Below are positions 1 through 64,000 of a DNA stretch of 64,000 nucleotides, piece after piece. The translations under genes were made by a program, and so were the position numbers. The notes below the pieces were generated by a model. The model saw only the letters and a program-made list of their open reading frames with translations, was not told the DNA's origin and searched no databases. The stretch comes from Thalassovita autumnalis (lineage in GTDB: Bacteria > Pseudomonadota > Alphaproteobacteria > Rhodobacterales > Rhodobacteraceae): the NCBI RefSeq assembly GCF_001458255.1, contig NZ_CYSB01000036.1, forward strand, positions 62,001 to 126,000. Direction: 5' to 3'. The first letter of the stretch is position 1, and each line of letters starts with the position of its first letter.

Positions 1-1
1 G

Positions 2-400
2 GCAGTGCAGGGGCAGGTGACCTCTGGCGCCTGTTCTGTTTCGCAGGCGGCGGCATTGGCGGCTTTGACTGGCGATCAGGCGCTGTTGATCACACGGCTG
101 GAGGAAATGCGCCAGAGGCGAGACCGCGTCGTCGCAGCGCTCAATGCGATTGAGGGTATCCGCTGTCCGGCGCCGGATGGGGCGTTCTACGTCTTCCCGG
201 ATATCCGTGGGGCTATGGCCAAAGGTGGTTTTGACACGGATGCTGATTTCTGCGCCGCCTTGCTGGATCAGCAGGGGCTGGCGATTGTGCCGGGGCGTGC
301 CTTTGGCCTGCCGGGGCATGCACGGCTATCCTTCGCCTATGCCAAGGAAGAGATCGAAGCGGGCCTTGCCCGTATCGCAGCCTTTGTGGCGGCGTTCTGA
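2..400 (+). CDS. PLP-dependent class I/II aminotransferase, C-terminal part (5' end outside window)
   Basis: Only the last ~132 codons lie in the window; the reading frame is open to the left edge. The visible part matches the C-terminal small domain of fold-type I (aspartate-aminotransferase-like) enzymes: the segment DGAFYVFPDIRG is typical of substrate closure in this family, and a later ARLSFAY carries the arginine that in the family binds the substrate carboxylate. The catalytic lysine would lie upstream and cannot be seen. It ends 36 bases before the E1 fusion gene and runs in the same direction. Next to pipecolate/aminoadipate-type enzymes, a role as 2-aminoadipate or similar transaminase is a reasonable inference, but other amino-acid substrates are possible. 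Confidence 0.85.
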   Translation, partial: AVQGQVTSGACSVSQAAALAALTGDQALLITRLEEMRQRRDRVVAALNAIEGIRCPAPDGAFYVFPDIRGAMAKGGFDTDADFCAALLDQQGLAIVPGRAFGLPGHARLSFAYAKEEIEAGLARIAAFVAAF

Positions 401-436
401 GCCAGCCCACTGCGACAAGACATTTAGGAGAAGACC

Positions 437-2626
437 ATGGATCGCGCCGCGATTGTGCATAAGAACTTCATCACCCGGGTGGCCGCGGCGGATCTGCCTG
501 AGGGCAATGCGCCCAGCGGGCCATTGGCGGCGCCGGAAGCGGTTTCGATTTTCCGCTCGGGCTGTCTGTCGCGGGCGATGGATCTGAAAAGCCGCGCGAT
601 GCAGAAGGCGGGGCAAGGGTTTTACACCATCGGCTCCTCCGGGCATGAAGGTCTGGCGGCGGTTGCGGCGGCGCTGCGGCCCACTGACATGGCATTTCTG
701 CATTACCGGGATGCGGCGTTTCAGATCCAGCGCGGTGAACAGGTGCCAGGCCAGACCATTGCGCGCGACATGATGCTGAGCTTTGCCTGCTCCAGCGAAG
801 ATCCCATTTCCGGCGGTCGCCATAAGGTGCTGGGCTCCAAAGCGCTGAACATTCCGCCGCAGACTTCAACCATTGCCAGTCACCTGCCGAAAGCTGTGGG
901 CGCGGCCTACTCCATTGGTGCCGCCAAACGGCACCGTCCGGAACATGCGGTGTTGCCGGATGATGCCATTGTCTACTGCAGCTTTGGCGATGCCTCGGCC
1001 AACCACTCCACCGCGCAGGGGGCGTTCAATACCGCCGGTTGGACTGCGTTCCAGTCGGTGCCCATGCCGCTGTTGTTCTGTTGTGAGGACAACGGGATCG
1101 GCATTTCGACCAAAACCCCGAGAGGCTGGATCACGGCCAATTTTCAGAACCGTCCCGGCATCAAGTATTTCGCCTGCGATGGTCTGGACATCTATGACAC
1201 CTATGCCACCGCGCAAGAGGCCGCGCGCTATGTGCGGGAACGCAAGAAACCGGCCTTCCTGCATGTGCGCACCGTGCGGCTCTACGGTCACGCAGGGGCG
1301 GATGTGGCCACCAGCTATCTGCCCAAGGCTGAGGTTGAGCAGGATGAGGCCAATGATCCGCTGCTGCATTCGGTCCGTCTGATGCAACAGGCGGGCGCGC
1401 TGCAACCGGCTGAGGCGCTGAAGATCTACCAGGATACAATGGACCGGGTCGAACGGATCGGGGATGAGGCCGCGACGCGCCCACATCTGGAAACGGCCAG
1501 CGATGTGATGGCCTCCCTGATCCCGCCGAAACGGACCTGCGCGCCCAGCAATGGCCCCTCGGCCACCGCGCGGCAGGCGGCGTTTGGCTCTGATCTGCGC
1601 GCGATGGAGGAACCGCAGATCATGTCACGTCTGATCAACTGGGCGCTGACAGATCTGATGTTGGAGCATGGTGAGATCGTCATGATGGGCGAAGACGTTG
1701 GCCTGAAGGGCGGCGTTTACGGCGTGACGCAAAAACTGCGCCAGCGCTTTGTTCCGGATCGGATGATCGATACGCTGTTGGATGAACAATCCATTCTGGG
1801 GCTTGCCATCGGTATGGCGCAGAACGGCTATACTCCGATGCCGGAAATCCAGTTCCTGGCCTATCTGCATAATGCTGAGGATCAGATCCGCGGTGAGGCG
1901 GCGACGTTGTCGTTCTTCTCAGAAGGGCAATACACCAATCCGATGGTGATGCGGATTGCTGGCCTTGGTTACCAGAAGGGGTTCGGTGGCCATTTCCACA
2001 ATGATAACTCGGTCGCCGTTCTGCGCGACATTCCCGGTGTCATCCTGGCCTGTCCGTCTAACGGTGCAGATGCCGCGATGATGTTGCGGGAATCTGTGCG
2101 TCTTGCGCGGGAAGAACAGCGCGTTGTCGCCTTCCTTGAGCCGATTGCGCTTTACCCGATGCGGGACCTGCACGCGTCCAAAGATGGCGGCTGGATGCAG
2201 CGCTACCCGGACCCGTCTCAGACCATCGCGTTGGGCGAGGTGGGCGTGCATGGCGCAGGAAAGGAACTGGCGATCGTGACCTTCGGCAATGGCACCTACC
2301 TTAGTCAGCAGGCCCTGCCCGCGATTGAGGCCGCAGGGATCAAGACGCGCATCATCGATATGCGCTGGCTGTCGCCGCTGCCGAAAGACGCGCTGACCAA
2401 GGCGGTCGCGGGCTGTGACAACATTCTGGTGGTGGATGAAACCCGCCATTCCGGCGGTGTGGCCGAAGCCTTGATGGCGCATTTCCATGAGGTGTCAGAG
2501 GCCAAGCTGACCCGGCTGACCGCCGAGGACAGTTTTATCGCCACCGGCCCGGCCTATGCGGCCACCATGCCGTCCAAGGACAGCATCACTGCTGCGGCCC
2601 TGAACCTTGTGGGGAAACCATCATGA
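437..2626 (+). CDS. Fused E1 alpha/beta subunit of a thiamine-diphosphate 2-oxoacid dehydrogenase
   Basis: 729 residues, about the sum of a separate E1 alpha (residues ~1-370) and E1 beta (~390-729) of branched-chain or pyruvate dehydrogenase complexes. The alpha half has a ThDP region CSFGDASANHSTAQGAFN followed by EDNG. The usual GDG is GDA here. The beta half opens with the typical MGEDVGLKGGVYGVT stretch and carries the transketolase-type pyrimidine and C-terminal domains. No E2 or E3 gene is visible in the window, so it must share them or have them elsewhere. ATG at 437 is preceded by AGGAGA. Its stop overlaps the next ATG (ATGA), which implies translational coupling with the acyltransferase-like gene. 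In this context oxidation of 2-oxoadipate is possible; branched-chain 2-oxoacids are the main alternative. Confidence 0.85.
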   Translation: MDRAAIVHKNFITRVAAADLPEGNAPSGPLAAPEAVSIFRSGCLSRAMDLKSRAMQKAGQGFYTIGSSGHEGLAAVAAALRPTDMAFLHYRDAAFQIQRGEQVPGQTIARDMMLSFACSSEDPISGGRHKVLGSKALNIPPQTSTIASHLPKAVGAAYSIGAAKRHRPEHAVLPDDAIVYCSFGDASANHSTAQGAFNTAGWTAFQSVPMPLLFCCEDNGIGISTKTPRGWITANFQNRPGIKYFACDGLDIYDTYATAQEAARYVRERKKPAFLHVRTVRLYGHAGADVATSYLPKAEVEQDEANDPLLHSVRLMQQAGALQPAEALKIYQDTMDRVERIGDEAATRPHLETASDVMASLIPPKRTCAPSNGPSATARQAAFGSDLRAMEEPQIMSRLINWALTDLMLEHGEIVMMGEDVGLKGGVYGVTQKLRQRFVPDRMIDTLLDEQSILGLAIGMAQNGYTPMPEIQFLAYLHNAEDQIRGEAATLSFFSEGQYTNPMVMRIAGLGYQKGFGGHFHNDNSVAVLRDIPGVILACPSNGADAAMMLRESVRLAREEQRVVAFLEPIALYPMRDLHASKDGGWMQRYPDPSQTIALGEVGVHGAGKELAIVTFGNGTYLSQQALPAIEAAGIKTRIIDMRWLSPLPKDALTKAVAGCDNILVVDETRHSGGVAEALMAHFHEVSEAKLTRLTAEDSFIATGPAYAATMPSKDSITAAALNLVGKPS

Positions 2627-3663
2627 GCAGCAAGAAAACAGCCGTAGTCATCTGCCCCGGTCGGGGCACTTACAATGCAGCGGAGCTGGGCTATCTCAGC
2701 CGCCACTTCCGCGATGCAGACCTGATGGCGCGCTTTGACGCGGAACGCACCCGTATGGGGCAGGACAGTCTGGCGGCGCTGGATGGCGCTGAACGGTTTT
2801 CGCTGGCCCGTCACAGCCGGGGCGATAATGCCTCGGCCCTGATCTATGCCGCCACGCTGGGCGATTTCATGGCGATTAACCGCGATGAGGTTGAGGTGGT
2901 TGCGGTCACCGGCAACTCGATGGGTTGGTATTCAGCGCTGGCCTGCGGCGGTGCGCTCAGTGCGGAGGAGGGCTTCAAGGTTTCCAACACCATGGGTAGC
3001 CTGATGCAGGCGGCGCTGATTGGTGGGCAGGTGATTTACCCTTGGGTCGATGAGGATTGGCGCCCGCAGCCCACCCGCCGCGCCGCCCTGCTGTCGGTTG
3101 TAGATGAGATCAACGCGCGCGCCGGTCATGTGCTGACCCTGTCCATTGATCTGGGCGGCATGCTGGTCTTGGCGGGGGATGAACCCGGTCTGGCCGCCTT
3201 TGAGGCTGCGGTGGAACCAACACAGGGACGCTTCCCGATGCGGCTGGGCAATCACGCGGCGTTCCACAGCCATCTGCAGGCGCCTGTTGCCCAGCAGGGG
3301 CGCGATCAATTGCCCGCCAGCCTGTTTCAGCAGCCGGATCTGCCAATGATCGACGGGCGCGGCGCCATCTGGTGGCCGGGCGCCTGCGATCTGGGGGCAC
3401 TCTGGTCCTATACGCTGGGCCATCAGGTCACGGAAACCTATGACTTCACCCATGCCATCACAGTGGCGGCGCGTGAGTTTGCCCCGGATATGTTCATCGT
3501 CACCGGCCCCGGCACCACGCTGGGCGGCGCGGTGGCGCAATCGCTGATCCGCGCGGGGTGGCGCGGCATCGAAGATAAGTCCTCTTTCAAACAACAACAG
3601 GACCAGCATCCGCGCCTGATCTCCATGGGGAGAGAAGACCAGCGCGCTGTGGTGTCCAAGTAA
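2623..3663 (+). CDS. FabD-like acyltransferase (malonyl-CoA:ACP transacylase family)
   Basis: 346 residues with the alpha/beta-hydrolase-like acyltransferase fold of FabD. The nucleophile elbow reads GNSMG, with Ser at about residue 99 (FabD usually has GHSLG). The second catalytic residue is probably in NHAAFHSH (His ~211 or ~215). The N-terminal CPGRGTYNAAELG replaces the FPGQGSQ of true FabD. The start codon overlaps the stop of the E1 fusion. FabD itself loads malonyl groups onto acyl carrier protein, but no fatty-acid genes lie nearby. An acyl-transfer or acyl-CoA hydrolysis step in amino-acid breakdown is only an inference. Family assignment is good; substrate is unknown. Confidence 0.75.
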   Translation: MSSKKTAVVICPGRGTYNAAELGYLSRHFRDADLMARFDAERTRMGQDSLAALDGAERFSLARHSRGDNASALIYAATLGDFMAINRDEVEVVAVTGNSMGWYSALACGGALSAEEGFKVSNTMGSLMQAALIGGQVIYPWVDEDWRPQPTRRAALLSVVDEINARAGHVLTLSIDLGGMLVLAGDEPGLAAFEAAVEPTQGRFPMRLGNHAAFHSHLQAPVAQQGRDQLPASLFQQPDLPMIDGRGAIWWPGACDLGALWSYTLGHQVTETYDFTHAITVAAREFAPDMFIVTGPGTTLGGAVAQSLIRAGWRGIEDKSSFKQQQDQHPRLISMGREDQRAVVSK

Positions 3664-3693
3664 CCTCACACCAACACTCAGTAGGAAGATAAG

Positions 3694-5196
3694 ATGTCTC
3701 ATTCCGAAATCCTGGCCGCTTCGGGCCTGACCGAGGCCGAGCTGACCGGCGGAACGCTGGCGGTACACACCCCCGTTGATGGCTCCGAGATTGCGCGCCT
3801 TGCCATGCACAGCGTGGCAGAGGCGGACGAGATGATTGCCACCGCGCATGAGGCGTTTTTGCAGTGGCGGACGGTGCCCGCGCCGCGCCGGGGCGAATTT
3901 GTGCGCCTGCTGGGTGAAGAGCTGCGCCGCGAGAAAGAGGCGCTGGGCGCGCTGGTGACGCTGGAATGCGGCAAGATCTATCAGGAAGGTCTGGGCGAAG
4001 TGCAGGAGATGATCGACATCTGCGATTTCGCTGTGGGTCTGTCGCGTCAGCTTTATGGTCTGACCATTGCCTCGGAACGCCCCGGTCATGCGATGCGGGA
4101 AACTTGGCACCCGATGGGCGTCTGCGGCGTCATCACCGCCTTCAACTTCCCGGTCGCCCCCTGGTGCTGGAACGCGGCGCTGGCGCTGGTTTGCGGTGAT
4201 CCGGTTATCTGGAAACCGTCTGAAAAGACCCCGCTAACCGCCCTTGCCGTGCAGAAAATCTGTGACCGGGTGTGCGAACAGTTTGGCGACGATGCCCCGA
4301 AAGGGCTGACACAGGTTCTGATCGGGGAACGCGATCTGGGTGAGGCGCTGACCGCCAACCCCAAGGTGGCGCTGATCTCGGCCACCGGATCGGTCCCGAT
4401 GGGCCGCGCTGTTGCTGCGGATATGTCGAAACGTCTGGGCCGCACCATTCTGGAACTGGGCGGCAACAACGCGATGATCGTGGCGCCCTCGGCGGATCTA
4501 GAAATGGCGCTGCGGGCGATTGTCTTCTCAGCTGTTGGCACCGCCGGTCAGCGCTGCACCACCCTGCGCCGCCTGATTGTGCACGAAGATGTCTATGACG
4601 CGCTGGTGCCGCGTCTGGTCAAGGCCTACGCCGGCCTGCCGATTGGCGATCCCCTGGCCGAGGGCACGCTGGTTGGACCGCTGATCGATCAGGACGCCCT
4701 GTCGGCAATGGACAAGGCGCTGGTTCAGGCGCAGGCCGAAGGGGGCACCGTCCATGGCGGCGGGCAGGCTTTGGCCGAAAGCCATGGCGCAGCGGCCTAT
4801 GTGAACCCGGCGATTGTGGAAATGCCCGGTCAAAGCGCGATCATGCATCATGAAACCTTCGCGCCGATCCTCTATGTGGTGAAATATCAATCGCTTGAAC
4901 AGGCGATCGACATGCAAAACGCAGTGCCTCAGGGCCTCTCCTCTTGCATCTTCTCGACAGACGTGCGTGAAACCGAGCTGTTCTTGTCGGCGGCGGGGTC
5001 CGATTGCGGGATCGCCAATGTCAACATCGGCCCTTCGGGGGCTGAGATTGGCGGGGCCTTCGGCGGTGAGAAAGAGACCGGCGGCGGACGTGAAAGCGGA
5101 TCGGATGCGTGGAAAGGCTACATGCGGCGCCAGACCAACACCGTGAACTACTCGCGTGAGCTGCCTCTGGCGCAGGGGATCAAGTTTGACATCTAA
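3694..5196 (+). CDS. Aldehyde dehydrogenase, L-aminoadipate-semialdehyde (ALDH7/AmaB) type
   Basis: 500 residues, full length for the NAD-dependent aldehyde dehydrogenase superfamily. Catalytic Glu is in LELGGNNAM (about residue 254) and catalytic Cys in GTAGQRCTT (about residue 288). The GQRCTT signature and overall layout resemble the ALDH7 group that oxidises L-2-aminoadipate 6-semialdehyde. The start has a GGAAGA-type ribosome binding site in the 30-base gap after the acyltransferase-like gene. The next gene is an AmaA-like FAD oxidase, the usual partner in the pipecolate route: pipecolate to piperideine-6-carboxylate, then to aminoadipate semialdehyde, then to 2-aminoadipate. Family call is firm; the specific substrate is inferred from similarity and neighbours. 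Confidence 0.85.
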   Translation: MSHSEILAASGLTEAELTGGTLAVHTPVDGSEIARLAMHSVAEADEMIATAHEAFLQWRTVPAPRRGEFVRLLGEELRREKEALGALVTLECGKIYQEGLGEVQEMIDICDFAVGLSRQLYGLTIASERPGHAMRETWHPMGVCGVITAFNFPVAPWCWNAALALVCGDPVIWKPSEKTPLTALAVQKICDRVCEQFGDDAPKGLTQVLIGERDLGEALTANPKVALISATGSVPMGRAVAADMSKRLGRTILELGGNNAMIVAPSADLEMALRAIVFSAVGTAGQRCTTLRRLIVHEDVYDALVPRLVKAYAGLPIGDPLAEGTLVGPLIDQDALSAMDKALVQAQAEGGTVHGGGQALAESHGAAAYVNPAIVEMPGQSAIMHHETFAPILYVVKYQSLEQAIDMQNAVPQGLSSCIFSTDVRETELFLSAAGSDCGIANVNIGPSGAEIGGAFGGEKETGGGRESGSDAWKGYMRRQTNTVNYSRELPLAQGIKFDI

Positions 5197-6490
5197 ACAG
5201 GCACAGAGTGATCTGTCGCGCGGCCTTTGGGCCGCCAGTCTGAAACAGCGGGCCGACTGTGGCCCGCTGACCCAGGAAATCAGCGTCGATCTGGCGGTGA
5301 TCGGCGGCGGCTTCACCGGCTGTTCAGCCGCTTACGATGCGGCACGCAGCGGTGCCTCCGTCGCCCTGCTGGAGGCCCATGACATCGGCGAAGGCGGATC
5401 AGGCCGCAACGTCGGGCTGGTCAATGCCGGTCTATGGCTGCCCCCTGATGTGATCCTGACCCAAATGGGTGAGGCACCGGGGCGTCATCTGATCGATGTG
5501 CTGGGCCGCGCGCCCGATCTGGTCTTTGACCTCATCAACCACGAAGGCATTGAGTGCGAAGCCACCCGCGCCGGCACGCTGCATCTGGCCCATGCGGCCA
5601 GCGGTCTGAAAGATCTGCAAAACCGGCACCGTCAGGGCAATCAGTTTGGGGCCTCGCTGCAATTGCTGGACGCTGCCGAAACCCAACGACGCACAGGCAG
5701 TGATGCGTTTCACGGGGCGCTGCTTAACCCCGCGGCAGGCACGGTGCAGCCGCTGGCTTATTGTCACGGGCTGGCGCAGGCGGCGCAACGCGCCGGGGCG
5801 CAGCTGTTTGCCAATTCACCGGTGGAGGCACTGCGCCATGAGGCGGGGCAATGGCAGTTGATGACGCCGCAGGGCATCGTGCGGGCCGGGGCGCTCCTGG
5901 TGGCGACAAACGCCTATGCGGAGGCTGCGGCCCTGCCAGACCGCCCGCAATATGTGACGGTGAACTACTGCCAGTTTGCCACCATCCCCATGTCGACGGA
6001 GCAGCAGGCGCGGATCCTGCCCGCGGGGGAAGGCTGCTGGGATACGGCGCAGGTGATGTCCTCGATCCGCCGGGATGCGGCGGGGCGGATGATTGTGGGT
6101 GGCATGGGCAACAGCCGTGGTCTGGGCGCGGCGCTGCACGCGGGCTGGGCCCGGCACAAGCTGAGGTCGCTCTACCCGGAACTGGGGGATCTGCCGTTTG
6201 AACATCACTGGTCGGGCCGCATTGCGATGACCAGCGATCATATCCCCAAGGTGCAGATCTTTGGACCCAACGCCTATGCGATTTTTGGCTATTCGGGGCG
6301 TGGCATTGCGCCGGGCACTGTTTTTGGCACCGCAGCGGCCAAGACCCTGTTGAGTGGCGACGACAGCTATCTGCCGCTGCCAGTGGTTGAAGCCTATGCC
6401 GAACGGTTCACCGCCGCCAAAGGCGCGTTTTTTGAATTTGGCGCCACCATGGTCCACACCCTGAATCGGCTGCCGTTCACCGCCCGTTAA
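5186..6490 (+). CDS. FAD-dependent amine oxidase, L-pipecolate oxidase (AmaA)-like
   Basis: About 434 residues. The N-terminal dinucleotide-binding motif LAVIGGGFTGCSAAYDAA is followed by SGRNVGLVNAGLW, the conserved DAO-family stretch after the second beta strand. A C-terminal GRIAMTSDHIPK and FGYSGRGIAPG match the FAD-binding end of glycine/D-amino-acid-oxidase-like proteins. The likely start is the TTG at 5186, 7 bases after CAGGGG, which overlaps the ALDH gene by 11 bases. An ATG at 5156 would give ten extra residues of poor quality. Coupling to an aminoadipate-semialdehyde-type dehydrogenase supports pipecolate oxidase. A gamma-glutamylputrescine oxidase-like role is the alternative. Confidence 0.8.
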   Translation: MTSKQAQSDLSRGLWAASLKQRADCGPLTQEISVDLAVIGGGFTGCSAAYDAARSGASVALLEAHDIGEGGSGRNVGLVNAGLWLPPDVILTQMGEAPGRHLIDVLGRAPDLVFDLINHEGIECEATRAGTLHLAHAASGLKDLQNRHRQGNQFGASLQLLDAAETQRRTGSDAFHGALLNPAAGTVQPLAYCHGLAQAAQRAGAQLFANSPVEALRHEAGQWQLMTPQGIVRAGALLVATNAYAEAAALPDRPQYVTVNYCQFATIPMSTEQQARILPAGEGCWDTAQVMSSIRRDAAGRMIVGGMGNSRGLGAALHAGWARHKLRSLYPELGDLPFEHHWSGRIAMTSDHIPKVQIFGPNAYAIFGYSGRGIAPGTVFGTAAAKTLLSGDDSYLPLPVVEAYAERFTAAKGAFFEFGATMVHTLNRLPFTAR

Positions 6491-6520
6491 GGGCTGGCAG
6501 CCGTGTTCGGGCGGGGCGGA

Positions 6521-7711
6521 TTACCCCTCAGCCAGACCATAGGCGATGCCGGCGGCCAGTCCGCGCAGTTCTGCCAGGCCCCGCAGGCGCCCCACCAGCG
6601 GATAACCGGGGTGGGCATCGCCGCCGATGTCGCTGACCAATTCATGGCCATGATCCGGGCGCACCGGGATCGCGGCATCGCTGCGCCCTTCGGCGCGGCG
6701 ACGGGCCTCTTCGCGCAGGATCACCGCCATCAGTGCCGCCATATCGGTGTCACCCGCCAGATGGGCATCTTCCTGAAACGAACCATCCGCCTCTTTGCGC
6801 ACATTGCGCAGATGGGCAAAGTGGATCCGGTCGGCAAAGCGTTTGGCGATGGCCGGAACGTCATTGATCGGGTTCGCTCCCAGAGACCCTGAGCAGAGCG
6901 TCAGACCATTGGCCGGGCTGTCCACAGCCCCCAGGATGAAGGCGATGTCCGCCTCATTTGACACGATGCGCGGCAGGCCCAGCAAGGGGCGCGGCGGATC
7001 GTCGGGATGCACACAAAGGCGCATGCCCAGATCTTCGGCGGCAGGCACAACCTCTTCCAAGAAACGTTTGAAATTGGCCCGCAGATCCTCCGCAGTGAAG
7101 CCCTGCCAGGGGGCAAGGGCAGCGCGCAGGCTGTTCACGTCATAGCGAGCATAGGCCCCGGGCAGGCCGGACATGATGGATTTCACCAGCTCCACCTGCT
7201 GCGCCTCGCTGGAACTTGCATACCAGTCTTTGGCTTGGGCGACGACATCCGCCGGGAAGTCATCTGCAGCGCCATCCCGGCCCAGCATGAAGACGTCAAA
7301 AGCCGCCATTTCAACAGCGTCATAGCGCAGTGCATTGCCCCCTTCGGGCAGCGGCGCGTGCAGGCTGGTGCGGGTCCAGTCCAGCAGCGGCATGAAGTTG
7401 TAACAGATCGTCTGCACACCCTCGGCTGCCAGATTGGCCATCGATTGACGGTAGTTGGCAAAGAGCTGTGTCAGATCGCCAGCGCCGCGTTTGATGTCTT
7501 CGTGTACCGGCAGGCTTTCGACCACGGCCCAGTGCATGTTGCCGGGCGCGGCCTCGATCATGGCTTTGCGTTCGGCGATAACCTCGCGCGGCCAGACCTC
7601 ACCGTAGGGGAGTTCGTGCAGGGCCGTCACCACACCCGTGGCCCCGGTCTGGGCAACCTCGGGCAGGGTGATGTGGTCAAGTGGGCCGAACCATCTCCAA
7701 CTTTCGATCAT
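6521..7711 (-). CDS. uxuA: Mannonate dehydratase
   Basis: 396 residues, the usual length. It dehydrates D-mannonate to 2-keto-3-deoxygluconate. Family hallmarks are visible: the N-terminal ESWRWFGPLDH, the metal/substrate segment LCVHPDDPPRPLLG, CSGSLGANP and the C-terminal RPDHGHEL. The start chosen is the ATG at 7711 with AAAGGA upstream. A longer reading frame reaches 7771, but its extra residues do not match the family. The ATG overlaps the uxuB stop (ATGA), so it is the last gene of the hexuronate operon, converging on the FAD oxidase gene with only ~30 bases between. Confidence 0.95.
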   Translation of the reverse strand: MIESWRWFGPLDHITLPEVAQTGATGVVTALHELPYGEVWPREVIAERKAMIEAAPGNMHWAVVESLPVHEDIKRGAGDLTQLFANYRQSMANLAAEGVQTICYNFMPLLDWTRTSLHAPLPEGGNALRYDAVEMAAFDVFMLGRDGAADDFPADVVAQAKDWYASSSEAQQVELVKSIMSGLPGAYARYDVNSLRAALAPWQGFTAEDLRANFKRFLEEVVPAAEDLGMRLCVHPDDPPRPLLGLPRIVSNEADIAFILGAVDSPANGLTLCSGSLGANPINDVPAIAKRFADRIHFAHLRNVRKEADGSFQEDAHLAGDTDMAALMAVILREEARRRAEGRSDAAIPVRPDHGHELVSDIGGDAHPGYPLVGRLRGLAELRGLAAGIAYGLAEG

Positions 7712-9186
7712 GCGTCGGTCCTTTCTGCCGTGGTCAATCTGGCGACCATGGCGCGGGCGCCATATTGGCAAAGGCCTTGGTAGGCCTCGGTCACGGCCTG
7801 TGAAACCCTCGGATTGCAGGCCAGCGCGCTTGGAAAGACCTCCTCTATGCTGAGGAGGTCGGCCACCTTGACAGCAGGGGCCTTGGCACTGTCAGAGGCT
7901 GCGCGCAGGCGCTCAGCCAGTGGATCGCGCACATCGATCGCGTTGCCTGCCTCATCCACGCCACCGACGTAGCGCATCCACCCCGCAACCGCGAGGGCAA
8001 GGCCATCGATGCGGCCACCCCGCGCCAGTTGATCGGCGATCGTGCCCAGCAGGCGCTGCGGTAGTTTCTGACTGCCATCCATCGCGATTTGCCAGGTGCG
8101 GTGGCGGATCGCCGGGTTGCGATAGCGCGCCAGCAAGGCATCGGCATAGGCTGGCAGGTCTTCACCTTCGGGGCGGATCAGGGTCGGCTGGATCTCATCA
8201 CGCCACAGATGCTGGCACAGCGCAGCAAAGGGGGCATCCGCTATGGTCTCGGCAATTGTTTCGTGTCCGGCCAGATAGCCCAGATAGGCCAGCGTTGAAT
8301 GGGTGCCATTGAGGCAGCGCAGCTTCATCAACTCATGCGCTTCGACAGATTTGACCAGCTGCGCCCCTGCCGTTTCCCAAGCCGGGCGGTCGCCGTTGAC
8401 GAAGTCATCTTCGATGACCCACTGGCGGAAGGGCTCATGCATCACCGCACCGGGATCATAGTAGCCCGTGGTGGCTTGCAGCTGTGCCACATCGGCTTCA
8501 GTCGTTGCGGGGGTGATCCGGTCGACCATGGTCGAGGGGAAACGTCCCTTGGCCGCGATCCAATCGGCCAGATCCGCATCGCGGGCGCAGGCAAACTCCA
8601 GCACAAAGCCCCGCGCCAGAACGCCGTTGGACGGCAGGTTGTCACAGGACAGAACGGTAAAGGGCGGCAGCCCAGCGGCGCGACGGCGTGCCAGCGCTTC
8701 AACGATGAAGCCAGGGGCAGTTTGCGGCGCGGCCGGGTTGGCAAGATCGGCCTTGATGCCCGGATCATCCAGCCGCAACTGCCCTGTCGCGGGTTCATGG
8801 CAGTATCCCTTTTCGGTGATCGTCAGTGACACGATCTTGACCGCGGGGTCAGCCATTGCGGTGAGCACCGCTTCGGGGTCTTCGGGGGCGACAAGAACGT
8901 CGCGGATTGCCGTGATGACCTGGGTCTCTGGCCCCTCTGGGGACAGGGTGACGGAGGTGTAAGCGCCGCCCTGCGGTTGCAGCTGATCCCGCGCCGCCGT
9001 GCTGCGCAGGCTGACCGCCAGAATGCCCCAATCACCGCCTTGGGCGGCAAGGGCCTCATGCGTGTAAACGGCATTGAACGCACGGAAAAACGCGCCGGGG
9101 CCAAGATGGACGATGCCAACCTTGGGGGCGGGGCCGTCTGGGCGGGTTAAGCGGGGGGCTTTATCGGGCAAGCCAACCTCCATCAA
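7708..9186 (-). CDS. uxuB: Fructuronate reductase (mannitol dehydrogenase family)
   Basis: 492 residues. The N-terminal Rossmann motif VGIVHLGPGAFFRAF is the signature of the polyol-specific long-chain dehydrogenase family. It is placed between kduD and uxuA, with an ATGA overlap to uxuA and an overlap of about 26 bases with kduD. In the pathway it reduces D-fructuronate to D-mannonate with NADH. The presence of UxaC and UxuA and the absence of an altronate dehydratase gene favour fructuronate over tagaturonate or mannitol. Starting ATGATG gives two possible first codons. Confidence 0.9.
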   Translation of the reverse strand: MMEVGLPDKAPRLTRPDGPAPKVGIVHLGPGAFFRAFNAVYTHEALAAQGGDWGILAVSLRSTAARDQLQPQGGAYTSVTLSPEGPETQVITAIRDVLVAPEDPEAVLTAMADPAVKIVSLTITEKGYCHEPATGQLRLDDPGIKADLANPAAPQTAPGFIVEALARRRAAGLPPFTVLSCDNLPSNGVLARGFVLEFACARDADLADWIAAKGRFPSTMVDRITPATTEADVAQLQATTGYYDPGAVMHEPFRQWVIEDDFVNGDRPAWETAGAQLVKSVEAHELMKLRCLNGTHSTLAYLGYLAGHETIAETIADAPFAALCQHLWRDEIQPTLIRPEGEDLPAYADALLARYRNPAIRHRTWQIAMDGSQKLPQRLLGTIADQLARGGRIDGLALAVAGWMRYVGGVDEAGNAIDVRDPLAERLRAASDSAKAPAVKVADLLSIEEVFPSALACNPRVSQAVTEAYQGLCQYGARAMVARLTTAERTDA

Positions 9187-9901
9187 CGTTGATCACCGCA
9201 CCATGAATGTAGCGCGCGGCGGGGGAGCATAGGAAAGCGGCGGTGCCGCCGATGTCTTGGGGATCGCCCCAGCGGCCGGCTGGGATGCGGTCCAAAATCG
9301 CTTGGTTCCGGTCCGGGTCAGCGCGCAGGGCGTCGGTGTTGTTGGTGGCGATATAACCCGGTGCGATGGCATTCACATTGATGCCACGGGCGGCCCATTC
9401 ATTGGCCAGGATCTTGGTCAGACCCGCCACGCCGTGTTTTGACGCGGTGTAGGATGGCACCCGGATGCCGCCCTGAAACGACAGCAGTGAGGCGATGTTG
9501 ACAACATTGGCCTCTGTGCCGGTCGCCAGTGCTTCTTTGGCAAAGGCCTGCGTGGTGAAAAACAGCGCCTTCAGGTTCACATCCATCACTGCGTCCCAAT
9601 CCGCCTCGGAGAAGGAGGCGGAGTCTTCGCGGCGGATGATGCCGGCGTTGTTGATCAGGATCGAATAGCCCGCACCGGCAAAGCTATCCTGCGCGGCCAT
9701 CGGATCGGCAAAATCCAACAGCAGTGTCTCGGCCTGACCACCTGCGGCTTCAATCTCGGCAACGGTATCGTCACAGGCGCGCCGGCCTGCGCAGGTGACC
9801 TGTGCCCCCTGCGCGGCCAGCGCTACCGCAATGGCACGGCCAATGCCGGTGTTCGCGCCAGTGACCAGCGCGCGCCGCCCGTTGAGGGAAAAGGTGGTCA
9901 T
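9161..9901 (-). CDS. kduD: 2-deoxy-D-gluconate/2-dehydro-3-deoxy-D-gluconate 3(5)-dehydrogenase, SDR family
   Basis: 246 residues, classical short-chain dehydrogenase. NAD-binding GANTGIGRAIA sits near the N-terminus, NNAG in the middle, and the catalytic Ser and Tyr-Lys pair in SYTASKHG. The C-terminus AAFLCSPAARYIHG is typical. ATG 9901 overlaps the stop of kduI (ATGA). The longer open frame to 10012 lies inside kduI and is not used. KduD reduces 2,5-diketo-3-deoxygluconate made by KduI to 2-keto-3-deoxygluconate, joining the unsaturated-uronate branch to the common pathway. Confidence 0.93.
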   Translation of the reverse strand: MTTFSLNGRRALVTGANTGIGRAIAVALAAQGAQVTCAGRRACDDTVAEIEAAGGQAETLLLDFADPMAAQDSFAGAGYSILINNAGIIRREDSASFSEADWDAVMDVNLKALFFTTQAFAKEALATGTEANVVNIASLLSFQGGIRVPSYTASKHGVAGLTKILANEWAARGINVNAIAPGYIATNNTDALRADPDRNQAILDRIPAGRWGDPQDIGGTAAFLCSPAARYIHGAVINVDGGWLAR

Positions 9902-10722
9902 TTCATCTCTCCGGGTTGGATGAAGTCCATGTCGGTGTAATCGACGTTGTCTCCGGCCATCGCCCAGATGAACGTGTAAGACCCGATGCCGGCACCGGAA
10001 TGGATCGACCACGGCGGGCTGATCGCCGCCTCTTCATTGGCGATGACCATATGGCGGGTTTCCTGCGGCTCCCCCATCAGGTGCAACACGCGCGATGCCT
10101 CATCCATGCCCCAGTAGAGGTAAGCCTCCATCCGGCGGTCATGGATGTGGCTGGGCATGGTGTTCCAGACCGATCCTTCCAACAGTTGCGTATAGCCCAG
10201 CACCAACTGGCAGCTTTCCATTACCAGAGGGTGGATAAACTGATAGATCGCCCGTTTGTTTGAGGTCGCAGCTTCCCCCATTTCAACTTTCTTTGCATTT
10301 TCAATTTTGACCAGCTTGTTCGGGAAGGTCTGATGCGCGGGGGCAGAGGTGATATAAAACCGCCCTTGACCGCCGAAGGTCACAGCGCCGGTTCCTTTCC
10401 CAAGATAGAGCACATCGCCGCGGGCCAGCTCATAGGTCGTATCGCCAGTGCTGACCGTGCCTGCGTCGCCGATGTTGACGATGCCCATTTCGCGCCGTTC
10501 CAAAAAGGTTTCGGTGCGGGTCTCTTTCACGTGATCCAGCGTCAGGGGATTGCCGTTTGGTACGGCAGCGCCCAGCACGAACCGGTCGTAGTGCGTATAA
10601 ATAAGCCGGATTTCCCCTGCAGCAAACAGGCCTTCCCCTAGGAAGTGCTGGCGCAGGGTGTCCGTGTCCATGCCTTTGGCATGTTCGGGGTGAATGGCGT
10701 GGCGGGTTTCTACGGTCAGCAT
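9898..10722 (-). CDS. kduI: 5-keto-4-deoxyuronate isomerase
   Basis: 274 residues, full length. It is a bicupin protein that isomerises 5-keto-4-deoxyuronate to 2,5-diketo-3-deoxygluconate. The metal-binding cluster MPSHIHDRRMEAYLYW, with two His and one Glu, and the later PPWSIHSGAG with another His fit the zinc site of the family. The N-terminus TRHAIHPEHAKGMDT is characteristic. It is coupled to kduD by a four-base overlap. Together with KdgF this shows that the operon handles delta-4,5-unsaturated uronates released by polysaccharide lyases (pectin, ulvan or glycosaminoglycan type). Confidence 0.95.
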   Translation of the reverse strand: MLTVETRHAIHPEHAKGMDTDTLRQHFLGEGLFAAGEIRLIYTHYDRFVLGAAVPNGNPLTLDHVKETRTETFLERREMGIVNIGDAGTVSTGDTTYELARGDVLYLGKGTGAVTFGGQGRFYITSAPAHQTFPNKLVKIENAKKVEMGEAATSNKRAIYQFIHPLVMESCQLVLGYTQLLEGSVWNTMPSHIHDRRMEAYLYWGMDEASRVLHLMGEPQETRHMVIANEEAAISPPWSIHSGAGIGSYTFIWAMAGDNVDYTDMDFIQPGEMK

Positions 10723-10752
10723 CGGAACCTCATTGGGGTTACAAAATTGGGA

Positions 10753-11085
10753 TTACAGGAAATCGTCGCGGCGGGGGGTGAAACAGTCGATCAGCTCACC
10801 CGCCTCAAGGCAGACACAGCCGTGTTCGATGCCCGATGGGATCAGGAAGCTGTCACCCGCTTTGATGTCGAAAGTGTCACTGCCCAACGTGAAACGAAAG
10901 CGGCCGCTGCGGCAGTGGGTGGATTGCACATGGGGGTGGCTGTGCAGGGCCCCCTCCGCCCCGGTATCGAAGCGGAAGGAGACCATCATCATCTCAGGGA
11001 GCTCGGCCAGCACCTGGCGGGTGACACCTTGGTCAGGCTGTGCAAGCGGCAGGCCGGGGCTGTTGATTGGGTTGTTTGCTGGCAT
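10753..11085 (-). CDS. kdgF: Cupin protein KdgF, unsaturated-uronate linearisation
   Basis: 110 residues, single cupin. Metal ligands lie in HSHPHVQSTHCRSG and a second motif in IPSGIEHGC. KdgF family enzymes speed conversion of cyclic 4,5-unsaturated monouronates to the linear keto form that KduI uses. The start was set at 11085 (MPANNP); a frame extension to 11139 runs into the dctM 3' end. It sits 10 bases after dctM and 30 bases before kduI, all on the minus strand, which supports the role. Small cupins are hard to assign without context. Confidence 0.85.
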   Translation of the reverse strand: MPANNPINSPGLPLAQPDQGVTRQVLAELPEMMMVSFRFDTGAEGALHSHPHVQSTHCRSGRFRFTLGSDTFDIKAGDSFLIPSGIEHGCVCLEAGELIDCFTPRRDDFL

Positions 11086-11095
11086 GGTCGCGACC

Positions 11096-12376
11096 TCAGT
11101 GGAACAGGGATGGCAGCCAGAGCGACAGCGCAGGCACATAGGTGACCAGCATCAGCGTCGCGACAGCGGCGAAGTAAAATGGCCAGATCGAGCGCACAAC
11201 ATCCCAAATCGGCACGCGGCCCACGGCGCAGCCGACAAACAGCACGGCCCCAACGGGCGGTGTGCACAGGCCAATTCCAAGGTTCAGCACCAGGATGACC
11301 CCGAACTGCACCGGATCGATGCCATAGGCCGTGGCCACCGGCAGGAAGATCGGCGTGGTGATCACGATCAGCGGCGACATGTCCATGAAGGTGCCCAAGA
11401 GAAGCAGCGCCACGTTGATCAACAGGATGATCACAAAGGGGTTGTCCGAGAGCGACTTCAGAAAATCCACCACATTGGCGGGCACCTTGAGGAAGGCCAG
11501 CAGCCAGCCAAATGCAGCGGCGGAGCCGATCACCATCAGAACCATGGCCGTGGTGCGCACGGCGCCTTTGGTGGCGGCAACAAATTCGCTGAAGCTGAGG
11601 GTGCGATAGACCAGCAGGGTCACAAACAGCGCATAGACCACCGCGATGTTGGAGCTTTCCGAGGCGGTGAAAATGCCGGAACGCACGCCGCCGAAAATGA
11701 TCGCAACCAGAATGAGGCCAGGCACGGCTGAAGCAAAGAGCACCCCCAGCATTTTGCGACCCGGGAAAGCCTCCACCGGGTAGCCGCGGCGGCTGGCGAC
11801 GATATAGGCGGTGATCATCAGCGCAAGCGCCAGCATGAAGCCGGGGATGATGCCCGCAGTGAACAGATCCGCGATGGAGATTTTGCCGCCTGCTGAGATC
11901 GAATAGATGATCATGTTGTGGCTGGGCGGCAGCATCAGCGCGATGATGGAGGAGACGACGGTGATATTGACCGCATAGTCGGTGCCATAGCCGCGTTCCT
12001 TCATCTGCGGCACCATCAGACCACCCACGGCCGAGGCATCTGCCGCAGCGGAGCCTGAGACGCCGCCAAACATGACGGAGGCCAGAATGTTGACCTGCCC
12101 CAGCCCACCTTTGAAATGGCCCACCATGGCGCCTGCCAGGGCGACAAGGCGACGGGCAATGTCACCCCGTACCATCAGGTCACCGGCGTAGATGAAGAAG
12201 GGGATCGCCATCAGCGCATAGACCGACACGCCCGAGTTCAGGCGCTGGAACACCACCACGGGCGGCAGGCCCAGATAGGCAACCGTCGCAAAGGACGAGG
12301 CGCCAAGGCAGAAGGCGACGGGTGTGCCGATCAGCAGCAAGAAGCTGAAGGTGCCAAAGAGAATCCAGAGTTCCAT
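11096..12376 (-). CDS. dctM: TRAP transporter large permease, DctM type
   Basis: 426 residues, very hydrophobic, about 12-13 membrane segments, the standard DctM length. Conserved features include the N-terminal GTPVAFCLGASSF, the central SGSAAADASAVGGLMVP and the IGLCTPPVG motif near the C-terminus. It forms the membrane channel with DctQ and takes solute from DctP, driven by the sodium or proton gradient. Its ATG overlaps the dctQ stop as TAATG. Context indicates uptake of hexuronates or unsaturated uronates. Confidence 0.95.
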   Translation of the reverse strand: MELWILFGTFSFLLLIGTPVAFCLGASSFATVAYLGLPPVVVFQRLNSGVSVYALMAIPFFIYAGDLMVRGDIARRLVALAGAMVGHFKGGLGQVNILASVMFGGVSGSAAADASAVGGLMVPQMKERGYGTDYAVNITVVSSIIALMLPPSHNMIIYSISAGGKISIADLFTAGIIPGFMLALALMITAYIVASRRGYPVEAFPGRKMLGVLFASAVPGLILVAIIFGGVRSGIFTASESSNIAVVYALFVTLLVYRTLSFSEFVAATKGAVRTTAMVLMVIGSAAAFGWLLAFLKVPANVVDFLKSLSDNPFVIILLINVALLLLGTFMDMSPLIVITTPIFLPVATAYGIDPVQFGVILVLNLGIGLCTPPVGAVLFVGCAVGRVPIWDVVRSIWPFYFAAVATLMLVTYVPALSLWLPSLFH

Positions 12377-12933
12377 TATTGTGCCTCCACCGGGCGCATC
12401 GCGCCGGGGCCTCCGTTCGGGTCGTCGTCGGTGCCGAAACGCGCTGTGGGCAGGCCCGCGGCACGGCGCAGCAGCCGTTCAAGTGAGAAGAGAATGATCA
12501 GCGCGCCACCCACGACCAGCGGGGCAAAGTCAAAGGCGCCTGAAACACCAAGGGAGGGCAGTTTGTTGCCCGCAGTTTTGACCGCCAGTTGGATGCCGTA
12601 CCAGACCATGCCCCCGGCAAAGGCCATGACCACAAGGTCCGAGATTGAGAAGAACACCAGCTTCAGCCGCTCCGGGATGAAGTAGAGCACCACGTCAAAG
12701 GCCAGATGGTAGCCTTCGCGCACGCCCACGGCCGCGCCAAGGAAGATGAACCAGCCCATGACCATGACGGCCCCCGGTTCTGTCCAGGGCAGGGATGAGT
12801 TCAGCACGTAGCGTACAAAAACCTGCAAAAAGATGATGATAGTCATAAAGACCACACCCAACCCCGCCAGCCACAGTGCTGTCTGGCCGATCAGGTTGGT
12901 GAAATGCGCCGCGCGCATCAGGAAGCGTTGCAT
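12376..12933 (-). CDS. dctQ: TRAP transporter small permease, DctQ type
   Basis: About 185 residues with four predicted membrane segments. The stretch FLQVFVRYVLNSSLPWTE is the hallmark of DctQ proteins (aromatic and Arg residues followed by PWTE). The start at 12933 has GGAGGGG just upstream; the frame is open to 12978 but those residues look non-coding. It lies between dctP and dctM in the hexuronate operon and forms the permease complex with DctM. Confidence 0.93.
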   Translation of the reverse strand: MQRFLMRAAHFTNLIGQTALWLAGLGVVFMTIIIFLQVFVRYVLNSSLPWTEPGAVMVMGWFIFLGAAVGVREGYHLAFDVVLYFIPERLKLVFFSISDLVVMAFAGGMVWYGIQLAVKTAGNKLPSLGVSGAFDFAPLVVGGALIILFSLERLLRRAAGLPTARFGTDDDPNGGPGAMRPVEAQ

Positions 12934-12990
12934 CCTGCCCCTCCGCCTTGATGGTGGGTCGCGCGGGATGGCCCGCACGACCCGATCTGC

Positions 12991-13974
12991 TTATTCTACC
13001 GCTTGAATGCGGGCGACCAGTGACTGCAGGGCCGGGTCGGTGACGTATTTGTCATAAACCGGCTGCATCGCGGCCACGAAGGGGGCTTTGTCGATGTCGG
13101 TGATGATCTCATTGCCGGCAGCGCGCACCTTCTCCTCAGAGGCGGCTTCGCGGGCGGCCCAAAGTTCACGGTTGACCGGGGTCGAATCCTTGGCGGCCTG
13201 CAGGATGATCGCCTGATCCTCCGCCGACAGTTTGTCGAAGGACATTTTCGACATCACCAGAACCTCTGGCACCATCAGGTGCTGGTCCAGGGTGTAGTAG
13301 CCGGCAACCTCAAAATGGCCCGAGCTTTCGTAGGACGGCCAGTTGTTTTCCGCACCGTCGATCACGCCGGTTTGGATGGAGCTGTAGACCTCACCATAGG
13401 GCATCGGGGTTGCGTTGGCGCCCAGTGCGGCGACCATGTCCACAAACAGATCCGACTGCATTACGCGGAACTTCATGCCGGCCAGATCGTCCATCGAAGT
13501 GATCGGCTTCTGGCTGTTGTAGAAGCTGCGCGAGCCCGCATCATAATAGGTCAGGCCAACCAGATCATGGTTGCTGAATGCGGCCAGAATGTCGGCGCCA
13601 ACATCACCGTCCAGCACCTTGTGCATATGGTCGGTTGAGCGGAAAATATAGGGCAGCGAGGGCACCTGAGTTTCCGGAATGATGTTGTTGAACGGGCCCA
13701 TCGAGACGCGGTTGAGGTCGATCACCCCGAATTGTGTCTGTTCGATGGTGTCTTTCTCTTCGCCCAGCTGCGCCGAGTGGAACACCTCAATACAGATGCG
13801 CCCGCCCGAGCGTTCTTTGACCAGATCGCCCATGTGGTTCACAGCGGCGACGGTTGGATAGCCGTCGGCATGTGTGTCCGACGAGCGCAGCGTGATTTCA
13901 CATTCTGCCAAAGCACTGCCGGCCATGGCCACCGTGCAGGCGGCTGCGGCAAAGGACATAGTTCCCAGTTTCAT
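12991..13974 (-). CDS. dctP: TRAP transporter solute-binding protein, DctP type
   Basis: 327 residues with a clear signal peptide ending in GSALA-E (about residue 23), so periplasmic. The family core is visible: [15 protein letters not shown], then [16 protein letters not shown] with the conserved Arg that in TRAP binders pairs with the ligand carboxylate, and [13 protein letters not shown]. It is the second gene of the operon, 26 bases after uxaC. The carboxylate-binding Arg fits a uronate ligand. Which uronate (glucuronate, iduronate, unsaturated disaccharide) cannot be told. Confidence 0.93.
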
Positions 13975-14000
13975 GTCTTCCTCCCAGTTTGTTGACCGGA

Positions 14001-15407
14001 TCAGAGGCGATAGCCCTCTTTCACCAGACGATATGTAAGGTCGTAAGCGACCTCGGTTGCCTCACCTTCACTCAGGCGGCCTGTGCCGACCAGTTGGGCA
14101 AGAAATGCACAATCGGACCGCCGCGACACATCGTGCCGGGCAGGGATCGAGCAAAAGGCGCGGGTGTCGTCGTTGAAGCCGACGGTGTTGTAGAACCCGC
14201 ATGTTTCGGTTGTTGTTTCGCGGAAGCGGCGAATGCCTTCGGCGCTATCAAAGAACCACCAAGGCGGGCCGAGGCGCAGGGCGGGGTAGGCGCCCGCCAA
14301 TGGTGCCAGTTCGCGTCCGTATGTGGTTTCATCCAATGTAAACAGGATGATTGTCAGGTCTTTCTCCATCCCGACGGCATCCAGCATCGGTTTCAGCGCT
14401 GCGACGTAATCGGTGCGGCCGGGGATATCGAAGCCTTTGTCACGGCCATAACCGGCAAAGACTTGCGCCGAATGGTTGCGGCGGGAACCGGGGTGGATTT
14501 GCAGAACCAGCCCGTCCTCAAGGCTCATCCGGGCCATTTCGGTCAGCATCTGGCCACGAAACGCCTCAGCCTCCTCAGCGGTGGCCTGACCGGTGCGCAC
14601 CATCTGAAAAAGGGCGGCCGCTTCCAGCTGGGGCAGGTTTTCGGTGCGGGCGGTGGGGTGGCCGTGATCGCTGGCGGTGGCGCCGAAGTCTTTGAAATAG
14701 GCACGGCGCTTGCGGTGGGCGTTCAGATAGCCCTCCCAGGTGGTGATATCCTCGCCGGTCAATGCGCCGAACGCCTCAAGGTTTTCAAGGAAACCTTCAA
14801 AATCGGGGTCCACCACGGCATCAGGGCGGTAAGTGGTGATGACGCGTCCCTGCCAGTCACTGTCCCGAATGGCGCGGTGCCATTGCAGATCATCCAAGGC
14901 GCCTTCGGTGGTGGCCAGCGCTTCGATGTTGAACTGGTCAAACAGCGCGCGGGGACGGAAGGCCGGTTCCGCCAGCTTGGCGTCAATATGATCGTAATAG
15001 GCATCCGCTGTGTCCGCGTTCAGCGGCTCTGTCAGGCCAAAGACGGTTTCAAAAGCGTGGTTCAGCCAGATCGCAGAAGGCGTGCCGCGGAACAGATGCA
15101 TATGCGCGGCAAACCGGCGCCAGATGGCACGTGGATCGGTTTCGACTGCGCCACCATCACTGCGCGGCACACCCAGATCCGCCAGATCTACCCCTTGGGA
15201 CACTAACATGCGGAACACATAGTGGTCGGGCACCACAAACAGCTCCGCCGGGTTGGGGAACCGCGTGTTTTCGGCAAACCAGCGGGGATCACAATGCCCG
15301 TGCGGGCTGACAATCGGCAGGTCGCGCACCCCGTCATAAAGGTGTTGCGCGATGGCGCGAAGGCCCGGTTCAGCAGGGAAAAGGCGGTTGGGATCAAGCA
15401 GGCCCAT
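14001..15407 (-). CDS. uxaC: Glucuronate (uronate) isomerase
   Basis: 468 residues, typical of UxaC. The amidohydrolase-like metal site shows as [13 protein letters not shown] near the N-terminus. Later [12 protein letters not shown] and the C-terminal segment with [19 protein letters not shown] are family signatures. It converts D-glucuronate to D-fructuronate (and often galacturonate to tagaturonate). First gene of the minus-strand operon; its upstream region is shared with the divergent GntR regulator. With no tagaturonate or altronate enzymes present, glucuronate is the likely substrate. Confidence 0.95.
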
Positions 15408-15568
15408 AGGAATCCTTGTGGTGATTCGTTGCTGTTCTGGTAAACTAATATGCTAGATTAGTAGTTGAGTCAAAATCCAGATTGCGCCATAGTGACTCGG
15501 GAGAATTTACTGGCCTTACAAAAGGGGCATGGATGACACCCGCATGGCCAAAGTGACGGACGTTTAGA
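15408..15568. promoter_or_regulatory. Divergent control region between uxaC and the GntR regulator, with inverted repeat
   Basis: This 161-base space separates the hexuronate operon from its likely regulator. It holds an inverted repeat ACTAAT (15444-15449) and ATTAGT (15457-15462) separated by seven bases, in an AT-richer patch 37-55 bases upstream of the uxaC start. A GntR/FCD-family operator is the simplest reading. No clear -35/-10 pair can be assigned by eye. Confidence 0.4.
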
Positions 15569-16267
15569 ATGACCGAATTGCCTTTCGCGGCGCTGCAATC
15601 GCGGCCCGCTACCACCACCACGGATCTGGTGTATCGCAAGCTGCATGACGCGATTGTTGCGCTGGAGCTGCCACCGGGCACCAAAATGTCTGAGGCGGAT
15701 GTTGCCCGGCAGCTGGATGTGTCACGCCAGCCGGTGCGCGATGCTTTCTTTCGGCTCAGCGAGCGGGGCTTCCTGCTGATCCGGCCGCAGCGTGCCACCT
15801 TGGTTTCCAAAATCTCAGAGGTTGCAGTGCACCAGGCAGCCTTTGTTCGGACCGCGCTGGAACTGGCCTGCCTGCGGGAAGCGATTAAACGGGCAACAGA
15901 CAGCGATCTGGCTGCGTTGGATGATCTGCTGGACCGGCAGAAAGGTGCGATTGAGCGCGATGCCTCGGCTGAGTTCCACGATCTGGACGACGCGTTTCAC
16001 CGCAAGATTTGCGAAATTTCGGGCCAGGGCTTTGCCTGGTCGCTGATCCGCGAGCAAAAGGCCCATATGGACCGGGTTCGCCGTCTGTCGTTGCCGGCCA
16101 ATGGTCCACGCGCCTATGGCGAACATTTGGACATTATGGCCGCCTTTCGCAAAGGGGATGTGGTCAGCGCTGAGGAACATCTGACCCGCCATCTGAGCCA
16201 TGTGTTTGAAATGGTAGGCATCATTCGCGGCCGCCATCCTGAGCTGTTCGAGGATGCCGGCGCATGA
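15569..16267 (+). CDS. GntR-family (FadR/FCD) transcriptional regulator of the hexuronate genes
   Basis: 232 residues. The N-terminal winged helix-turn-helix spans ~15-80, with EADVARQLDVSRQPVRDAF as the GntR signature and LLIRPQRATLV as the wing. The C-terminal FCD domain (~90-215) has a metal-site pattern: Asp and His in DLDDAFHRKI and His in EEHLTRHLSHVF. FCD-type regulators often bind pathway uronates or keto-deoxy acids (UxuR, ExuR, KdgR of this class). It is divergent to uxaC and its stop overlaps the kdgK start. It is likely a repressor released by a uronate or KDG. Confidence 0.88.
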   Translation: MTELPFAALQSRPATTTTDLVYRKLHDAIVALELPPGTKMSEADVARQLDVSRQPVRDAFFRLSERGFLLIRPQRATLVSKISEVAVHQAAFVRTALELACLREAIKRATDSDLAALDDLLDRQKGAIERDASAEFHDLDDAFHRKICEISGQGFAWSLIREQKAHMDRVRRLSLPANGPRAYGEHLDIMAAFRKGDVVSAEEHLTRHLSHVFEMVGIIRGRHPELFEDAGA

Positions 16268-17175
16268 CCATGACAGAACGGATGACGGCTGTGCGTCGCT
16301 GCATTGCGATTGGCGAATGCATGGTTGAGCTGGCCCCGGCGCAGGATGGCCTCTACCGGTTGGGCTATGCTGGCGATACGTTCAACACGGCGTGGTATCT
16401 GCAGGCGTCTTTGGCTGCGGGCGAGGTGTGTTATGCCTCCGCCATCGGAAGTGATGCGGCCTCAGCCAAATTGCGCAGTTTTGTGGCGGACAGCGGCATC
16501 ACGCCCGCCCTGCAAGAGGTGGCTGAAACTAGTGTTGGCCTTTACCTGATCGAAACCAAGGACGGCGAACGTTCGTTTTCCTATTGGCGCAGCGCCTCGG
16601 CGGCGCGGCAGCTGGCAGCGGATCCTGATCGCCTGCCGGTGGCAGGGCAGGGCGATCTGTTGTTTTTCAGCGGCATCACAATGGCGATCCTGTTGGGGCA
16701 GGGGCGGCAGAACCTGCTGGAGTATCTGAGTGCAGCCCGTGATCGGGGTGCGATTGTGGTGTTTGACCCGAACCTGCGGCCGCGCCTGTGGCAGAGCGGC
16801 GATGACATGCGCCAATGGATCACCGAAGCGGCGCGGGTCAGCGATGTGGTGCTGCCCTCCCACGAAGATGAGGCCGAGCACTTTGGTGACGCGGACCCGG
16901 CTGCCACAGGGGCACGTTATCAGGCCCAGGGCTGCGCGGTGGTGATCGTCAAGGACGGGCCCGGCGCGGTACGGATCCTGACGCCGGAAGGGGTGGAAGA
17001 GGTGAGCCCGCAGAAGGTGACGCATTTGGTCGACACAACAGCAGCAGGTGATGCCTTCAACGCGGGGATGCTGGCGGCGTGGATCGGGGGGGCGGATCTG
17101 GCGGCATCGGTTTCGGCAGGCTGTGCCCTGTCGGCCCGGGTGATCCAGGCGCCGGGCGCTTTGGTTCAGCTGTAA
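16264..17175 (+). CDS. kdgK: 2-dehydro-3-deoxygluconokinase (PfkB family)
   Basis: 303 residues, ribokinase/PfkB fold. N-terminal IGECMVELAP and GYAGDTFNTAWYL match KdgK (substrate-side Gly-Asp and Asn). The C-terminal DTTAAGDAFNAG is the second PfkB signature with the catalytic Asp. It phosphorylates 2-keto-3-deoxygluconate to KDPG, the point where both uronate branches meet. It is coupled to the GntR gene by a four-base overlap. No KDPG aldolase (eda) gene is in the window, so the last step must be supplied elsewhere. Confidence 0.92.
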   Translation: MTMTERMTAVRRCIAIGECMVELAPAQDGLYRLGYAGDTFNTAWYLQASLAAGEVCYASAIGSDAASAKLRSFVADSGITPALQEVAETSVGLYLIETKDGERSFSYWRSASAARQLAADPDRLPVAGQGDLLFFSGITMAILLGQGRQNLLEYLSAARDRGAIVVFDPNLRPRLWQSGDDMRQWITEAARVSDVVLPSHEDEAEHFGDADPAATGARYQAQGCAVVIVKDGPGAVRILTPEGVEEVSPQKVTHLVDTTAAGDAFNAGMLAAWIGGADLAASVSAGCALSARVIQAPGALVQL

Positions 17176-17188
17176 TCACGGCAAGGAA

Positions 17189-17213
17189 AAGGCCCGCTGG
17201 GATGGCGGGCCTT
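17189..17213. terminator. Bidirectional hairpin between kdgK and the CBS-domain gene
   Basis: Perfect nine-base inverted repeat AAGGCCCGC / GCGGGCCTT with a seven-base loop, between two convergent genes. The A- and T-rich flanks are short but suit termination from both sides. Confidence 0.75.
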
Positions 17214-17222
17214 GCATCGATC

Positions 17223-17747
17223 TTATCCGACGATCAGCTGTTTCAGCTGCAGCGCCTCATGTTCCAGAGATCGCAGGCGATATTGGATCACGTCACCGAT
17301 GGTGATCATCCCGCAAAGCTTGCCATGATCGATCACCGGCATGTGGCGGAACCGCCCGTCTGTCATGCGGCGCAGCACCGAGATCAGCGCATCCTCCGGC
17401 GCGCAGGTCTGCACCTCACGGGTCATGTTTTCGGCCACTTGCTGGGGCAGGGTCTGGCCCGGCGTTTCGGCCAGTTTACGCACGATGTCGCGTTCGGACA
17501 GGATGCCGCGCAGGTCACCGGCATCATCCGTGACAACCAAAGCACCGATCCGCTTCTCGCTCAGGATCTCCACCGCCTGACGCAGCGTGTCTTCGGGGCG
17601 CACTGAAATCACATCGGTGTTCTTATCGGCCAGCAGCTGACCTACAGTTGCAATATCTTCAGAGGTGTTGCTCGTTAGGGTCTGGCTTGCCGTGCGTTGA
17701 CTGTCACTGCTGTCGCCGCGGGTTGGTGGCTGGTATGATGTTGGCAT
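17223..17747 (-). CDS. CBS-domain pair protein
   Basis: 174 residues: a Ser/Thr-rich N-terminal ~40 residues, then two CBS domains (~45-105 and ~110-170). Typical CBS ends are visible in GILSERDIVRKLAE and GMITIGDVIQYR. Stand-alone CBS pairs in alphaproteobacteria usually bind adenine nucleotides or NADH and act as regulators; no partner is evident here. The start at 17747 is preceded by GGAGAGGAAAG. It converges with kdgK and is divergent from the small membrane protein gene. Function beyond ligand binding is unknown. Confidence 0.9.
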   Translation of the reverse strand: MPTSYQPPTRGDSSDSQRTASQTLTSNTSEDIATVGQLLADKNTDVISVRPEDTLRQAVEILSEKRIGALVVTDDAGDLRGILSERDIVRKLAETPGQTLPQQVAENMTREVQTCAPEDALISVLRRMTDGRFRHMPVIDHGKLCGMITIGDVIQYRLRSLEHEALQLKQLIVG

Positions 17748-17831
17748 CTTTCCTCTCCTCCAGGCTTGATTGCACCCGTTGTGTTATGTCAGTGAAGCCC
17801 AGCTGAGACCCATCGTGCAAGGAAAATCAAA

Positions 17832-18020
17832 TTGTTGCCCCTGAATGACCTGTCTTTGACACCGGCGATTGCGACCGTTTTGTTCTTTGTCGCGGTGGTG
17901 GCTGGCTATCGCTATCGGCGTACATGGAAGGCTGAGGGGCCGCGCTGGCAGCTGTGGCTGTTTGGGGTGATTGCCGCTGTGTGCCTGTTGATCCTGGGGT
18001 TCACGCCGATGGCCAACTGA
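17832..18020 (+). CDS. Small two-helix membrane protein, unknown function
   Basis: 62 residues starting at TTG 17832, eight bases after AAGGA. Two hydrophobic segments (about 10-25 and 41-57) flank a basic loop GYRYRRTWKAEGPRW. It is followed at once by a strong terminator hairpin, which supports a real short transcription unit. It lies next to nqrM and the nqr operon, but no functional link can be shown. I do not recognise the family. Confidence 0.55.
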   Translation: MLPLNDLSLTPAIATVLFFVAVVAGYRYRRTWKAEGPRWQLWLFGVIAAVCLLILGFTPMAN

Positions 18021-18045
18021 TCGAAGGGCGGAACGCCAGACATGA

Positions 18046-18076
18046 AAAAACGCGGCACCTGAGGGGCCGCGTTTTT
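18046..18076. terminator. Bidirectional terminator between the small membrane protein gene and nqrM
   Basis: Perfect 11-base stem AAAAACGCGGC / GCCGCGTTTTT with a nine-base loop. It ends in a T run on both strands, so it can serve both converging genes. Confidence 0.85.
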
Positions 18077-18101
18077 CGCATGAACTGTAGGAAGCTTTCG
18101 C

Positions 18102-18344
18102 TTACTGGCCGTCTTCGGCATCCATCTGCTCCAGCATCTTGCGGGCGCGTGGGCAGGCCAGGCGTTCGCGCAGCGGGCTGTCAGGATCGATCTCTTTCTT
18201 GCAGACCAGACATTGATCCGCATCCGAGATTGCATTCAACCCACCGCAGCTGCCCTTGATCCGCTTGCCCATCAGCATGACGCCCAGCGACATGCCGAGC
18301 ATAACCACGCAGAAAAAACCAAAGGTGAACAGGAATGTTTCCAC
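18102..18344 (-). CDS. nqrM: Na+-NQR maturation protein NqrM
   Basis: 80 residues. One N-terminal membrane segment (METFLFTFGFFCVVMLGMSL) is followed by IKGSCGGLNAI and DQCLVCKKE. The three cysteines (in SCGG and CLVC) are those thought to carry iron for the membrane iron site between NqrD and NqrE. NqrM is known to be required for assembly of active Na+-NQR. It follows apbE on the same strand with 15 bases between, and both are next to nqrABCDEF. Confidence 0.93.
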   Translation of the reverse strand: METFLFTFGFFCVVMLGMSLGVMLMGKRIKGSCGGLNAISDADQCLVCKKEIDPDSPLRERLACPRARKMLEQMDAEDGQ

Positions 18345-18359
18345 GGTGTTCGGTCCTGA

Positions 18360-19379
18360 TTAGGCTTGCAACGCGTCGAAACGCGGGCTCGCAGTGGTGA
18401 CGAAGTCGTTGGTGCCGCGTTCAATGAAGAGAACGGCAAGGTTCTGTTCTTTGGCGATTTCCATGCCGCGGTCCTTGCCCAGAACCAGCATCGCAGTGGC
18501 CCAAGCGTCTGCCAGCATGGCGTTTTCTGCCAGCACGGTAGCCGAGGTGGTGCGGTGGGTCACGGGACGGCCGGTTTTGGCGTCCAGAATATGCGAGAAG
18601 CGCTTACCGTCCTGCTCAAAGTAGTTGCGGTAGTCACCCGAGGTGGCCAGACCCATGTTCGACAGACCTACAACCTGCTGCAGCGCGGGCGATGCGGCCA
18701 GCGGGGTCTCAACACCGATGCGCCAGTCCATGCCATCTGGGTTTTTGCCAGCGGTGACGATGTCGCCGCCGACTTCGACCATGTAGTCTTGCAGACCTAG
18801 TGCCGCCAGCGCTTTGCCTGCGGCGTCTACACCGAAGCCTTTGCCGATCGCAGAGAGATACACAGTCGCATCCGCGTTGCGTTTTGCGACTTGATTTCCG
18901 CGAATCTCCAGCACGTTTTTCTGACCGGTCGCGGCTGCGATGCGGGTGATTTCCGCCTCAGCAGGGGCTGCGTTGGTTGCGCCATTGGCCCCAAAGCCCC
19001 ACAGATCGATCAGCGGACCGAGAGTGACGTCAAATTGGCCGTCGCTCAGCGCGTTGATGTCCTGGGCGGCGTTCAAAACCTCGGCCAGCTCAGCCGAAAC
19101 GGTCATCGGCGCGGTGCTGTTCGAAGCGTTCAGGCGCGACACTTCCGAGCCGGAATCCCAGTTGGACATCAGGGTGTTAACACGGGCGAAGGCCATGTTG
19201 ACGGCATCCTGAGCCTGAGCTTCGGTTACGGCGTTTTTGTGGTCAACTGCGGTAATCTTATACGTCGTGCCCATGGTTACACCCGACAGCTCAATCACGC
19301 GCGAGCGCGATTGGCAGGCGGCCAGCGCCAGGGGGAGCCACAGAACGGTACGGCGGGAGAATTTGATGCTTTGGGTCAC
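18360..19379 (-). CDS. apbE: FAD:protein FMN transferase (ApbE)
   Basis: 339 residues from GTG 19379. The N-terminus has FSRRTVLWLPLALAACQS, a twin-Arg-like lipoprotein signal with lipobox LAAC, so it is probably a periplasmic lipoprotein. ApbE signatures follow: GTTYKI, LSDGQFDVTLGPL, YLSAIGKGFGVD, and a C-terminal FSHILDAKTGRPV with the metal-binding Asp and TSATVLAENAMLADAWAT. It attaches FMN from FAD to threonine in NqrB and NqrC. The reading frame is open far upstream (to 20234) antisense to nqrA; the signal peptide fixes the true start. Confidence 0.93.
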   Translation of the reverse strand: MTQSIKFSRRTVLWLPLALAACQSRSRVIELSGVTMGTTYKITAVDHKNAVTEAQAQDAVNMAFARVNTLMSNWDSGSEVSRLNASNSTAPMTVSAELAEVLNAAQDINALSDGQFDVTLGPLIDLWGFGANGATNAAPAEAEITRIAAATGQKNVLEIRGNQVAKRNADATVYLSAIGKGFGVDAAGKALAALGLQDYMVEVGGDIVTAGKNPDGMDWRIGVETPLAASPALQQVVGLSNMGLATSGDYRNYFEQDGKRFSHILDAKTGRPVTHRTTSATVLAENAMLADAWATAMLVLGKDRGMEIAKEQNLAVLFIERGTNDFVTTASPRFDALQA

Positions 19380-19556
19380 GAGGAGACTCTCTTGTTTGCT
19401 GGGCAGACGTATACGCACCCGCGCGGGCAGTGACTTGCGACATATTGACGCAATCTGTGTTTGGCCCGTGTTTACCCCTTTGACATCGACTATCCGGTGC
19501 CCCGAAATGGGCGGCGAACCCCCTCGCGCGCCCGTGTCAGCGAAAGCGTAGTGGAC
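19380..19556. promoter_or_regulatory. Divergent promoter region of apbE and nqrA
   Basis: 177 bases between the two divergent start codons. Two -35-like hexamers on the plus strand, TTGACG (19445-19450) and TTGACA (19480-19485), face nqrA, but no good -10 box is seen for either. No operator-like palindrome stands out. Confidence 0.35.
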
Positions 19557-20900
19557 GTGCAGCAGTTTATACTGAAAAAAGGCCTCGCCCTCCCTGTGAC
19601 CGGAGCACCGGATCAGGGGGATGTTACCCCAATCGATGTGAAGAACGTCGCCGTGCTTGGCGCCGACTACATCGGTCTCAAACCTCGTTTGGCAGTGCAG
19701 GAAGGCGACGTTGTTGCCACTGGCGCGCCAATCTTTGCCCATAAGGACACGCCTGACGTCAAAGTCGTGGCACCGGTGTCTGGTCGGGTGAAGGCGGTCA
19801 ACCGTGGCGCCCGCCGCGCCCTGATCAGCGTTGAGATCGAAGTGGACGCCGATGCGGCCGCGCCGGTGGACTTCTCCGCCGTTGGTGACATCGCAACCGC
19901 AGAGGGGCTGGCTGAACGGCTCTGTGCTGCGGGTCTGTGGACGTCCTTCCGCACCCGGCCCTATTCCAAGGTGCCTGATCCGGCGTCGCGTCCGGCTGCC
20001 CTTTATGTGACGGCAATGGATTCGGAACCGCTGGCGGGGGATGCTGCCAAGATCATCGCGCTGGCACCGGATGCGTTCCGCAAAGGTCTGGAGGCGATCG
20101 CGGGTCTGAGCGAAGGCAAAACCTACCTCTGTCAGGAAATCGGGGCCGATGTGCCCGGTGGTGATCTGAACGGGGTTGAGGCCGTTGGCTTTTCTGGGCC
20201 GCACCCGGCGGGACTTGCAGGTACACACATGCACTTCCTTGAGCCGCCGACTGCTGCAAAAACCGTTTGGACCATTGGCTATCAGGATGTGATTGCCATC
20301 GGCCGCCTGCTGGAAACCGGCACCTATGACGCGACCCGCGTTGTGGCGCTGACCGGCCCGCTGATGAAACAGCCCCGTCTGGTGCAGACCGTTGCCGGTG
20401 CATCCATGGTTGAGCTGCTGGCCGAGGATCTGGAAACCGACGTGCCCGTGCGCATGATTTCGGGGTCGATCCTGTCAGGCCGCGCCGGCGAAGGCCCCAG
20501 CGCCTATCTGGGCCGCTATGCGCGCCAGATCACCCTGATCGAAGAAGACCAGAAACAGATCCCGATGGGTTGGATCCGCCCGATGGCGTCGAAATACGCG
20601 GTGCAGCCGGTTCTGGGCTCTGCCTTCTCGAAGAAGCTTTACGCTTTGACCTCTAACCTGAACGGTGGCCGCCGCGCCATGGTGCCGCTGGGCACCTTCG
20701 AAGAGCTGATGCCGCAGGACTTCCTGCCAACGCAGCTGGTGCGCTCCATGCTGATCATGGACACCGACCAGGCACAGGCCCTCGGGGCCCTGGAACTCGA
20801 CGAAGAGGATCTGGGTCTCATTGGGTTTGCCTGTCCCGCGAAATATGAATACGGCGATGCGCTCCGCGATTGCCTCACCAAGATCGAGAAGGAGGGCTAA
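19557..20900 (+). CDS. nqrA: Na+-translocating NADH:quinone reductase subunit A
   Basis: About 447 residues from GTG 19557 (VQQFILKKGLALPV); GTG 19551 is an equally possible start and neither has a strong ribosome binding site. Length matches NqrA (~446). Family features are the N-terminal lipoyl-like hammerhead region (VGADYIGLKP, VVAPVSGRVKAVNRGARR) and the C-terminal EDLGLIGFACPAKYEYG. Peripheral cytoplasmic subunit near the quinone site of the complex. First of six co-directional genes with very short spacing. Confidence 0.95.
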   Translation: MQQFILKKGLALPVTGAPDQGDVTPIDVKNVAVLGADYIGLKPRLAVQEGDVVATGAPIFAHKDTPDVKVVAPVSGRVKAVNRGARRALISVEIEVDADAAAPVDFSAVGDIATAEGLAERLCAAGLWTSFRTRPYSKVPDPASRPAALYVTAMDSEPLAGDAAKIIALAPDAFRKGLEAIAGLSEGKTYLCQEIGADVPGGDLNGVEAVGFSGPHPAGLAGTHMHFLEPPTAAKTVWTIGYQDVIAIGRLLETGTYDATRVVALTGPLMKQPRLVQTVAGASMVELLAEDLETDVPVRMISGSILSGRAGEGPSAYLGRYARQITLIEEDQKQIPMGWIRPMASKYAVQPVLGSAFSKKLYALTSNLNGGRRAMVPLGTFEELMPQDFLPTQLVRSMLIMDTDQAQALGALELDEEDLGLIGFACPAKYEYGDALRDCLTKIEKEG

Positions 20901-20903
20901 CGC

Positions 20904-22103
20904 TTGGGCGTCCGTAGTTTCTTTGATCGCATCGAGCCCCATTTCGTAAAGGGTGGCCGCTATGAGCGGTACTTCCCCATGTACGAGATGGTCGAGAGCT
21001 TTCTTTTCACCCCGAAAACTGTCACCACCGCTGCCCCGCATGCGCGCTCCTACGTCGATATGAAGCGGATCATGACCTATGTGGTCATCGCGACGATCCC
21101 TTGTATCCTGATGGGCCTTTACAATGTGGGTCTGCAGGCCAACACGGCGCTGGCTGATTTCCCGGCCACCGGCTGGCGTGCAGCCATCATCGAGTTTTTC
21201 GGCATCGGCTTTAACCCGCAGAACCCGCTGGCAAACTTCATGCACGGGTTGCTGTACTTCCTGCCGATCTACATCACCACGCTGGTTGTGGGCGGTATCT
21301 GGGAAGTGCTGTTCGCCACCGTGCGTCGTCACGAAGTGAACGAAGGTTTCCTGGTTTCTTCGATGCTTTATGCATTGATCTTGCCGGCCTCGACCCCGTT
21401 GTGGCAGGTGGCTCTGGGCATTTCCTTCGGTGTTGTCATCGGCAAAGAAGTCTTTGGCGGTACTGGCAAAAACTTCTTGAACCCGGCGCTGACCGGTCGT
21501 GCATTCCTGTACTTTGCCTATCCGGCGCAGATGTCGGGTGATGCGATCTGGGTGCCTGTGGATGGCTTCACCGGTGCAACCGCGCTGGCCGTGACCGCCT
21601 CGGACGGTGTTCAGGCACTGGCCGCACAGGGCATGAGCTGGTCGTCGTCCTTCATCGGCACCATTCCGGGCTCGATCGGGGAAACCTCAACGCTGGCCTG
21701 TCTGATCGGTCTGGCCTTCCTGCTGATCACCAAGATCGCCAACTACCGTCTGGTGCTGGGCTGTCTGGCAGGGATGATCGGCTTCTCCTATCTGCTGAAC
21801 GTCATCGGTTCGGACAGCAACCCGATGTTCGCGATGCCGTGGTACTGGCATCTGGTCATCGGCGGCTACGCCTTTGGTCTGGTCTTCATGGTGACGGAGC
21901 CGGTATCGGCCAGTCACACCAACATGGGCCGCTATATCTACGGTGCGCTGATCGGTGTCATGGTTGTGATGATCCGTGTGATCAACCCGGCCTTCCCCGA
22001 AGGTATGATGCTGGCGATCCTGTTCGGCAACGTCTTCGCACCGCTGATCGACCACTTCGTCGTACAGGCCAACATCAAGCGGAGGGCCCGTCGCAATGTC
22101 TGA
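20904..22103 (+). CDS. nqrB: Na+-NQR subunit B, FMN-carrying membrane subunit
   Basis: 399 residues starting at TTG 20904, eight bases after GGAGGG. About ten membrane segments. The covalent FMN site is DGFTGATAL with the acceptor threonine at about residue 226. The N-terminal cytoplasmic stretch (EPHFVKGGRYERYFPMYE) and GKEVFGGTGKNFLNPALTGRAF are typical. NqrB also binds riboflavin and forms part of the Na+ path in the characterised enzyme. It overlaps nqrC by eight bases. Confidence 0.96.
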   Translation: MGVRSFFDRIEPHFVKGGRYERYFPMYEMVESFLFTPKTVTTAAPHARSYVDMKRIMTYVVIATIPCILMGLYNVGLQANTALADFPATGWRAAIIEFFGIGFNPQNPLANFMHGLLYFLPIYITTLVVGGIWEVLFATVRRHEVNEGFLVSSMLYALILPASTPLWQVALGISFGVVIGKEVFGGTGKNFLNPALTGRAFLYFAYPAQMSGDAIWVPVDGFTGATALAVTASDGVQALAAQGMSWSSSFIGTIPGSIGETSTLACLIGLAFLLITKIANYRLVLGCLAGMIGFSYLLNVIGSDSNPMFAMPWYWHLVIGGYAFGLVFMVTEPVSASHTNMGRYIYGALIGVMVVMIRVINPAFPEGMMLAILFGNVFAPLIDHFVVQANIKRRARRNV

Positions 22104-22916
22104 GGATCAGAACGTGCAAAACACCGCCCCGAAAGGCGCTATCGGCCGTTTCCTGGCAATGCCCGCGGATTCGCTGCCCAAGACGCTGTTTGTTGCCGTT
22201 ACCCTGTGTTTGATCGCCTCGATGATCGTGTCGGCCGTGGCTGTTGCGCTGCGCCCGATGCAAGAGGTCAACAAGCTGAAGGACAAGCAGGTCAACATTC
22301 TGCAGGTTGCAGGCGTCTATGATCCAAACGTCGACGTGGTTGAGGCTTTTGCCGCCTTCGAACCGCATGTGCTGGAACTGGAAACCGGTGAGTTCACCGA
22401 TCAGTTTGACGCCAAGACCTTTGACGACCGCGCCGCTGCGGATGATCCGGCAACCTCGGTTGCACTGACCGACGATCCCGCAGGTATCGCTCGCAAGTCG
22501 AAGTTCGTGACCGTCTATCTGCTGCGTGACGATGCAGGCGCCATCGACAAGGTGATCCTGCCGATCCACGGCTACGGTCTGTGGTCGACGCTTTACGGTT
22601 TCATCGCGCTGGAAGAGAACGGCAACGACATCTACGGTCTGCAGTTCTACAGCCACGCCGAGACCCCCGGTCTGGGCGCCGAGGTCGACAACCCCCGTTG
22701 GAAAGCGCTGTGGCGTGACAAGAAACTGGCCGATGAAGATGGCCTTTTGCAGATCACCGTCGCCAAAGCTGCCCCGGCAGCAGGTGCTGAGTTCCACGTA
22801 GATGCGCTGGCAGGGGCCACCCTGACATCGCGCGGCGTCGACAACCTGGTGAAATTCTGGATGGGCGAAGCCGGCTTTGCTCCGTTCCTGACCAACCTCA
22901 AAGCAGGAGAAATCTG

Positions 22917-22917
<1 letters not shown>
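22096..22917 (+). CDS. nqrC: Na+-NQR subunit C, periplasmic FMN subunit
   Basis: 273 residues: a cytoplasmic N-terminus, one membrane segment (~30-52) and a periplasmic FMN-binding domain. The flavinylation motif reads [12 protein letters not shown] with acceptor Thr ~242; the first position of the usual S/T-G-A-T is alanine here. [16 protein letters not shown] is also typical of NqrC/RnfG. ApbE encoded next door is the expected flavin transferase. Last base of the stop overlaps the nqrD start (TGATG). Confidence 0.96.
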
Positions 22918-23569
<652 letters not shown>

Positions 23570-23570
<1 letters not shown>

Positions 23571-24178
23571 TGGAAGGTCTGCTTTCCCTCGCCGTCAAGG
23601 CCATCTTCGTTGAAAACCTTGCCCTGGCCTTCTTCCTGGGCATGTGTACCTTCATCGCGGTGTCCAAAAAGATCTCGACGGCGATTGGCCTTGGGATCTC
23701 GGTGATGATCGTGCAATCGATCACCGTCCCCGCAAACAACCTGATCCTGACCTATCTGCTGGCTCCGGGTGCGCTGGCTTGGGCTGGTTTCCCTGATGTT
23801 GATCTGACCTTCCTGGGGCTGATTTCCTACATCGGTGTGATCGCCGCGCTGGTGCAGATCCTGGAGATGGTCCTCGATAAGTATTTCCCGCCGCTCTACA
23901 ACGCGCTGGGTGTGTTCCTGCCGCTGATCACGGTGAACTGCGCGATCCTGGGTGGCTCGCTGTTCATGGTGGAACGTGGCTATGACCTGGCCGAATCGGT
24001 CACCTATGGTGTCTCCTCTGGCTTTGGCTGGGCATTGGCAATCACCGCAATGGCCGGTGTGCGCGAGAAGCTGAAATACTCGGATATCCCCGACGGGCTG
24101 CAAGGCATCGGGATCACCTTTATCACTGCCGGCCTCATGGCCCTGGCCTTCATGTCGTTCAGCGGCGTGAAACTCTGA
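23570..24178 (+). CDS. nqrE: Na+-NQR subunit E
   Basis: 202 residues, six membrane segments, inverted-topology homologue of NqrD. Cys26 ([14 protein letters not shown]) and Cys124 ([10 protein letters not shown]) are the partner cysteines of the intramembrane iron site. Starts within the nqrD stop (TGATG). The EFFMN-free architecture is as in other NqrE proteins. Confidence 0.96.
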
Positions 24179-24191
24179 TAGGAGATCTGGC

Positions 24192-25415
24192 ATGGCAACC
24201 TTTGGACTTGGAATCCTCCTGTTCACGCTGATCGTTTTGGCTCTGGTGATCGTCATTATGGCGGCCCGTTCCAAACTGGTTTCGACCGGCGATGTTCAGA
24301 TCACCATCAACGGTGAGAAAACCGTATCGGTTCCTGCGGGCGGCAAGCTGCTGCAGACGCTGGCCGATCAGAAACTCTTCGTGCCCTCCGCCTGTGGTGG
24401 CGGTGGCACCTGTGCGCAGTGTCGTGTGCGCGTGCATTCGGGCGGCGGGTCGATCCTGCCGACCGAAGAAAGCCACATCACCAAGCGTGAAGCCGCCTGT
24501 GGCGACCGCCTGTCCTGTCAGGTGGCCGTGAAGCAGGATATGGACATCGAAGTGCCCGAAGAAGTGTTCGGCGTGAAGAAGTGGGAATGCACCGTGCGTT
24601 CCAACGACAACGTGGCGACCTTCATTAAAAACCTGGTGCTGGAACTGCCCGAGGGTGAGGATGTGAACTTCCGCGCAGGTGGCTACATCCAGATCGAAGC
24701 CCCGGCGCATAAACTGTCCTACAAAGAGTTCGACATTGGTGAAGAATACCATGAGGACTGGGATAAGTTTAACCTGTGGCAGTATGAATCCACTGTGACC
24801 GAGCCGATTGAGCGCGCCTATTCGATGGCGAACTACCCTGATGAAAAGGGTCTGATCATGCTCAACGTGCGGGTGGCGTCGCCGCCTCCGGGTTCGCAGG
24901 GTATTCCGCCCGGTCAGATGTCGTCTTACATCTTCAACCTCAAACCCGGTGATAAGGTCACCATTTCGGGTCCGTTTGGTGAGTTCTTCGCCCGCGACAC
25001 CCAGAAAGAAATGGTCTTCATCGGCGGTGGTGCCGGTATGGCGCCGATGCGCAGCCACATCTTTGACCAGCTGAAGCGTCTTGAGAACCGCGATCGCAAG
25101 ATCACCTTCTGGTACGGCGCGCGGTCGAAGAAAGAGATGTTCTTTGTCGAAGACTTCGACACGCTGGCGGCTGAGTTTGACAATTTCGATTGGCACGTCG
25201 CCCTGTCCGACGCCCTGCCTGAGGATGAGTGGAAAGGCTACACCGGCTTCATCCACAACGTTCTGTTCGAAGAATACCTGAAGAACCACCCCGCGCCTGA
25301 GGACTGCGAGTTCTACATGTGTGGTCCGCCGATCATGAACCAGTCGGTGATCAACATGCTCCTCGATCTGGGTGTGGACCGCGAAGACATTATGCTCGAC
25401 GACTTTGGTGGTTGA
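24192..25415 (+). CDS. nqrF: Na+-NQR subunit F, NADH dehydrogenase subunit with 2Fe-2S and FAD
   Basis: 407 residues. One N-terminal membrane helix (~4-24), then a ferredoxin domain with cysteines 68, 74, 77 and 109 ([18 protein letters not shown]), then FAD- and NAD-binding ferredoxin-reductase domains ([10 protein letters not shown] for [16 protein letters not shown] and [11 protein letters not shown] for NADH). It is the electron entry point of the complex. AGGAGAT precedes the start. It is the last gene of the operon, followed by a strong terminator. Confidence 0.96.
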
Positions 25416-25429
25416 TCAGAGCTGAAACA

Positions 25430-25459
25430 AAAAGCGCCGCAGGAGACTGCGGCGCTTTT
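25430..25459 (+). terminator. Terminator of the nqr operon
   Basis: Perfect 12-base stem AAAAGCGCCGCA / TGCGGCGCTTTT with a six-base loop, followed by CTTTTG. Placed 14 bases after nqrF. It may also serve the convergent gene ending at 25483. Confidence 0.9.
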
Positions 25460-25482
25460 CTTTTGTCTGTTGCCCCGCCGCC

Positions 25483-27927
25483 TTACTGGCGGACCCGTTC
25501 GGATTTTGGATCATAAAACGGTTTCAGGGAGGCCTCGGCCACGAACCGTTCGCCGGCGATTTCAATCTCGTAAGACGAGGCCAGCAGCTCAGCCGCAGTT
25601 TCGCCTTCACAGGGCACATAGCCCATGCTCATCGCCGCGCCGAGGTGATGGCCGTAGCTGCCAGAGGTGATGTAGCCCACCACCTGACCGTCGCGCAGGA
25701 TCGGTTCCGCGTGATAGAGCAGGGGGGCAGGATCGCGCAGCTTGAATTGCACCAGACGTTTGCTCAAGCCCGCCTCACGTTTGCGCAGAACAGCGTCGCG
25801 GCCAATGAAATCCACCTTGTCGGTCTTCACCGCAAAGCCAAGGCCTGCCTCCAGCACATGATCTTCGCAGGTGATGTCATGTCCGAAGTGGCGGAAGCCT
25901 TTTTCCATCCGGCAGCTGTCCATCACATGCAGACCGCAGAGACGCCCGCCCATCTCAACCCGGGCGGTGTTCAGTGCGTCAAAGACATGCAGCGCCATAT
26001 CGGTGCTGACATAGACCTCCCAGCCCAGCTCGCCCACGTAAGACACCCGGTGCACCCGCGCCAGCGCCATGCCGATCTCAACCTGCTGGGCGGTGCCAAA
26101 GGGGTTGTTGGCATTGCTGAAATCGTTTGGGGACACTCGCTGCATCAGGTCCCGCGCTTTGGGGCCCATGACCGCGATGACGGTTTCGGCGGCGGTCATA
26201 TCCGTGATCACCGCGCGTGCGTCGCGCAGATGGCGGCGCATCCATGTTTCATCGGCCAGACGGGTCAGGGCAGGGGTGACCACCAGATAGGCTGTTTCTG
26301 ACAGCCGGGTCACGGTCACATCGGCCTCAATCCCGCCGCCTGCGTTCAGGAATTGGGTATAGACGATCCGGCCAGGTGCAACGTCCATCTCCGCGCCGCA
26401 GATGTGGTTCAGGAAGGCGCAGGCCTCGGGCCCTTCGACCCGCAGCTTGCCGAAGGATGACATATCATAAAGGCCGACGTTTTCACGGATTGCACGATGT
26501 TCCTGTGCGGCGTTTTCGAACCAGTTCTGCCGTTTCCAGCTGTAGCGGTAATCGGCGGTTTGGCCGGGGTTGGCGAACCAATTCGCGCGCTCCCAGCCAG
26601 CCAGTTCACCAAACACAGCGCCTTCATCCGCCAATCGATCATGCAGCACAGACCGGCGCACCCCGCGCGCTGTGGCTTTCTGGCGGAACGGGTAGTGATC
26701 GGCGTAAAGTAGACCCAGGCTTTCCTTCGCGCGTTCCACCAGATAGTGGCGATTGCCCTGAAACGGATGCATCCGCGCAATGTCGACATCGCCCAGATCA
26801 AATGGCTTTTCACCGCTGTCCATCCATTCGGCCAGCGCCATGCCTGCGCCACCGGCCGACTGGATCCCGATCGAATTGAACCCGGCGGCGACCCAGACAT
26901 TGTCCATCTCAGGCGCCTGACCCAGGTGGTAGGCATCATCCGGTGTGAAGCTTTCGGGACCGTTGAAGAAGGTGTGAATGCCAGTCTGCGCCAGCACCGG
27001 CATGCGGTTCACCGCCTTTTCAAGGATCGGCTCAAAGTGGTCGAAATCCTCGGGCAGCTGATCAAACTCAAAATCCTTGGGGATGCCACCCATCCCCCAG
27101 GGTTTGGCATTGGGTTCAAAGGCCCCGATCAGCAGCTTGCCGGCATCCTCTTTGTAATAGGCGCATTCGTCGGTCACCCGCAGGACCGGCAATTGGCCCA
27201 GATCGGGGATCGTTTCGGTCACGATGTAAAAATGTTCACAGGCCTGCAGCGGTACGTTGCTGCCCAGCATACGGCCCAGCTGGTGGCCCCACATGCCAGC
27301 GCAGTTCACCACGTGGTCACAAGTGATGCTGCCGCTTTCCTCCCCGCGCTGCCAATGCACCGCCTCAACCCGGCGGCCGTTGCGGGTCACATCGGTGACC
27401 TCTGTCTGTTCAAAGATCTGCACGCCCTTCTGCCGCGCCCCTTTGGCCATCGCCAGCGCGATGTTGGAGGGATCGCCCTGTCCATCGCTGGCCAGATAGA
27501 CACCGCCCAGCATGTCCGATGTGTTAAGGTGCGGATAGCGCGCCTTGATGTCCGACGTACTGATCGGCTCAGCCTCTACCCCAAAGGCCCGCGCCATGGA
27601 GGCCTGGCGCAACAACTCCTCATGCCGGTCAGCCGTCAGCGCGGTGGAGATGGATCCGGTGCGCCGGAACCCGGTCTGCAGCCCGGTTTCCTGTTCCAGC
27701 GCCTGATACAGCTCCGCCGAATAAGCGGCGAGCCGGGTCATGTTCTGGCTCGCCCGCAGCTGACCGATCAGCCCGGCGGCATGCCATGTGGTGCCAGAGG
27801 TCAGCTGTTTGCGTTCCAGCAGCACCACATCACGCCAGCCTTTCTGCGCCAGATGATAGGCAAGGGAACAGCCAATAACGCCACCGCCAATAATCACAGC
27901 GCGGGCGTGGGTGGGAAGGTTGGGCAT
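25483..27927 (-). CDS. Dimethylglycine/sarcosine-dehydrogenase-like FAD protein with aminomethyltransferase domain
   Basis: 814 residues. An N-terminal FAD/DAO domain (~1-380) has IIGGGVIGCSLAYHLA and TTWHAAGLIGQLRAS; the His in WHAAG is the covalent FAD attachment residue in this family. An FAO_M linker follows, and a C-terminal glycine-cleavage-T-like folate domain (~430-800) has SYVGELGWEVYVS. Such enzymes demethylate N-methylated glycines to give 5,10-methylene-tetrahydrofolate. The start at 27927 is preceded by AAGGATC; upstream codons to 27987 are not credible. It follows the XRE-cupin regulator on the same strand by 23 bases. Dimethylglycine, sarcosine or a related methylamine could be the substrate. 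Confidence 0.88.
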   Translation of the reverse strand: MPNLPTHARAVIIGGGVIGCSLAYHLAQKGWRDVVLLERKQLTSGTTWHAAGLIGQLRASQNMTRLAAYSAELYQALEQETGLQTGFRRTGSISTALTADRHEELLRQASMARAFGVEAEPISTSDIKARYPHLNTSDMLGGVYLASDGQGDPSNIALAMAKGARQKGVQIFEQTEVTDVTRNGRRVEAVHWQRGEESGSITCDHVVNCAGMWGHQLGRMLGSNVPLQACEHFYIVTETIPDLGQLPVLRVTDECAYYKEDAGKLLIGAFEPNAKPWGMGGIPKDFEFDQLPEDFDHFEPILEKAVNRMPVLAQTGIHTFFNGPESFTPDDAYHLGQAPEMDNVWVAAGFNSIGIQSAGGAGMALAEWMDSGEKPFDLGDVDIARMHPFQGNRHYLVERAKESLGLLYADHYPFRQKATARGVRRSVLHDRLADEGAVFGELAGWERANWFANPGQTADYRYSWKRQNWFENAAQEHRAIRENVGLYDMSSFGKLRVEGPEACAFLNHICGAEMDVAPGRIVYTQFLNAGGGIEADVTVTRLSETAYLVVTPALTRLADETWMRRHLRDARAVITDMTAAETVIAVMGPKARDLMQRVSPNDFSNANNPFGTAQQVEIGMALARVHRVSYVGELGWEVYVSTDMALHVFDALNTARVEMGGRLCGLHVMDSCRMEKGFRHFGHDITCEDHVLEAGLGFAVKTDKVDFIGRDAVLRKREAGLSKRLVQFKLRDPAPLLYHAEPILRDGQVVGYITSGSYGHHLGAAMSMGYVPCEGETAAELLASSYEIEIAGERFVAEASLKPFYDPKSERVRQ

Positions 27928-27950
27928 CAGGTGATCCTTTCGGGAGTGGC

Positions 27951-28508
27951 TCAGTAAACCGGCGGTGCAACGATCCAGACGGCGCACGCGGGCTGGTCAT
28001 AGGGGTTGGCCCAGCGGTAGCTGTGACCCCGCAGGCGAAAACTGTCGCCCGCCTGAATGGTGAAGGGCTGCTCATCGATCCAGATATCCAACGTGCCGGA
28101 GATCAGATAGATCACCTCCTGCGTGCCGCGCCGCTGCTGCGCGCTGCGCTGGCTGCCGGGGGCAAAGGTGGAATGGATCACCTCAAAGTCATCGGTCAGA
28201 TCGGGCGATAGCAGCATTTCCTGCAGACCATCCTCGGCACCGCCCACCACGCGGCGATTGTCAGAGCGCACGATCAGCCCACGCTCAGCCTCATCGGCGG
28301 GGGCGGTGCCGAAAAACAACGACAGGGGGGCGTCCAGCGCTTTGGCAATCAGCTGCAGATCCTCCACCCGCGGGGTGGAAATGTCGCGTTCGATCTGGCT
28401 GAGCCAGCCTACAGAACGGTCCAGCCGCTGAGCCAGATCCGTCAGGGTGACACCGCGTGATTTGCGCAATGCGCGCAGATCCGCGCCTAGGGTGGTGCTG
28501 TTGGACAT
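27951..28508 (-). CDS. XRE-family regulator with C-terminal cupin domain
   Basis: 185 residues. The helix-turn-helix spans ~8-62 (LRKSRGVTLTDLAQRLD, GWLSQIERDISTP), followed by a single-cupin sensor domain (~110-180) with QAGDSFRLRGHSYRWANP. This architecture is common for regulators of polyamine and amino-acid catabolism (PuuR-like). It is transcribed together with the dehydrogenase downstream, which is its likely target. Upstream DNA carries repeated TGAAA/TTTCA elements that could be its sites. Confidence 0.9.
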   Translation of the reverse strand: MSNSTTLGADLRALRKSRGVTLTDLAQRLDRSVGWLSQIERDISTPRVEDLQLIAKALDAPLSLFFGTAPADEAERGLIVRSDNRRVVGGAEDGLQEMLLSPDLTDDFEVIHSTFAPGSQRSAQQRRGTQEVIYLISGTLDIWIDEQPFTIQAGDSFRLRGHSYRWANPYDQPACAVWIVAPPVY

Positions 28509-28516
28509 TGGGGCCT

Positions 28517-28577
28517 CATGAAATTGTGGGTGAAATTTTCATGGATTCGGTGAAAAAATCAATCTATTTTTCATGAA
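28517..28577. promoter_or_regulatory. Cluster of TGAAA/TTTCA inverted repeats upstream of the XRE-cupin gene
   Basis: An AT-rich stretch holds TGAAATTTTCA (28531-28541, near palindrome) and the inverted pair TGAAAAA (28551-28557) / TTTTTCA (28567-28573). CATGAAATT (28517-28525) lies in opposite orientation to AAATTTTCATG (28533-28543). It lies just before the regulator's start, so autoregulation is likely. Confidence 0.45.
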
Positions 28578-28741
28578 TCGTATTGAGCAAGCACCGCGCA
28601 ACCCGCAGCGACCGACCCTTGCGCCAGCTACGTACTACTACAGCACGGGGCGTCATGGCGTTGTTCTTTGCCAAGTGGTTCGTAAGATGCGCACCAATGT
28701 CGCGGGCCACCCCCCGCATCCAAATGAAGCGAGGCGCCATC

Positions 28742-29668
28742 ATGATCTATTCGAAAATTGCAGTATTGGGGGCGGGCACCATCGGGATGAGCTGGGCCGC
28801 GCTGTTTGCGGCCACTGGCCGTGACGTGGTGATCTTTGACCCGGCCCCTGATGTTATGGCGCGCGGAACAGCTTTGATTGAACAGTCGGCGCCAACTTTG
28901 CGCGAACTGGGCTGGGATCACGCCGGGGATATGTCGCGGATCCGCTTCACCGATGATCCGGTGGAGGCTGTGACCGGCGCTGATTTCGTGCAGGAAAGCG
29001 TGCCGGAACGGCTGGAGATCAAACATGAGCTTTATGCCAAGATCGAACCACACCTGGGCCGCGGCGTGTTGATCGGCACCTCGACCTCCGGTCTGACGCT
29101 GACCGCCTTGCAGGAGGGGCTGAAAGACCCGGGCGGGCTGCTGCTGGCGCATCCGTTTAACCCGCCGCACCTGATCCCGCTGGTCGAGTTGATGGACAAT
29201 GCCCAGACCCGCCAAGGCGCGCTGGCCGAGGCGCAGGCGTTTTACGAAAGCATCGGCAAAAGCTGCATCCGCCTCAACAAAGAGGTGCCGGGCCACGTTG
29301 CAAACCGCCTGCAAGCCGCTGTCTGGCGCGAAGCGATCCATCTGGCGATGGAAGGCGTCGCCTCGGTCAAGGATATCGACACCGCGATTTCTCACGGGCC
29401 GGGCCTGCGGTGGGCGGCGATGGGGCCAACCACCACCTTCCATCTGGGCGGCGGCGCGGGCGGCATCAGGGCGTTCTGCGATCACCTGACCGGTCCCTTC
29501 GAAAGCTGGTGGGCCGATCTGGGCGCGCCGCATCTGACCCCTGAGGTGGTTGACGTTCTGGCCAAGGGGCTGGAAGAGGCCACCGCGGGGCAGGAGATGC
29601 AAGACCTCGTGCAGCGCCGCGACGATCTGGTGCTGACCTATGTGAAGGCCGCAATGGCGCGCGAATAA
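28742..29668 (+). CDS. 3-hydroxyacyl-CoA-dehydrogenase-family NAD enzyme (carnitine/gulonate dehydrogenase-like)
   Basis: 308 residues. N-terminal NAD-binding IAVLGAGTIGMSWAALFA; catalytic-site regions FVQESVPERLE, IGTSTSGL and AHPFNPPHLIPLVE (catalytic His), and KEVPGHVANRLQAA. The lack of a CoA-type second domain and the GPGLRWAAMGP segment place it with L-carnitine 3-dehydrogenase and L-gulonate 3-dehydrogenase-like proteins rather than true beta-oxidation enzymes. ATG 28742 has GAGGCG upstream. A dimethylglycine-dehydrogenase-like gene lies next door, so a carnitine or betaine link is possible but unproven. Confidence 0.8.
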   Translation: MIYSKIAVLGAGTIGMSWAALFAATGRDVVIFDPAPDVMARGTALIEQSAPTLRELGWDHAGDMSRIRFTDDPVEAVTGADFVQESVPERLEIKHELYAKIEPHLGRGVLIGTSTSGLTLTALQEGLKDPGGLLLAHPFNPPHLIPLVELMDNAQTRQGALAEAQAFYESIGKSCIRLNKEVPGHVANRLQAAVWREAIHLAMEGVASVKDIDTAISHGPGLRWAAMGPTTTFHLGGGAGGIRAFCDHLTGPFESWWADLGAPHLTPEVVDVLAKGLEEATAGQEMQDLVQRRDDLVLTYVKAAMARE

Positions 29669-29738
29669 CGGCTAGGCGGCTGCGCCCTTCGTCGCTGGCG
29701 GGCGTATCAGCTTTGATCTGCCCGCCCTGTTTTTTCTG

Positions 29739-30128
29739 TTACAGTTCGCCAGCTTCCTCCAGTACTTTGCGCGCTGCGCGGAAGCATTCCAGCGACTGGG
29801 GCACGCCGCAGTAGATGCCAACCACATGGATGATGGCGCGGATTTCTTCTTTGGTGACGCCATTGTTCAGCGCGCCGCGGCAGTGCAACTCCCATTCATG
29901 CATCTTGCCCAACGCGCCGATCATGGCGAGGTTCATCATCGAGCGTGTCTTCGGCTCAATCACGTCATCACCCCAGCCAAAGCCCCAACACCAAGCAGTC
30001 ATCGCTTCCTGAAAGGGGCGGGTGAACTCATCCGCGGCGGCGAGGTTCTTTTCGACATATTCCGCCCCCAGCGTGCCCTTGCGCTGTTCCAGCCCCTTCA
30101 GGAACAGGTCCTCATCAAAAATGCTCAT
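29739..30128 (-). CDS. Carboxymuconolactone decarboxylase family (AhpD-like) protein
   Basis: 129 residues, all-helical. The motif region MHEWELHCRGALNNGVTKEEI matches the CMD core (Glu, Cys and His with the AxxxGxT turn), but there is no CxxC pair as in AhpD peroxidase reductants. The second of two adjacent ATGs (30128) is better spaced from AAAGGA. The true role may be decarboxylation in aromatic breakdown or a redox function; nothing nearby decides. It is a single gene, convergent with the dehydrogenase-like gene. Confidence 0.8.
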   Translation of the reverse strand: MSIFDEDLFLKGLEQRKGTLGAEYVEKNLAAADEFTRPFQEAMTAWCWGFGWGDDVIEPKTRSMMNLAMIGALGKMHEWELHCRGALNNGVTKEEIRAIIHVVGIYCGVPQSLECFRAARKVLEEAGEL

Positions 30129-30674
30129 CATGCTGTCCTTTGATTGATCGTGATGTTTGGTTTGCCCCGCGCGCGATTGGCGACGGGCGTTGGCCGCGAC
30201 CATAAACTGATTTGCCGGCCCTATCGAAGCGGGATTTGGTCTGGGGCGGTTATTGAGGGCGGACCGTGCGGCGTGGGAAAACGACGAATGTGGTGATTTT
30301 TTCCTGACCGGTGTTGGTTTCGAGGTGGAAATAGCCGCGTTGGCAATGTGTCAGTAGAAACAAAAATGCACGCGCGGGTTCAGTCTGAAATATTCGCCTT
30401 AAGCGTGAAAAATTCTCTAGATGTCTGTTAATTATGTATTTTCGCCCCAGTCGAAATGGCCAGGATATCCAATTCCACCGACAAGCGGCTCCTACGAAAA
30501 AGTCGCGTTCTGCAATAAATTTCACCTACTGAGAAAATTTGCTTCGTCGATTGCACGAGTCGCTGTTTCCTCACTAACTCAGGGTCAGTGCAAGAAACTG
30601 CATCGGATGAAATTTCTTGCGGCGGGCAAGAGGAGATGCCGCGCCACAAGGTCACTGACCGTGGGAGGAACAAA
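30129..30674. promoter_or_regulatory. 546-base gene-free control region before the SorC-linked sugar operon, with repeated TGAAAWWTTC elements
   Basis: The longest gene-free stretch in the window, and visibly richer in A+T than its surroundings between about 30340 and 30620. It contains TGAAATATTC (30386-30395) and TGAAAAATTC (30406-30415), exactly 20 bases apart. It also has GCAATAAATTTCA (30512-30524) and TGAAATTTCTTGC (30608-30620), which are near-matching inverted copies. These suit a multimeric SorC-type regulator. No convincing -35/-10 pair or short gene was found. Confidence 0.45.
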
Positions 30675-31682
30675 ATGGTTAAGATGAAACAGATGGCTCT
30701 GTGTGCAGGTCTGTCGCTGGCAGCAGCCACCGGCGCGGCACAGGCGGATACGCTGAAATGTGAGCCGGGCGAAACCTACATCATGAACGTGATGGTCTCA
30801 GGCCACCCGTATTGGGTGCCGGTCTATCAGGGCTTCAAGCAGGCGGCAGCGGCCTTTGGCTGTGAAACCGTTTTCTCGGGCACCCCGGATTACGACATCA
30901 CCAAACAGATCGCCTCCTTTGAACAGGACATGGTGAAAGCACCGGCGGGTGTTCTGTTGCACCCGATGCAGGCGGATCCCTTCATTGAGCCGATCAACCG
31001 CGCAATTGACAATGGGACAGAAATTGTCACCTTCGCCGCGGACTCGCCCAAGTCAAAGCGCACCGGTTACATCACCTCGGACAACCTGGCCGAAGCCAAG
31101 TTCGCTGCCGAGGAATTTGTGAAGGAACTGGGCGACAGCTTTGAGTTTGCCGTGTTGGAAAACCCCGGCCAATCGAACCATGACCTGCGCGTCACCGCCT
31201 TCCTTGACTATATGGGGCAGCACTATCCCAACGCCAAACTGGTCGGGCGTCAGGCCACCAACCAGGACAGCAATGCCGCCTATCGCGCTACGGCGTCGAT
31301 CATTCAGGCCAATCCGAACCTCAAAGCCATGTGGATCCCCGAAGCGGGCTCAGCCGAAGGTGCCGTTGCCGCGATGCTGGAAGCTGAGGCTGAGGTCATG
31401 GTGATGCACGCCGATGTGACCCCCACCACGCTGGAGCATATCAAGGCAGGCAACATCTATGCAGCGCTGAACCCGAACCAGGGCATGCAGGGCTTCATGG
31501 GGTTCATGGGCGTCTTCCTGGCGGCCAAGTCCGACGTGTTTGACCCGTTCAATGACTATAAGGTTTCGGGCTACAACCCGGTGCAAATTCCCTTTGTTGA
31601 CAATGGCTTTGCCGTCATCACCAAGGAGAACGCCGACAGCTTTGACCTGAACGTCTACATGGAAGGCCGCGATCCCAGCTGA
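30675..31682 (+). CDS. Sugar ABC transporter substrate-binding protein (RbsB type)
   Basis: 335 residues with a signal peptide ending AAQA-D (~24). Periplasmic-binding-protein type 1 fold of the ribose/galactose group: YWVPVYQGFKQAAAAFG near the N-terminus, FAADSPKSKRTGYITSDN in the middle, and PEAGSAEGAVAAML. GGAGG precedes ATG 30675. First gene of a ten-gene operon; a hairpin at 31701-31730 follows it. The catabolic genes downstream suggest a polyol or rare pentose/tetrose-type ligand. Confidence 0.9.
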   Translation: MVKMKQMALCAGLSLAAATGAAQADTLKCEPGETYIMNVMVSGHPYWVPVYQGFKQAAAAFGCETVFSGTPDYDITKQIASFEQDMVKAPAGVLLHPMQADPFIEPINRAIDNGTEIVTFAADSPKSKRTGYITSDNLAEAKFAAEEFVKELGDSFEFAVLENPGQSNHDLRVTAFLDYMGQHYPNAKLVGRQATNQDSNAAYRATASIIQANPNLKAMWIPEAGSAEGAVAAMLEAEAEVMVMHADVTPTTLEHIKAGNIYAALNPNQGMQGFMGFMGVFLAAKSDVFDPFNDYKVSGYNPVQIPFVDNGFAVITKENADSFDLNVYMEGRDPS

Positions 31683-31700
31683 TCGGTCTGATGTGACACC

Positions 31701-31730
31701 GGGCTGCCCTGCGACGGTGCGGGGCGGCCC
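31701..31730 (+). other. Intercistronic hairpin after the binding-protein gene
   Basis: GGGCTGCCCTGC pairs with GCGGGGCGGCCC (12 pairs with two G-T wobbles, six-base loop). There is no T run after it. Such hairpins between binding-protein and ATPase genes usually protect the upstream mRNA or partly stop transcription, giving more binding protein than permease. Confidence 0.65.
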
Positions 31731-31766
31731 ACCTCCAACACAAGATTTCAAAGACAAGTGGGCGCC

Positions 31767-33290
31767 ATGACTGCCGATGTGATCCTGCAAATTTCCAAGC
31801 TCTCCAAATCCTTTGGGCCGGTGAAAGCCCTGAAGGGCGTGGATTTTGAGCTGCGCAAAGGGGAAATCCATGCGATCGCCGGGGAAAACGGCGCTGGCAA
31901 GTCAACCTTGATGAACATCATCGACGGGATCTTGCAGCCAGACAGCGGTGAGATCCGGCTCGATGGCAAAAAGGTCCGCATCCCGTCGCCGGCTGAGGCG
32001 CAGAAAATGGGCATTGGGTTTGTGCATCAGGAGATTGCGCTGTGCCCGGACGTCTCGGTGGCAGAAAACATCTTTATGGCCACCACCAATGCCAGCCGGT
32101 CCTTCCTGATGGATTACAAAGGCATCGAAGCCAAGGCGCGGCAGGTATTTGCCCAGCTGTCCAATATCGATCCGGCCGTTTTGGTGCGGGATCTGTCGAT
32201 CTCGAACCAGCAGCTGGTGGAAATTGCCAAGGCGCTGACCTTGGACTGCCGTGTGTTGATCCTGGATGAGCCTACCGCCGCCCTGACCGAGGCAGAGGCG
32301 CAGGTGCTTTTTGGGATCATGCGGCAACTGGCGGATCGGGGGATCTCGATCATCTATATCTCGCACCGGATGGTGGAGATTTTTGAGAATTGTGACCGTG
32401 TTTCGGTCTTTCGGGATGGCCGCTACGTCACAACCGAAAACGTGGCGGATATCACCCCGGGCGACGTTGTGAACGCGATGGTTGGCCGTGAAATTGGCGA
32501 TCTTTATCCTGAAAAGCAGCGCCCGGATGAGCGCAGCGATGCCGAGGTTCTAAGGGTCCAGAACCTGACCGAGCCAACGCGGTTCCGCGATGTCTCCTTT
32601 GCCCTGAAGAAAGGTGAGATCCTAGGCTTTGCCGGTCTGATCGGGGCCGGGCGCAGTGAGATTGCCAAAGGGGTCTGCGCGCTGGAGGGGGATGTTTCCG
32701 GCGATGTCTGGCTGAACGGCACGTCGCTGAAACTGCGGGATTATCAAGACAGTATTGAGGCCGGGATGGTCTACCTGTCTGAGGATCGCAAAGGTGACGG
32801 CGTGTTTCTGGATATGTCGATTGCCAGCAATGTTTCGGCCTTGAAGGTTGAACAGGTCGCCAGCGGCTTGGGTTTGATCCAATCCCGGAAAGAGGTCGAT
32901 CAGGCTGATCGTTTGGGGCGCAAGCTGAATCTGAAATGCGGCGGATTGAACGATCCTGTGTCCTCACTGTCCGGCGGTAACCAGCAGAAGGTGGCGATTG
33001 CAAAGATGCTGTCGGTCAATCCGCGGCTGATTTTCCTGGATGAACCCACCCGCGGTGTCGACGTCGGGGCCAAGGTCGAAATCCACCGTATCCTGCGCGA
33101 CCTGGCCAATGAGGGCGTCGGCATCGTGGTGATTTCATCCGAACTGCCCGAGCTGATCGGGGTCTGTGACCGGGTGCTGGTCATCCACGAAGGCCGGATC
33201 AGCGGTGAGGTGACGGGCGATCAAATGACTGAAGAAAACATTATGCATCTGGCCTCGGGCACGGATGTTGCGCCGGCAGCGGCGGAATGA
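31767..33290 (+). CDS. Sugar ABC transporter ATP-binding protein with two ATPase domains (RbsA type)
   Basis: 507 residues, two nucleotide-binding domains. Domain 1 has Walker [10 protein letters not shown], signature [16 protein letters not shown] and Walker [12 protein letters not shown]. Domain 2 has a degenerate Walker [10 protein letters not shown], and [15 protein letters not shown] with [11 protein letters not shown], as usual for RbsA/MglA. The start at ATG 31767 is chosen; ATG 31758 is three codons earlier. It works with the adjacent permease and binding protein. Confidence 0.93.
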
Positions 33291-33301
33291 AGGGGGAGAC
33301 A

Positions 33302-34297
33302 ATGGAGCAATCTGTGAACATGGGGGCCGCTGAGGCGGGCAAGGGCCAGTCGCTGTTGGGGCGGTTGATCCGGATGCGCGAAACCGGGCTGATCGTCATC
33401 ATCCTAGCGCTGTTTATCGGCATGTCCTTTGCCTCACCCTATTTTCTGACCTGGGTGAATATCCGCGCGATGACCATGGCCTTTGCGGTTGAGGGCATCG
33501 TGGTGGTCGGCATGACGGTTTTGCTGATCTCAGGCGGGATTGACCTGTCGGTGGGATCGGTCACGGCCCTTGCCGGGGTGATTGCCGGCTGGCTGTTCCT
33601 GCAGGGCATTGACCCTTGGGTGGCTTCAGCCATCGCGATCTTTGCCTGTACCGCCATCGGGTCCTTCATGGGGTTCTTTACCACCCGCGTTGGATTGCAT
33701 CATTTCATCGTCTCGCTGGCGATCATGGTGATTGCCCGTGGCATCTGCCTGCTGGGCACCGGGGGACGTCCCATCGGCCTTTACACCCTGCCGCCGGAGT
33801 TCAAGTTCATCGGTCAGGGTTCCATAGGGCCGATCCCGGTTGTGATCATCATCTTCTTTGTAGTGGTGATTGCAGCGGACTTCTTGCTGCGCCGCACCAC
33901 CATGTTCCGCAAGGTGTTCTACACCGGCTCCAACGAAAAGGCGGCGGCCTATTCCGGGATCCGCACCAAGAAGGTGGTGTTCCTGACCACCACACTGTGT
34001 TCGGCGCTCTGCGGCTTTGCGGGCATCATCTACATGGCACGTTTTGGCTCCGCGCAGCCGACCTTTGGTCTGGGGATGGAATTGAACGTGATCGCCGCTG
34101 CCGTGATTGGCGGGGCCAGTCTGAACGGCGGATCCGGGTCCATCTTCGGCGCGATCCTTGGCACGGTGCTGCTGTCTGTTGTGTCCTCATCTTTGGCGCT
34201 GCTGGATGTGTCAGTCTACTGGCAGGACATCATTCGCGGTTCCATCCTTTTGGCGGCGGTGACCATCGATCACTACCTCAACAAGAAGCGGCGCTGA
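33302..34297 (+). CDS. Sugar ABC transporter permease (RbsC type)
   Basis: About 331 residues with 8-10 membrane segments. The RbsC-family hallmark ISGGIDLSVGSVTALAG is followed later by GGASLNGGSGSIFGAILG. ATG 33302 has GGGGGAG upstream and is preferred; ATG 33287, overlapping the ATPase stop, is a second option. It forms the membrane channel of the importer at 30675-34297. Confidence 0.93.
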   Translation: MEQSVNMGAAEAGKGQSLLGRLIRMRETGLIVIILALFIGMSFASPYFLTWVNIRAMTMAFAVEGIVVVGMTVLLISGGIDLSVGSVTALAGVIAGWLFLQGIDPWVASAIAIFACTAIGSFMGFFTTRVGLHHFIVSLAIMVIARGICLLGTGGRPIGLYTLPPEFKFIGQGSIGPIPVVIIIFFVVVIAADFLLRRTTMFRKVFYTGSNEKAAAYSGIRTKKVVFLTTTLCSALCGFAGIIYMARFGSAQPTFGLGMELNVIAAAVIGGASLNGGSGSIFGAILGTVLLSVVSSSLALLDVSVYWQDIIRGSILLAAVTIDHYLNKKRR

Positions 34298-34307
34298 GGG
34301 GGCAGGG

Positions 34308-35288
34308 ATGGCAGAACGTAGACAGGATTTTGAGACGGTTCGTCAGATCCACGCGGTGCTGGTCTTGCACTTCATCGAAGGCAAGAAACAGTCCGAGATC
34401 GCGGCAGAGCTGAACCTTTCCACTTCGAAGGTGAACCGGTTGATCACCCAGGGGCGCAAGCTGGGCATGCTTAAGATTGAGATCGAGAGCCCGTTCCAGC
34501 GGTTGATGGATCTGGAGGAGGCGCTGAACCGGTTCGCCCGGCTGGGCAACACGGTGGTGACCCCCACGGTGGAAGGCAGCGAAAAGGCGACGTTGCAACA
34601 GGTGGGCCGTGCGGCGGCCAGCCATCTGACCGAGACCCTGCGCGATGGCGATGTGATTGCCATCACCGGCGGCAAAGCGGTCAGCGCTTTGGTCGACAGT
34701 CTGGAGGTGGAACGTGCCTGGGACGTGACCGTGGTGCCGCTGACCGGCGGGGTGCAGGGCAAGTATTTCACCGATGTGAACCACCTGGCCACCCGTCTGG
34801 CGGAACGGCTGGGCGGCAAAACCATGCTGCTGCATGCGCCGCTCTTTGCCGAAAGCCAGGCGCAGCGGGATATGCTGATGGAGGTCTCCTCGATCAAAGA
34901 GGTGCTGGATCTGGCGCGCCGCGCCAATGTGGCGCTGGTTGGCGTAGGCTCGGTGCAGCCGGCGGAGTCGAGTTATTACGATCTGCACCCGGTGCCCGAG
35001 GCGGATCGCAAGATGCTGGTCGGCACCGGCGTGGTGGGGGAGTTCATGGCCCATCTCATTCGCGATACAGGCGCGGTGGCCAACTTTGCGCTGAATTCGC
35101 GGCTGGTCGCGCTGTCGCCACAGGAACTCAGCCAATGCGAGCGGGTGATCGGCATTGCCGCCGGCACCGGCAAGGTGCGCCCGATCCAGGCGGCGCTGAA
35201 CGGTGGGTTTCTTGATTCACTGATCGTCGATGAAGACACGGCCGCAGCGGTGCTGCAGCAATATGAAGGAAAAGAACATGTCGCATGA
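34308..35288 (+). CDS. SorC-family transcriptional regulator (EryD/LsrR-like)
   Basis: 326 residues. An N-terminal helix-turn-helix (~15-60; SEIAAELNLSTSKVNRLI) is followed by a SorC sugar-binding domain (~60-320) related to phosphosugar isomerases, with DGDVIAITGGKAV, VVPLTGGVQG and VALVGVGSVQP. SorC regulators bind phosphorylated sugars as effectors (LsrR, DeoR of Bacillus, EryD). It is encoded between transporter and enzymes, so it probably controls this operon through the sites at 30386-30620. It overlaps the next gene by 11 bases. Confidence 0.9.
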   Translation: MAERRQDFETVRQIHAVLVLHFIEGKKQSEIAAELNLSTSKVNRLITQGRKLGMLKIEIESPFQRLMDLEEALNRFARLGNTVVTPTVEGSEKATLQQVGRAAASHLTETLRDGDVIAITGGKAVSALVDSLEVERAWDVTVVPLTGGVQGKYFTDVNHLATRLAERLGGKTMLLHAPLFAESQAQRDMLMEVSSIKEVLDLARRANVALVGVGSVQPAESSYYDLHPVPEADRKMLVGTGVVGEFMAHLIRDTGAVANFALNSRLVALSPQELSQCERVIGIAAGTGKVRPIQAALNGGFLDSLIVDEDTAAAVLQQYEGKEHVA

Positions 35289-36273
35289 AATGCTGAAACG
35301 CGAGATTGGCCGTTCAGGCATTGAGGCTTCGGCCATTGGGCTAGGCACCTGGGCGATTGGTGGCTGGATGTGGGGCGGCACGGATGAAGCGCGCTCAATC
35401 AAGGCCATTCAGGCCTCCATCGATGCGGGCGTGAGCCTGATTGATACCGCCCCGGCCTACGGTCAGGGTGTGGCTGAGGAAATTGTTGGCAAGGCGATCA
35501 AGAGCCGCCGTGATGAGGTTGTGCTGGCCACCAAATGCGGGCTGGTCTGGCATGTGCAGAAGGGCAATCATTTCTTCGACTACGATGGCGCGCCGGTGCA
35601 TCGCTATCTGGGCAAAGACGCCATTGTCTATGAGGTCGAACAAAGCCTCAAACGCCTCGGCACCGATTACATCGACCACTACATCACCCATTGGCAGGAT
35701 CCGACAACGCCCGTGGCCGAAACGATGGAGGCGCTGGAACTGCTGAAAACGCAGGGCAAGATCCGCTCCATTGGGGCCAGCAACACCACGCCTGCCGATG
35801 TGCGGGCCTATCTGGCGGCCGGGCAGCTGGATGCGGTGCAGGAAGAATATTCCATGGTGCAGCGCACGGTCGAGGCTGAGATGGCGCCGCTGTGTCAGGA
35901 CAACGGGGTGTCGATCCTCAGCTATTCGTCGCTGGCGCTGGGCCTTTTGACCGGCAAAGTAGGCCCTGACCGGGTGTTTGAAGGGGATGACCAGCGCAAG
36001 GACAATCCGCGGTTTTCCATTTCAAACCGGGAAAAAGTGGCCCGGCTGATGGGGGCGATTGACCCGATCGCCGCAGCGCATTCCGCCACCAGAGCGCAGG
36101 TGGTGATCGCCTGGACGCTGCAACAGCCCGGCATCACCTTCTCCCTCTGTGGCGCGCGGGATGCGGCGCAGGCGGTGGAAAACGCCAAGGCCGGGCAGAT
36201 CCGGCTGAGCGATGATGACATCGCAGCGATCAGCGCGGCGGCCCGCACCCATCTGACAGATCTAGACAGCTAA
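35278..36273 (+). CDS. Aldo/keto reductase
   Basis: 331 residues, TIM-barrel AKR. The catalytic tetrad can be placed: Asp in LIDTAPAYGQG, Tyr in the same motif, Lys in LATKCGL and His in HYITHWQDPTT. NADP-binding end: LCGARDAAQAVENA. Preceded by AAGGA with a start inside the SorC gene's 3' end. In this operon it may oxidise or reduce a sugar or polyol before phosphorylation. The family is broad, so substrate is unknown. Confidence 0.88.
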   Translation: MSHEMLKREIGRSGIEASAIGLGTWAIGGWMWGGTDEARSIKAIQASIDAGVSLIDTAPAYGQGVAEEIVGKAIKSRRDEVVLATKCGLVWHVQKGNHFFDYDGAPVHRYLGKDAIVYEVEQSLKRLGTDYIDHYITHWQDPTTPVAETMEALELLKTQGKIRSIGASNTTPADVRAYLAAGQLDAVQEEYSMVQRTVEAEMAPLCQDNGVSILSYSSLALGLLTGKVGPDRVFEGDDQRKDNPRFSISNREKVARLMGAIDPIAAAHSATRAQVVIAWTLQQPGITFSLCGARDAAQAVENAKAGQIRLSDDDIAAISAAARTHLTDLDS

Positions 36274-36320
36274 GCCCCGCATAAACCCCGGCGGCGGACC
36301 CAACCGCCGCCCCGCGGGGC
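36274..36320 (+). other. Nested GC hairpin in the gap between the aldo/keto reductase and GlpD-like genes
   Basis: Right after the stop codon, an outer stem GCCCCGC (36274-36280) / GCGGGGC (36314-36320) encloses an inner perfect stem GGCGGCGG / CCGCCGCC (36290-36311) with a six-base loop. No T run follows, so it is more likely an mRNA-stability or attenuating element than a full terminator. Confidence 0.55.
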
Positions 36321-36378
36321 CTTGCCCTAAAAACAGACCCAAAGAACGCTGCGGCCCCCGTCAGCGCACGGAGAAGAT

Positions 36379-38094
36379 ATGCCCGATCAACGGACAAAAA
36401 TCTGGCAAGACCTGAATGATGACAGCGCCTTTGACGTTGTGGTCGTCGGCGGTGGCGTCAACGGGATCGGCACCTACCGCGAGCTGGCTTTGCAGGGGCT
36501 GCGGGTGCTGCTGGTCGAACGCGGGGATTTCGCCAGCGGCTGCAGCGCGGCACCGTCCCGGATGATCCACGGCGGGCTGCGCTATCTGGAAAACGGTGAA
36601 TTTGATCTGGTCCGCGAAAGCCTGCAGGAGCGGGATGCGCTGTTGCTGAACGCGCCGCATATGGTGCATCCGCTGCCGACAGTGATCCCGATCACCTCAA
36701 CCTTTTCGGGCCTGTTCAATGCGGCGGCGTCCTTTCTGGGGCGCAGTGGCAAACCGGCGCGCCGCGGTGCCCTGCCGATCAAACTGGGGCTGGGCCTATA
36801 TGATTGGGTGACGCGCAAACGTCGTCTGATGCCCAAGCACAGCTTTGCCGGCCGTCGCCAGACCCGGGAAAACTGGCCGGGCCTGATGGCTGAGGCGCGT
36901 TATACCGCCACCTATCATGATGCCTGGATCGGTTTTCCGGAACGGCTGTGTGTAGAGATGCTGCAAGATGTGGCGCAGGCTGCGCCGCGCTGTCTGGCGC
37001 TGAATTACGCTGAGATCCGCAAAGAGGTTGGGGGACACACCGTCACCTGCCAGCGTAGTGGCCAGTCGGCGCAGGTGGCGCCACGGCTGATCATCAACGC
37101 AACCGGGGCCTGGCTGGATGAAACCGTGACGCAGCTGGGCGGGGCGGCACAGAAACGCATGGTCGAGGGCACCAAAGGATCGCATTTGATCCTTGATCAC
37201 CCGGAGCTGCACGCGGCGCTGAAGGGCAGCATGGTGTTCTTTGAAAACGATGATGGCCGGGTTTGCATCGTCTTCCCGTTTCATGATCGCGTCTTGGCAG
37301 GTTCGACCGACATTCGGGTCAGCCATCCCGGCCGGGTGCGCTGTGAGCCGGAGGAGCAGGAATATATCCTGACCTCATTGCGCAACGTGTTTCCGGGGCT
37401 GGTGATTGCGGCGGATCAGATTGTGTTCAGCTATTCCGGCATTCGCCCGCTGCCGCAAAGCGATCAGGATTTCACCGGTCGTATTTCGCGTGGGCATGAC
37501 ATTCGCCTGCTGGAAGGCACGGTGCCACAGCTTTGCATGATTGGCGGCAAGTGGACCACTTTCCGTGCCTTTGCGGCGCAGGCCGCTGATGAGGCGATGG
37601 AGCTGCTGGGGGTGACCCGTCGGACGGAGACGCTGCAGCTGCCCATCGGTGGCGGCGCGGATTTTGCGGGGGCTGACGAGGTGGCGCAGTCGCTTCAGGC
37701 GACCCATGGCCTGACACCAGACCGCGCAGCACATCTGGCACAACGCTATGGCAGCAAGGCGGCAGAGGTTGCGGCGGCCTGTGGTCCCACTGATCAGCCG
37801 CTGGCCGCTGCCACCCAGTACAGCCGGGCCGAGATGGCCCATCTGATCCGAACTGAATTTGTGCAGAACCTCTCAGACCTGGCGCTGAGGCGCACGGATT
37901 TGGCGATCTCTGGCGACTTGTCGATGCAGATCATTGAGGCCTTGGCGGATGTCATGGCTGAGGTGACATCCCTTTCCGCTGATCAGGTCGCAGCGCAGAA
38001 AACCGCGCTGATTGATGAGCTGACAACCTATCACGGCGTTGACGCCGCAACTTTGAACACTCGAAATACCGAAAGGACAGCGCAATGCGCATGA
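36379..38094 (+). CDS. GlpD/EryB-like FAD-dependent dehydrogenase
   Basis: 571 residues. The N-terminal FAD motif VVVVGGGVNGIGTYRELAL, SRMIHGGLRYLENGEFDLV and the C-terminal IGGKWTTFRAFA are signatures of glycerol-3-phosphate dehydrogenase and erythritol-phosphate dehydrogenase (EryB). Likely membrane-associated and coupled to quinone. The segment GCSAAPSRM replaces the GTSSRSTKL usual in GlpD, suggesting another substrate. It overlaps the aldolase gene by ten bases. In an operon with an FGGY kinase and SorC regulator, a polyol or ketose phosphate is the probable substrate. Confidence 0.85.
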   Translation: MPDQRTKIWQDLNDDSAFDVVVVGGGVNGIGTYRELALQGLRVLLVERGDFASGCSAAPSRMIHGGLRYLENGEFDLVRESLQERDALLLNAPHMVHPLPTVIPITSTFSGLFNAAASFLGRSGKPARRGALPIKLGLGLYDWVTRKRRLMPKHSFAGRRQTRENWPGLMAEARYTATYHDAWIGFPERLCVEMLQDVAQAAPRCLALNYAEIRKEVGGHTVTCQRSGQSAQVAPRLIINATGAWLDETVTQLGGAAQKRMVEGTKGSHLILDHPELHAALKGSMVFFENDDGRVCIVFPFHDRVLAGSTDIRVSHPGRVRCEPEEQEYILTSLRNVFPGLVIAADQIVFSYSGIRPLPQSDQDFTGRISRGHDIRLLEGTVPQLCMIGGKWTTFRAFAAQAADEAMELLGVTRRTETLQLPIGGGADFAGADEVAQSLQATHGLTPDRAAHLAQRYGSKAAEVAAACGPTDQPLAAATQYSRAEMAHLIRTEFVQNLSDLALRRTDLAISGDLSMQIIEALADVMAEVTSLSADQVAAQKTALIDELTTYHGVDAATLNTRNTERTAQCA

Positions 38095-38927
38095 GCATGA
38101 AAGCCCGTATGAACCGGATGTTTAGCAACGGGGGCTGCCTGGATGTGGCCATCGATCACGGCGTCTGCAATGAGCCGAGCTTTATGGTGGGGCTGGAGGA
38201 TATGCCTGCGGTGATGGACACGCTGATTGGCGCCAAGCCAGATGCGATCCAATGTGCCTATGGTCAGGCCGATCTGCTGCAAAGCCGCCTGGAAAAGGAC
38301 AAGCCGGCGCTGGTCATGCGGATCGACATGGGCAACCCCTATAACGATCAGCGCCACCGGGTGATGTGGTCGATGCTGCAAAACGCCGAAGAGCCGATAA
38401 TCGGCGCGTTGGAAATGGATGCGGCGGCGGTGGTTGTGAACCTGTTTATGCTGCCTGATGAGCCGGAGCTGTTCCGCCAATGTGTGGAAAACATCAGCCG
38501 GGTGCGCGCTTCCTGTGAGAAATATGGCATGCCTTTGATGATTGAACCCTTGGTGATGCTGCCCAATGACGTGCGCGGGGGCTATCAGGTCGATGGCAAT
38601 GCTGAAAAGATCGTTACCCTAACCCGGCTGGCCAGCGAAATGGGCGCGGATATCATTAAGGCAGATCCCACCGATGATCCTGAAGAGTTCCACCGCGTGG
38701 TCGAGGCAGCCCGGGTACCCGTTCTTGTGCGGGGCGGCGGTAAGGACGATCTGCGTGCGGTTCTGAACAAATCGGCCGCGTTGATGCAGCAGGGTGCAAA
38801 AGGCATGGTCTATGGCCGCAATATCTATCAGCATGACAACCCGAAGGCCGTGGTCAACGCCTTGATGGCGATGATCCACAATGGCGCGGGCGGCGAAGAA
38901 GCATGGGACATCTATAACCGTGGCTGA
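38085..38927 (+). CDS. DhnA/LsrF-type class I aldolase
   Basis: 280 residues, TIM barrel. LDVAIDHGVCNEP matches the N-terminal strand of DhnA-type fructose-bisphosphate aldolase and LsrF (usually DHG). The Schiff-base lysine is probably in ADIIKADPTDDPEEFH, with VLVRGGGKDD forming the phosphate site. It probably cleaves, or transfers from, a phosphorylated ketose made by the kinase encoded next. It overlaps both neighbours. Confidence 0.82.
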   Translation: MRMSMKARMNRMFSNGGCLDVAIDHGVCNEPSFMVGLEDMPAVMDTLIGAKPDAIQCAYGQADLLQSRLEKDKPALVMRIDMGNPYNDQRHRVMWSMLQNAEEPIIGALEMDAAAVVVNLFMLPDEPELFRQCVENISRVRASCEKYGMPLMIEPLVMLPNDVRGGYQVDGNAEKIVTLTRLASEMGADIIKADPTDDPEEFHRVVEAARVPVLVRGGGKDDLRAVLNKSAALMQQGAKGMVYGRNIYQHDNPKAVVNALMAMIHNGAGGEEAWDIYNRG

Positions 38928-40434
38928 GGAACAGAAATATCTGCTGGGTCTGGATGCGGGCAACACGGTGATCAAGGCCGTGTTGTTCGATCTGGACGGG
39001 CGACAGGTGGCGATGCAAGCGCTGGATGGTCAGACCGCAACCCCTGCGCCGGGCCATGTGGAACGTGACCTTTCGGAACTGTGGCGCAACGCAGGTCAGG
39101 TGATCCGCGACTGCATTGCAGAAGCTGGGATTGCGCCCTCGCAAATCGCGGGCGTGGGCTGCGCAGGCCATGGCAACGGGCTCTATGCGCTCGACCAATC
39201 AGGCGCGCCCCTTCTGGGCATCCAGTCCCTGGACACCCGCGCCGCCGCAGTGGCTGAGGAGCTTTCGTCCGCAAATGGCGCGGCGCTGCATGACATCTGC
39301 CTGCAACGCCCCTGGCCATCGCAGACGCCGGTTCTTCTGGCCTGGGTCAAACGCCACCAGCCAGAGGTCTATGCCCAGATCGGCACGGTGCTGCTATGCA
39401 AGGATTTCATCACCTATCAGCTGACCGGCGCCCGAGTGACGGAGATTTCTGACATGTCGGGCTGCGGTCTGACGCGGATGCCGGATTGCCGCTATGACGC
39501 CGACCTCATGGCGCACTACGGGTTGTCAGATGCGATGGATCTGCTGCCGCCAATGGTGCAGCCGGCTGACATTGCGGGCCATGTGACGGCAGAGGCTGCC
39601 GCCGCTACGGGATTGGCCGAAGGCACCCCGGTCATTGGCGGCTATTTCGATGTCATCTCCTCAGCGCTGGGATCCGGGGTGTGCCGTGACGGTGAGGCCT
39701 CGATCATCGCAGGCACTTGGTCGATCAATCAGGTCTTCTCGGCCCAGCCGGTGCGAGACGGTGATGTTTTCATGGCCTCAGGCTTCGCGCCGGGACGCTT
39801 CGTGAACATCGAAGCCTCGGCCACCTCGGCGGCCAATCTGGAATGGTATGTCCGCGAACTGGTGGAACGTGGCGCCCATCACGATGATCCCTTTGGATTT
39901 TGCAACGATTTGGTTCGCCAGGTCACCCCGGCGCTGGATGATCCGATCTGTCAGCCGTTCCTTTATGGATCGGGGCAGGGGGCCGATTATCGCGGGGGCT
40001 ACTTCGGACTGGCCGGTTGGCACGGCGAAGCCCACATGCTGCGCGCCCTGTTCGAAGGGGTGGTGTTCGAACACCGCCGCCATATTGAGGTGCTGCGCCG
40101 CGCGGGCGTACGGTTTGACAGTGCTGTTCTGTCGGGTGGCGGATCACGTAGTCCGCACTGGCCGCAGATCTTTGCTGATTGTCTGGGCCTGCCAATCCGG
40201 GTGGCGGAGGCGCGCGAAACCGGGGCGCTGGGCGCGGCCATTGGTGTGGCCGTGGCCGTTGGTCTGGCCGAGGATTATGAGGCTGCCGTGGGGCGCATGA
40301 CCCGCGCCAAGGCGGATTTCACCCCTGATCCGGCGATGCAGGCACATTACGATCAGCGCTATCAGCTTTATTGCGATCTGAATGCGGCGATGCAGCCCCT
40401 TTGGGCCCGGCTGAACCAGATGCGGGACGCGTAA
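38920..40434 (+). CDS. FGGY-family carbohydrate kinase (L-xylulose/erythritol kinase-like)
   Basis: About 504 residues from GTG 38920, which overlaps the aldolase stop by eight bases; ATG 38881 would add 13 residues inside the aldolase. N-terminal phosphate-binding [17 protein letters not shown], catalytic Asp region in [15 protein letters not shown], and [19 protein letters not shown] as FGGY signature 2. Sequence style is close to L-xylulokinase (Lyx). It phosphorylates a ketose or polyol taken up by the RbsABC-like importer. Confidence 0.87.
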
Positions 40435-40435
40435 G

Positions 40436-42040
40436 ATGGCCCAATTGGATGGAGAGTATGACTACGTCATCGTTGGCGCGGGCACGGCGGGCTGCGTGCT
40501 GGCCAACCGGCTGAGCGCGGATCCCAAAAACAAGGTGCTGCTGCTGGAGGCGGGGAAAAGCGACAACTATCACTGGGTGCATATCCCGGTGGGTTATCTT
40601 TACTGCATCGGCAATCCACGCACCGACTGGATGATGAAAACCGCCGCGGAGCCCGGGCTCAACGGGCGTTCCCTGACCTACCCGCGTGGCAAGGTGCTGG
40701 GCGGTTGCACCTCGGTCAACGGGATGATCTACATGCGCGGGCAGGCGGCGGACTATGACCTGTGGCGCCAGATGGGCAATCCCGGCTGGGGCTGGGACGA
40801 TGTGTTGCCCTACTTCCTGCGGTCCGAGGATCACTACGGCGGTGACAGTGCGATGCATCGCGGTGGCGGCGAGTGGAAGGTCAGCAAACAGCGGCTTAAC
40901 TGGGATATCCTCAGCGCGGTGCAGGAAGGAGCCAAGGAGTTTGGCATTCACCCGCGTGCAGATTTCAACGACGGCAACAACGAAGGCTCCGGCTATTTCG
41001 AAGTGAACCAACGTAACGGTGTGCGCTGGAACACCGCCAAAGGGTTCCTGCGTCCGGCGATGAAACGGGGCAACCTGCGGGTTGTGACCGAGGCTGAGAC
41101 CAAACGGCTGACGATGGACGGCACCCGCATCACCGGGGTTGAGTTTCTGCGCGGTGGTCAGGTGACCACGGTCAAGGCACGGCGTGAGGTGTTGCTGGCA
41201 GCCGGCGCGATCAATTCGCCTAAAGTGTTGGAGCTATCCGGCATCGGCCGGCCGGAGGTGCTGGCAGAGCATGGCATTGAACCCCGGCATGAACTGTCAG
41301 GGGTGGGCGAAAACTTGCAAGATCACCTGCAGATCCGCACGGTCTACAAGGTGCAGGATGCCAAGACACTGAACACCATGGCAAATTCGCTGTTCGGCAA
41401 GGCCAAGATCGCGCTGCAATACGGGCTGACGCAAAGCGGTCCGATGTCGATGGCGCCCAGCCAGTTTGGCATGTTCACCAAATCGCGCCCCGATCTGGAG
41501 ATGCCGGATCTGGAATATCACGTGCAGCCGCTGTCGACCGACAAGCTGGGCGACCCACTGCATCCTTTCCCGGCGATCACGGTTTCGGTCTGTAATTTGC
41601 GCCCCGACAGTCTGGGCTCATGTCATATCCAAAGCGCCAATCTAAACCAGCAGCCGGACATCCGGTTGAACTACCTGTCGGCCGAAAGTGACAAGGCGGT
41701 TGCCGTTGCATCGATCAAACAGGTGCGTCAGGTGATGACGGCGACGGCTTTGGAAAAACACAAGCCGCAGGAGGTTTTGCCGGGCCCTGGATGTGACACG
41801 GATCATGACATTCTAAGCGCCGTTGGCGATATTGCGACGACCATTTTCCATCCCGTTGGGACCTGTAAAATGGGCACGGATGAGGGCGCCGTGGTTGATC
41901 CGCAATTGCGGGTTCACGGATTGCAGGGGCTGCGGGTGGTCGATGCCTCGATCATGCCCAAGATCGTTTCGGGCAACACGGCCTCGCCCGTGGTGATGAT
42001 TGCGGAAAAGGCGGCGGATATGATCCTGAAGGGCGCGTAA
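40436..42040 (+). CDS. GMC-family FAD oxidoreductase (choline/alcohol dehydrogenase-like)
   Basis: 534 residues. FAD-binding [19 protein letters not shown] at the N-terminus, GMC signature 1 [20 protein letters not shown], signature 2 [15 protein letters not shown], and the C-terminal HPVGTCKMG with the catalytic His. It oxidises primary alcohols or polyols. It lies two bases after the kinase gene, as part of the same transcript. A polyol-oxidising step feeding this pathway, or a separate substrate, are both possible. Confidence 0.9.
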
Positions 42041-42041
42041 G

Positions 42042-42326
42042 ATGACAGTGATGGTCATCGCAGAGCTGACGCCCGTACCGGGACAGGGGGAGGTGCTGCG
42101 CCGCGCAGTGCAGACCCTGACCGTGGCCAGCCGGGGCGAAGAGGGCTGCCTGTCCTACCGTCCGCTGCTTGATCCGGCGCGGCCGGGCACAATTGTGATC
42201 CTGGAAACCTGGCGCGATGCCGAGGCTTTGGCCAGCCATGGCAAGACCGAGGCAATGGCGCAGTTCAAGGCGGCGATCAAAGGTGCCGAGGTGGTGGTTA
42301 CACGGCACCGGATTTCCCCCGCTTAG
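42042..42326 (+). CDS. ABM (antibiotic biosynthesis monooxygenase)-domain protein
   Basis: 94 residues, one ferredoxin-like ABM domain. SRGEEGCLSYRPLLDP and VILETWRDAEALASHG are typical of the YgiN/LsrG group. LsrG, an ABM-fold protein, works after LsrF-type steps in AI-2 breakdown, so finding one with an LsrF-type aldolase and a SorC regulator is noteworthy. It starts one base after the GMC stop and ends the operon with TAG. Confidence 0.85.
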   Translation: MTVMVIAELTPVPGQGEVLRRAVQTLTVASRGEEGCLSYRPLLDPARPGTIVILETWRDAEALASHGKTEAMAQFKAAIKGAEVVVTRHRISPA

Positions 42327-42368
42327 TCACGTCACGCCGCGCGTTTACGGGTGAAAAACCTACAGAGA

Positions 42369-42394
42369 AGCGTCGCCGAATCCGGCGGCGCTTT
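42369..42394 (+). terminator. Terminator after the SorC-linked operon
   Basis: AAGCGTCGCCG pairs with CGGCGGCGCTT (11 pairs, one T-G wobble, four-base loop), followed by TTGCGTTGTT. It is 42 bases after the last gene. Confidence 0.8.
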
Positions 42395-42711
42395 TGCGTT
42401 GTTGGGGGCTTTCAGGGGAAACTTGGCGTTTTTGCAATCCTGTGCATTTGGCTTTGGTTTGCACTCTCCAAAATTCTGGAATGGCTTTCTGAGCTTTGCT
42501 TAAATAATTGTTTTTGTTTGCGTATCTACAGCTTGCACAGCTGTGCAAGAATCCGTTGACAATGAGGCCCCCCGTGCCGCAGGCTGGTATGCAGGCCGGG
42601 AGGCATCGCGGGCGGCTGGCATTCGGCTTGCTTGCGGTCAGAAGACAAAAGACGGGAGGGGCACGTCGTGGGAGGACGAGCGCTGCGCAGCCAAAGTGAG
42701 GGCGCGCTGAC
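42395..42711. other. Gene-free region before the AfuABC-like operon
   Basis: About 320 bases with no credible gene. An AT-rich patch at about 42490-42530 precedes the LacI-type palindrome at 42533-42548. TTGACA at 42556-42561 could be a -35 box, but no clear -10 follows at the right distance. GAGGG at about 42698 is a good ribosome binding site for the ATG at 42712. Confidence 0.5.
42533..42548. promoter_or_regulatory. Perfect LacI-type operator TTGCACAGCTGTGCAA, upstream of the importer operon
   Basis: A perfect 16-base palindrome centred on CG-free AGCT. Two further copies with one to three changes flank the lacI gene at 49720, which points to that regulator as the binder. Confidence 0.8.
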
Positions 42712-42762
42712 ATGAGCAATCCAGAAATGCTGGGCGGCAAAGAAAGCCGCCGTTTGTAGCGG

Positions 42763-44538
42763 TTGAAGTACCGTTTGCGTATTGGCTGGCGCGAACCAAC
42801 AGCGTTGATCGGTGTGCTGCTGACGGTGCTGTTTGCCTATCTGATCGTCGTGCCGATCATCTCGCTACTGTATGACTCGATCGAAATTCAGTTTGGCGAT
42901 GGCCGTCGGGCCGGTGGCCAGATGGGGGATCTGACCACCTATTATTTTGACCGGGCTCTGTTTTCGCCGGTGGCCAGTGATCTGTTCTGGGAACCACTTT
43001 CGCATACGCTGTCGGTGTCTGCCGGGGCGATCACCCTGTCGCTGAGCATCGGGGGCATGTTGGCCTGGCTCTTGGCGCGGACGGATATGTTTGCGCGCCG
43101 CTGGTTCGCCACCGCGTTGATCGTGCCCTATATGCTGCCCAGCTGGACCTTTGCGCTGGCCTGGCGCACCCTGTTCAAGAACCGCGAGGTTGGGGGGCAG
43201 CCGGGGTGGCTGGAATCGATGGGCTACACGCCGCCGGATTGGCTGGCCTATGGGCAGGTGCCGATCACGGTTATTCTGGCCCTGCATTACACCCCTTTTG
43301 TGATCCTGCTCTTTGGCAATGCCCTGCGCCGTTTTGACAGCCAGCTGGAAGATTCCGCGCGTATTTTGGGCGCCAAACCGGGCACCGTGGCGCGCCAGAT
43401 CATCCTGCCACTGATGCTGCCGGCGCTGATGTCGGCGACCGTGCTGATCTTTGCCAAATGTCTGGGGGAGTTCGGTGTGTCTTACGTGCTGGGCCTGCCG
43501 GTGGACTATGATGTGCTGGCGACCTCGCTCTATCGTTCGATCAGTTCACGTCAGCCCGGTGTGGCGGCGGTGATTGCCATGGCGATCCTGTTGATCGGTG
43601 TGGTGTCGCTGCTGATTGATGCAAGGCTGGTGCGCGAAAGCCGCCGCTTTGTCACCGTGGGCGGCAAAGGATCGATGAACCGCAAAACCCGGCTGGGGAT
43701 CTACCGTCTGCCAGCCACGGCGATTGCCGCGATCATCTTTGTGCTGTCGGTCTGCCTGCCGCTGTTTGTGCTGATGGCATCGACCGTCATGAAGGTGCCG
43801 GGCCTCTTTGCCTGGGATAACTTCACGCTGGATTACTGGATCGGCGAAAACCTCGACACCGTCGCCTATACCACCGGCATTCTCTATACGTCCGACCTTT
43901 GGAATGCGATGTGGAGCACATTGCGCATCGTGGGCTTTGCCTCACTTTGCAGCGGCCTCCTGGGCCTGTTGGTCGGCTATGTTGTCGTGCGCTCCCCCGT
44001 GCGACCGGTGGGCAGTTTCCTGCGCCAGGTTACGTTCTTCCCATACCTGGTACCTGGGATCGCTTTTGCGGCTGCCTACCTTTCTTTGTTTGCGGTGCCA
44101 CGTGGACCAATCCCGGCCCTTTATGGCACCGCAGCGATCCTGATCCTGGCGCTGATGGCGGATCAGATGCCCTATGCCAGCCGGGCCGGGATCTCGGCGA
44201 TGATGCAGCTGGGCAAAGACCCTGAGGAGGCCGCGCAGGTGGCCGGCGCCGGGTGGTTCCGCCGGATGATCGCAGTGGTTATCCCGATCCAGAAGGGGGC
44301 GCTGGTCGCAGGTGTGATCCTGCCGTTCATTTCGGGGATCCGCGGCCTCAGCCTGTTTGTGATCCTCGCGGTGCCGGGCACCGATGTGCTGACCACGTTT
44401 TCGCTGCGCCTGTTGGATTACAACTACACACAAGCCGCCAATGCGATTGTGCTGATCATCTCGGCCATTGCCTACTTCGGCACGCTGGCGGCGCAGAAAA
44501 TCACCAAAACAAACCTCGCTGACGGATTGGGGGGATAA
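42763..44538 (+). CDS. AfuB/FbpB-like ABC transporter permease (two fused permease domains); in-frame amber codon near the 5' end
   Basis: 591 residues from TTG 42763, about 12 membrane segments in two homologous halves. Each half has an EAA-type loop (SARILGAKPGTVARQIILP near residue 200; EEAAQVAGAGWFRRMI near 490), as in FbpB and the hexose-phosphate permease AfuB. TTG 42763 lacks a good ribosome binding site. The same frame starts at ATG 42712 with GAGGG at ideal spacing, but after 15 codons (MSNPEMLGGKESRRL) it meets TAG at 42757-42759. Either the original N-terminus is cut off by a nonsense change, or the upstream ORF is a short leader. Membrane subunit of the importer encoded at 42763-46848. 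Confidence 0.85.
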   Translation: MKYRLRIGWREPTALIGVLLTVLFAYLIVVPIISLLYDSIEIQFGDGRRAGGQMGDLTTYYFDRALFSPVASDLFWEPLSHTLSVSAGAITLSLSIGGMLAWLLARTDMFARRWFATALIVPYMLPSWTFALAWRTLFKNREVGGQPGWLESMGYTPPDWLAYGQVPITVILALHYTPFVILLFGNALRRFDSQLEDSARILGAKPGTVARQIILPLMLPALMSATVLIFAKCLGEFGVSYVLGLPVDYDVLATSLYRSISSRQPGVAAVIAMAILLIGVVSLLIDARLVRESRRFVTVGGKGSMNRKTRLGIYRLPATAIAAIIFVLSVCLPLFVLMASTVMKVPGLFAWDNFTLDYWIGENLDTVAYTTGILYTSDLWNAMWSTLRIVGFASLCSGLLGLLVGYVVVRSPVRPVGSFLRQVTFFPYLVPGIAFAAAYLSLFAVPRGPIPALYGTAAILILALMADQMPYASRAGISAMMQLGKDPEEAAQVAGAGWFRRMIAVVIPIQKGALVAGVILPFISGIRGLSLFVILAVPGTDVLTTFSLRLLDYNYTQAANAIVLIISAIAYFGTLAAQKITKTNLADGLGG

Positions 44539-44541
44539 CCG

Positions 44542-45690
44542 ATGCCGACGATCAAGCTGACTTCGGTCGACAAACAATATGACAAGAGCAGCCCCGTAAA
44601 AGCGGTGGATGATCTGAACCTTGAAATCGGTGATGGCGAGTTCATGTGCCTGCTTGGCCCATCGGGCTGCGGCAAGACCAACACGCTGCGGATGATTGCG
44701 GGTCTGGAAAACCTGTCCGAGGGCGCGATCCAGGTGGGGGAGCGTCTGGTCGACAGCGCGAATGACGGGGTGTTTGTGCCACCTGAAAAACGTGGCATGG
44801 GGCTGGTGTTTCAGTCTTACGCGCTGTGGCCGCATCTGACGATTGAGCGCAACACCGACTTTGGTTTGCGCCTGCGCAAAGTGCCGAAAGCTGAGCGGGA
44901 AGAGCGTGTGAACCACGTGATGAAGACGCTGGGGATTGAGCAATATCGCGATCGCTACCCCTCACAGCTGTCGGGTGGACAACAGCAGCGGGTTGCCTTG
45001 GCGCGGATGCTGGCGGTGAACCCTGAGGTGCTGCTACTGGATGAGCCGCTGTCGAACCTTGATGCCCGGTTGCGTCTGGAAATGCGGGCGGAGCTGAAGC
45101 GCATTCACAGCGCCTTTGGCACCACCATCGTCTGTGTGACCCACGACCAGTGGGAGGCGATGACACTGGCGACCCAGATCGCTGTGATGAACCAGGGCAC
45201 CCTGCAGCAGGTGGGCACGCCCGAAGATATTTATGACCGCCCCGCCAACCGTTTTGTGGCCGAGTTTGTCGGCAGCCCGCCGATCAACATCGTTGAGATG
45301 CATGATGGCGGTGACGCTGGGTTGCGTCAGGCGCTGCGAGCGCATTTGCAGGGGGATTATGCCCATGGGGCCGAGATTGCCTCGGTCGGGATGCGGCCTG
45401 AGAACATCCAGATTGCAGCTTCGCCTGCGGCGGTTTCGGACAGCGATTTCCAGCGTCCGATGGTCGTCACCGCGGTGCTGCCAACTGGGGGCAGCTGGAT
45501 TGTCGAGATGGAGGATAACGGCAGCCAGCTTTTTGCAACCACCAACCAGCCGCCAGTGCTGAACGCGGGGGATAAAGGCGTCTACAGCCTGGCCCCCGGG
45601 GCGATGCACAGCTTTGACGGCAAGGGCGCGCGGTTGCAGCCGCTGGCAGAGGAGGCCAGAGCAACACAAAACATCCGAGTGGCGGGTTAA
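44542..45690 (+). CDS. ABC transporter ATP-binding protein (AfuC/FbpC-like)
   Basis: 382 residues. Walker A GPSGCGKTNTLR (Asn follows the usual Lys-Thr), Q-loop QSYALWPHLT, signature LSGGQQQRVALARM, Walker B VLLLDEPLSNLD and switch His in CVTHDQWEAM. A C-terminal TOBE-type region (~280-380) is present, as in the FbpC/PotA/MalK group. It follows the permease by three bases and precedes the binding protein. No amber codon interrupts this gene. Confidence 0.93.
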   Translation: MPTIKLTSVDKQYDKSSPVKAVDDLNLEIGDGEFMCLLGPSGCGKTNTLRMIAGLENLSEGAIQVGERLVDSANDGVFVPPEKRGMGLVFQSYALWPHLTIERNTDFGLRLRKVPKAEREERVNHVMKTLGIEQYRDRYPSQLSGGQQQRVALARMLAVNPEVLLLDEPLSNLDARLRLEMRAELKRIHSAFGTTIVCVTHDQWEAMTLATQIAVMNQGTLQQVGTPEDIYDRPANRFVAEFVGSPPINIVEMHDGGDAGLRQALRAHLQGDYAHGAEIASVGMRPENIQIAASPAAVSDSDFQRPMVVTAVLPTGGSWIVEMEDNGSQLFATTNQPPVLNAGDKGVYSLAPGAMHSFDGKGARLQPLAEEARATQNIRVAG

Positions 45691-45723
45691 CCGCCACCGG
45701 GCACCAACGTGGAGGAGAAGACT

Positions 45724-46848
45724 ATGAAAAAGATGACCAAAAATCTGTTAAAAAACAGTTGCCTGGCTGGTGTAGCCCTGGGCGCGATGGTTGGGGCCGC
45801 TCAGGCTGAGGAGTTCAACATCGATGCCTTGATCGAAGCCGCCAAAGCCGAGCCGGGGATCACCATCTACGCCAGCACCGGCAAAATCAAAAAGGCCGCT
45901 GCCGCCTTCACCGAGCTTTACGGGATTGAGGCGACAGGCACCAAGGTGAAGGGCGCCGCGCAGATCGAACTGGTGGTGCGTGAGGCGCAGGCCCGCAACA
46001 TCGTCGGTGATGTGATCATCTCCTCGGACGCGGGTGCCGCGCTGGCACAGCTGCTGCCGTCGGGCATCGTGGCCAGCTGGACCCCGCCGGATCTGGCGGG
46101 CGATATTCGTGACGACAGCAAAGACCCGCTTGTGGTCTGGCGTGATCCGTCGCTTTGGACCTACAACAACGAAGACGGCGGCGCCTGCCCGGTTTCCAAC
46201 ATCTGGGAGCTGACCGGCGAGGAGTGGGCCCGTCGTGTCACCATGGAAGATCCGCTGAACAAGCCGTCGTTCATTGACTGGTTCAACCAGATGGAAATGC
46301 ATGGCGATGATAAGATGGCCGCGGCCTATGAGGCGCATTTTGGCAAGGCGCTGGACACCTCTGGCCAAAGCGCAACCAAAACATGGGTGCAGATGATCGC
46401 GGCCAACGCCCCTTTGCTGACCGACAGCTCATCCGGCGCGGCCGAGGCGATTGGCACCCGGGGGCAGGATAAGCCGTTCTTTGGTTTGGTGGCTTCGGCC
46501 AAGTACCGTGATGTCAGCCCCGAAGGTCTGGCCATGGCCCCCTGTGAGGGCATTGAGCCTTCGATCGGGTTCGCCAAACCGGGCTACGGTCTGATCGCAG
46601 ATGGCACCGACAGCCCCAATGCGGCGAAACTGTTCCTGCACTATATGATGACGTAGGACGGCGTGATGCCGATGACTTCGGATGGCAAACTGTCGGGTAA
46701 TGGCGCCGTGCCTGCCAACCCCAAGGATATTTCCAACGCCGCCGCTTTGGTGGATGACCTGACCCCACATATCGCGGCCACGGGCATGGATGACTTCGAC
46801 CTGCGGCAGGACTGGCAGGGTTTCTGGCGCATCCACTACAAGCGCTAA
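45724..46848 (+). pseudogene. AfuA/FbpA-like periplasmic binding protein, interrupted by an in-frame amber codon at 46654
   Basis: Signal peptide ends VGAAQA-E; ATG 45724 follows GGAGGAG. The uninterrupted part is 310 residues and stops at TAG 46654-46656 right after AAKLFLHYMMT. The very same frame stays open for 64 more codons (DGVMPMTSDGKLSGNG ... DDFDLRQDWQGFWRIHYK), whose content is what the family shows at its C-terminus. Full length would be about 374 residues. AfuA binds hexose phosphates and FbpA ferric iron; the residues here do not decide. A single C-to-T or G-to-T change (from CAG or GAG) would explain the stop. Real nonsense mutation, readthrough and sequence error are all possible. 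Confidence 0.8.
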
Positions 46849-46904
46849 GTGAAATGGGGTGGCTGCCAATGTGGCGGCCACCTGACCCAGTGATTGAGAA
46901 TGAC

Positions 46905-47777
46905 ATGAGCCAAGCCACCCCTGAAACCAGTGTTGAGATGCCTGCCGGGTTTGACCCTGAAGAAAGTGCGCAGCTGCGCGCGGTGGCGATTGCTGCGGCG
47001 ATGGCCGTGGCACCGGGGCTTAAGGCGGCGTTCCGGTCCAAGATGGTGGTCGATTTCAAAAATGACCTGCGTGACATTGTCACCGAACACGACCGCGCTG
47101 CCGAAGTGGCAATCACCGAACACCTGTTGGCTGCAGTGCCGCAGTCCGAGGTTCTGGGCGAAGAAGGGGGCCTGCGTGGCAGCGGGCCGGTGCGCTGGTA
47201 TGTCGATCCCATTGACGGCACGGCAAATTTTGCCCGAGGGCTGCCGAACTGGTGCATCTCCATCGGGGCGGTTGTGGACGGTCAAATCGTGGCGGGTGTG
47301 ATCGTTGACCCGATGGGCGGCAATGTGTTTAGCGCGGATCTGCGGGGGGCTTACCTGAATGACGCCCCGATGCGGTCCAATGCAGCGCAGGAGGCGCGGT
47401 TCGCCACGCTGATTTCCAGCTACCCGGCGGCCCGCGATTTCGCTGCGGACGGCAAAGCGGCCGCGCTGGAGGACTTTGGCCAGTTGGTTGAGGGGTTTTC
47501 CTCCGTGCGTCGCAACGGCAGCGCTGCTTTGGGGCTGGCTCATGTGGCGGCGGGCTGGGCGGATGCCGCGGCTGGGTTTGGCATCAATGCCTGGGATGTG
47601 ACCGCGGCCGTGTTGATTTTACGCCAGTCTGGCGGGCGCTATCTGCCTTTTGCCTATGGCCAGACCCCGGCGGCAGAGCCGGCCTTTGTACATCCCGGCT
47701 ACATCGCCATCGGGGGAGGCGGCGACTATCCGTTTTTGTCCCAAACCTGGGCCCGTATCGCGGCGTCGCGATCCTAA
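46905..47777 (+). CDS. Inositol-monophosphatase-family phosphatase (first of tandem pair)
   Basis: 290 residues from ATG 46905 (a frame extension to 46854 reads into the gap). Metal site: GEEGG, then DPIDGTANFARG, and later INAWDVTAAVLI, the three Mg2+-binding motifs of the FIG/IMPase superfamily. Members hydrolyse inositol phosphates, fructose-1,6-bisphosphate, histidinol phosphate or PAP. The gene follows the AfuABC-like importer by 56 bases, so its substrate may be what the importer brings in or a product of it. About the same length as the next gene and clearly paralogous. Confidence 0.9.
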   Translation: MSQATPETSVEMPAGFDPEESAQLRAVAIAAAMAVAPGLKAAFRSKMVVDFKNDLRDIVTEHDRAAEVAITEHLLAAVPQSEVLGEEGGLRGSGPVRWYVDPIDGTANFARGLPNWCISIGAVVDGQIVAGVIVDPMGGNVFSADLRGAYLNDAPMRSNAAQEARFATLISSYPAARDFAADGKAAALEDFGQLVEGFSSVRRNGSAALGLAHVAAGWADAAAGFGINAWDVTAAVLILRQSGGRYLPFAYGQTPAAEPAFVHPGYIAIGGGGDYPFLSQTWARIAASRS

Positions 47778-47821
47778 GGCGGCGCAATAACGCGCATTGA
47801 AGATCTAAGAGACAAGACAAC

Positions 47822-48694
47822 ATGACCCATCCATCGGCGACTAACACCCTGACGCAAGTGAGCGAAGCGCGGCTTTCAGATGCCGAAGCGCTGGATCTGC
47901 GCGCGGACTTCTGTCTGCAGCTGATCCGGCAGGCGGGCGATGTGGCGTTGGACGGTTTTGCGCGCCAGGTTCAGGGGCAGGCCGCAGGGCAGGCGGGCCA
48001 ACCACTGGCGACCAAAGGCCCGCAGGATTTCTTGACCGAGACCGATTTGGCTGTCGAAGAGTTTATCCGCGCGCAGGTGGCAGAGGCCTTTCCTGCTGAT
48101 GGGTTCTTTGGGGAAGAAACAGGCCAAGCCGCGGGGGACGCTATCTGGATCGTTGACCCGATCGATGGCACCGCAAATTTTGCCCGCGCCATCCCACATT
48201 ATTGCATCGCAATCGCGCTGGTGCTGCGCGGTCAGCTGGAATTTGGCGCGATCTACGCCCCCAGCACGGATGAGATTTACTGGGCACGGCGCGGGGCTGG
48301 GGCCTACCGCAATCAAACCCGGCTGAGCGTGGCCGCAACGCAGGATGTGGCGCAGGCGACCTATGAGCTGGGCTGGTCAAATCGGCAAAGCAATCAGGCA
48401 TATTTGGATATTCTCGCCCAACTGCTGGACGGCGGCGTCAACGTGCGCCGCGCTGCATCCGGGGCCTTGGCGCTGGCCTATGTGGCGGACGGGCGCTCAG
48501 ATGGCTATGCCGAATTGGATATGAACGCCTGGGACTGTCTGGCGGGATTGCTGATGGTGGCTGAGGCCGGCGGCATCGTTGGCGGCACAGCGCTGAGCGG
48601 CGATTTGACCAGCGGGGGGGCCGTTTTGGCGGTGGCGCCGGGGGTTTCAGACCTGTTGATCCGCGCCAGTGGCATTGCGCCGCAAGACGCCTGA
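47822..48694 (+). CDS. Inositol-monophosphatase-family phosphatase (second of tandem pair)
   Basis: 290 residues. Motifs FFGEETGQ, VDPIDGTANFARA and LDMNAWDCLAGLLM give a complete Mg2+ site. Divergent from its neighbour outside these motifs, so the pair is an old duplication or two related enzymes for different substrates. AAGAGA precedes the ATG. It is the last plus-strand gene before the convergent LacI regulator, nine bases away. Sugar-phosphate or inositol-phosphate hydrolysis is inferred; CysQ or HisN functions are alternatives. Confidence 0.9.
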   Translation: MTHPSATNTLTQVSEARLSDAEALDLRADFCLQLIRQAGDVALDGFARQVQGQAAGQAGQPLATKGPQDFLTETDLAVEEFIRAQVAEAFPADGFFGEETGQAAGDAIWIVDPIDGTANFARAIPHYCIAIALVLRGQLEFGAIYAPSTDEIYWARRGAGAYRNQTRLSVAATQDVAQATYELGWSNRQSNQAYLDILAQLLDGGVNVRRAASGALALAYVADGRSDGYAELDMNAWDCLAGLLMVAEAGGIVGGTALSGDLTSGGAVLAVAPGVSDLLIRASGIAPQDA

Positions 48695-48703
48695 TCACTG
48701 TAT

Positions 48704-49720
48704 TTACCGCGGTCTGACAGACCCGCGCCAAACCGGGTGGGCGACAAACCGCGTGGGGGGCGGCACTGTCTCAAGCGCAGGCTGCGGTTCGTTGATCAAC
48801 TGGGTGATATGCTGCGTGATCTCATCCAGCGGCTGGCGGAAGGTGGTCAGGTTATAACTGCTCCAGCCGGCCTGTTCGATGTCATCAAAGCCGATCACAC
48901 ACAGCTCCTCGGGCACTTTTAAGCCAAACTCATTGCGGGCCACATCCATGAAGCCGCAGGCCAGAAGATCGGTGATGCAAAAGGCGCCATCGGGGTGGTT
49001 TTGCCCACTAAACAGCCGCCGCGCCACTTCGGCCCCAGAGGCATAGGTTGAGGCACCGCTGCGGGTCACGGTGACATCGACGCCCTGTGCATTGGCTTCC
49101 TCCACAAAGGCGGTTTCCCGTGCCAAGAGGCTGGGCGTGCCCACGTCCGAGGCCACCAGCGCGATGGTCTGACAGCCCACCCGGTGTAACATGTGAAAGG
49201 CTTCCCGCGCCGACGCCCGGTTGGAGATCATGATGTTTTCGGTGCCTGAAACGCTCTGGTCTCGGTTGGCAACGATCACTCGCTGGCCACTGCGCACACA
49301 GGTTTCAATCAAGGCCTCATCAGGCTGGCCCGACAGAACTACCGAGGCATCCGCCCGATAATAAAGCGTTTGACGCAGCGCACGGTTTACCCCGCTGTCG
49401 CCCGAGGCATTGACGATCATCACCACCTTGTTGGCGGCCTGCAAATCGCGGGTCAGGATTTCAATGAACTTCGACTGATAGGGCGATGCCATATCGGCGG
49501 CGACCAGACAGACAATATTGCTGTTTTCCTGGATCAAACCGCGGGCCAGATGATTGACGTGGTAGCCCAGCGTATCGGCCGCTGCCATGACCTTGTCGCG
49601 TGTCGCCTTGGAGACCGAGGCCCCTTCGGTAAAGGTGCGCGACACCGCCGATCTGGATACGCCAGCCAGCTCTGCAACCTGCTGGGCGCTGACAAAAGAC
49701 TTGCCTGATTTGTCTTTCAT
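48704..49720 (-). CDS. LacI-family transcriptional regulator of the importer/phosphatase regulon
   Basis: 338 residues. The N-terminal HTH SAQQVAELAGVSRSAVSRTF is followed by TRDKVMAAADTLGYHVNHLARGL (hinge), then a type 1 periplasmic-binding-like sensor domain (NIVCLVAADMASPYQ; CVIGFDDIEQAGW). ATG 49720 follows AGAGAAG; the open frame extends to 49846 through the operator region and is not used. The related palindromes at 42533, 49747 and 49925 are its probable operators, so it likely represses the importer operon, itself and the divergent phosphatase gene. Confidence 0.92.
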   Translation of the reverse strand: MKDKSGKSFVSAQQVAELAGVSRSAVSRTFTEGASVSKATRDKVMAAADTLGYHVNHLARGLIQENSNIVCLVAADMASPYQSKFIEILTRDLQAANKVVMIVNASGDSGVNRALRQTLYYRADASVVLSGQPDEALIETCVRSGQRVIVANRDQSVSGTENIMISNRASAREAFHMLHRVGCQTIALVASDVGTPSLLARETAFVEEANAQGVDVTVTRSGASTYASGAEVARRLFSGQNHPDGAFCITDLLACGFMDVARNEFGLKVPEELCVIGFDDIEQAGWSSYNLTTFRQPLDEITQHITQLINEPQPALETVPPPTRFVAHPVWRGSVRPR

Positions 49721-49746
49721 GCGGCTTCTCTGGTTTGACCAATTAT

Positions 49747-49762
49747 GTGCACGGCTGTGCAG
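49747..49762. promoter_or_regulatory. LacI-type operator upstream of the lacI gene
   Basis: GTGCACGGCTGTGCAG differs from the perfect palindrome at 42533 in three positions. It lies 27-42 bases upstream of the regulator's start codon, which suggests autoregulation. Confidence 0.7.
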
Positions 49763-49924
49763 GGAGGGTGGTGCCTTGCGGGTCACCACCAGGGTTGGGC
49801 CAAGCATAGCCGTAGGAATGTAACGATTCAATGACGATGGCAGCACTTGCGCCGGTCGAAATTGTTGTTGTTTCCCTTCAATTCAGTGAGAAAATACTGG
49901 CGTCAAAGGTTGCGACGGGCTAAT

Positions 49925-49940
49925 TTGCACAGGTGTGCAA
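49925..49940. promoter_or_regulatory. LacI-type operator upstream of the dual-specificity phosphatase gene
   Basis: TTGCACAGGTGTGCAA differs from the palindrome at 42533 in one central base. It lies 49-64 bases before the phosphatase start at 49989. Confidence 0.78.
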
Positions 49941-49988
49941 AATTCGAAATCGGATCTGTCGCGCGGCAGGACATCAGCAGGAAGCCAA

Positions 49989-50651
49989 ATGACCAAACAG
50001 CAAACTGAAGTGACAGACCCCAGCGCAAAAGCTGCGGCGCAAAAGGCAAATGTGCCCTTTATAGAACGCCCCCCGCTGACCTTGATTGCGCAGGGCGTGG
50101 GGCCGGAGAAGGTTGACCTCTATATCGGGGGGACCGAGGGCGCGCGGGATGTTGGCCAATTGCAGGACCTCGGGATCACCACGGTGATCAACTGCGCGGT
50201 TAATCTGGACATCAACTATGTCACCGAACCCAAGTTGCAGGCCGACGGGGACAAGCGTGCCACCGGCATGGCGCCCATTCGCTGCTACAAAATCGGCTTG
50301 GTCGATGGCCCGGGCAATCCGCGCGACATGTTGCTGGGCGGTTATTTCATTCTGGAAAGCGCGCTGAGCCAGCAGATTCCGGAAAAAGCCTCATACCCTG
50401 TGCGGGATCGCGGTCACGTGTTGGTGCATTGTCGCGGTGGGCGCAGCCGGTCGGTTGCGCTGGTGGCATTGTTCCTGCACAAAGATCAGCCTGAGCGCTT
50501 CGCAACTTTGGACGATGCAATCGCCCATATACGTGACAAACGCGACTTGCATCCGGATGAATGGTTTGAAACCCCGAAACAGGTGCTGATCGACGCCGCC
50601 GAACATGCGGCAAACGCAATAGACCTGCTGCGTGCCCCCACTGCGGGGTAG
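49989..50651 (+). CDS. Dual-specificity/tyrosine phosphatase-like protein
   Basis: 220 residues. Catalytic loop VHCRGGRSRSVALV has the C-x5-R signature (Cys in HC, Arg six residues on), and a likely general-acid Asp in GLVDGPGNPRD. N-terminal VDLYIGGTEGARDVGQLQDLGITTVINCA is the usual DSP start. ATG 49989 follows AGGAAG. Its upstream LacI-type operator ties it to the importer/IMPase genes, so a small phosphorylated metabolite may be its substrate rather than a protein. Followed after 21 bases by the DUF475 gene. Confidence 0.82.
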   Translation: MTKQQTEVTDPSAKAAAQKANVPFIERPPLTLIAQGVGPEKVDLYIGGTEGARDVGQLQDLGITTVINCAVNLDINYVTEPKLQADGDKRATGMAPIRCYKIGLVDGPGNPRDMLLGGYFILESALSQQIPEKASYPVRDRGHVLVHCRGGRSRSVALVALFLHKDQPERFATLDDAIAHIRDKRDLHPDEWFETPKQVLIDAAEHAANAIDLLRAPTAG

Positions 50652-50672
50652 TGGCTGACAGAAGGATACCCT

Positions 50673-51713
50673 ATGCTGCGCTATTTTGCCTGGCCGTTTC
50701 TCTTTACCGCCATTGGGCTTGTGCTATGTTTCTGGCTGGGCTGGTTCTACAGCGGCACGCTGGGCGGGGCGCTGGCGTTTCTGCTGACCGGTGCAATCCT
50801 TGCGGTGCTGGAAATCTCGCTGTCCTTCGACAATGCGGTGGTGAATGCGCACAAGCTGAAAACGATGCGGCCCGAATGGCAGCGCAGGTTCCTGACTTGG
50901 GGTATTTTGATCGCGGTGTTCGGCATGCGGATCGTCTTCCCGCTGGTGATAGTTGTGATCGCTGCCAAGATCGGGCCTGTGTCAGCGGTGGTTTTGGCCG
51001 CCTCTGATCCTGATGCCTATGCAGCCATTATCAGTGACGCCCATCTGCCGATTGCGGCTTTTGGCGGATCCTTCCTGATGATGGTGGCGCTGACCTATTT
51101 TGTGGATGACGGCAAAGAGGTCGACTGGATCCGGGCATTGGAGTGCAAATTGCGGGCCTGTGCCTCAATCCGGGGGCTGGAAATTGCGTTTGTGCTGGCA
51201 ATTGCAGTTGGGTTCACGCTGGTGCTGCCTGGGCCAAAAGGGGCGCAGTTCCTGTTTGCCGCGGTCTGTGGCCTGCTGACCTTCCTTGTGGTCGAATTTG
51301 CCAGCCACTTTCTGGACAATGAATCAAAGTCCACCACAGGGGCTGCAACAGGGGGCTTTGGCGCCTTCATGTATCTGGAGGTGCTGGATGCCTCCTTCAG
51401 TTTTGATGGGGTGATTGGGGCCTTTGCCTTGACGCAGAACCTGTTTTTGATCGCCATTGGTCTGGGGATCGGGGCGTTTTATGTGCGTGCGATGACCATC
51501 ATGCTGGTGGAAAAGCAAACGCTGGCAGAGTTGCGGTATCTCGAACATGGTGCCTTTTATGCGATCCTGTCGTTGTCGATCATCATGTATGTGCAGGTTC
51601 TGGTGCATATTCCTGAGGTGATCACTGGGCTGATTGGCGCGGCTTTCATTGGTCTGTCGCTCTGGTCATCCCTGCGCCACAACAAGTTGGAGCGTGCGCA
51701 GGGGGTGATCTGA
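50673..51713 (+). CDS. DUF475/TerC-like integral membrane protein
   Basis: 346 residues, about nine membrane segments. The twin motifs LEISLSFDNAVVNAHK (~48-63) and LDASFSFDGVIGAF (~225-240) match the acidic repeats of the TerC/DUF475 superfamily, members of which are linked to metal (mainly Mn2+) export or metallation of secreted proteins. It is 21 bases after the phosphatase gene and is likely co-transcribed from the operator-bearing promoter. A link between metal supply and metal-dependent phosphatases is a guess. Confidence 0.85.
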   Translation: MLRYFAWPFLFTAIGLVLCFWLGWFYSGTLGGALAFLLTGAILAVLEISLSFDNAVVNAHKLKTMRPEWQRRFLTWGILIAVFGMRIVFPLVIVVIAAKIGPVSAVVLAASDPDAYAAIISDAHLPIAAFGGSFLMMVALTYFVDDGKEVDWIRALECKLRACASIRGLEIAFVLAIAVGFTLVLPGPKGAQFLFAAVCGLLTFLVVEFASHFLDNESKSTTGAATGGFGAFMYLEVLDASFSFDGVIGAFALTQNLFLIAIGLGIGAFYVRAMTIMLVEKQTLAELRYLEHGAFYAILSLSIIMYVQVLVHIPEVITGLIGAAFIGLSLWSSLRHNKLERAQGVI

Positions 51714-51864
51714 GCTGCAACGTCGCCTCTCTCAGGTGAAGCAGTTCAATCTACCACAGTTTCGGCGGGGTTACGCCCCCGGCCGTATCGCAACCGGGTT
51801 GATTGACAACGGTTGACCAGCGCCTTTATGGGGCAGCTTTCTCATTCTTGAACAAGAGGCTTCT

Positions 51865-52644
51865 GTGTCCAAGTCACCTTCGCGAAGTGAAGGCCCGATG
51901 GTCCTTCCCCGTGCATTTGCGCTCCTCCGGCTTTTGGCTGACACCCAGCAGGGTCTGACCCTTTCAGCCATCGCGACCAGCCTCGATGTGCCGAAGAGCT
52001 CGCTGTCATCTACGTTGAAAGCACTGACAGATCAGGGATTTCTCAGCCGTAAGGGGACGCTCTATTATCTGGGCGGCGAAGCCTATGCGCTGGCCTCAAC
52101 CATTTTGGCAGGTCGCACGATCCGGCAAATTGCACGGCCATATCTGCAACAGACTATGGCGTTGACCGGCGAAACCGTCCTGCTGGCACAGCTGGATGAG
52201 GATGAGAAACATGTGACCTATATAGATACGGTCGAGTCCGGTAAATCGATCCGCTTTTCTGCGCCGATTGCCGCGCGCCGCGGTCTTTTTTGTTCGGCAC
52301 CAGGGCATGTCTTCTTGGCGCATATGGGGGACCGTCAACGCGAGGCATATTACCGCGACATCCGGCTGGAAAAGATGACAGCGGCCACCCCAACGGACCG
52401 GATAGAGCTTGAGCGGATCGTGAACGACACCCGAAACCAGGGGGTATCGGTTACAATGGGGGTGTATTCAGAAGACGCCGCCGGTTTTGCTGCACCGATT
52501 TATAACTCAGACGGCAATTTGGTGGCTGCGGTCACGATTGGAATGCCCCTGGCACGCGCGGCGCGTGAGCCGGAAAAATACGCCGAGGCCGCCCGAAAGG
52601 CTGGCAATGATATTTCCAAGGTTCTTGGCTACAGTGAAGGATGA
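51865..52644 (+). CDS. IclR-family transcriptional regulator
   Basis: 259 residues from GTG 51865 with AAGAGG upstream. The N-terminal winged HTH (~12-75; LSAIATSLDVPKSSLSSTLKAL) is followed by an IclR effector domain (~80-255; VTYIDTVESGKSIRFSAPI, GVSVTMGVYSEDAAGFAAPI). The preceding 151 bases hold no gene. IclR regulators often control breakdown of aromatic or organic acids. The acyl-CoA synthetase gene 215 bases downstream is a possible target. Confidence 0.9.
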   Translation: MSKSPSRSEGPMVLPRAFALLRLLADTQQGLTLSAIATSLDVPKSSLSSTLKALTDQGFLSRKGTLYYLGGEAYALASTILAGRTIRQIARPYLQQTMALTGETVLLAQLDEDEKHVTYIDTVESGKSIRFSAPIAARRGLFCSAPGHVFLAHMGDRQREAYYRDIRLEKMTAATPTDRIELERIVNDTRNQGVSVTMGVYSEDAAGFAAPIYNSDGNLVAAVTIGMPLARAAREPEKYAEAARKAGNDISKVLGYSEG

Positions 52645-52859
52645 TCAGGCTGGGAATGCGCGGCAAAGGCGATTGTGTTTGTCATTAGCCCCACCGTCGA
52701 CAAGCGTCTTGCTGACGTAGCGTGACGTGGCGTTTCTCGTCTCGGCCCTTGTCAGGGGCTGCGAAGGGCCGGACAACAGGCATCGAAGCCCCCTTGGGAG
52801 GGCGCGGTTGTGTCAAGACGCGCAAAGGAGGAAGGGGCGAAGAAGGAGGAGCAGATAAG

Positions 52860-54386
52860 ATGAACCCTGCCGAGTGGTTGCGCCGTACCGCGCTGTTGAA
52901 GCCTGAAAACCCGGCCCTGTTTCAGGGCAAAACTTTGGTAGCGGATTATGCAACCTTTGCGGCCCGCGCCGCGGCGATTGCCGGGGCACTTGCGGCCCGC
53001 GGGGTGACAGCGGGGGACCGGGTGGCGGTGTTGATGAAAAACCGCACCGAATATCTGGAGGCGCTCTACGGGATCTGGTGGCTGGGTGCGGCGGCGGTGC
53101 CGATCAATGCCAAGCTGCACGCCAAAGAGGCGGCTTTTATCCTGGAAAACTCCGGCACGAAATTGGTGTTCTGCTCACCCGATACGGGGGCAGCCGTGAC
53201 GCCGGTGCTGCCCGCTTGCGTGGAAGAGGTGATAACGGCGGGCACGGCGACGTTTGAGGCAATGTATGCGGCCCAGCCGGTTGCGGCCCCGGCGCAGATC
53301 GCCCGCGATCAGATGATCTGGCTGTTCTACACCTCCGGCACCACCGGCCAGCCCAAGGGTGTGATGATCTCCGCCGGGAATATTGCCGCGATGGTCATGG
53401 GCTATGGCGACAGCGTGGCCCAGCACACGGAGGCGGACAGCACGCTTTACTCCGCCCCTATGAGTCATGGGGCGGGTATCTACAACTTCATGTTTGTGCT
53501 GGCTGCGGCCCGCCACATTTGCCCGGACAGTGGTGGATTTGAGGCGGAGGAGATCTTTGATCTGGCTGCCACGCACGACCGGGTGACGATGTTTGCCGCG
53601 CCCACCATGGTGCGCCGTATGGTCGATTGCGCCAAAGAGGATGGGCATAGTGGGCAGGGGATCGAAACCCTGATTTATGCCGGCGGACCGATGTATTTCG
53701 CCGATATCGTTGAGGCGGTTGAGGTGCTGGGCAATCGCTTTGCGCAGATCTACGGGCAGGGGGAATGCCCGATGGCGATCACAACACTGCAGAAGGAATT
53801 TGTCAGCGACCGCAGCCACCCACGTTGGCGCGAGCGTCTGACAGGCGTTGGCTTCCAGCAGTTGGTGAGCCGGGTAAAAATCGTCGACGCTGACGGCAAT
53901 GATCTGCCGCCCGGTGAAATTGGTGAAATTGTGGTCTCTGGCCTGGCTGTGATGCAGGGCTATTGGAACAATCCCGAGGCCACCGCCAAGACGATCCGTG
54001 ATGGCTGGCTCTGGACCGGGGATATGGGGGCGATGGACGCTGATGGCTTCCTGACGCTACATGACCGATCCAAAGACATGATCATCTCAGGCGGGTCAAA
54101 CATCTACCCGCGCGAGGTCGAAGAGGTGCTGCTGACCCACCCGGATGTGGCCGAGGTTGCCGTGGTCGGCTGGCATCACGATGAATGGGGTGAAGAGGTG
54201 ATCGCCTGCGTAGTGACCGAAGCCGGCAGGGATCTGGATGAGGCTGCGCTGGATCAACTGTGCCTAGACAATATCGCCCGGTTCAAACGCCCCAAACGCT
54301 ATGTTGCCCTGTCTGGCCTGCCCAAAAACAACTACGGCAAAGTGGTCAAAACTGAGCTGCGCGATCCGGCCAAGGTTTTGGGATAA
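52860..54386 (+). CDS. AMP-dependent acyl-CoA synthetase/ligase
   Basis: 508 residues, class I adenylate-forming enzyme. P-loop-like motif LFYTSGTTGQPKGVM, then YGQGECPMAIT, and ATP-site TGDMGAMDADGFLTLHDRSKDMI, with the C-terminal catalytic lysine in LPKNNYGKVVK. ATG 52860 follows AGGAGG; the frame extends to 52722 without family-like residues. It activates a carboxylic acid to acyl-CoA via an acyl-AMP. Chain length or aromatic preference cannot be read off. IclR regulator upstream. Confidence 0.9.
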   Translation: MNPAEWLRRTALLKPENPALFQGKTLVADYATFAARAAAIAGALAARGVTAGDRVAVLMKNRTEYLEALYGIWWLGAAAVPINAKLHAKEAAFILENSGTKLVFCSPDTGAAVTPVLPACVEEVITAGTATFEAMYAAQPVAAPAQIARDQMIWLFYTSGTTGQPKGVMISAGNIAAMVMGYGDSVAQHTEADSTLYSAPMSHGAGIYNFMFVLAAARHICPDSGGFEAEEIFDLAATHDRVTMFAAPTMVRRMVDCAKEDGHSGQGIETLIYAGGPMYFADIVEAVEVLGNRFAQIYGQGECPMAITTLQKEFVSDRSHPRWRERLTGVGFQQLVSRVKIVDADGNDLPPGEIGEIVVSGLAVMQGYWNNPEATAKTIRDGWLWTGDMGAMDADGFLTLHDRSKDMIISGGSNIYPREVEEVLLTHPDVAEVAVVGWHHDEWGEEVIACVVTEAGRDLDEAALDQLCLDNIARFKRPKRYVALSGLPKNNYGKVVKTELRDPAKVLG

Positions 54387-54400
54387 GTCTACTGTGTGAC

Positions 54401-54424
54401 GCTGCGCGGCCATACCGGCGCAGC
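54401..54424. terminator. Weak hairpin between the convergent acyl-CoA synthetase and lacI genes
   Basis: GCTGCGC / GCGCAGC stem of seven pairs with a ten-base loop. No T run, so termination strength is doubtful. Confidence 0.4.
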
Positions 54425-54460
54425 ATGCTCCTTGGTCCCAATGCGCGCCGTTCAGCGGAC

Positions 54461-55492
54461 TTAGGCGTCGCGTGGTGGCGCTGTGCTGCCGCGCGCGATC
54501 AATTCCACATCCACCAGTTCGATTTGCGGGCAGGCGTCGGCGGGCTTGCCCTTGAGCCGCGCCAGCAGCCGGTCGGCTGCGCGGGTGCCAAGGGTGCGGC
54601 GGTCCTGCCGGATCGTGGTCAGGGGCGGACTGGCGAAGGCGGCCATCTCAATATCATCAAAGCCGACTACGGAAACATCTTCGGGCACGGAAAGGCCGGC
54701 CTCGCGTAATCCTGAAATCAGCCCGATCGCCACCATATCCGAGGCACAGAAAACGGCGGTGGGGCGCTCGGCCATAGCGGCAATTTTTGCAGCTGCGGCA
54801 TGGCCGGATTCCAATGAGAAATCGCCCCGGATCACCCAATCTTCACGCGTGGGAAGGCCAAGGCGGTTGCGTTCTTCCAGCATGGTTTCGCGGCGAATGC
54901 GGGTTAGGACGTTGCCCTTGGGGCCGGTGATATGGGCGATCTTACGATGCCCCAGATCATAAAGATGCCGGATCACCGCCCGCGCCCCAAAAGCATTGTC
55001 GCTCCGCACCGATGGGTGCGGCGCATCCTGCACCCATTCACAGGCAAAAACGATGCGATCTGCCACACCGTTTTGCTCAAATTCCGCCAGTTGATCGGCG
55101 CTCAAACCGCCATCGAGTGAGATCATGCCGTCAATCCGACTGTCGAGGAAGTAATCCACCAGCCGCCGCCCATCCTGTTCCGGCAGTGAGGTATCGGCTA
55201 CCAGCACCGAAAACTCACTATCAGCAAAACGCGCTGAGATCCCGGCGAGGATCTGCGAAAAGAACGGGTTGCCCAGGTTGGGGGTCAGCACAAGCACCGC
55301 GCCGGCCTGCTGTTTGCGAAGGTTCCGTGCCGCCTTGTTCAGCCGGTAGCCCGTGATTCGAACCGCCTCTGCCACCAGCTCGCGGGTTTTTTCCGACACC
55401 AGATTGGGGTTGGAGAGCGCCCGGCTGACCGTCGCGGTTGAGACTTCGGCTTGGCGTGCAACATCCTGAATTGTAGCTGGTTTCTGGGTCAT
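54461..55492 (-). CDS. LacI-family transcriptional regulator of the sugar ABC/GH43 operon
   Basis: 343 residues. HTH TIQDVARQAEVSTATVSRAL and hinge LVAEAVRITGYRLNKAARNLR, then the sugar-binding domain (VLVLTPNLGNPFFSQILAG, VSVVGFDDIEMAAFASP). ATG 55492; the frame is open to 55675 but that part covers the operators. It is divergent from the binding-protein gene. Two TGTAATCGATTACA-type operators in between are its likely sites, and a product of the oligosaccharide is the likely inducer. Confidence 0.93.
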   Translation of the reverse strand: MTQKPATIQDVARQAEVSTATVSRALSNPNLVSEKTRELVAEAVRITGYRLNKAARNLRKQQAGAVLVLTPNLGNPFFSQILAGISARFADSEFSVLVADTSLPEQDGRRLVDYFLDSRIDGMISLDGGLSADQLAEFEQNGVADRIVFACEWVQDAPHPSVRSDNAFGARAVIRHLYDLGHRKIAHITGPKGNVLTRIRRETMLEERNRLGLPTREDWVIRGDFSLESGHAAAAKIAAMAERPTAVFCASDMVAIGLISGLREAGLSVPEDVSVVGFDDIEMAAFASPPLTTIRQDRRTLGTRAADRLLARLKGKPADACPQIELVDVELIARGSTAPPRDA

Positions 55493-55570
55493 TTCACGGG
55501 CTCCGTATCGTCTCGCTTCATGGCATTTTGCGGATAGGCTTGACAAGTAGGGGGGCAAGAAACTCATATA

Positions 55571-55584
55571 TGTAATCGATTGCA
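55571..55584. promoter_or_regulatory. LacI-type operator 1 (TGTAATCGATTGCA)
   Basis: A 14-base palindrome with one mismatch to the second copy, 35 bases away, in the space between lacI and the ABC operon. Confidence 0.8.
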
Positions 55585-55605
55585 GTTGAAAGCTTTGCCT
55601 CGATA

Positions 55606-55619
55606 TGTAATCGATTACA
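55606..55619. promoter_or_regulatory. LacI-type operator 2 (TGTAATCGATTACA)
   Basis: Perfect 14-base palindrome. Placed 84 bases before the binding-protein start. The pair spacing of 35 bases suits cooperative binding. Confidence 0.82.
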
Positions 55620-55702
55620 GCGTTACGCAACGCGGTGTTTTTTCGACCGCGAAGGAAACGCGCAACAAGGGGCAAGTGGAGAGGCCCCGTAGGGAGGAAG
55701 AT

Positions 55703-56938
55703 ATGAAATTTATGCGCAATGCCCTGGTGGGCACCACGGCTTTATGTGCCGCCACGGCTGTGTCTGCCGCCGATCTGGAAGTGACCCATTGGTGGACGTC
55801 GGGTGGTGAGGCCGCAGCGGTGGCTGAATTTGCCAAAGCCTTTGATGACAAAACCGACCACACTTGGGTCGATGGTGCGATTGCCGGTTCCGGCGGCACC
55901 GCGCGCCCGATCATCATCAGCCGTATTCTTGGCGGCGACCCGATGCACGCCACGCAGCTGAACCATGGCCGTCAGGCTGAAGAGCTGATTGAGGCGGGCC
56001 TGATGCTTGACCTAACCGATGTGGCTGAGGCCGAAGGCTGGAAAGATCTGGTGAACCCCACATCGCTGTTGGACAGCTGCACCGTTGATGGCCGCATCTA
56101 CTGTGCGCCGGTCAACATCCACTCGTGGCAGTGGATCTGGCTGAGCCACAAAGCCTTTGACGATGCTGGCGTCAGCGTTCCCACCAGCTGGGACGAGTAT
56201 GTTGCCGCCGCCCCCGCACTGGAAAGCGCAGGGAAAATCCCGCTGGCGATGGGGCAGCAGCCCTGGCAGAGCAACGGTGCCTTTGGTGTGATGGCCATCG
56301 CTATCGCCGGTATCGACGCCTGGAGCGAAGTGAACATCAACAAAAACGCTGAGGTGGCCGGTGGCGAAACCTATGCCAAAGTGTTTGAAGCCGCAGCCAA
56401 TGCCCGCGCCTTTGCCGAAAAATCAAACGTGCAGGACTGGAACCAGGCCACCAACCTGGTGATCACCGGTCAGGCTGGCGCACAGATCATGGGTGACTGG
56501 GCACAGGGTGAATTCCAGGTAGCGGGCCAAACAGCGGGTCAGGACTACACCTGCCTGCCGGGTCTGGGTGTGAACGAAATCATCTCCACCGGTGGTGATG
56601 CTTTCTACTTCCCCAAGCAGGATGATCCCGCCATCGAAGCCGCGCAGAAAGAAATGGCTGCCCTGCTGCTGAGCTCTGAGGTTCAGGTGAACTTCAACCT
56701 CAAGAAAGGCTCCCTGCCGGTGCGTGGTGATGTCGATCTGGCTGCGGCGAACGACTGCATGAAAAAGGGTCTGGAGATCCTTGCCAGCGGCGCCATCCTG
56801 CCGGACGGCAACCAGACCTTCTCGCCGGACACCACCGGGCAGATCGAGGATCTGATGGTCGAGTTCTGGAATGATCCTTCCTACTCGGCGGCAGATGCGC
56901 AGGCGCGCTATGCCGAGATCATTGCCGACGCAGATTAA
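55703..56938 (+). CDS. Sugar ABC transporter substrate-binding protein (CUT1 family)
   Basis: 411 residues. Signal peptide ends VSAAD-L (~22). Typical CUT1 binder: LEVTHWWTSGGEAAAVAEF at the N-terminus, MGDWAQGEFQVAG later in the protein. AGGGAGGAAG precedes ATG 55703. The hairpin after it (56970-57004) probably raises its level over the permeases. The downstream beta-xylosidase-like enzyme suggests a xyloside or xylo-oligosaccharide ligand, but glucose or another sugar cannot be excluded. Confidence 0.92.
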   Translation: MKFMRNALVGTTALCAATAVSAADLEVTHWWTSGGEAAAVAEFAKAFDDKTDHTWVDGAIAGSGGTARPIIISRILGGDPMHATQLNHGRQAEELIEAGLMLDLTDVAEAEGWKDLVNPTSLLDSCTVDGRIYCAPVNIHSWQWIWLSHKAFDDAGVSVPTSWDEYVAAAPALESAGKIPLAMGQQPWQSNGAFGVMAIAIAGIDAWSEVNINKNAEVAGGETYAKVFEAAANARAFAEKSNVQDWNQATNLVITGQAGAQIMGDWAQGEFQVAGQTAGQDYTCLPGLGVNEIISTGGDAFYFPKQDDPAIEAAQKEMAALLLSSEVQVNFNLKKGSLPVRGDVDLAAANDCMKKGLEILASGAILPDGNQTFSPDTTGQIEDLMVEFWNDPSYSAADAQARYAEIIADAD

Positions 56939-56969
56939 TCTGCCCGTTTGATCTGATTGAGGGGTGATC

Positions 56970-57004
56970 TGGTCGGGCCCGCTGCCCAGTTGCGGGCCCG
57001 ACCA
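56970..57004 (+). other. Perfect 13-base intercistronic hairpin after the binding-protein gene
   Basis: TGGTCGGGCCCGC / GCGGGCCCGACCA with a nine-base loop, no T run. Likely mRNA-stabilising or partial-termination element between binding-protein and permease genes. Confidence 0.75.
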
Positions 57005-57070
57005 TCGCAAGGCAACGCCTCCCCATATATGGGCAGGCTGACCCAAGGGAAGAAGGCAGGGGACAAGACA

Positions 57071-58003
57071 ATGGCAGTGACCGAAGGCGTCAGGCCCGTG
57101 GCGGAAAGAACTTCCGCAAAACGGCCCAACCGCCTGTTCAAGAACATGACGGCCAAGATCGCGTCGATCCCGATGATCCTCACCGCATTGGTGGTGTTCA
57201 TCGGCTGTACGCTCTGGACGATTTACCATTCCTTTACCAAGTCGCGGCTGCTGCCGGCACCGGACAAATGGGTGGGCTGGGATCAGTATGAACGGCTGTG
57301 GAACACCCGCCGCTGGCTGGTTTCAATCGAAAACCTTGCGATCTATGGCGTCTGCTCCCTGGTGCTGAGCCTGGTGATCGGCTTCACCCTTGCCGCCCTT
57401 TTGGATCGCAAGATCCGCGGTGAGGCGGTGTTCCGCACCATTTTCCTCTACCCCTTCGCCCTGAGTTTCATTGTGACCGGTCTGGTCTGGCAATGGATCC
57501 TGAACCCGCAGTTTGGCATCCAACAGGTGGTGCGCAACTGGGGTTGGGAGGGCTTTACCTTTGACCCGCTGAACAACGCCGAGATTGTGATCTACGGCAT
57601 CCTGATTGCCGGGATCTGGCAGGGCTCGGGCTTTATCATGGTGATCATGCTGGCCGGTCTTCGTGGCATTGATCAGGACATCTGGAAGGCCAGCCGCGTT
57701 GAGGGCATCCCTGCGTGGAAGACCTATATTTTCATAATCATCCCAATGATGCGGCCGATCTTTGTGACCGCGCTGGTGCTGATCGCGGCCGGGATCATCA
57801 AGGTTTATGACCTTGTGGTTGCACAAACCTCGGGCGGGCCCGGCATCGCTTCGGAAGTGCCAGCGAAATACGTGATCGAGAAGATGTTCCAAGCGCAAAA
57901 CCTTGGCCAGGGCTTTGCCGCCTCAACCATGATGCTGGTGTCGGTGCTGGTGGTGCTGATCCCATGGGCTTACCTTGAATTCGGAGGCAAACGCCGTGAC
58001 TGA
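57071..58003 (+). CDS. Sugar ABC transporter permease 1 (CUT1, MalF-like)
   Basis: About 310 residues, six membrane segments. EAA loop with KASRVEGIPAWKTYIFIII. The frame is open upstream to 56957 through the hairpin; ATG 57071 with AGGGGACA upstream fits best. Overlaps the second permease gene by eight bases. Its partners are the permease at 57996, ATPase at 58962 and binder at 55703. Confidence 0.92.
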   Translation: MAVTEGVRPVAERTSAKRPNRLFKNMTAKIASIPMILTALVVFIGCTLWTIYHSFTKSRLLPAPDKWVGWDQYERLWNTRRWLVSIENLAIYGVCSLVLSLVIGFTLAALLDRKIRGEAVFRTIFLYPFALSFIVTGLVWQWILNPQFGIQQVVRNWGWEGFTFDPLNNAEIVIYGILIAGIWQGSGFIMVIMLAGLRGIDQDIWKASRVEGIPAWKTYIFIIIPMMRPIFVTALVLIAAGIIKVYDLVVAQTSGGPGIASEVPAKYVIEKMFQAQNLGQGFAASTMMLVSVLVVLIPWAYLEFGGKRRD

Positions 58004-58958
58004 TGCCACCCAGACAACTCCGCAGCGCACAGCCGCCGCGATGAGCGGGCCGCGCGGGCCCAAACCCCGCCGCCGCATCACGCCCAGCAACATCATGCTC
58101 TACAGCATCCTTTTTGTTGCCTCGGTCTATTACCTGCTGCCGCTTTACGTGATGGTTGTCACCTCACTCAAAGGCATGCCGGAAATCCGGCTTGGCAATG
58201 TGTTTTCACCGCCGGTTGAGGTCACTTTTGAGCCTTGGGTGAAAGCCTGGTCAGAGGCTTGCACAGGTATCAACTGTGACGGCCTGAGCCGCGGTTTCTT
58301 CAACTCGGTCAACATCTTGATCCCATCGGTGGTGCTGTCGATCGCGATTGCTTCGGTCAATGGCTATGCGCTGGCCAATTGGAAATTCAAAGGGTCTGAG
58401 GTGTTCTTCACCATCCTGATCTTCGGGGCCTTCATTCCCTATCAGGTGATGATCTATCCGATCGTGATCCTCCTGCGGGAAATGGGGCAGGGCATCTCGG
58501 CGGTCACAGGGACGGATTTCCGCCTGATGGGATCGCTCTGGGGTTTGGTGATTGTGCATTCGATCTTCGGGATGCCGATCCTGACCCTGCTGTTCCGCAA
58601 CTATTTCACCTCCCTGCCGGATGAGCTGTTCAAAGCGGCGCGCGTCGATGGCGTCGGGTTCTGGGGGATCTATTTCCGGATCATGTTGCCGATGTCGCTG
58701 CCGATCTTTGTGGTTGCGATCATCCTGCAGGTGACCGGGATCTGGAACGACTTCCTGTTCGGGGTGATCTACACCAAACCCGATACTTACCCGATGACGG
58801 TGCAGCTCAATAACATTGTGAACTCGGTCCAAGGGGTAAAGGAATATAACGTTAACATGGCCGCGACGCTGCTGACGGGGCTGGTGCCTCTTGTCATCTA
58901 CTTCGTGTCGGGCAAGCTCTTCGTGCGCGGGATCGCGGCTGGGGCGGTGAAAGGGTAA
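57996..58958 (+). CDS. Sugar ABC transporter permease 2 (CUT1, MalG-like)
   Basis: 320 residues from GTG 57996, nine bases after GGAGG and overlapping the previous stop; TTG 57975 would add seven residues. Six membrane segments; the EAA motif lies in LFKAARVDGVGFWGIYFRI. It forms the heterodimeric channel with permease 1. Confidence 0.92.
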   Translation: MTDATQTTPQRTAAAMSGPRGPKPRRRITPSNIMLYSILFVASVYYLLPLYVMVVTSLKGMPEIRLGNVFSPPVEVTFEPWVKAWSEACTGINCDGLSRGFFNSVNILIPSVVLSIAIASVNGYALANWKFKGSEVFFTILIFGAFIPYQVMIYPIVILLREMGQGISAVTGTDFRLMGSLWGLVIVHSIFGMPILTLLFRNYFTSLPDELFKAARVDGVGFWGIYFRIMLPMSLPIFVVAIILQVTGIWNDFLFGVIYTKPDTYPMTVQLNNIVNSVQGVKEYNVNMAATLLTGLVPLVIYFVSGKLFVRGIAAGAVKG

Positions 58959-58961
58959 GTC

Positions 58962-60125
58962 ATGGGAAACACAACTGTACGCACCGCGGCGTTGGAACAG
59001 CAACTGGTCCAGGATGCCGCTAAAGCGGGGATTGCTGCCTCCGCTGCGACCCCCAGCATTGAGATCAATGATCTGAAACTGTCGTTTGGGGCCTTTGAGG
59101 TGCTGAAAGACCTCAACCTTACCGTCAGTCAGGGCGAATTTCTGGTGCTGCTGGGATCATCGGGCTGCGGCAAGTCCACTTTGCTGAACTGCATTGCAGG
59201 CCTTTTGGACGTGAGCGACGGGCAGATCCATATCGGTGGCCGCAATGTCACCTGGGAAGAGCCATCGGAACGCGGCATCGGCATGGTGTTTCAGTCCTAC
59301 GCGCTTTACCCGCAGATGACCGTGGAGGGGAACCTTTCCTTCGGGCTGAAAAACGCACGGGTGCCGAAAGCGAAGATCGCTGAGAAGATCGCAGCCGCTG
59401 CCAAAACCCTGCAAATCGAACCGCTGCTGAAACGCAAACCTGCAGCCCTGTCGGGGGGGCAACGTCAGCGGGTGGCCATCGGCCGTGCCTTGGTGCGGGA
59501 TGTGGATGTGTTCCTGTTTGATGAACCGCTGTCCAATCTGGACGCCAAACTGCGCGCGGATCTGCGGGTTGAGATCAAGCAGTTGCACCAGACCCTGGGC
59601 AACACGATGATCTATGTGACCCACGATCAGGTGGAGGCGATGACACTGGCGGATCGCATTGCCATCATGCGTGGTGGCAACATCCTGCAGCTAGCCAGCC
59701 CGAATGAAATCTATTCGCGCCCGACCTGCAAATATGTGGCCGAATTTATCGGCTCACCCAGCATGAATTTCTTCGAAGGCACGGTCACGGACAACACGTT
59801 CAACAGTGCTGCGGGCAGCTTTGATCTGCAGGGCTATGACTTCGCGGCGCAAACTGTCCCGGGTCAATCAGCCTGGCTGGGCATCCGCCCGGAACATATC
59901 GCCGTTGGCGATGCAGCCGCGGCAGAACAGAACCGGATGCAGGCCGTGGTGGAACTGGTGGAGCCGCTGGGCTCTGACACTTTGGCGCGGGCACGGGCCG
60001 GGGATCAATCGATCTGGGTGCGGATGGACGGTCAGGCCGCCATCGCCCCGGGGGATGAATTGGCGCTGGGCTTTTCCGCGTCATTGGCCAATCTTTTCGA
60101 CAAAACAAGCGAGGAGCGGCTCTAA
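58962..60125 (+). CDS. Sugar ABC transporter ATP-binding protein (MalK/UgpC-like)
   Basis: 387 residues with ~30 extra N-terminal residues before the ATPase core. Walker A GSSGCGKST, signature LSGGQRQRVAIGRAL, Walker B VFLFDEPLSNLD, switch YVTHDQVEAM, and a C-terminal TOBE domain (WLGIRPEHIAVGD). It starts three bases after permease 2. It energises the sugar importer and may also interact with regulators, as MalK does. Confidence 0.95.
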   Translation: MGNTTVRTAALEQQLVQDAAKAGIAASAATPSIEINDLKLSFGAFEVLKDLNLTVSQGEFLVLLGSSGCGKSTLLNCIAGLLDVSDGQIHIGGRNVTWEEPSERGIGMVFQSYALYPQMTVEGNLSFGLKNARVPKAKIAEKIAAAAKTLQIEPLLKRKPAALSGGQRQRVAIGRALVRDVDVFLFDEPLSNLDAKLRADLRVEIKQLHQTLGNTMIYVTHDQVEAMTLADRIAIMRGGNILQLASPNEIYSRPTCKYVAEFIGSPSMNFFEGTVTDNTFNSAAGSFDLQGYDFAAQTVPGQSAWLGIRPEHIAVGDAAAAEQNRMQAVVELVEPLGSDTLARARAGDQSIWVRMDGQAAIAPGDELALGFSASLANLFDKTSEERL

Positions 60126-60163
60126 GGCGCTCTTTCCTTTCGTAAAATCAGGAACACGTGACA

Positions 60164-60907
60164 ATGGATCTTTCTTTCCAACTCTACTCTGCGCGCAATG
60201 CCACCCCTTGGGAGGGTGTGGTCAAAACGCTGGCAGATCTTGGCTACGCACAGGTTGAAGGCTTCGGCGGCAACTACGAAGATGCTGCCGGCTTCCGCGC
60301 CTTGCTGGACCAAAACGGGCTGAGCATGCCATCGGGCCATTTCTCCGTCGAAATGCTGGAGAATGAGCCTGAAAAGGCACTGGATATTGCCAAGACGCTG
60401 GGGATCACCCGGGTCTACTGCCCCTATCTGGATGCGGCCGACCGGCCCGGTGATGCCGCAGGCTGGGCCGCCTTTGCCGGCCGGCTCGAAGCCATTGGTG
60501 AGGTGATGCGCGCTGGCGGCGTTGCCTTTGGCTGGCATAATCACGATTTCGAATTTGTCGCCTGCGAAGATGGCACCATCCCGATGCAGGCCATTCTGGA
60601 CGGCGCGCCCAACATTGATTGGGAAGCAGACATTGCCTGGATCATTCGCGGTGGCGCCGATCCGTTTGACTGGATCAATCCCAACAAGGGCCGCATCACC
60701 GCCGCCCACGTCAAAGATATCGCCCCTGCGGGTGAATGTGAGGACGAAGATGGCTGGTCCGATGTCGGCCACGGCACCGTCGATTGGGCCGCCCTGATGG
60801 AGGCGCTGAAAGCGGCGGATGTCGATCTGTTTGTGATGGAACATGACAACCCGTCCGATGCGACGCGGTTTGCCACCCGTTCCATCGAAGCGCTGCGAAA
60901 TATGTGA
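60164..60907 (+). CDS. Xylose-isomerase-like TIM-barrel protein (sugar phosphate isomerase/epimerase)
   Basis: 247 residues, AP-endonuclease-2-type TIM barrel. Metal residues are likely in AFGWHNHDFEFV, DWEADIAWIIRGG, AAHVKDIAPAG and FVMEHDNPSD. ATG 60164 follows AGGA by ten bases; GTG 60158 is too close. It probably isomerises or epimerises a keto sugar together with the Gfo/Idh/MocA oxidoreductase that follows nine bases later, a common pairing in sugar catabolic operons. Confidence 0.88.
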   Translation: MDLSFQLYSARNATPWEGVVKTLADLGYAQVEGFGGNYEDAAGFRALLDQNGLSMPSGHFSVEMLENEPEKALDIAKTLGITRVYCPYLDAADRPGDAAGWAAFAGRLEAIGEVMRAGGVAFGWHNHDFEFVACEDGTIPMQAILDGAPNIDWEADIAWIIRGGADPFDWINPNKGRITAAHVKDIAPAGECEDEDGWSDVGHGTVDWAALMEALKAADVDLFVMEHDNPSDATRFATRSIEALRNM

Positions 60908-60916
60908 GGGGCGACA

Positions 60917-62035
60917 ATGAGCAATAAACTAGGAATTGGTGTTCTGGGCTGCGGCAATATCTCGGCGGCCTATATGCGTCTGGCGCCGATGTTCAACGGG
61001 ATCGAAATGCGGGCCTGTGCCGATATGAACCCTGAGGCTGCCAAAGCGCGGGCGGAGGAGTTTGGCCTGCGCGCGGAAACGGTGGAGGGGCTGCTGGCGG
61101 CTGATGACATCGACATCATCGTGAACCTCACAGTGCCAAACGCGCATTTTGAGGTCTCCAAATCGATCCTTGAGGCGGGCAAAAATGTCTATTCGGAAAA
61201 ACCCTTTGTGCTGTCGCTGGCCGAAGGGGCGGAGTTGAAAAAGATCGCCGAGGCCAAGGGGCTGCGCGTTGGCTCCGCGCCTGATACCTTCATGGGCGGC
61301 AGTCACCAGTTGGCGCGTCATCTGGTCGACAGCGAAGCGGTGGGCAAAATCACCTCGGGCACCTGTTTTGTACAAAGCCCGGGGATGGAGATGTGGCACC
61401 CGAACCCTGACTTCTTCTTCCAGCCGGGCGGTGGTCCGATCCTGGATCTGGGGCCTTACTACATCTCAAACCTTGTGCAGCTGCTGGGGCCGGTGAAACG
61501 GGTCTGCGCCATGGCGTCGTCCGGCAGTGAGTACCGCACCATCACCAGCCAGCCGCGCCATGGTGAGAAGATCAAGGTGGAAACCCCCACCACGATCCAT
61601 GCCATCCTGCAATTTAAAAGCGGTGCACAGGTGACCTATTGCGCCAGCTGGGATGTCTGGCAGCATGGTCATTCCAACATGGAACTCTACGGTCAGGCCG
61701 GCACGTTGCATGTGCCGGATCCGAACTTCTTCGGGGGTGAGGTGCGCATGACGGAACGGGGTGCCTTCGTCACCGCGCCGGGCTGGGATCATCCGTTTAA
61801 CAAGGCAAATGATGGGCCGCACGCCAACTATCGTGCCGCAGGGCTGGCAGATATGGCGCAAGCAATCCTTGCCGACCGTCCGCATCGCTGTTCGCTGGAT
61901 TTCGCCTTGCATGTGGTCGACGTTATGACCTCTATCCTCGCCTCAGGAGAGGGTGGACAGTTTGTGGAGATCACCACATCCTGTGACCGCCCTGAGGCGC
62001 TTGGCCCCGAAGCGGCCGAGGCGTTGATGGCGTAA
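60917..62035 (+). CDS. Gfo/Idh/MocA-family oxidoreductase
   Basis: 372 residues. N-terminal Rossmann fold LGIGVLGCGNISAAYMRLA, the conserved YSEKPFVLS with catalytic Lys, and a C-terminal alpha/beta domain with GPILDLGPYYISNLVQLLG. NAD(P)-dependent oxidation or reduction of a sugar or cyclitol. GAGGGG precedes the ATG. It is between the isomerase-like and aldo/keto reductase genes. Confidence 0.92.
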   Translation: MSNKLGIGVLGCGNISAAYMRLAPMFNGIEMRACADMNPEAAKARAEEFGLRAETVEGLLAADDIDIIVNLTVPNAHFEVSKSILEAGKNVYSEKPFVLSLAEGAELKKIAEAKGLRVGSAPDTFMGGSHQLARHLVDSEAVGKITSGTCFVQSPGMEMWHPNPDFFFQPGGGPILDLGPYYISNLVQLLGPVKRVCAMASSGSEYRTITSQPRHGEKIKVETPTTIHAILQFKSGAQVTYCASWDVWQHGHSNMELYGQAGTLHVPDPNFFGGEVRMTERGAFVTAPGWDHPFNKANDGPHANYRAAGLADMAQAILADRPHRCSLDFALHVVDVMTSILASGEGGQFVEITTSCDRPEALGPEAAEALMA

Positions 62036-62046
62036 GGAGAACCCCA

Positions 62047-63102
62047 ATGACCAGCCCCGTTTGGAAGGCATCAGACACCCGTTATGACACCATGAGCTAC
62101 CGCCGCTGCGGGCGCTCTGGCTTGAAACTGCCCGCGATTTCGTTGGGCCTGTGGCACAATTTCGGCGATGACACACCGCATCAGTCGAAGCGGGACATGG
62201 TGCGCACCGCCTTTGATCTGGGGATCACCCATTTCGATCTTGCCAACAACTACGGACCAGAGCCCGGCTCGGCGGAGCTGGCGTTTGGGGAACTGCTGAA
62301 AACCGACCTCGCCCCGTACCGGGATGAGCTGATCATTTCCTCCAAGGCGGGCTATGACATGTGGCCCGGGCCCTATGGTGAATGGGGCAGCCGCAAGTAT
62401 CTGATCGCGTCCTGCGATCAGTCGCTGAAGCGGATGGGGCTGGACTATGTGGATATCTTCTATTCGCACCGGTTTGACCCCGAAACGCCGCTAGAAGAAA
62501 CCATGATGGCGCTGGATCACATCGTGAAATCGGGGCGCGCGCTGTATGTGGGGATCTCTTCCTACAATGCGCAGCGCACCCGTGAAGCGGCGGCGATCCT
62601 GAAGGATCTGGGCACACCTTGCCTGATCCACCAGCCCAGCTATTCCATGCTGAACCGTTGGGTTGAGGAGGATGGCCTGCTGGATACGCTGGGCGATACC
62701 GGCATGGGCTCAATCGTCTTCTCGCCACTGGCGCAGGGGATGCTGACCGGAAAATACCTCAAAGGTATTCCCGAAGGCAGCCGCGCCACCCAAGGCAAGT
62801 CGCTGCTTGATGGCTTCATCAACGATGAAACGCTTGCCAACATCCGCGCGCTGAATGGCATCGCGGAAAACCGTGGTCAGACATTGGCACAGATGGCCCT
62901 GGCCTGGGTGCTGCGCGATGACCGTGTGACCTCTGCCCTGATTGGTGCCAGCCGTCCGGGGCAAATCGAAGACTGCGCCAAGGCAGTTGAGAACCTTACC
63001 TTTACCACCGATGAACTGGCCGAGATTGACCGCTACGCAAAAGATGCCGCGATCAACCTCTGGGCGGCCTCATCCGAATACGCAGGCAGCGGAGACGCAT
63101 GA
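62047..63102 (+). CDS. Aldo/keto reductase, YghZ (L-glyceraldehyde 3-phosphate reductase)-like
   Basis: 351 residues. Asp and Tyr in HFDLANNYGPEPGSAE, Lys in IISSKAGYDMWPGPYG, and His in DIFYSHRFDPETPLEE complete the AKR tetrad; GSRKYLIASCDQSLKRMG is typical of the AKR14/KCNAB-like group. The AAGGAG site is right before the start. Its stop overlaps the GH43 start (ATGA). It may reduce a sugar aldehyde produced from the imported glycoside. Confidence 0.9.
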   Translation: MTSPVWKASDTRYDTMSYRRCGRSGLKLPAISLGLWHNFGDDTPHQSKRDMVRTAFDLGITHFDLANNYGPEPGSAELAFGELLKTDLAPYRDELIISSKAGYDMWPGPYGEWGSRKYLIASCDQSLKRMGLDYVDIFYSHRFDPETPLEETMMALDHIVKSGRALYVGISSYNAQRTREAAAILKDLGTPCLIHQPSYSMLNRWVEEDGLLDTLGDTGMGSIVFSPLAQGMLTGKYLKGIPEGSRATQGKSLLDGFINDETLANIRALNGIAENRGQTLAQMALAWVLRDDRVTSALIGASRPGQIEDCAKAVENLTFTTDELAEIDRYAKDAAINLWAASSEYAGSGDA

Positions 63103-64000
63103 TCCAGAACCCAATTCTACCAGGTTTTAACCCGGACCCTTCGATCTGTCGGGTTGGCGATGAATATTTCATCGCCACCTCAACCTTCGAATGGTACCCG
63201 GGGGTGCAAATCCACCGCTCCAAGGATCTGGTGAATTGGGATCTTGCCTGCCGCCCGCTGTCACGTGCGGCGCAGTTGGATATGCGCGGCAATCCCGACA
63301 GTGGTGGCATTTGGGCGCCCTGCCTCAGCTATGCAGATGGGCTGTTCTGGCTGGTCTACACCGATGTGAAACGGCTGGATGGCAACTTCAAGGACGCCCA
63401 CAATTACATCGTCACGGCCCCCGCGATTGAGGGGCCGTGGTCTGACCCGATCTATGTGAATTCCTCAGGCTTTGACCCATCGCTGTTTCACGACGCGGAC
63501 GGCCGCAAGTACTTCATGAACGTGCAGTGGAACCATGTGTCCAACTCGGTTGGGGGCCATCCGAAGCATCCGGCCTTTGACGGGATCCTGCTGCAGGAAT
63601 GGCACCCTGAACAGGGGCTGATTGGGGACGTGCAAAACGTCTTTGCGGGATCGTCCCACGGGTTGACCGAGGCCCCGCATGTTTTCACGCGGAATGGCTA
63701 CTATTACCTGACCACCGCTGAGGGCGGCACCGGCTATGAACATACCGTCACGCTGGCCCGCTCGCGCGATATCTGGGGCCCATATGAGGTGCATCCAGAT
63801 CTGCATGTTCTGACCGCCAAAGAGGCGCCGGACAACGCGCTGCAACGGGTGGGGCATGGCCAGATTGTCGACACGCCTGAGGGGGAGTTTTACCACACGT
63901 TCCTCTGTTCACGGCCCTTGCCCGGGCGGTTTTCCCCCATGGGGCGCGAAACCGGGATCGCCAAGGTCGAATGGCGTGAGGACGATTGGCTCTACCTCAG
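63099..64000 (+). CDS. GH43-family beta-xylosidase-like glycoside hydrolase (3' end outside window)
   Basis: About 300 residues are visible, open at the right edge; full GH43 beta-xylosidases of this type have roughly 530-550. ILPGFNPDPSICRVGDEYF carries the general-base Asp, GFDPSLFHDADG the pKa-modulating Asp, and SSHGLTEAPHVF the general-acid Glu of the five-bladed propeller. There is no signal peptide, so it acts on imported xylo-oligosaccharides in the cytoplasm. Start overlaps the AKR stop. Alpha-arabinosidase activity is the alternative in this family. Confidence 0.9.
   Translation, partial: MIQNPILPGFNPDPSICRVGDEYFIATSTFEWYPGVQIHRSKDLVNWDLACRPLSRAAQLDMRGNPDSGGIWAPCLSYADGLFWLVYTDVKRLDGNFKDAHNYIVTAPAIEGPWSDPIYVNSSGFDPSLFHDADGRKYFMNVQWNHVSNSVGGHPKHPAFDGILLQEWHPEQGLIGDVQNVFAGSSHGLTEAPHVFTRNGYYYLTTAEGGTGYEHTVTLARSRDIWGPYEVHPDLHVLTAKEAPDNALQRVGHGQIVDTPEGEFYHTFLCSRPLPGRFSPMGRETGIAKVEWREDDWLYL

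Follow-up and report, generated by a model that had tools for sequence, protein, structure and literature searches.

Two in-frame amber (TAG) codons in a single operon of Thalassovita autumnalis raise the question of whether TAG is read in a special way at this locus, or whether the operon has merely been damaged. The codons lie in a stretch of 64,000 nucleotides (contig NZ_CYSB01000036.1, positions 62,001 to 126,000), referred to here as the window. They were pointed out in a first-pass annotation, which left decay of the operon, amber readthrough and sequence error as explanations. Caution is needed, since two ambers in one operon resemble recoding, yet one of them sits in an unconserved leader and the other truncates one protein. 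The explanation that we favour, with a little better than even confidence, is that two young natural nonsense mutations have crippled one ABC-importer operon; the pattern looks like ordinary recent gene damage and not like a nonstandard use of the genetic code.

The operon consists, in this order, of a fused permease with two BPD_transp_1 stretches, an ATPase and a substrate-binding protein (SBP). The domain scores exceed the gathering cut-offs (83.5 bits for BPD_transp_1 and 114.3 bits for ABC_tran), which marks the products as putative ABC importer components (Table 1). Re-reading of the sequence found both TAG codons where they had been reported, the first at 42757-42759 after 15 codons of the permease frame and the second at 46654-46656 in the SBP frame.

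Table 1. Features of the importer operon and of its neighbours, in positions of the window.
Feature	Positions	Strand	Basis
15-codon permease leader, closed by TAG 42757-42759	42712..42759	+	reading frame; ribosome-binding site
Short GC hairpin directly upstream of the leader TAG	42733..42751	+	sequence
Fused permease, from TTG 42763	42763..44538	+	frame and two BPD_transp_1 matches
ABC ATPase, open frame	44542..45690	+	frame and domain match
Codon for Asn47, final Walker A residue of the ATPase	44680..44682	+	alignment
SBP, 310 residues, ended by TAG 46654-46656	45724..46656	+	frame; ribosome-binding site
63 in-frame codons after TAG, then TAA; resembles the C-terminus of relatives	46657..46848	+	alignment
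Phosphatase-like neighbour	46854..47777	+	retained next to the operon in relatives
Second phosphatase-like neighbour	47822..48694	+	gene context
LacI-type regulator (presumed)	48704..49846	-	retained next to the operon in relatives

The gene neighbourhood is common to many relatives, and the carriers of the nearest operons among the named relatives are Rhodobacteraceae. We take the two phosphatase-like neighbours (46854..47777 and 47822..48694) to be of the inositol-monophosphatase type, and the gene at 48704..49846 is presumably a LacI-type regulator; past the latter lies another phosphatase-like gene. No match to Rfam was obtained over the window. Own genome included, the SBP was matched in 18 of 394 family genomes at E 1e-40 and in 7 of 390 order genomes at E 1e-80, the two draws of genomes overlapping, and all 159 plasmid records matched by a query ended at the SBP stop fall below 60% identity. 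There is no second SBP copy in this genome; on another contig lies a fused permease that is only distantly similar (30% identity), accompanied by an ATPase and an SBP of its own. A query of 218 residues gave no SBP in the remaining 8 genomes of the genus, so that no close strain is at hand to date the stops. From one set of 15 relative loci, L067 (23% identity) and L068 (26%) were left out of the comparisons.

The SBP start at ATG 45724 has a ribosome-binding site and GTG 45709 has none. Past the TAG, the frame runs for 63 sense codons (46657-46845) before TAA, and not for 64 as first counted. Its family-like character is borne out, as 44 of the 63 residues match L054 and 42 of the 63 match L055, the two nearest relatives, and the stretch is coding-like (score 0.26, GC3 0.78). 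All 38 distinct close relatives carry a sense residue at the stop column and share a C-terminal motif; matches weaker than E 1e-80 and frames sharing identical last 300 residues were excluded from these counts. In 10 more distant relatives (L040-L049), too, the alignments continue beyond the stop. At columns invariant in all other sequences, the window differs at 2 of 12 after the stop and at 0 of 32 before it; the same measure taken for each of the 38 others in turn gave 3 of 383 and 23 of 1239, respectively. The window contains eight coding-like in-frame extensions, judged on a table of 54 genes called by a simple script. Six of these enter the next listed gene in the same frame and one (18360-20234, minus strand) enters a short second open frame, which leaves the SBP as the sole extension of this kind. 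Judged by its sequence, the SBP in the window is truncated, with a stop where intact relatives have sense, as in a nonsense pseudogene. The open frame after the stop was considered as evidence of age and rejected, because after ~20-25 neutral substitutions 63 codons are still open in 54-59% of random trials.

The branch of the window is 0.454 for the tail and 0.124 for the front of the SBP in a 37-sequence tree, and 0.450 and 0.130 in a 39-sequence tree; in both, its tail/front ratio is the highest (of 39 in the latter). None of 150 simulated tails reached 0.454. Measured as excess over L054 and L055, the SBP tail stands at +0.217 (95% interval 0.075 to 0.411; the interval with all 36 outgroups was returned as nan). 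The corresponding values are -0.014 (-0.077 to 0.045) for the SBP front, 0.000 (-0.026 to 0.027) for the permease and +0.007 (-0.035 to 0.048) for the ATPase, the last computed without four distant ATPases and the second set of L054. Tree distances agree with these estimates for the operon genes. The largest excess among 63-residue stretches lying entirely in the SBP front is 0.086. Moderate evidence thus suggests that the SBP tail is less constrained on the window lineage. The excess falls for the most part after the stop but is, by these estimates, not cleanly tied to its position: residues 266-288, before it, show +0.109 and the final 21 residues +0.040, neither being significant. With a stricter count, restricted to columns on which the five nearest relatives agree, changes fall at 7 of 40 in the tail versus 10 of 143 in the front (Fisher p 0.06). 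Pairwise dN/dS between the window and L054 is 0.228 for the tail versus 0.132 for the front; it was set aside as a decisive test since the tail is equally raised between L054 and L055 (0.214 versus 0.129) and synonymous sites are near saturation.

Constraint has not been lost across the whole gene or operon, as the three intervals outside the tail span 0, and this speaks firmly against long-standing decay in the remainder of the operon. An old pseudogene is excluded by the near-zero excess of SBP front, permease and ATPase. The decay proposed in the first-pass annotation holds only in part: the absence of relaxed constraint elsewhere means that any inactivation must be young. Had the tail been neutral long enough to gather excess change, the front of a dead SBP would be expected to have gathered it as well; its absence there counts against the favoured reading and for either a shortened working SBP or a recent stop.

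The first stop lies in the permease leader. The ribosome-binding site noted at ATG 42712 is good (-8.8 kcal/mol) and TTG 42763 has none (-1.1), as duplex energies with what we take to be the 16S tail sequence confirm. TTG 42763 had been called the only later start; TTG 42775, TTG 42805 and GTG 42814 are also in frame. The leaders of 11 permease relatives differ in sequence and length, so the stop removes no conserved sequence of the sort whose loss would make the permease a nonsense pseudogene. The permease is 82-84% identical to those of L054, L055 and L056. The 111-nucleotide stretch around the leader stop folds no better than its shuffles (z -0.87). A strong site at ATG 42712 and none at TTG 42763 fit ribosomes that terminate and then restart better than initiation anew, and restart at TTG 42763 after the leader TAG is plausible. 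Two of the 11 relatives (L054 and L060) have an ATG aligned with TTG 42763, and two (L056 and L060) have one aligned with the stop, in view of which the leader TAG may be of small consequence. The alignment with homologues that had been proposed as a check therefore came out unevenly: none of the 38 SBP relatives ends at the TAG, and for the permease 2 of 11 could begin at the 42763 column, though all 11 frames are open upstream of the stop column.

Between the two interrupted frames, the ATPase had been described as intact. Its frame is open; its last Walker A residue is Asn47, an unusual residue, where all 19 other aligned sequences have Thr. Among 32 Walker A motifs from the best-scoring 30 of the 134 ABC_tran matches in this genome, the last residue is Thr in 28, Ser in 2, Met in 1, Gln in 1 and Asn in 0. 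Thr47Asn may be counted as a third odd change in the operon and adds to the case for inactivation.

What the SBP would lose was judged from structure models. In the model of the intact L054 SBP, the stop corresponds to residue 283, and four helices with pLDDT 92-98 are located from there onwards (283-290, 311-317, 323-331 and 333-343), and solved structures aligned to it cover the part after the stop. The window SBP is accordingly predicted to be without its last four helices. Its truncated model has a mean pLDDT of 92.0 and a pTM of 0.84. The confidence of block 231-240 is 92 in full-length L054 versus 70 in the truncated window protein, two models that differ in sequence and alignment. The SBP matched no model of Pfam or NCBIfam at E 0.001, and a PDB search with the single sequence found none at E 0.1; with an SBP profile, weak matches to iron-type SBPs were obtained.

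The alternatives can now be weighed against two young nonsense mutations. The main rival, an unlikely one, is that the SBP without its C-terminal helices still binds and delivers ligand, the permease is made from TTG 42763, selection continues to act on the operon, and only the untranslated tail drifts. It accounts somewhat better for the normal rates elsewhere: SBP front, permease and ATPase evolve as usual and the tail faster, the truncated protein is still predicted to fold, and two permease relatives have ATG at the TTG column. It has to contend with the 38 relatives that all continue past the stop, the invariant residues in the lost part, the fall in model confidence beside the missing tail, the Walker A change, which speaks against full function, and the last 21 codons, which are without clear drift. 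A sequencing or assembly error, by which one or both stops would be absent from the organism, is distinctly improbable. The assembly is a draft (4.36 Mb, 48 contigs), and assembly mistakes lie behind many internal-stop pseudogenes according to the accessible part of PMC11017572; nevertheless, two separate substitutions in one operon, with no homopolymer at either site, would be required, the completeness is 100 and the contamination 0.1, stops are absent from the transporter-domain matches described below, and a read mistake at the stop would not produce a faster tail.

Amber readthrough or suppression, in which some ribosomes decode TAG and yield full-length permease and SBP, has a slim chance at best. 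Genome-wide recoding had already been called unlikely, with TAG as an ordinary stop of genes at 42326 and 50651, and this assessment holds: TAG ends 3 of the 54 genes in the window, one being the SBP. RF1 is intact: its match to the prfA model scores 490.7 bits, above the cut-off of 423.25, and has no stop inside. The suggested search for a suppressor tRNA gave 51 tRNAs (Rfam RF00005), all anticodons of which were read and none of which is CUA, although an aberrant tRNA could escape the model; the best PylS score is 28 bits against a cut-off of 178.15. Stops are found in 0 of 229 transporter-domain matches of three families in this genome (134 + 82 + 13), counting the matched stretch of each and including the ATPase and permease domains of the operon itself. 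These results speak against genome-wide recoding, a suppressor tRNA and pyrrolysine, and they make readthrough of both ambers unlikely. In favour of readthrough, the SBP frame after the stop is open, coding-like and has the same endpoint as in relatives, the front is constrained, the terminal motif is largely retained, and constrained bacterial genes with in-frame stops and dN/dS below 1 are described in the accessible text of PMC7918605. Against it stand the fast tail, the two changes at columns invariant in all 38 relatives and the neutral trials, in which an open frame is expected about half of the time; readthrough is the least likely rival. We give a very slim chance to a variant in which low, useful readthrough of the SBP amber serves as an import dial, with short and a little full-length SBP, while the leader amber with restart does likewise for the permease.

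Under the favoured reading of two young nonsense mutations, TAG 42757 would close a 15-codon, poorly conserved permease leader. Ribosomes loading at ATG 42712 would terminate there and some would restart at TTG 42763, one codon on, to give a nearly complete permease, so that the leader stop would cost some permease. RF1 would read TAG 46654 and release a 310-residue SBP minus the C-terminal 63 residues with the four predicted helices. The importer is then probably crippled and import weak or absent, the damage being young and the remaining operon still under its usual constraint. If instead the shortened SBP works, the C-terminal helices of this fold would be dispensable; if readthrough occurs, the locus would hold a rare amber brake in a bacterium without suppressor tRNA.

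The operon may finally be set beside known systems. By its predicted fold, the SBP groups with the iron, metal-citrate and sugar-phosphate binders of FbpA/AfuA/MctA-type importers, though with only ~14-17% identity in the aligned rows to those treated in the available portions of PMC4546632 (AfuABC) and PMC8427247. AfuABC imports hexose and heptose phosphates, as stated in the available portion of PMC4546632. Given the phosphatase-like neighbours, it is a reasonable guess that the SBP binds a phosphorylated compound, for example a sugar phosphate. The best named match of the permease is TIGR03262, and TIGR03265 is among the best for the ATPase, both from the putative 2-aminoethylphosphonate importer PhnU2/PhnT2; the curated cut-offs are not reached (134.6 of 593.25 bits and 331.8 of 457.7 bits, respectively). 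As for the stops, many bacterial genes carry in-frame stops with dN/dS below 1, and such stops are mostly short-lived, according to the accessible text of PMC7918605. The operon resembles those cases in its in-frame TAG, intact relatives and constraint on the rest, and differs from those described there in that a single operon has two stops, the first of which lies in an unconserved leader; by analogy, it fits the pattern of short-lived stops in constrained genes.

The region surrounding a hairpin next to the leader TAG, the stop after 15 codons of the permease frame, was found to fold no better than its shuffles. Elsewhere in the window, a gene with a short open frame behind it mimics readthrough, the decoding of a stop as an amino acid; the pair looks like two adjacent genes, one ApbE-like and one NqrM-like.

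Coordinates of the two features
Feature	Position	Strand	Description
GC hairpin	42733-42751		six pairs, perfect; immediately 5' of the leader TAG
Gene and short open frame	18104-20234	minus	gene, then 85 codons in the same frame

The same genome has a tandem array of five tRNA-Gly (GCC) genes, all scoring equally (G000:C9:2160-2697).

In the operon's ATPase, codon 44680-44682 places Asn at the final Walker A position, where Thr is present in all 19 other aligned sequences. Elsewhere in the genome, at G000:C39:193072-196129, lies a second, distant set made up of a substrate-binding protein (SBP), an ATPase and a fused permease, the last with 30% identity. A single SBP gene is present in the window and in the related loci L054-L056, and many relatives (L057-L065, L050-L052, L119-L123) carry two or three tandem SBP genes next to a single permease and ATPase.
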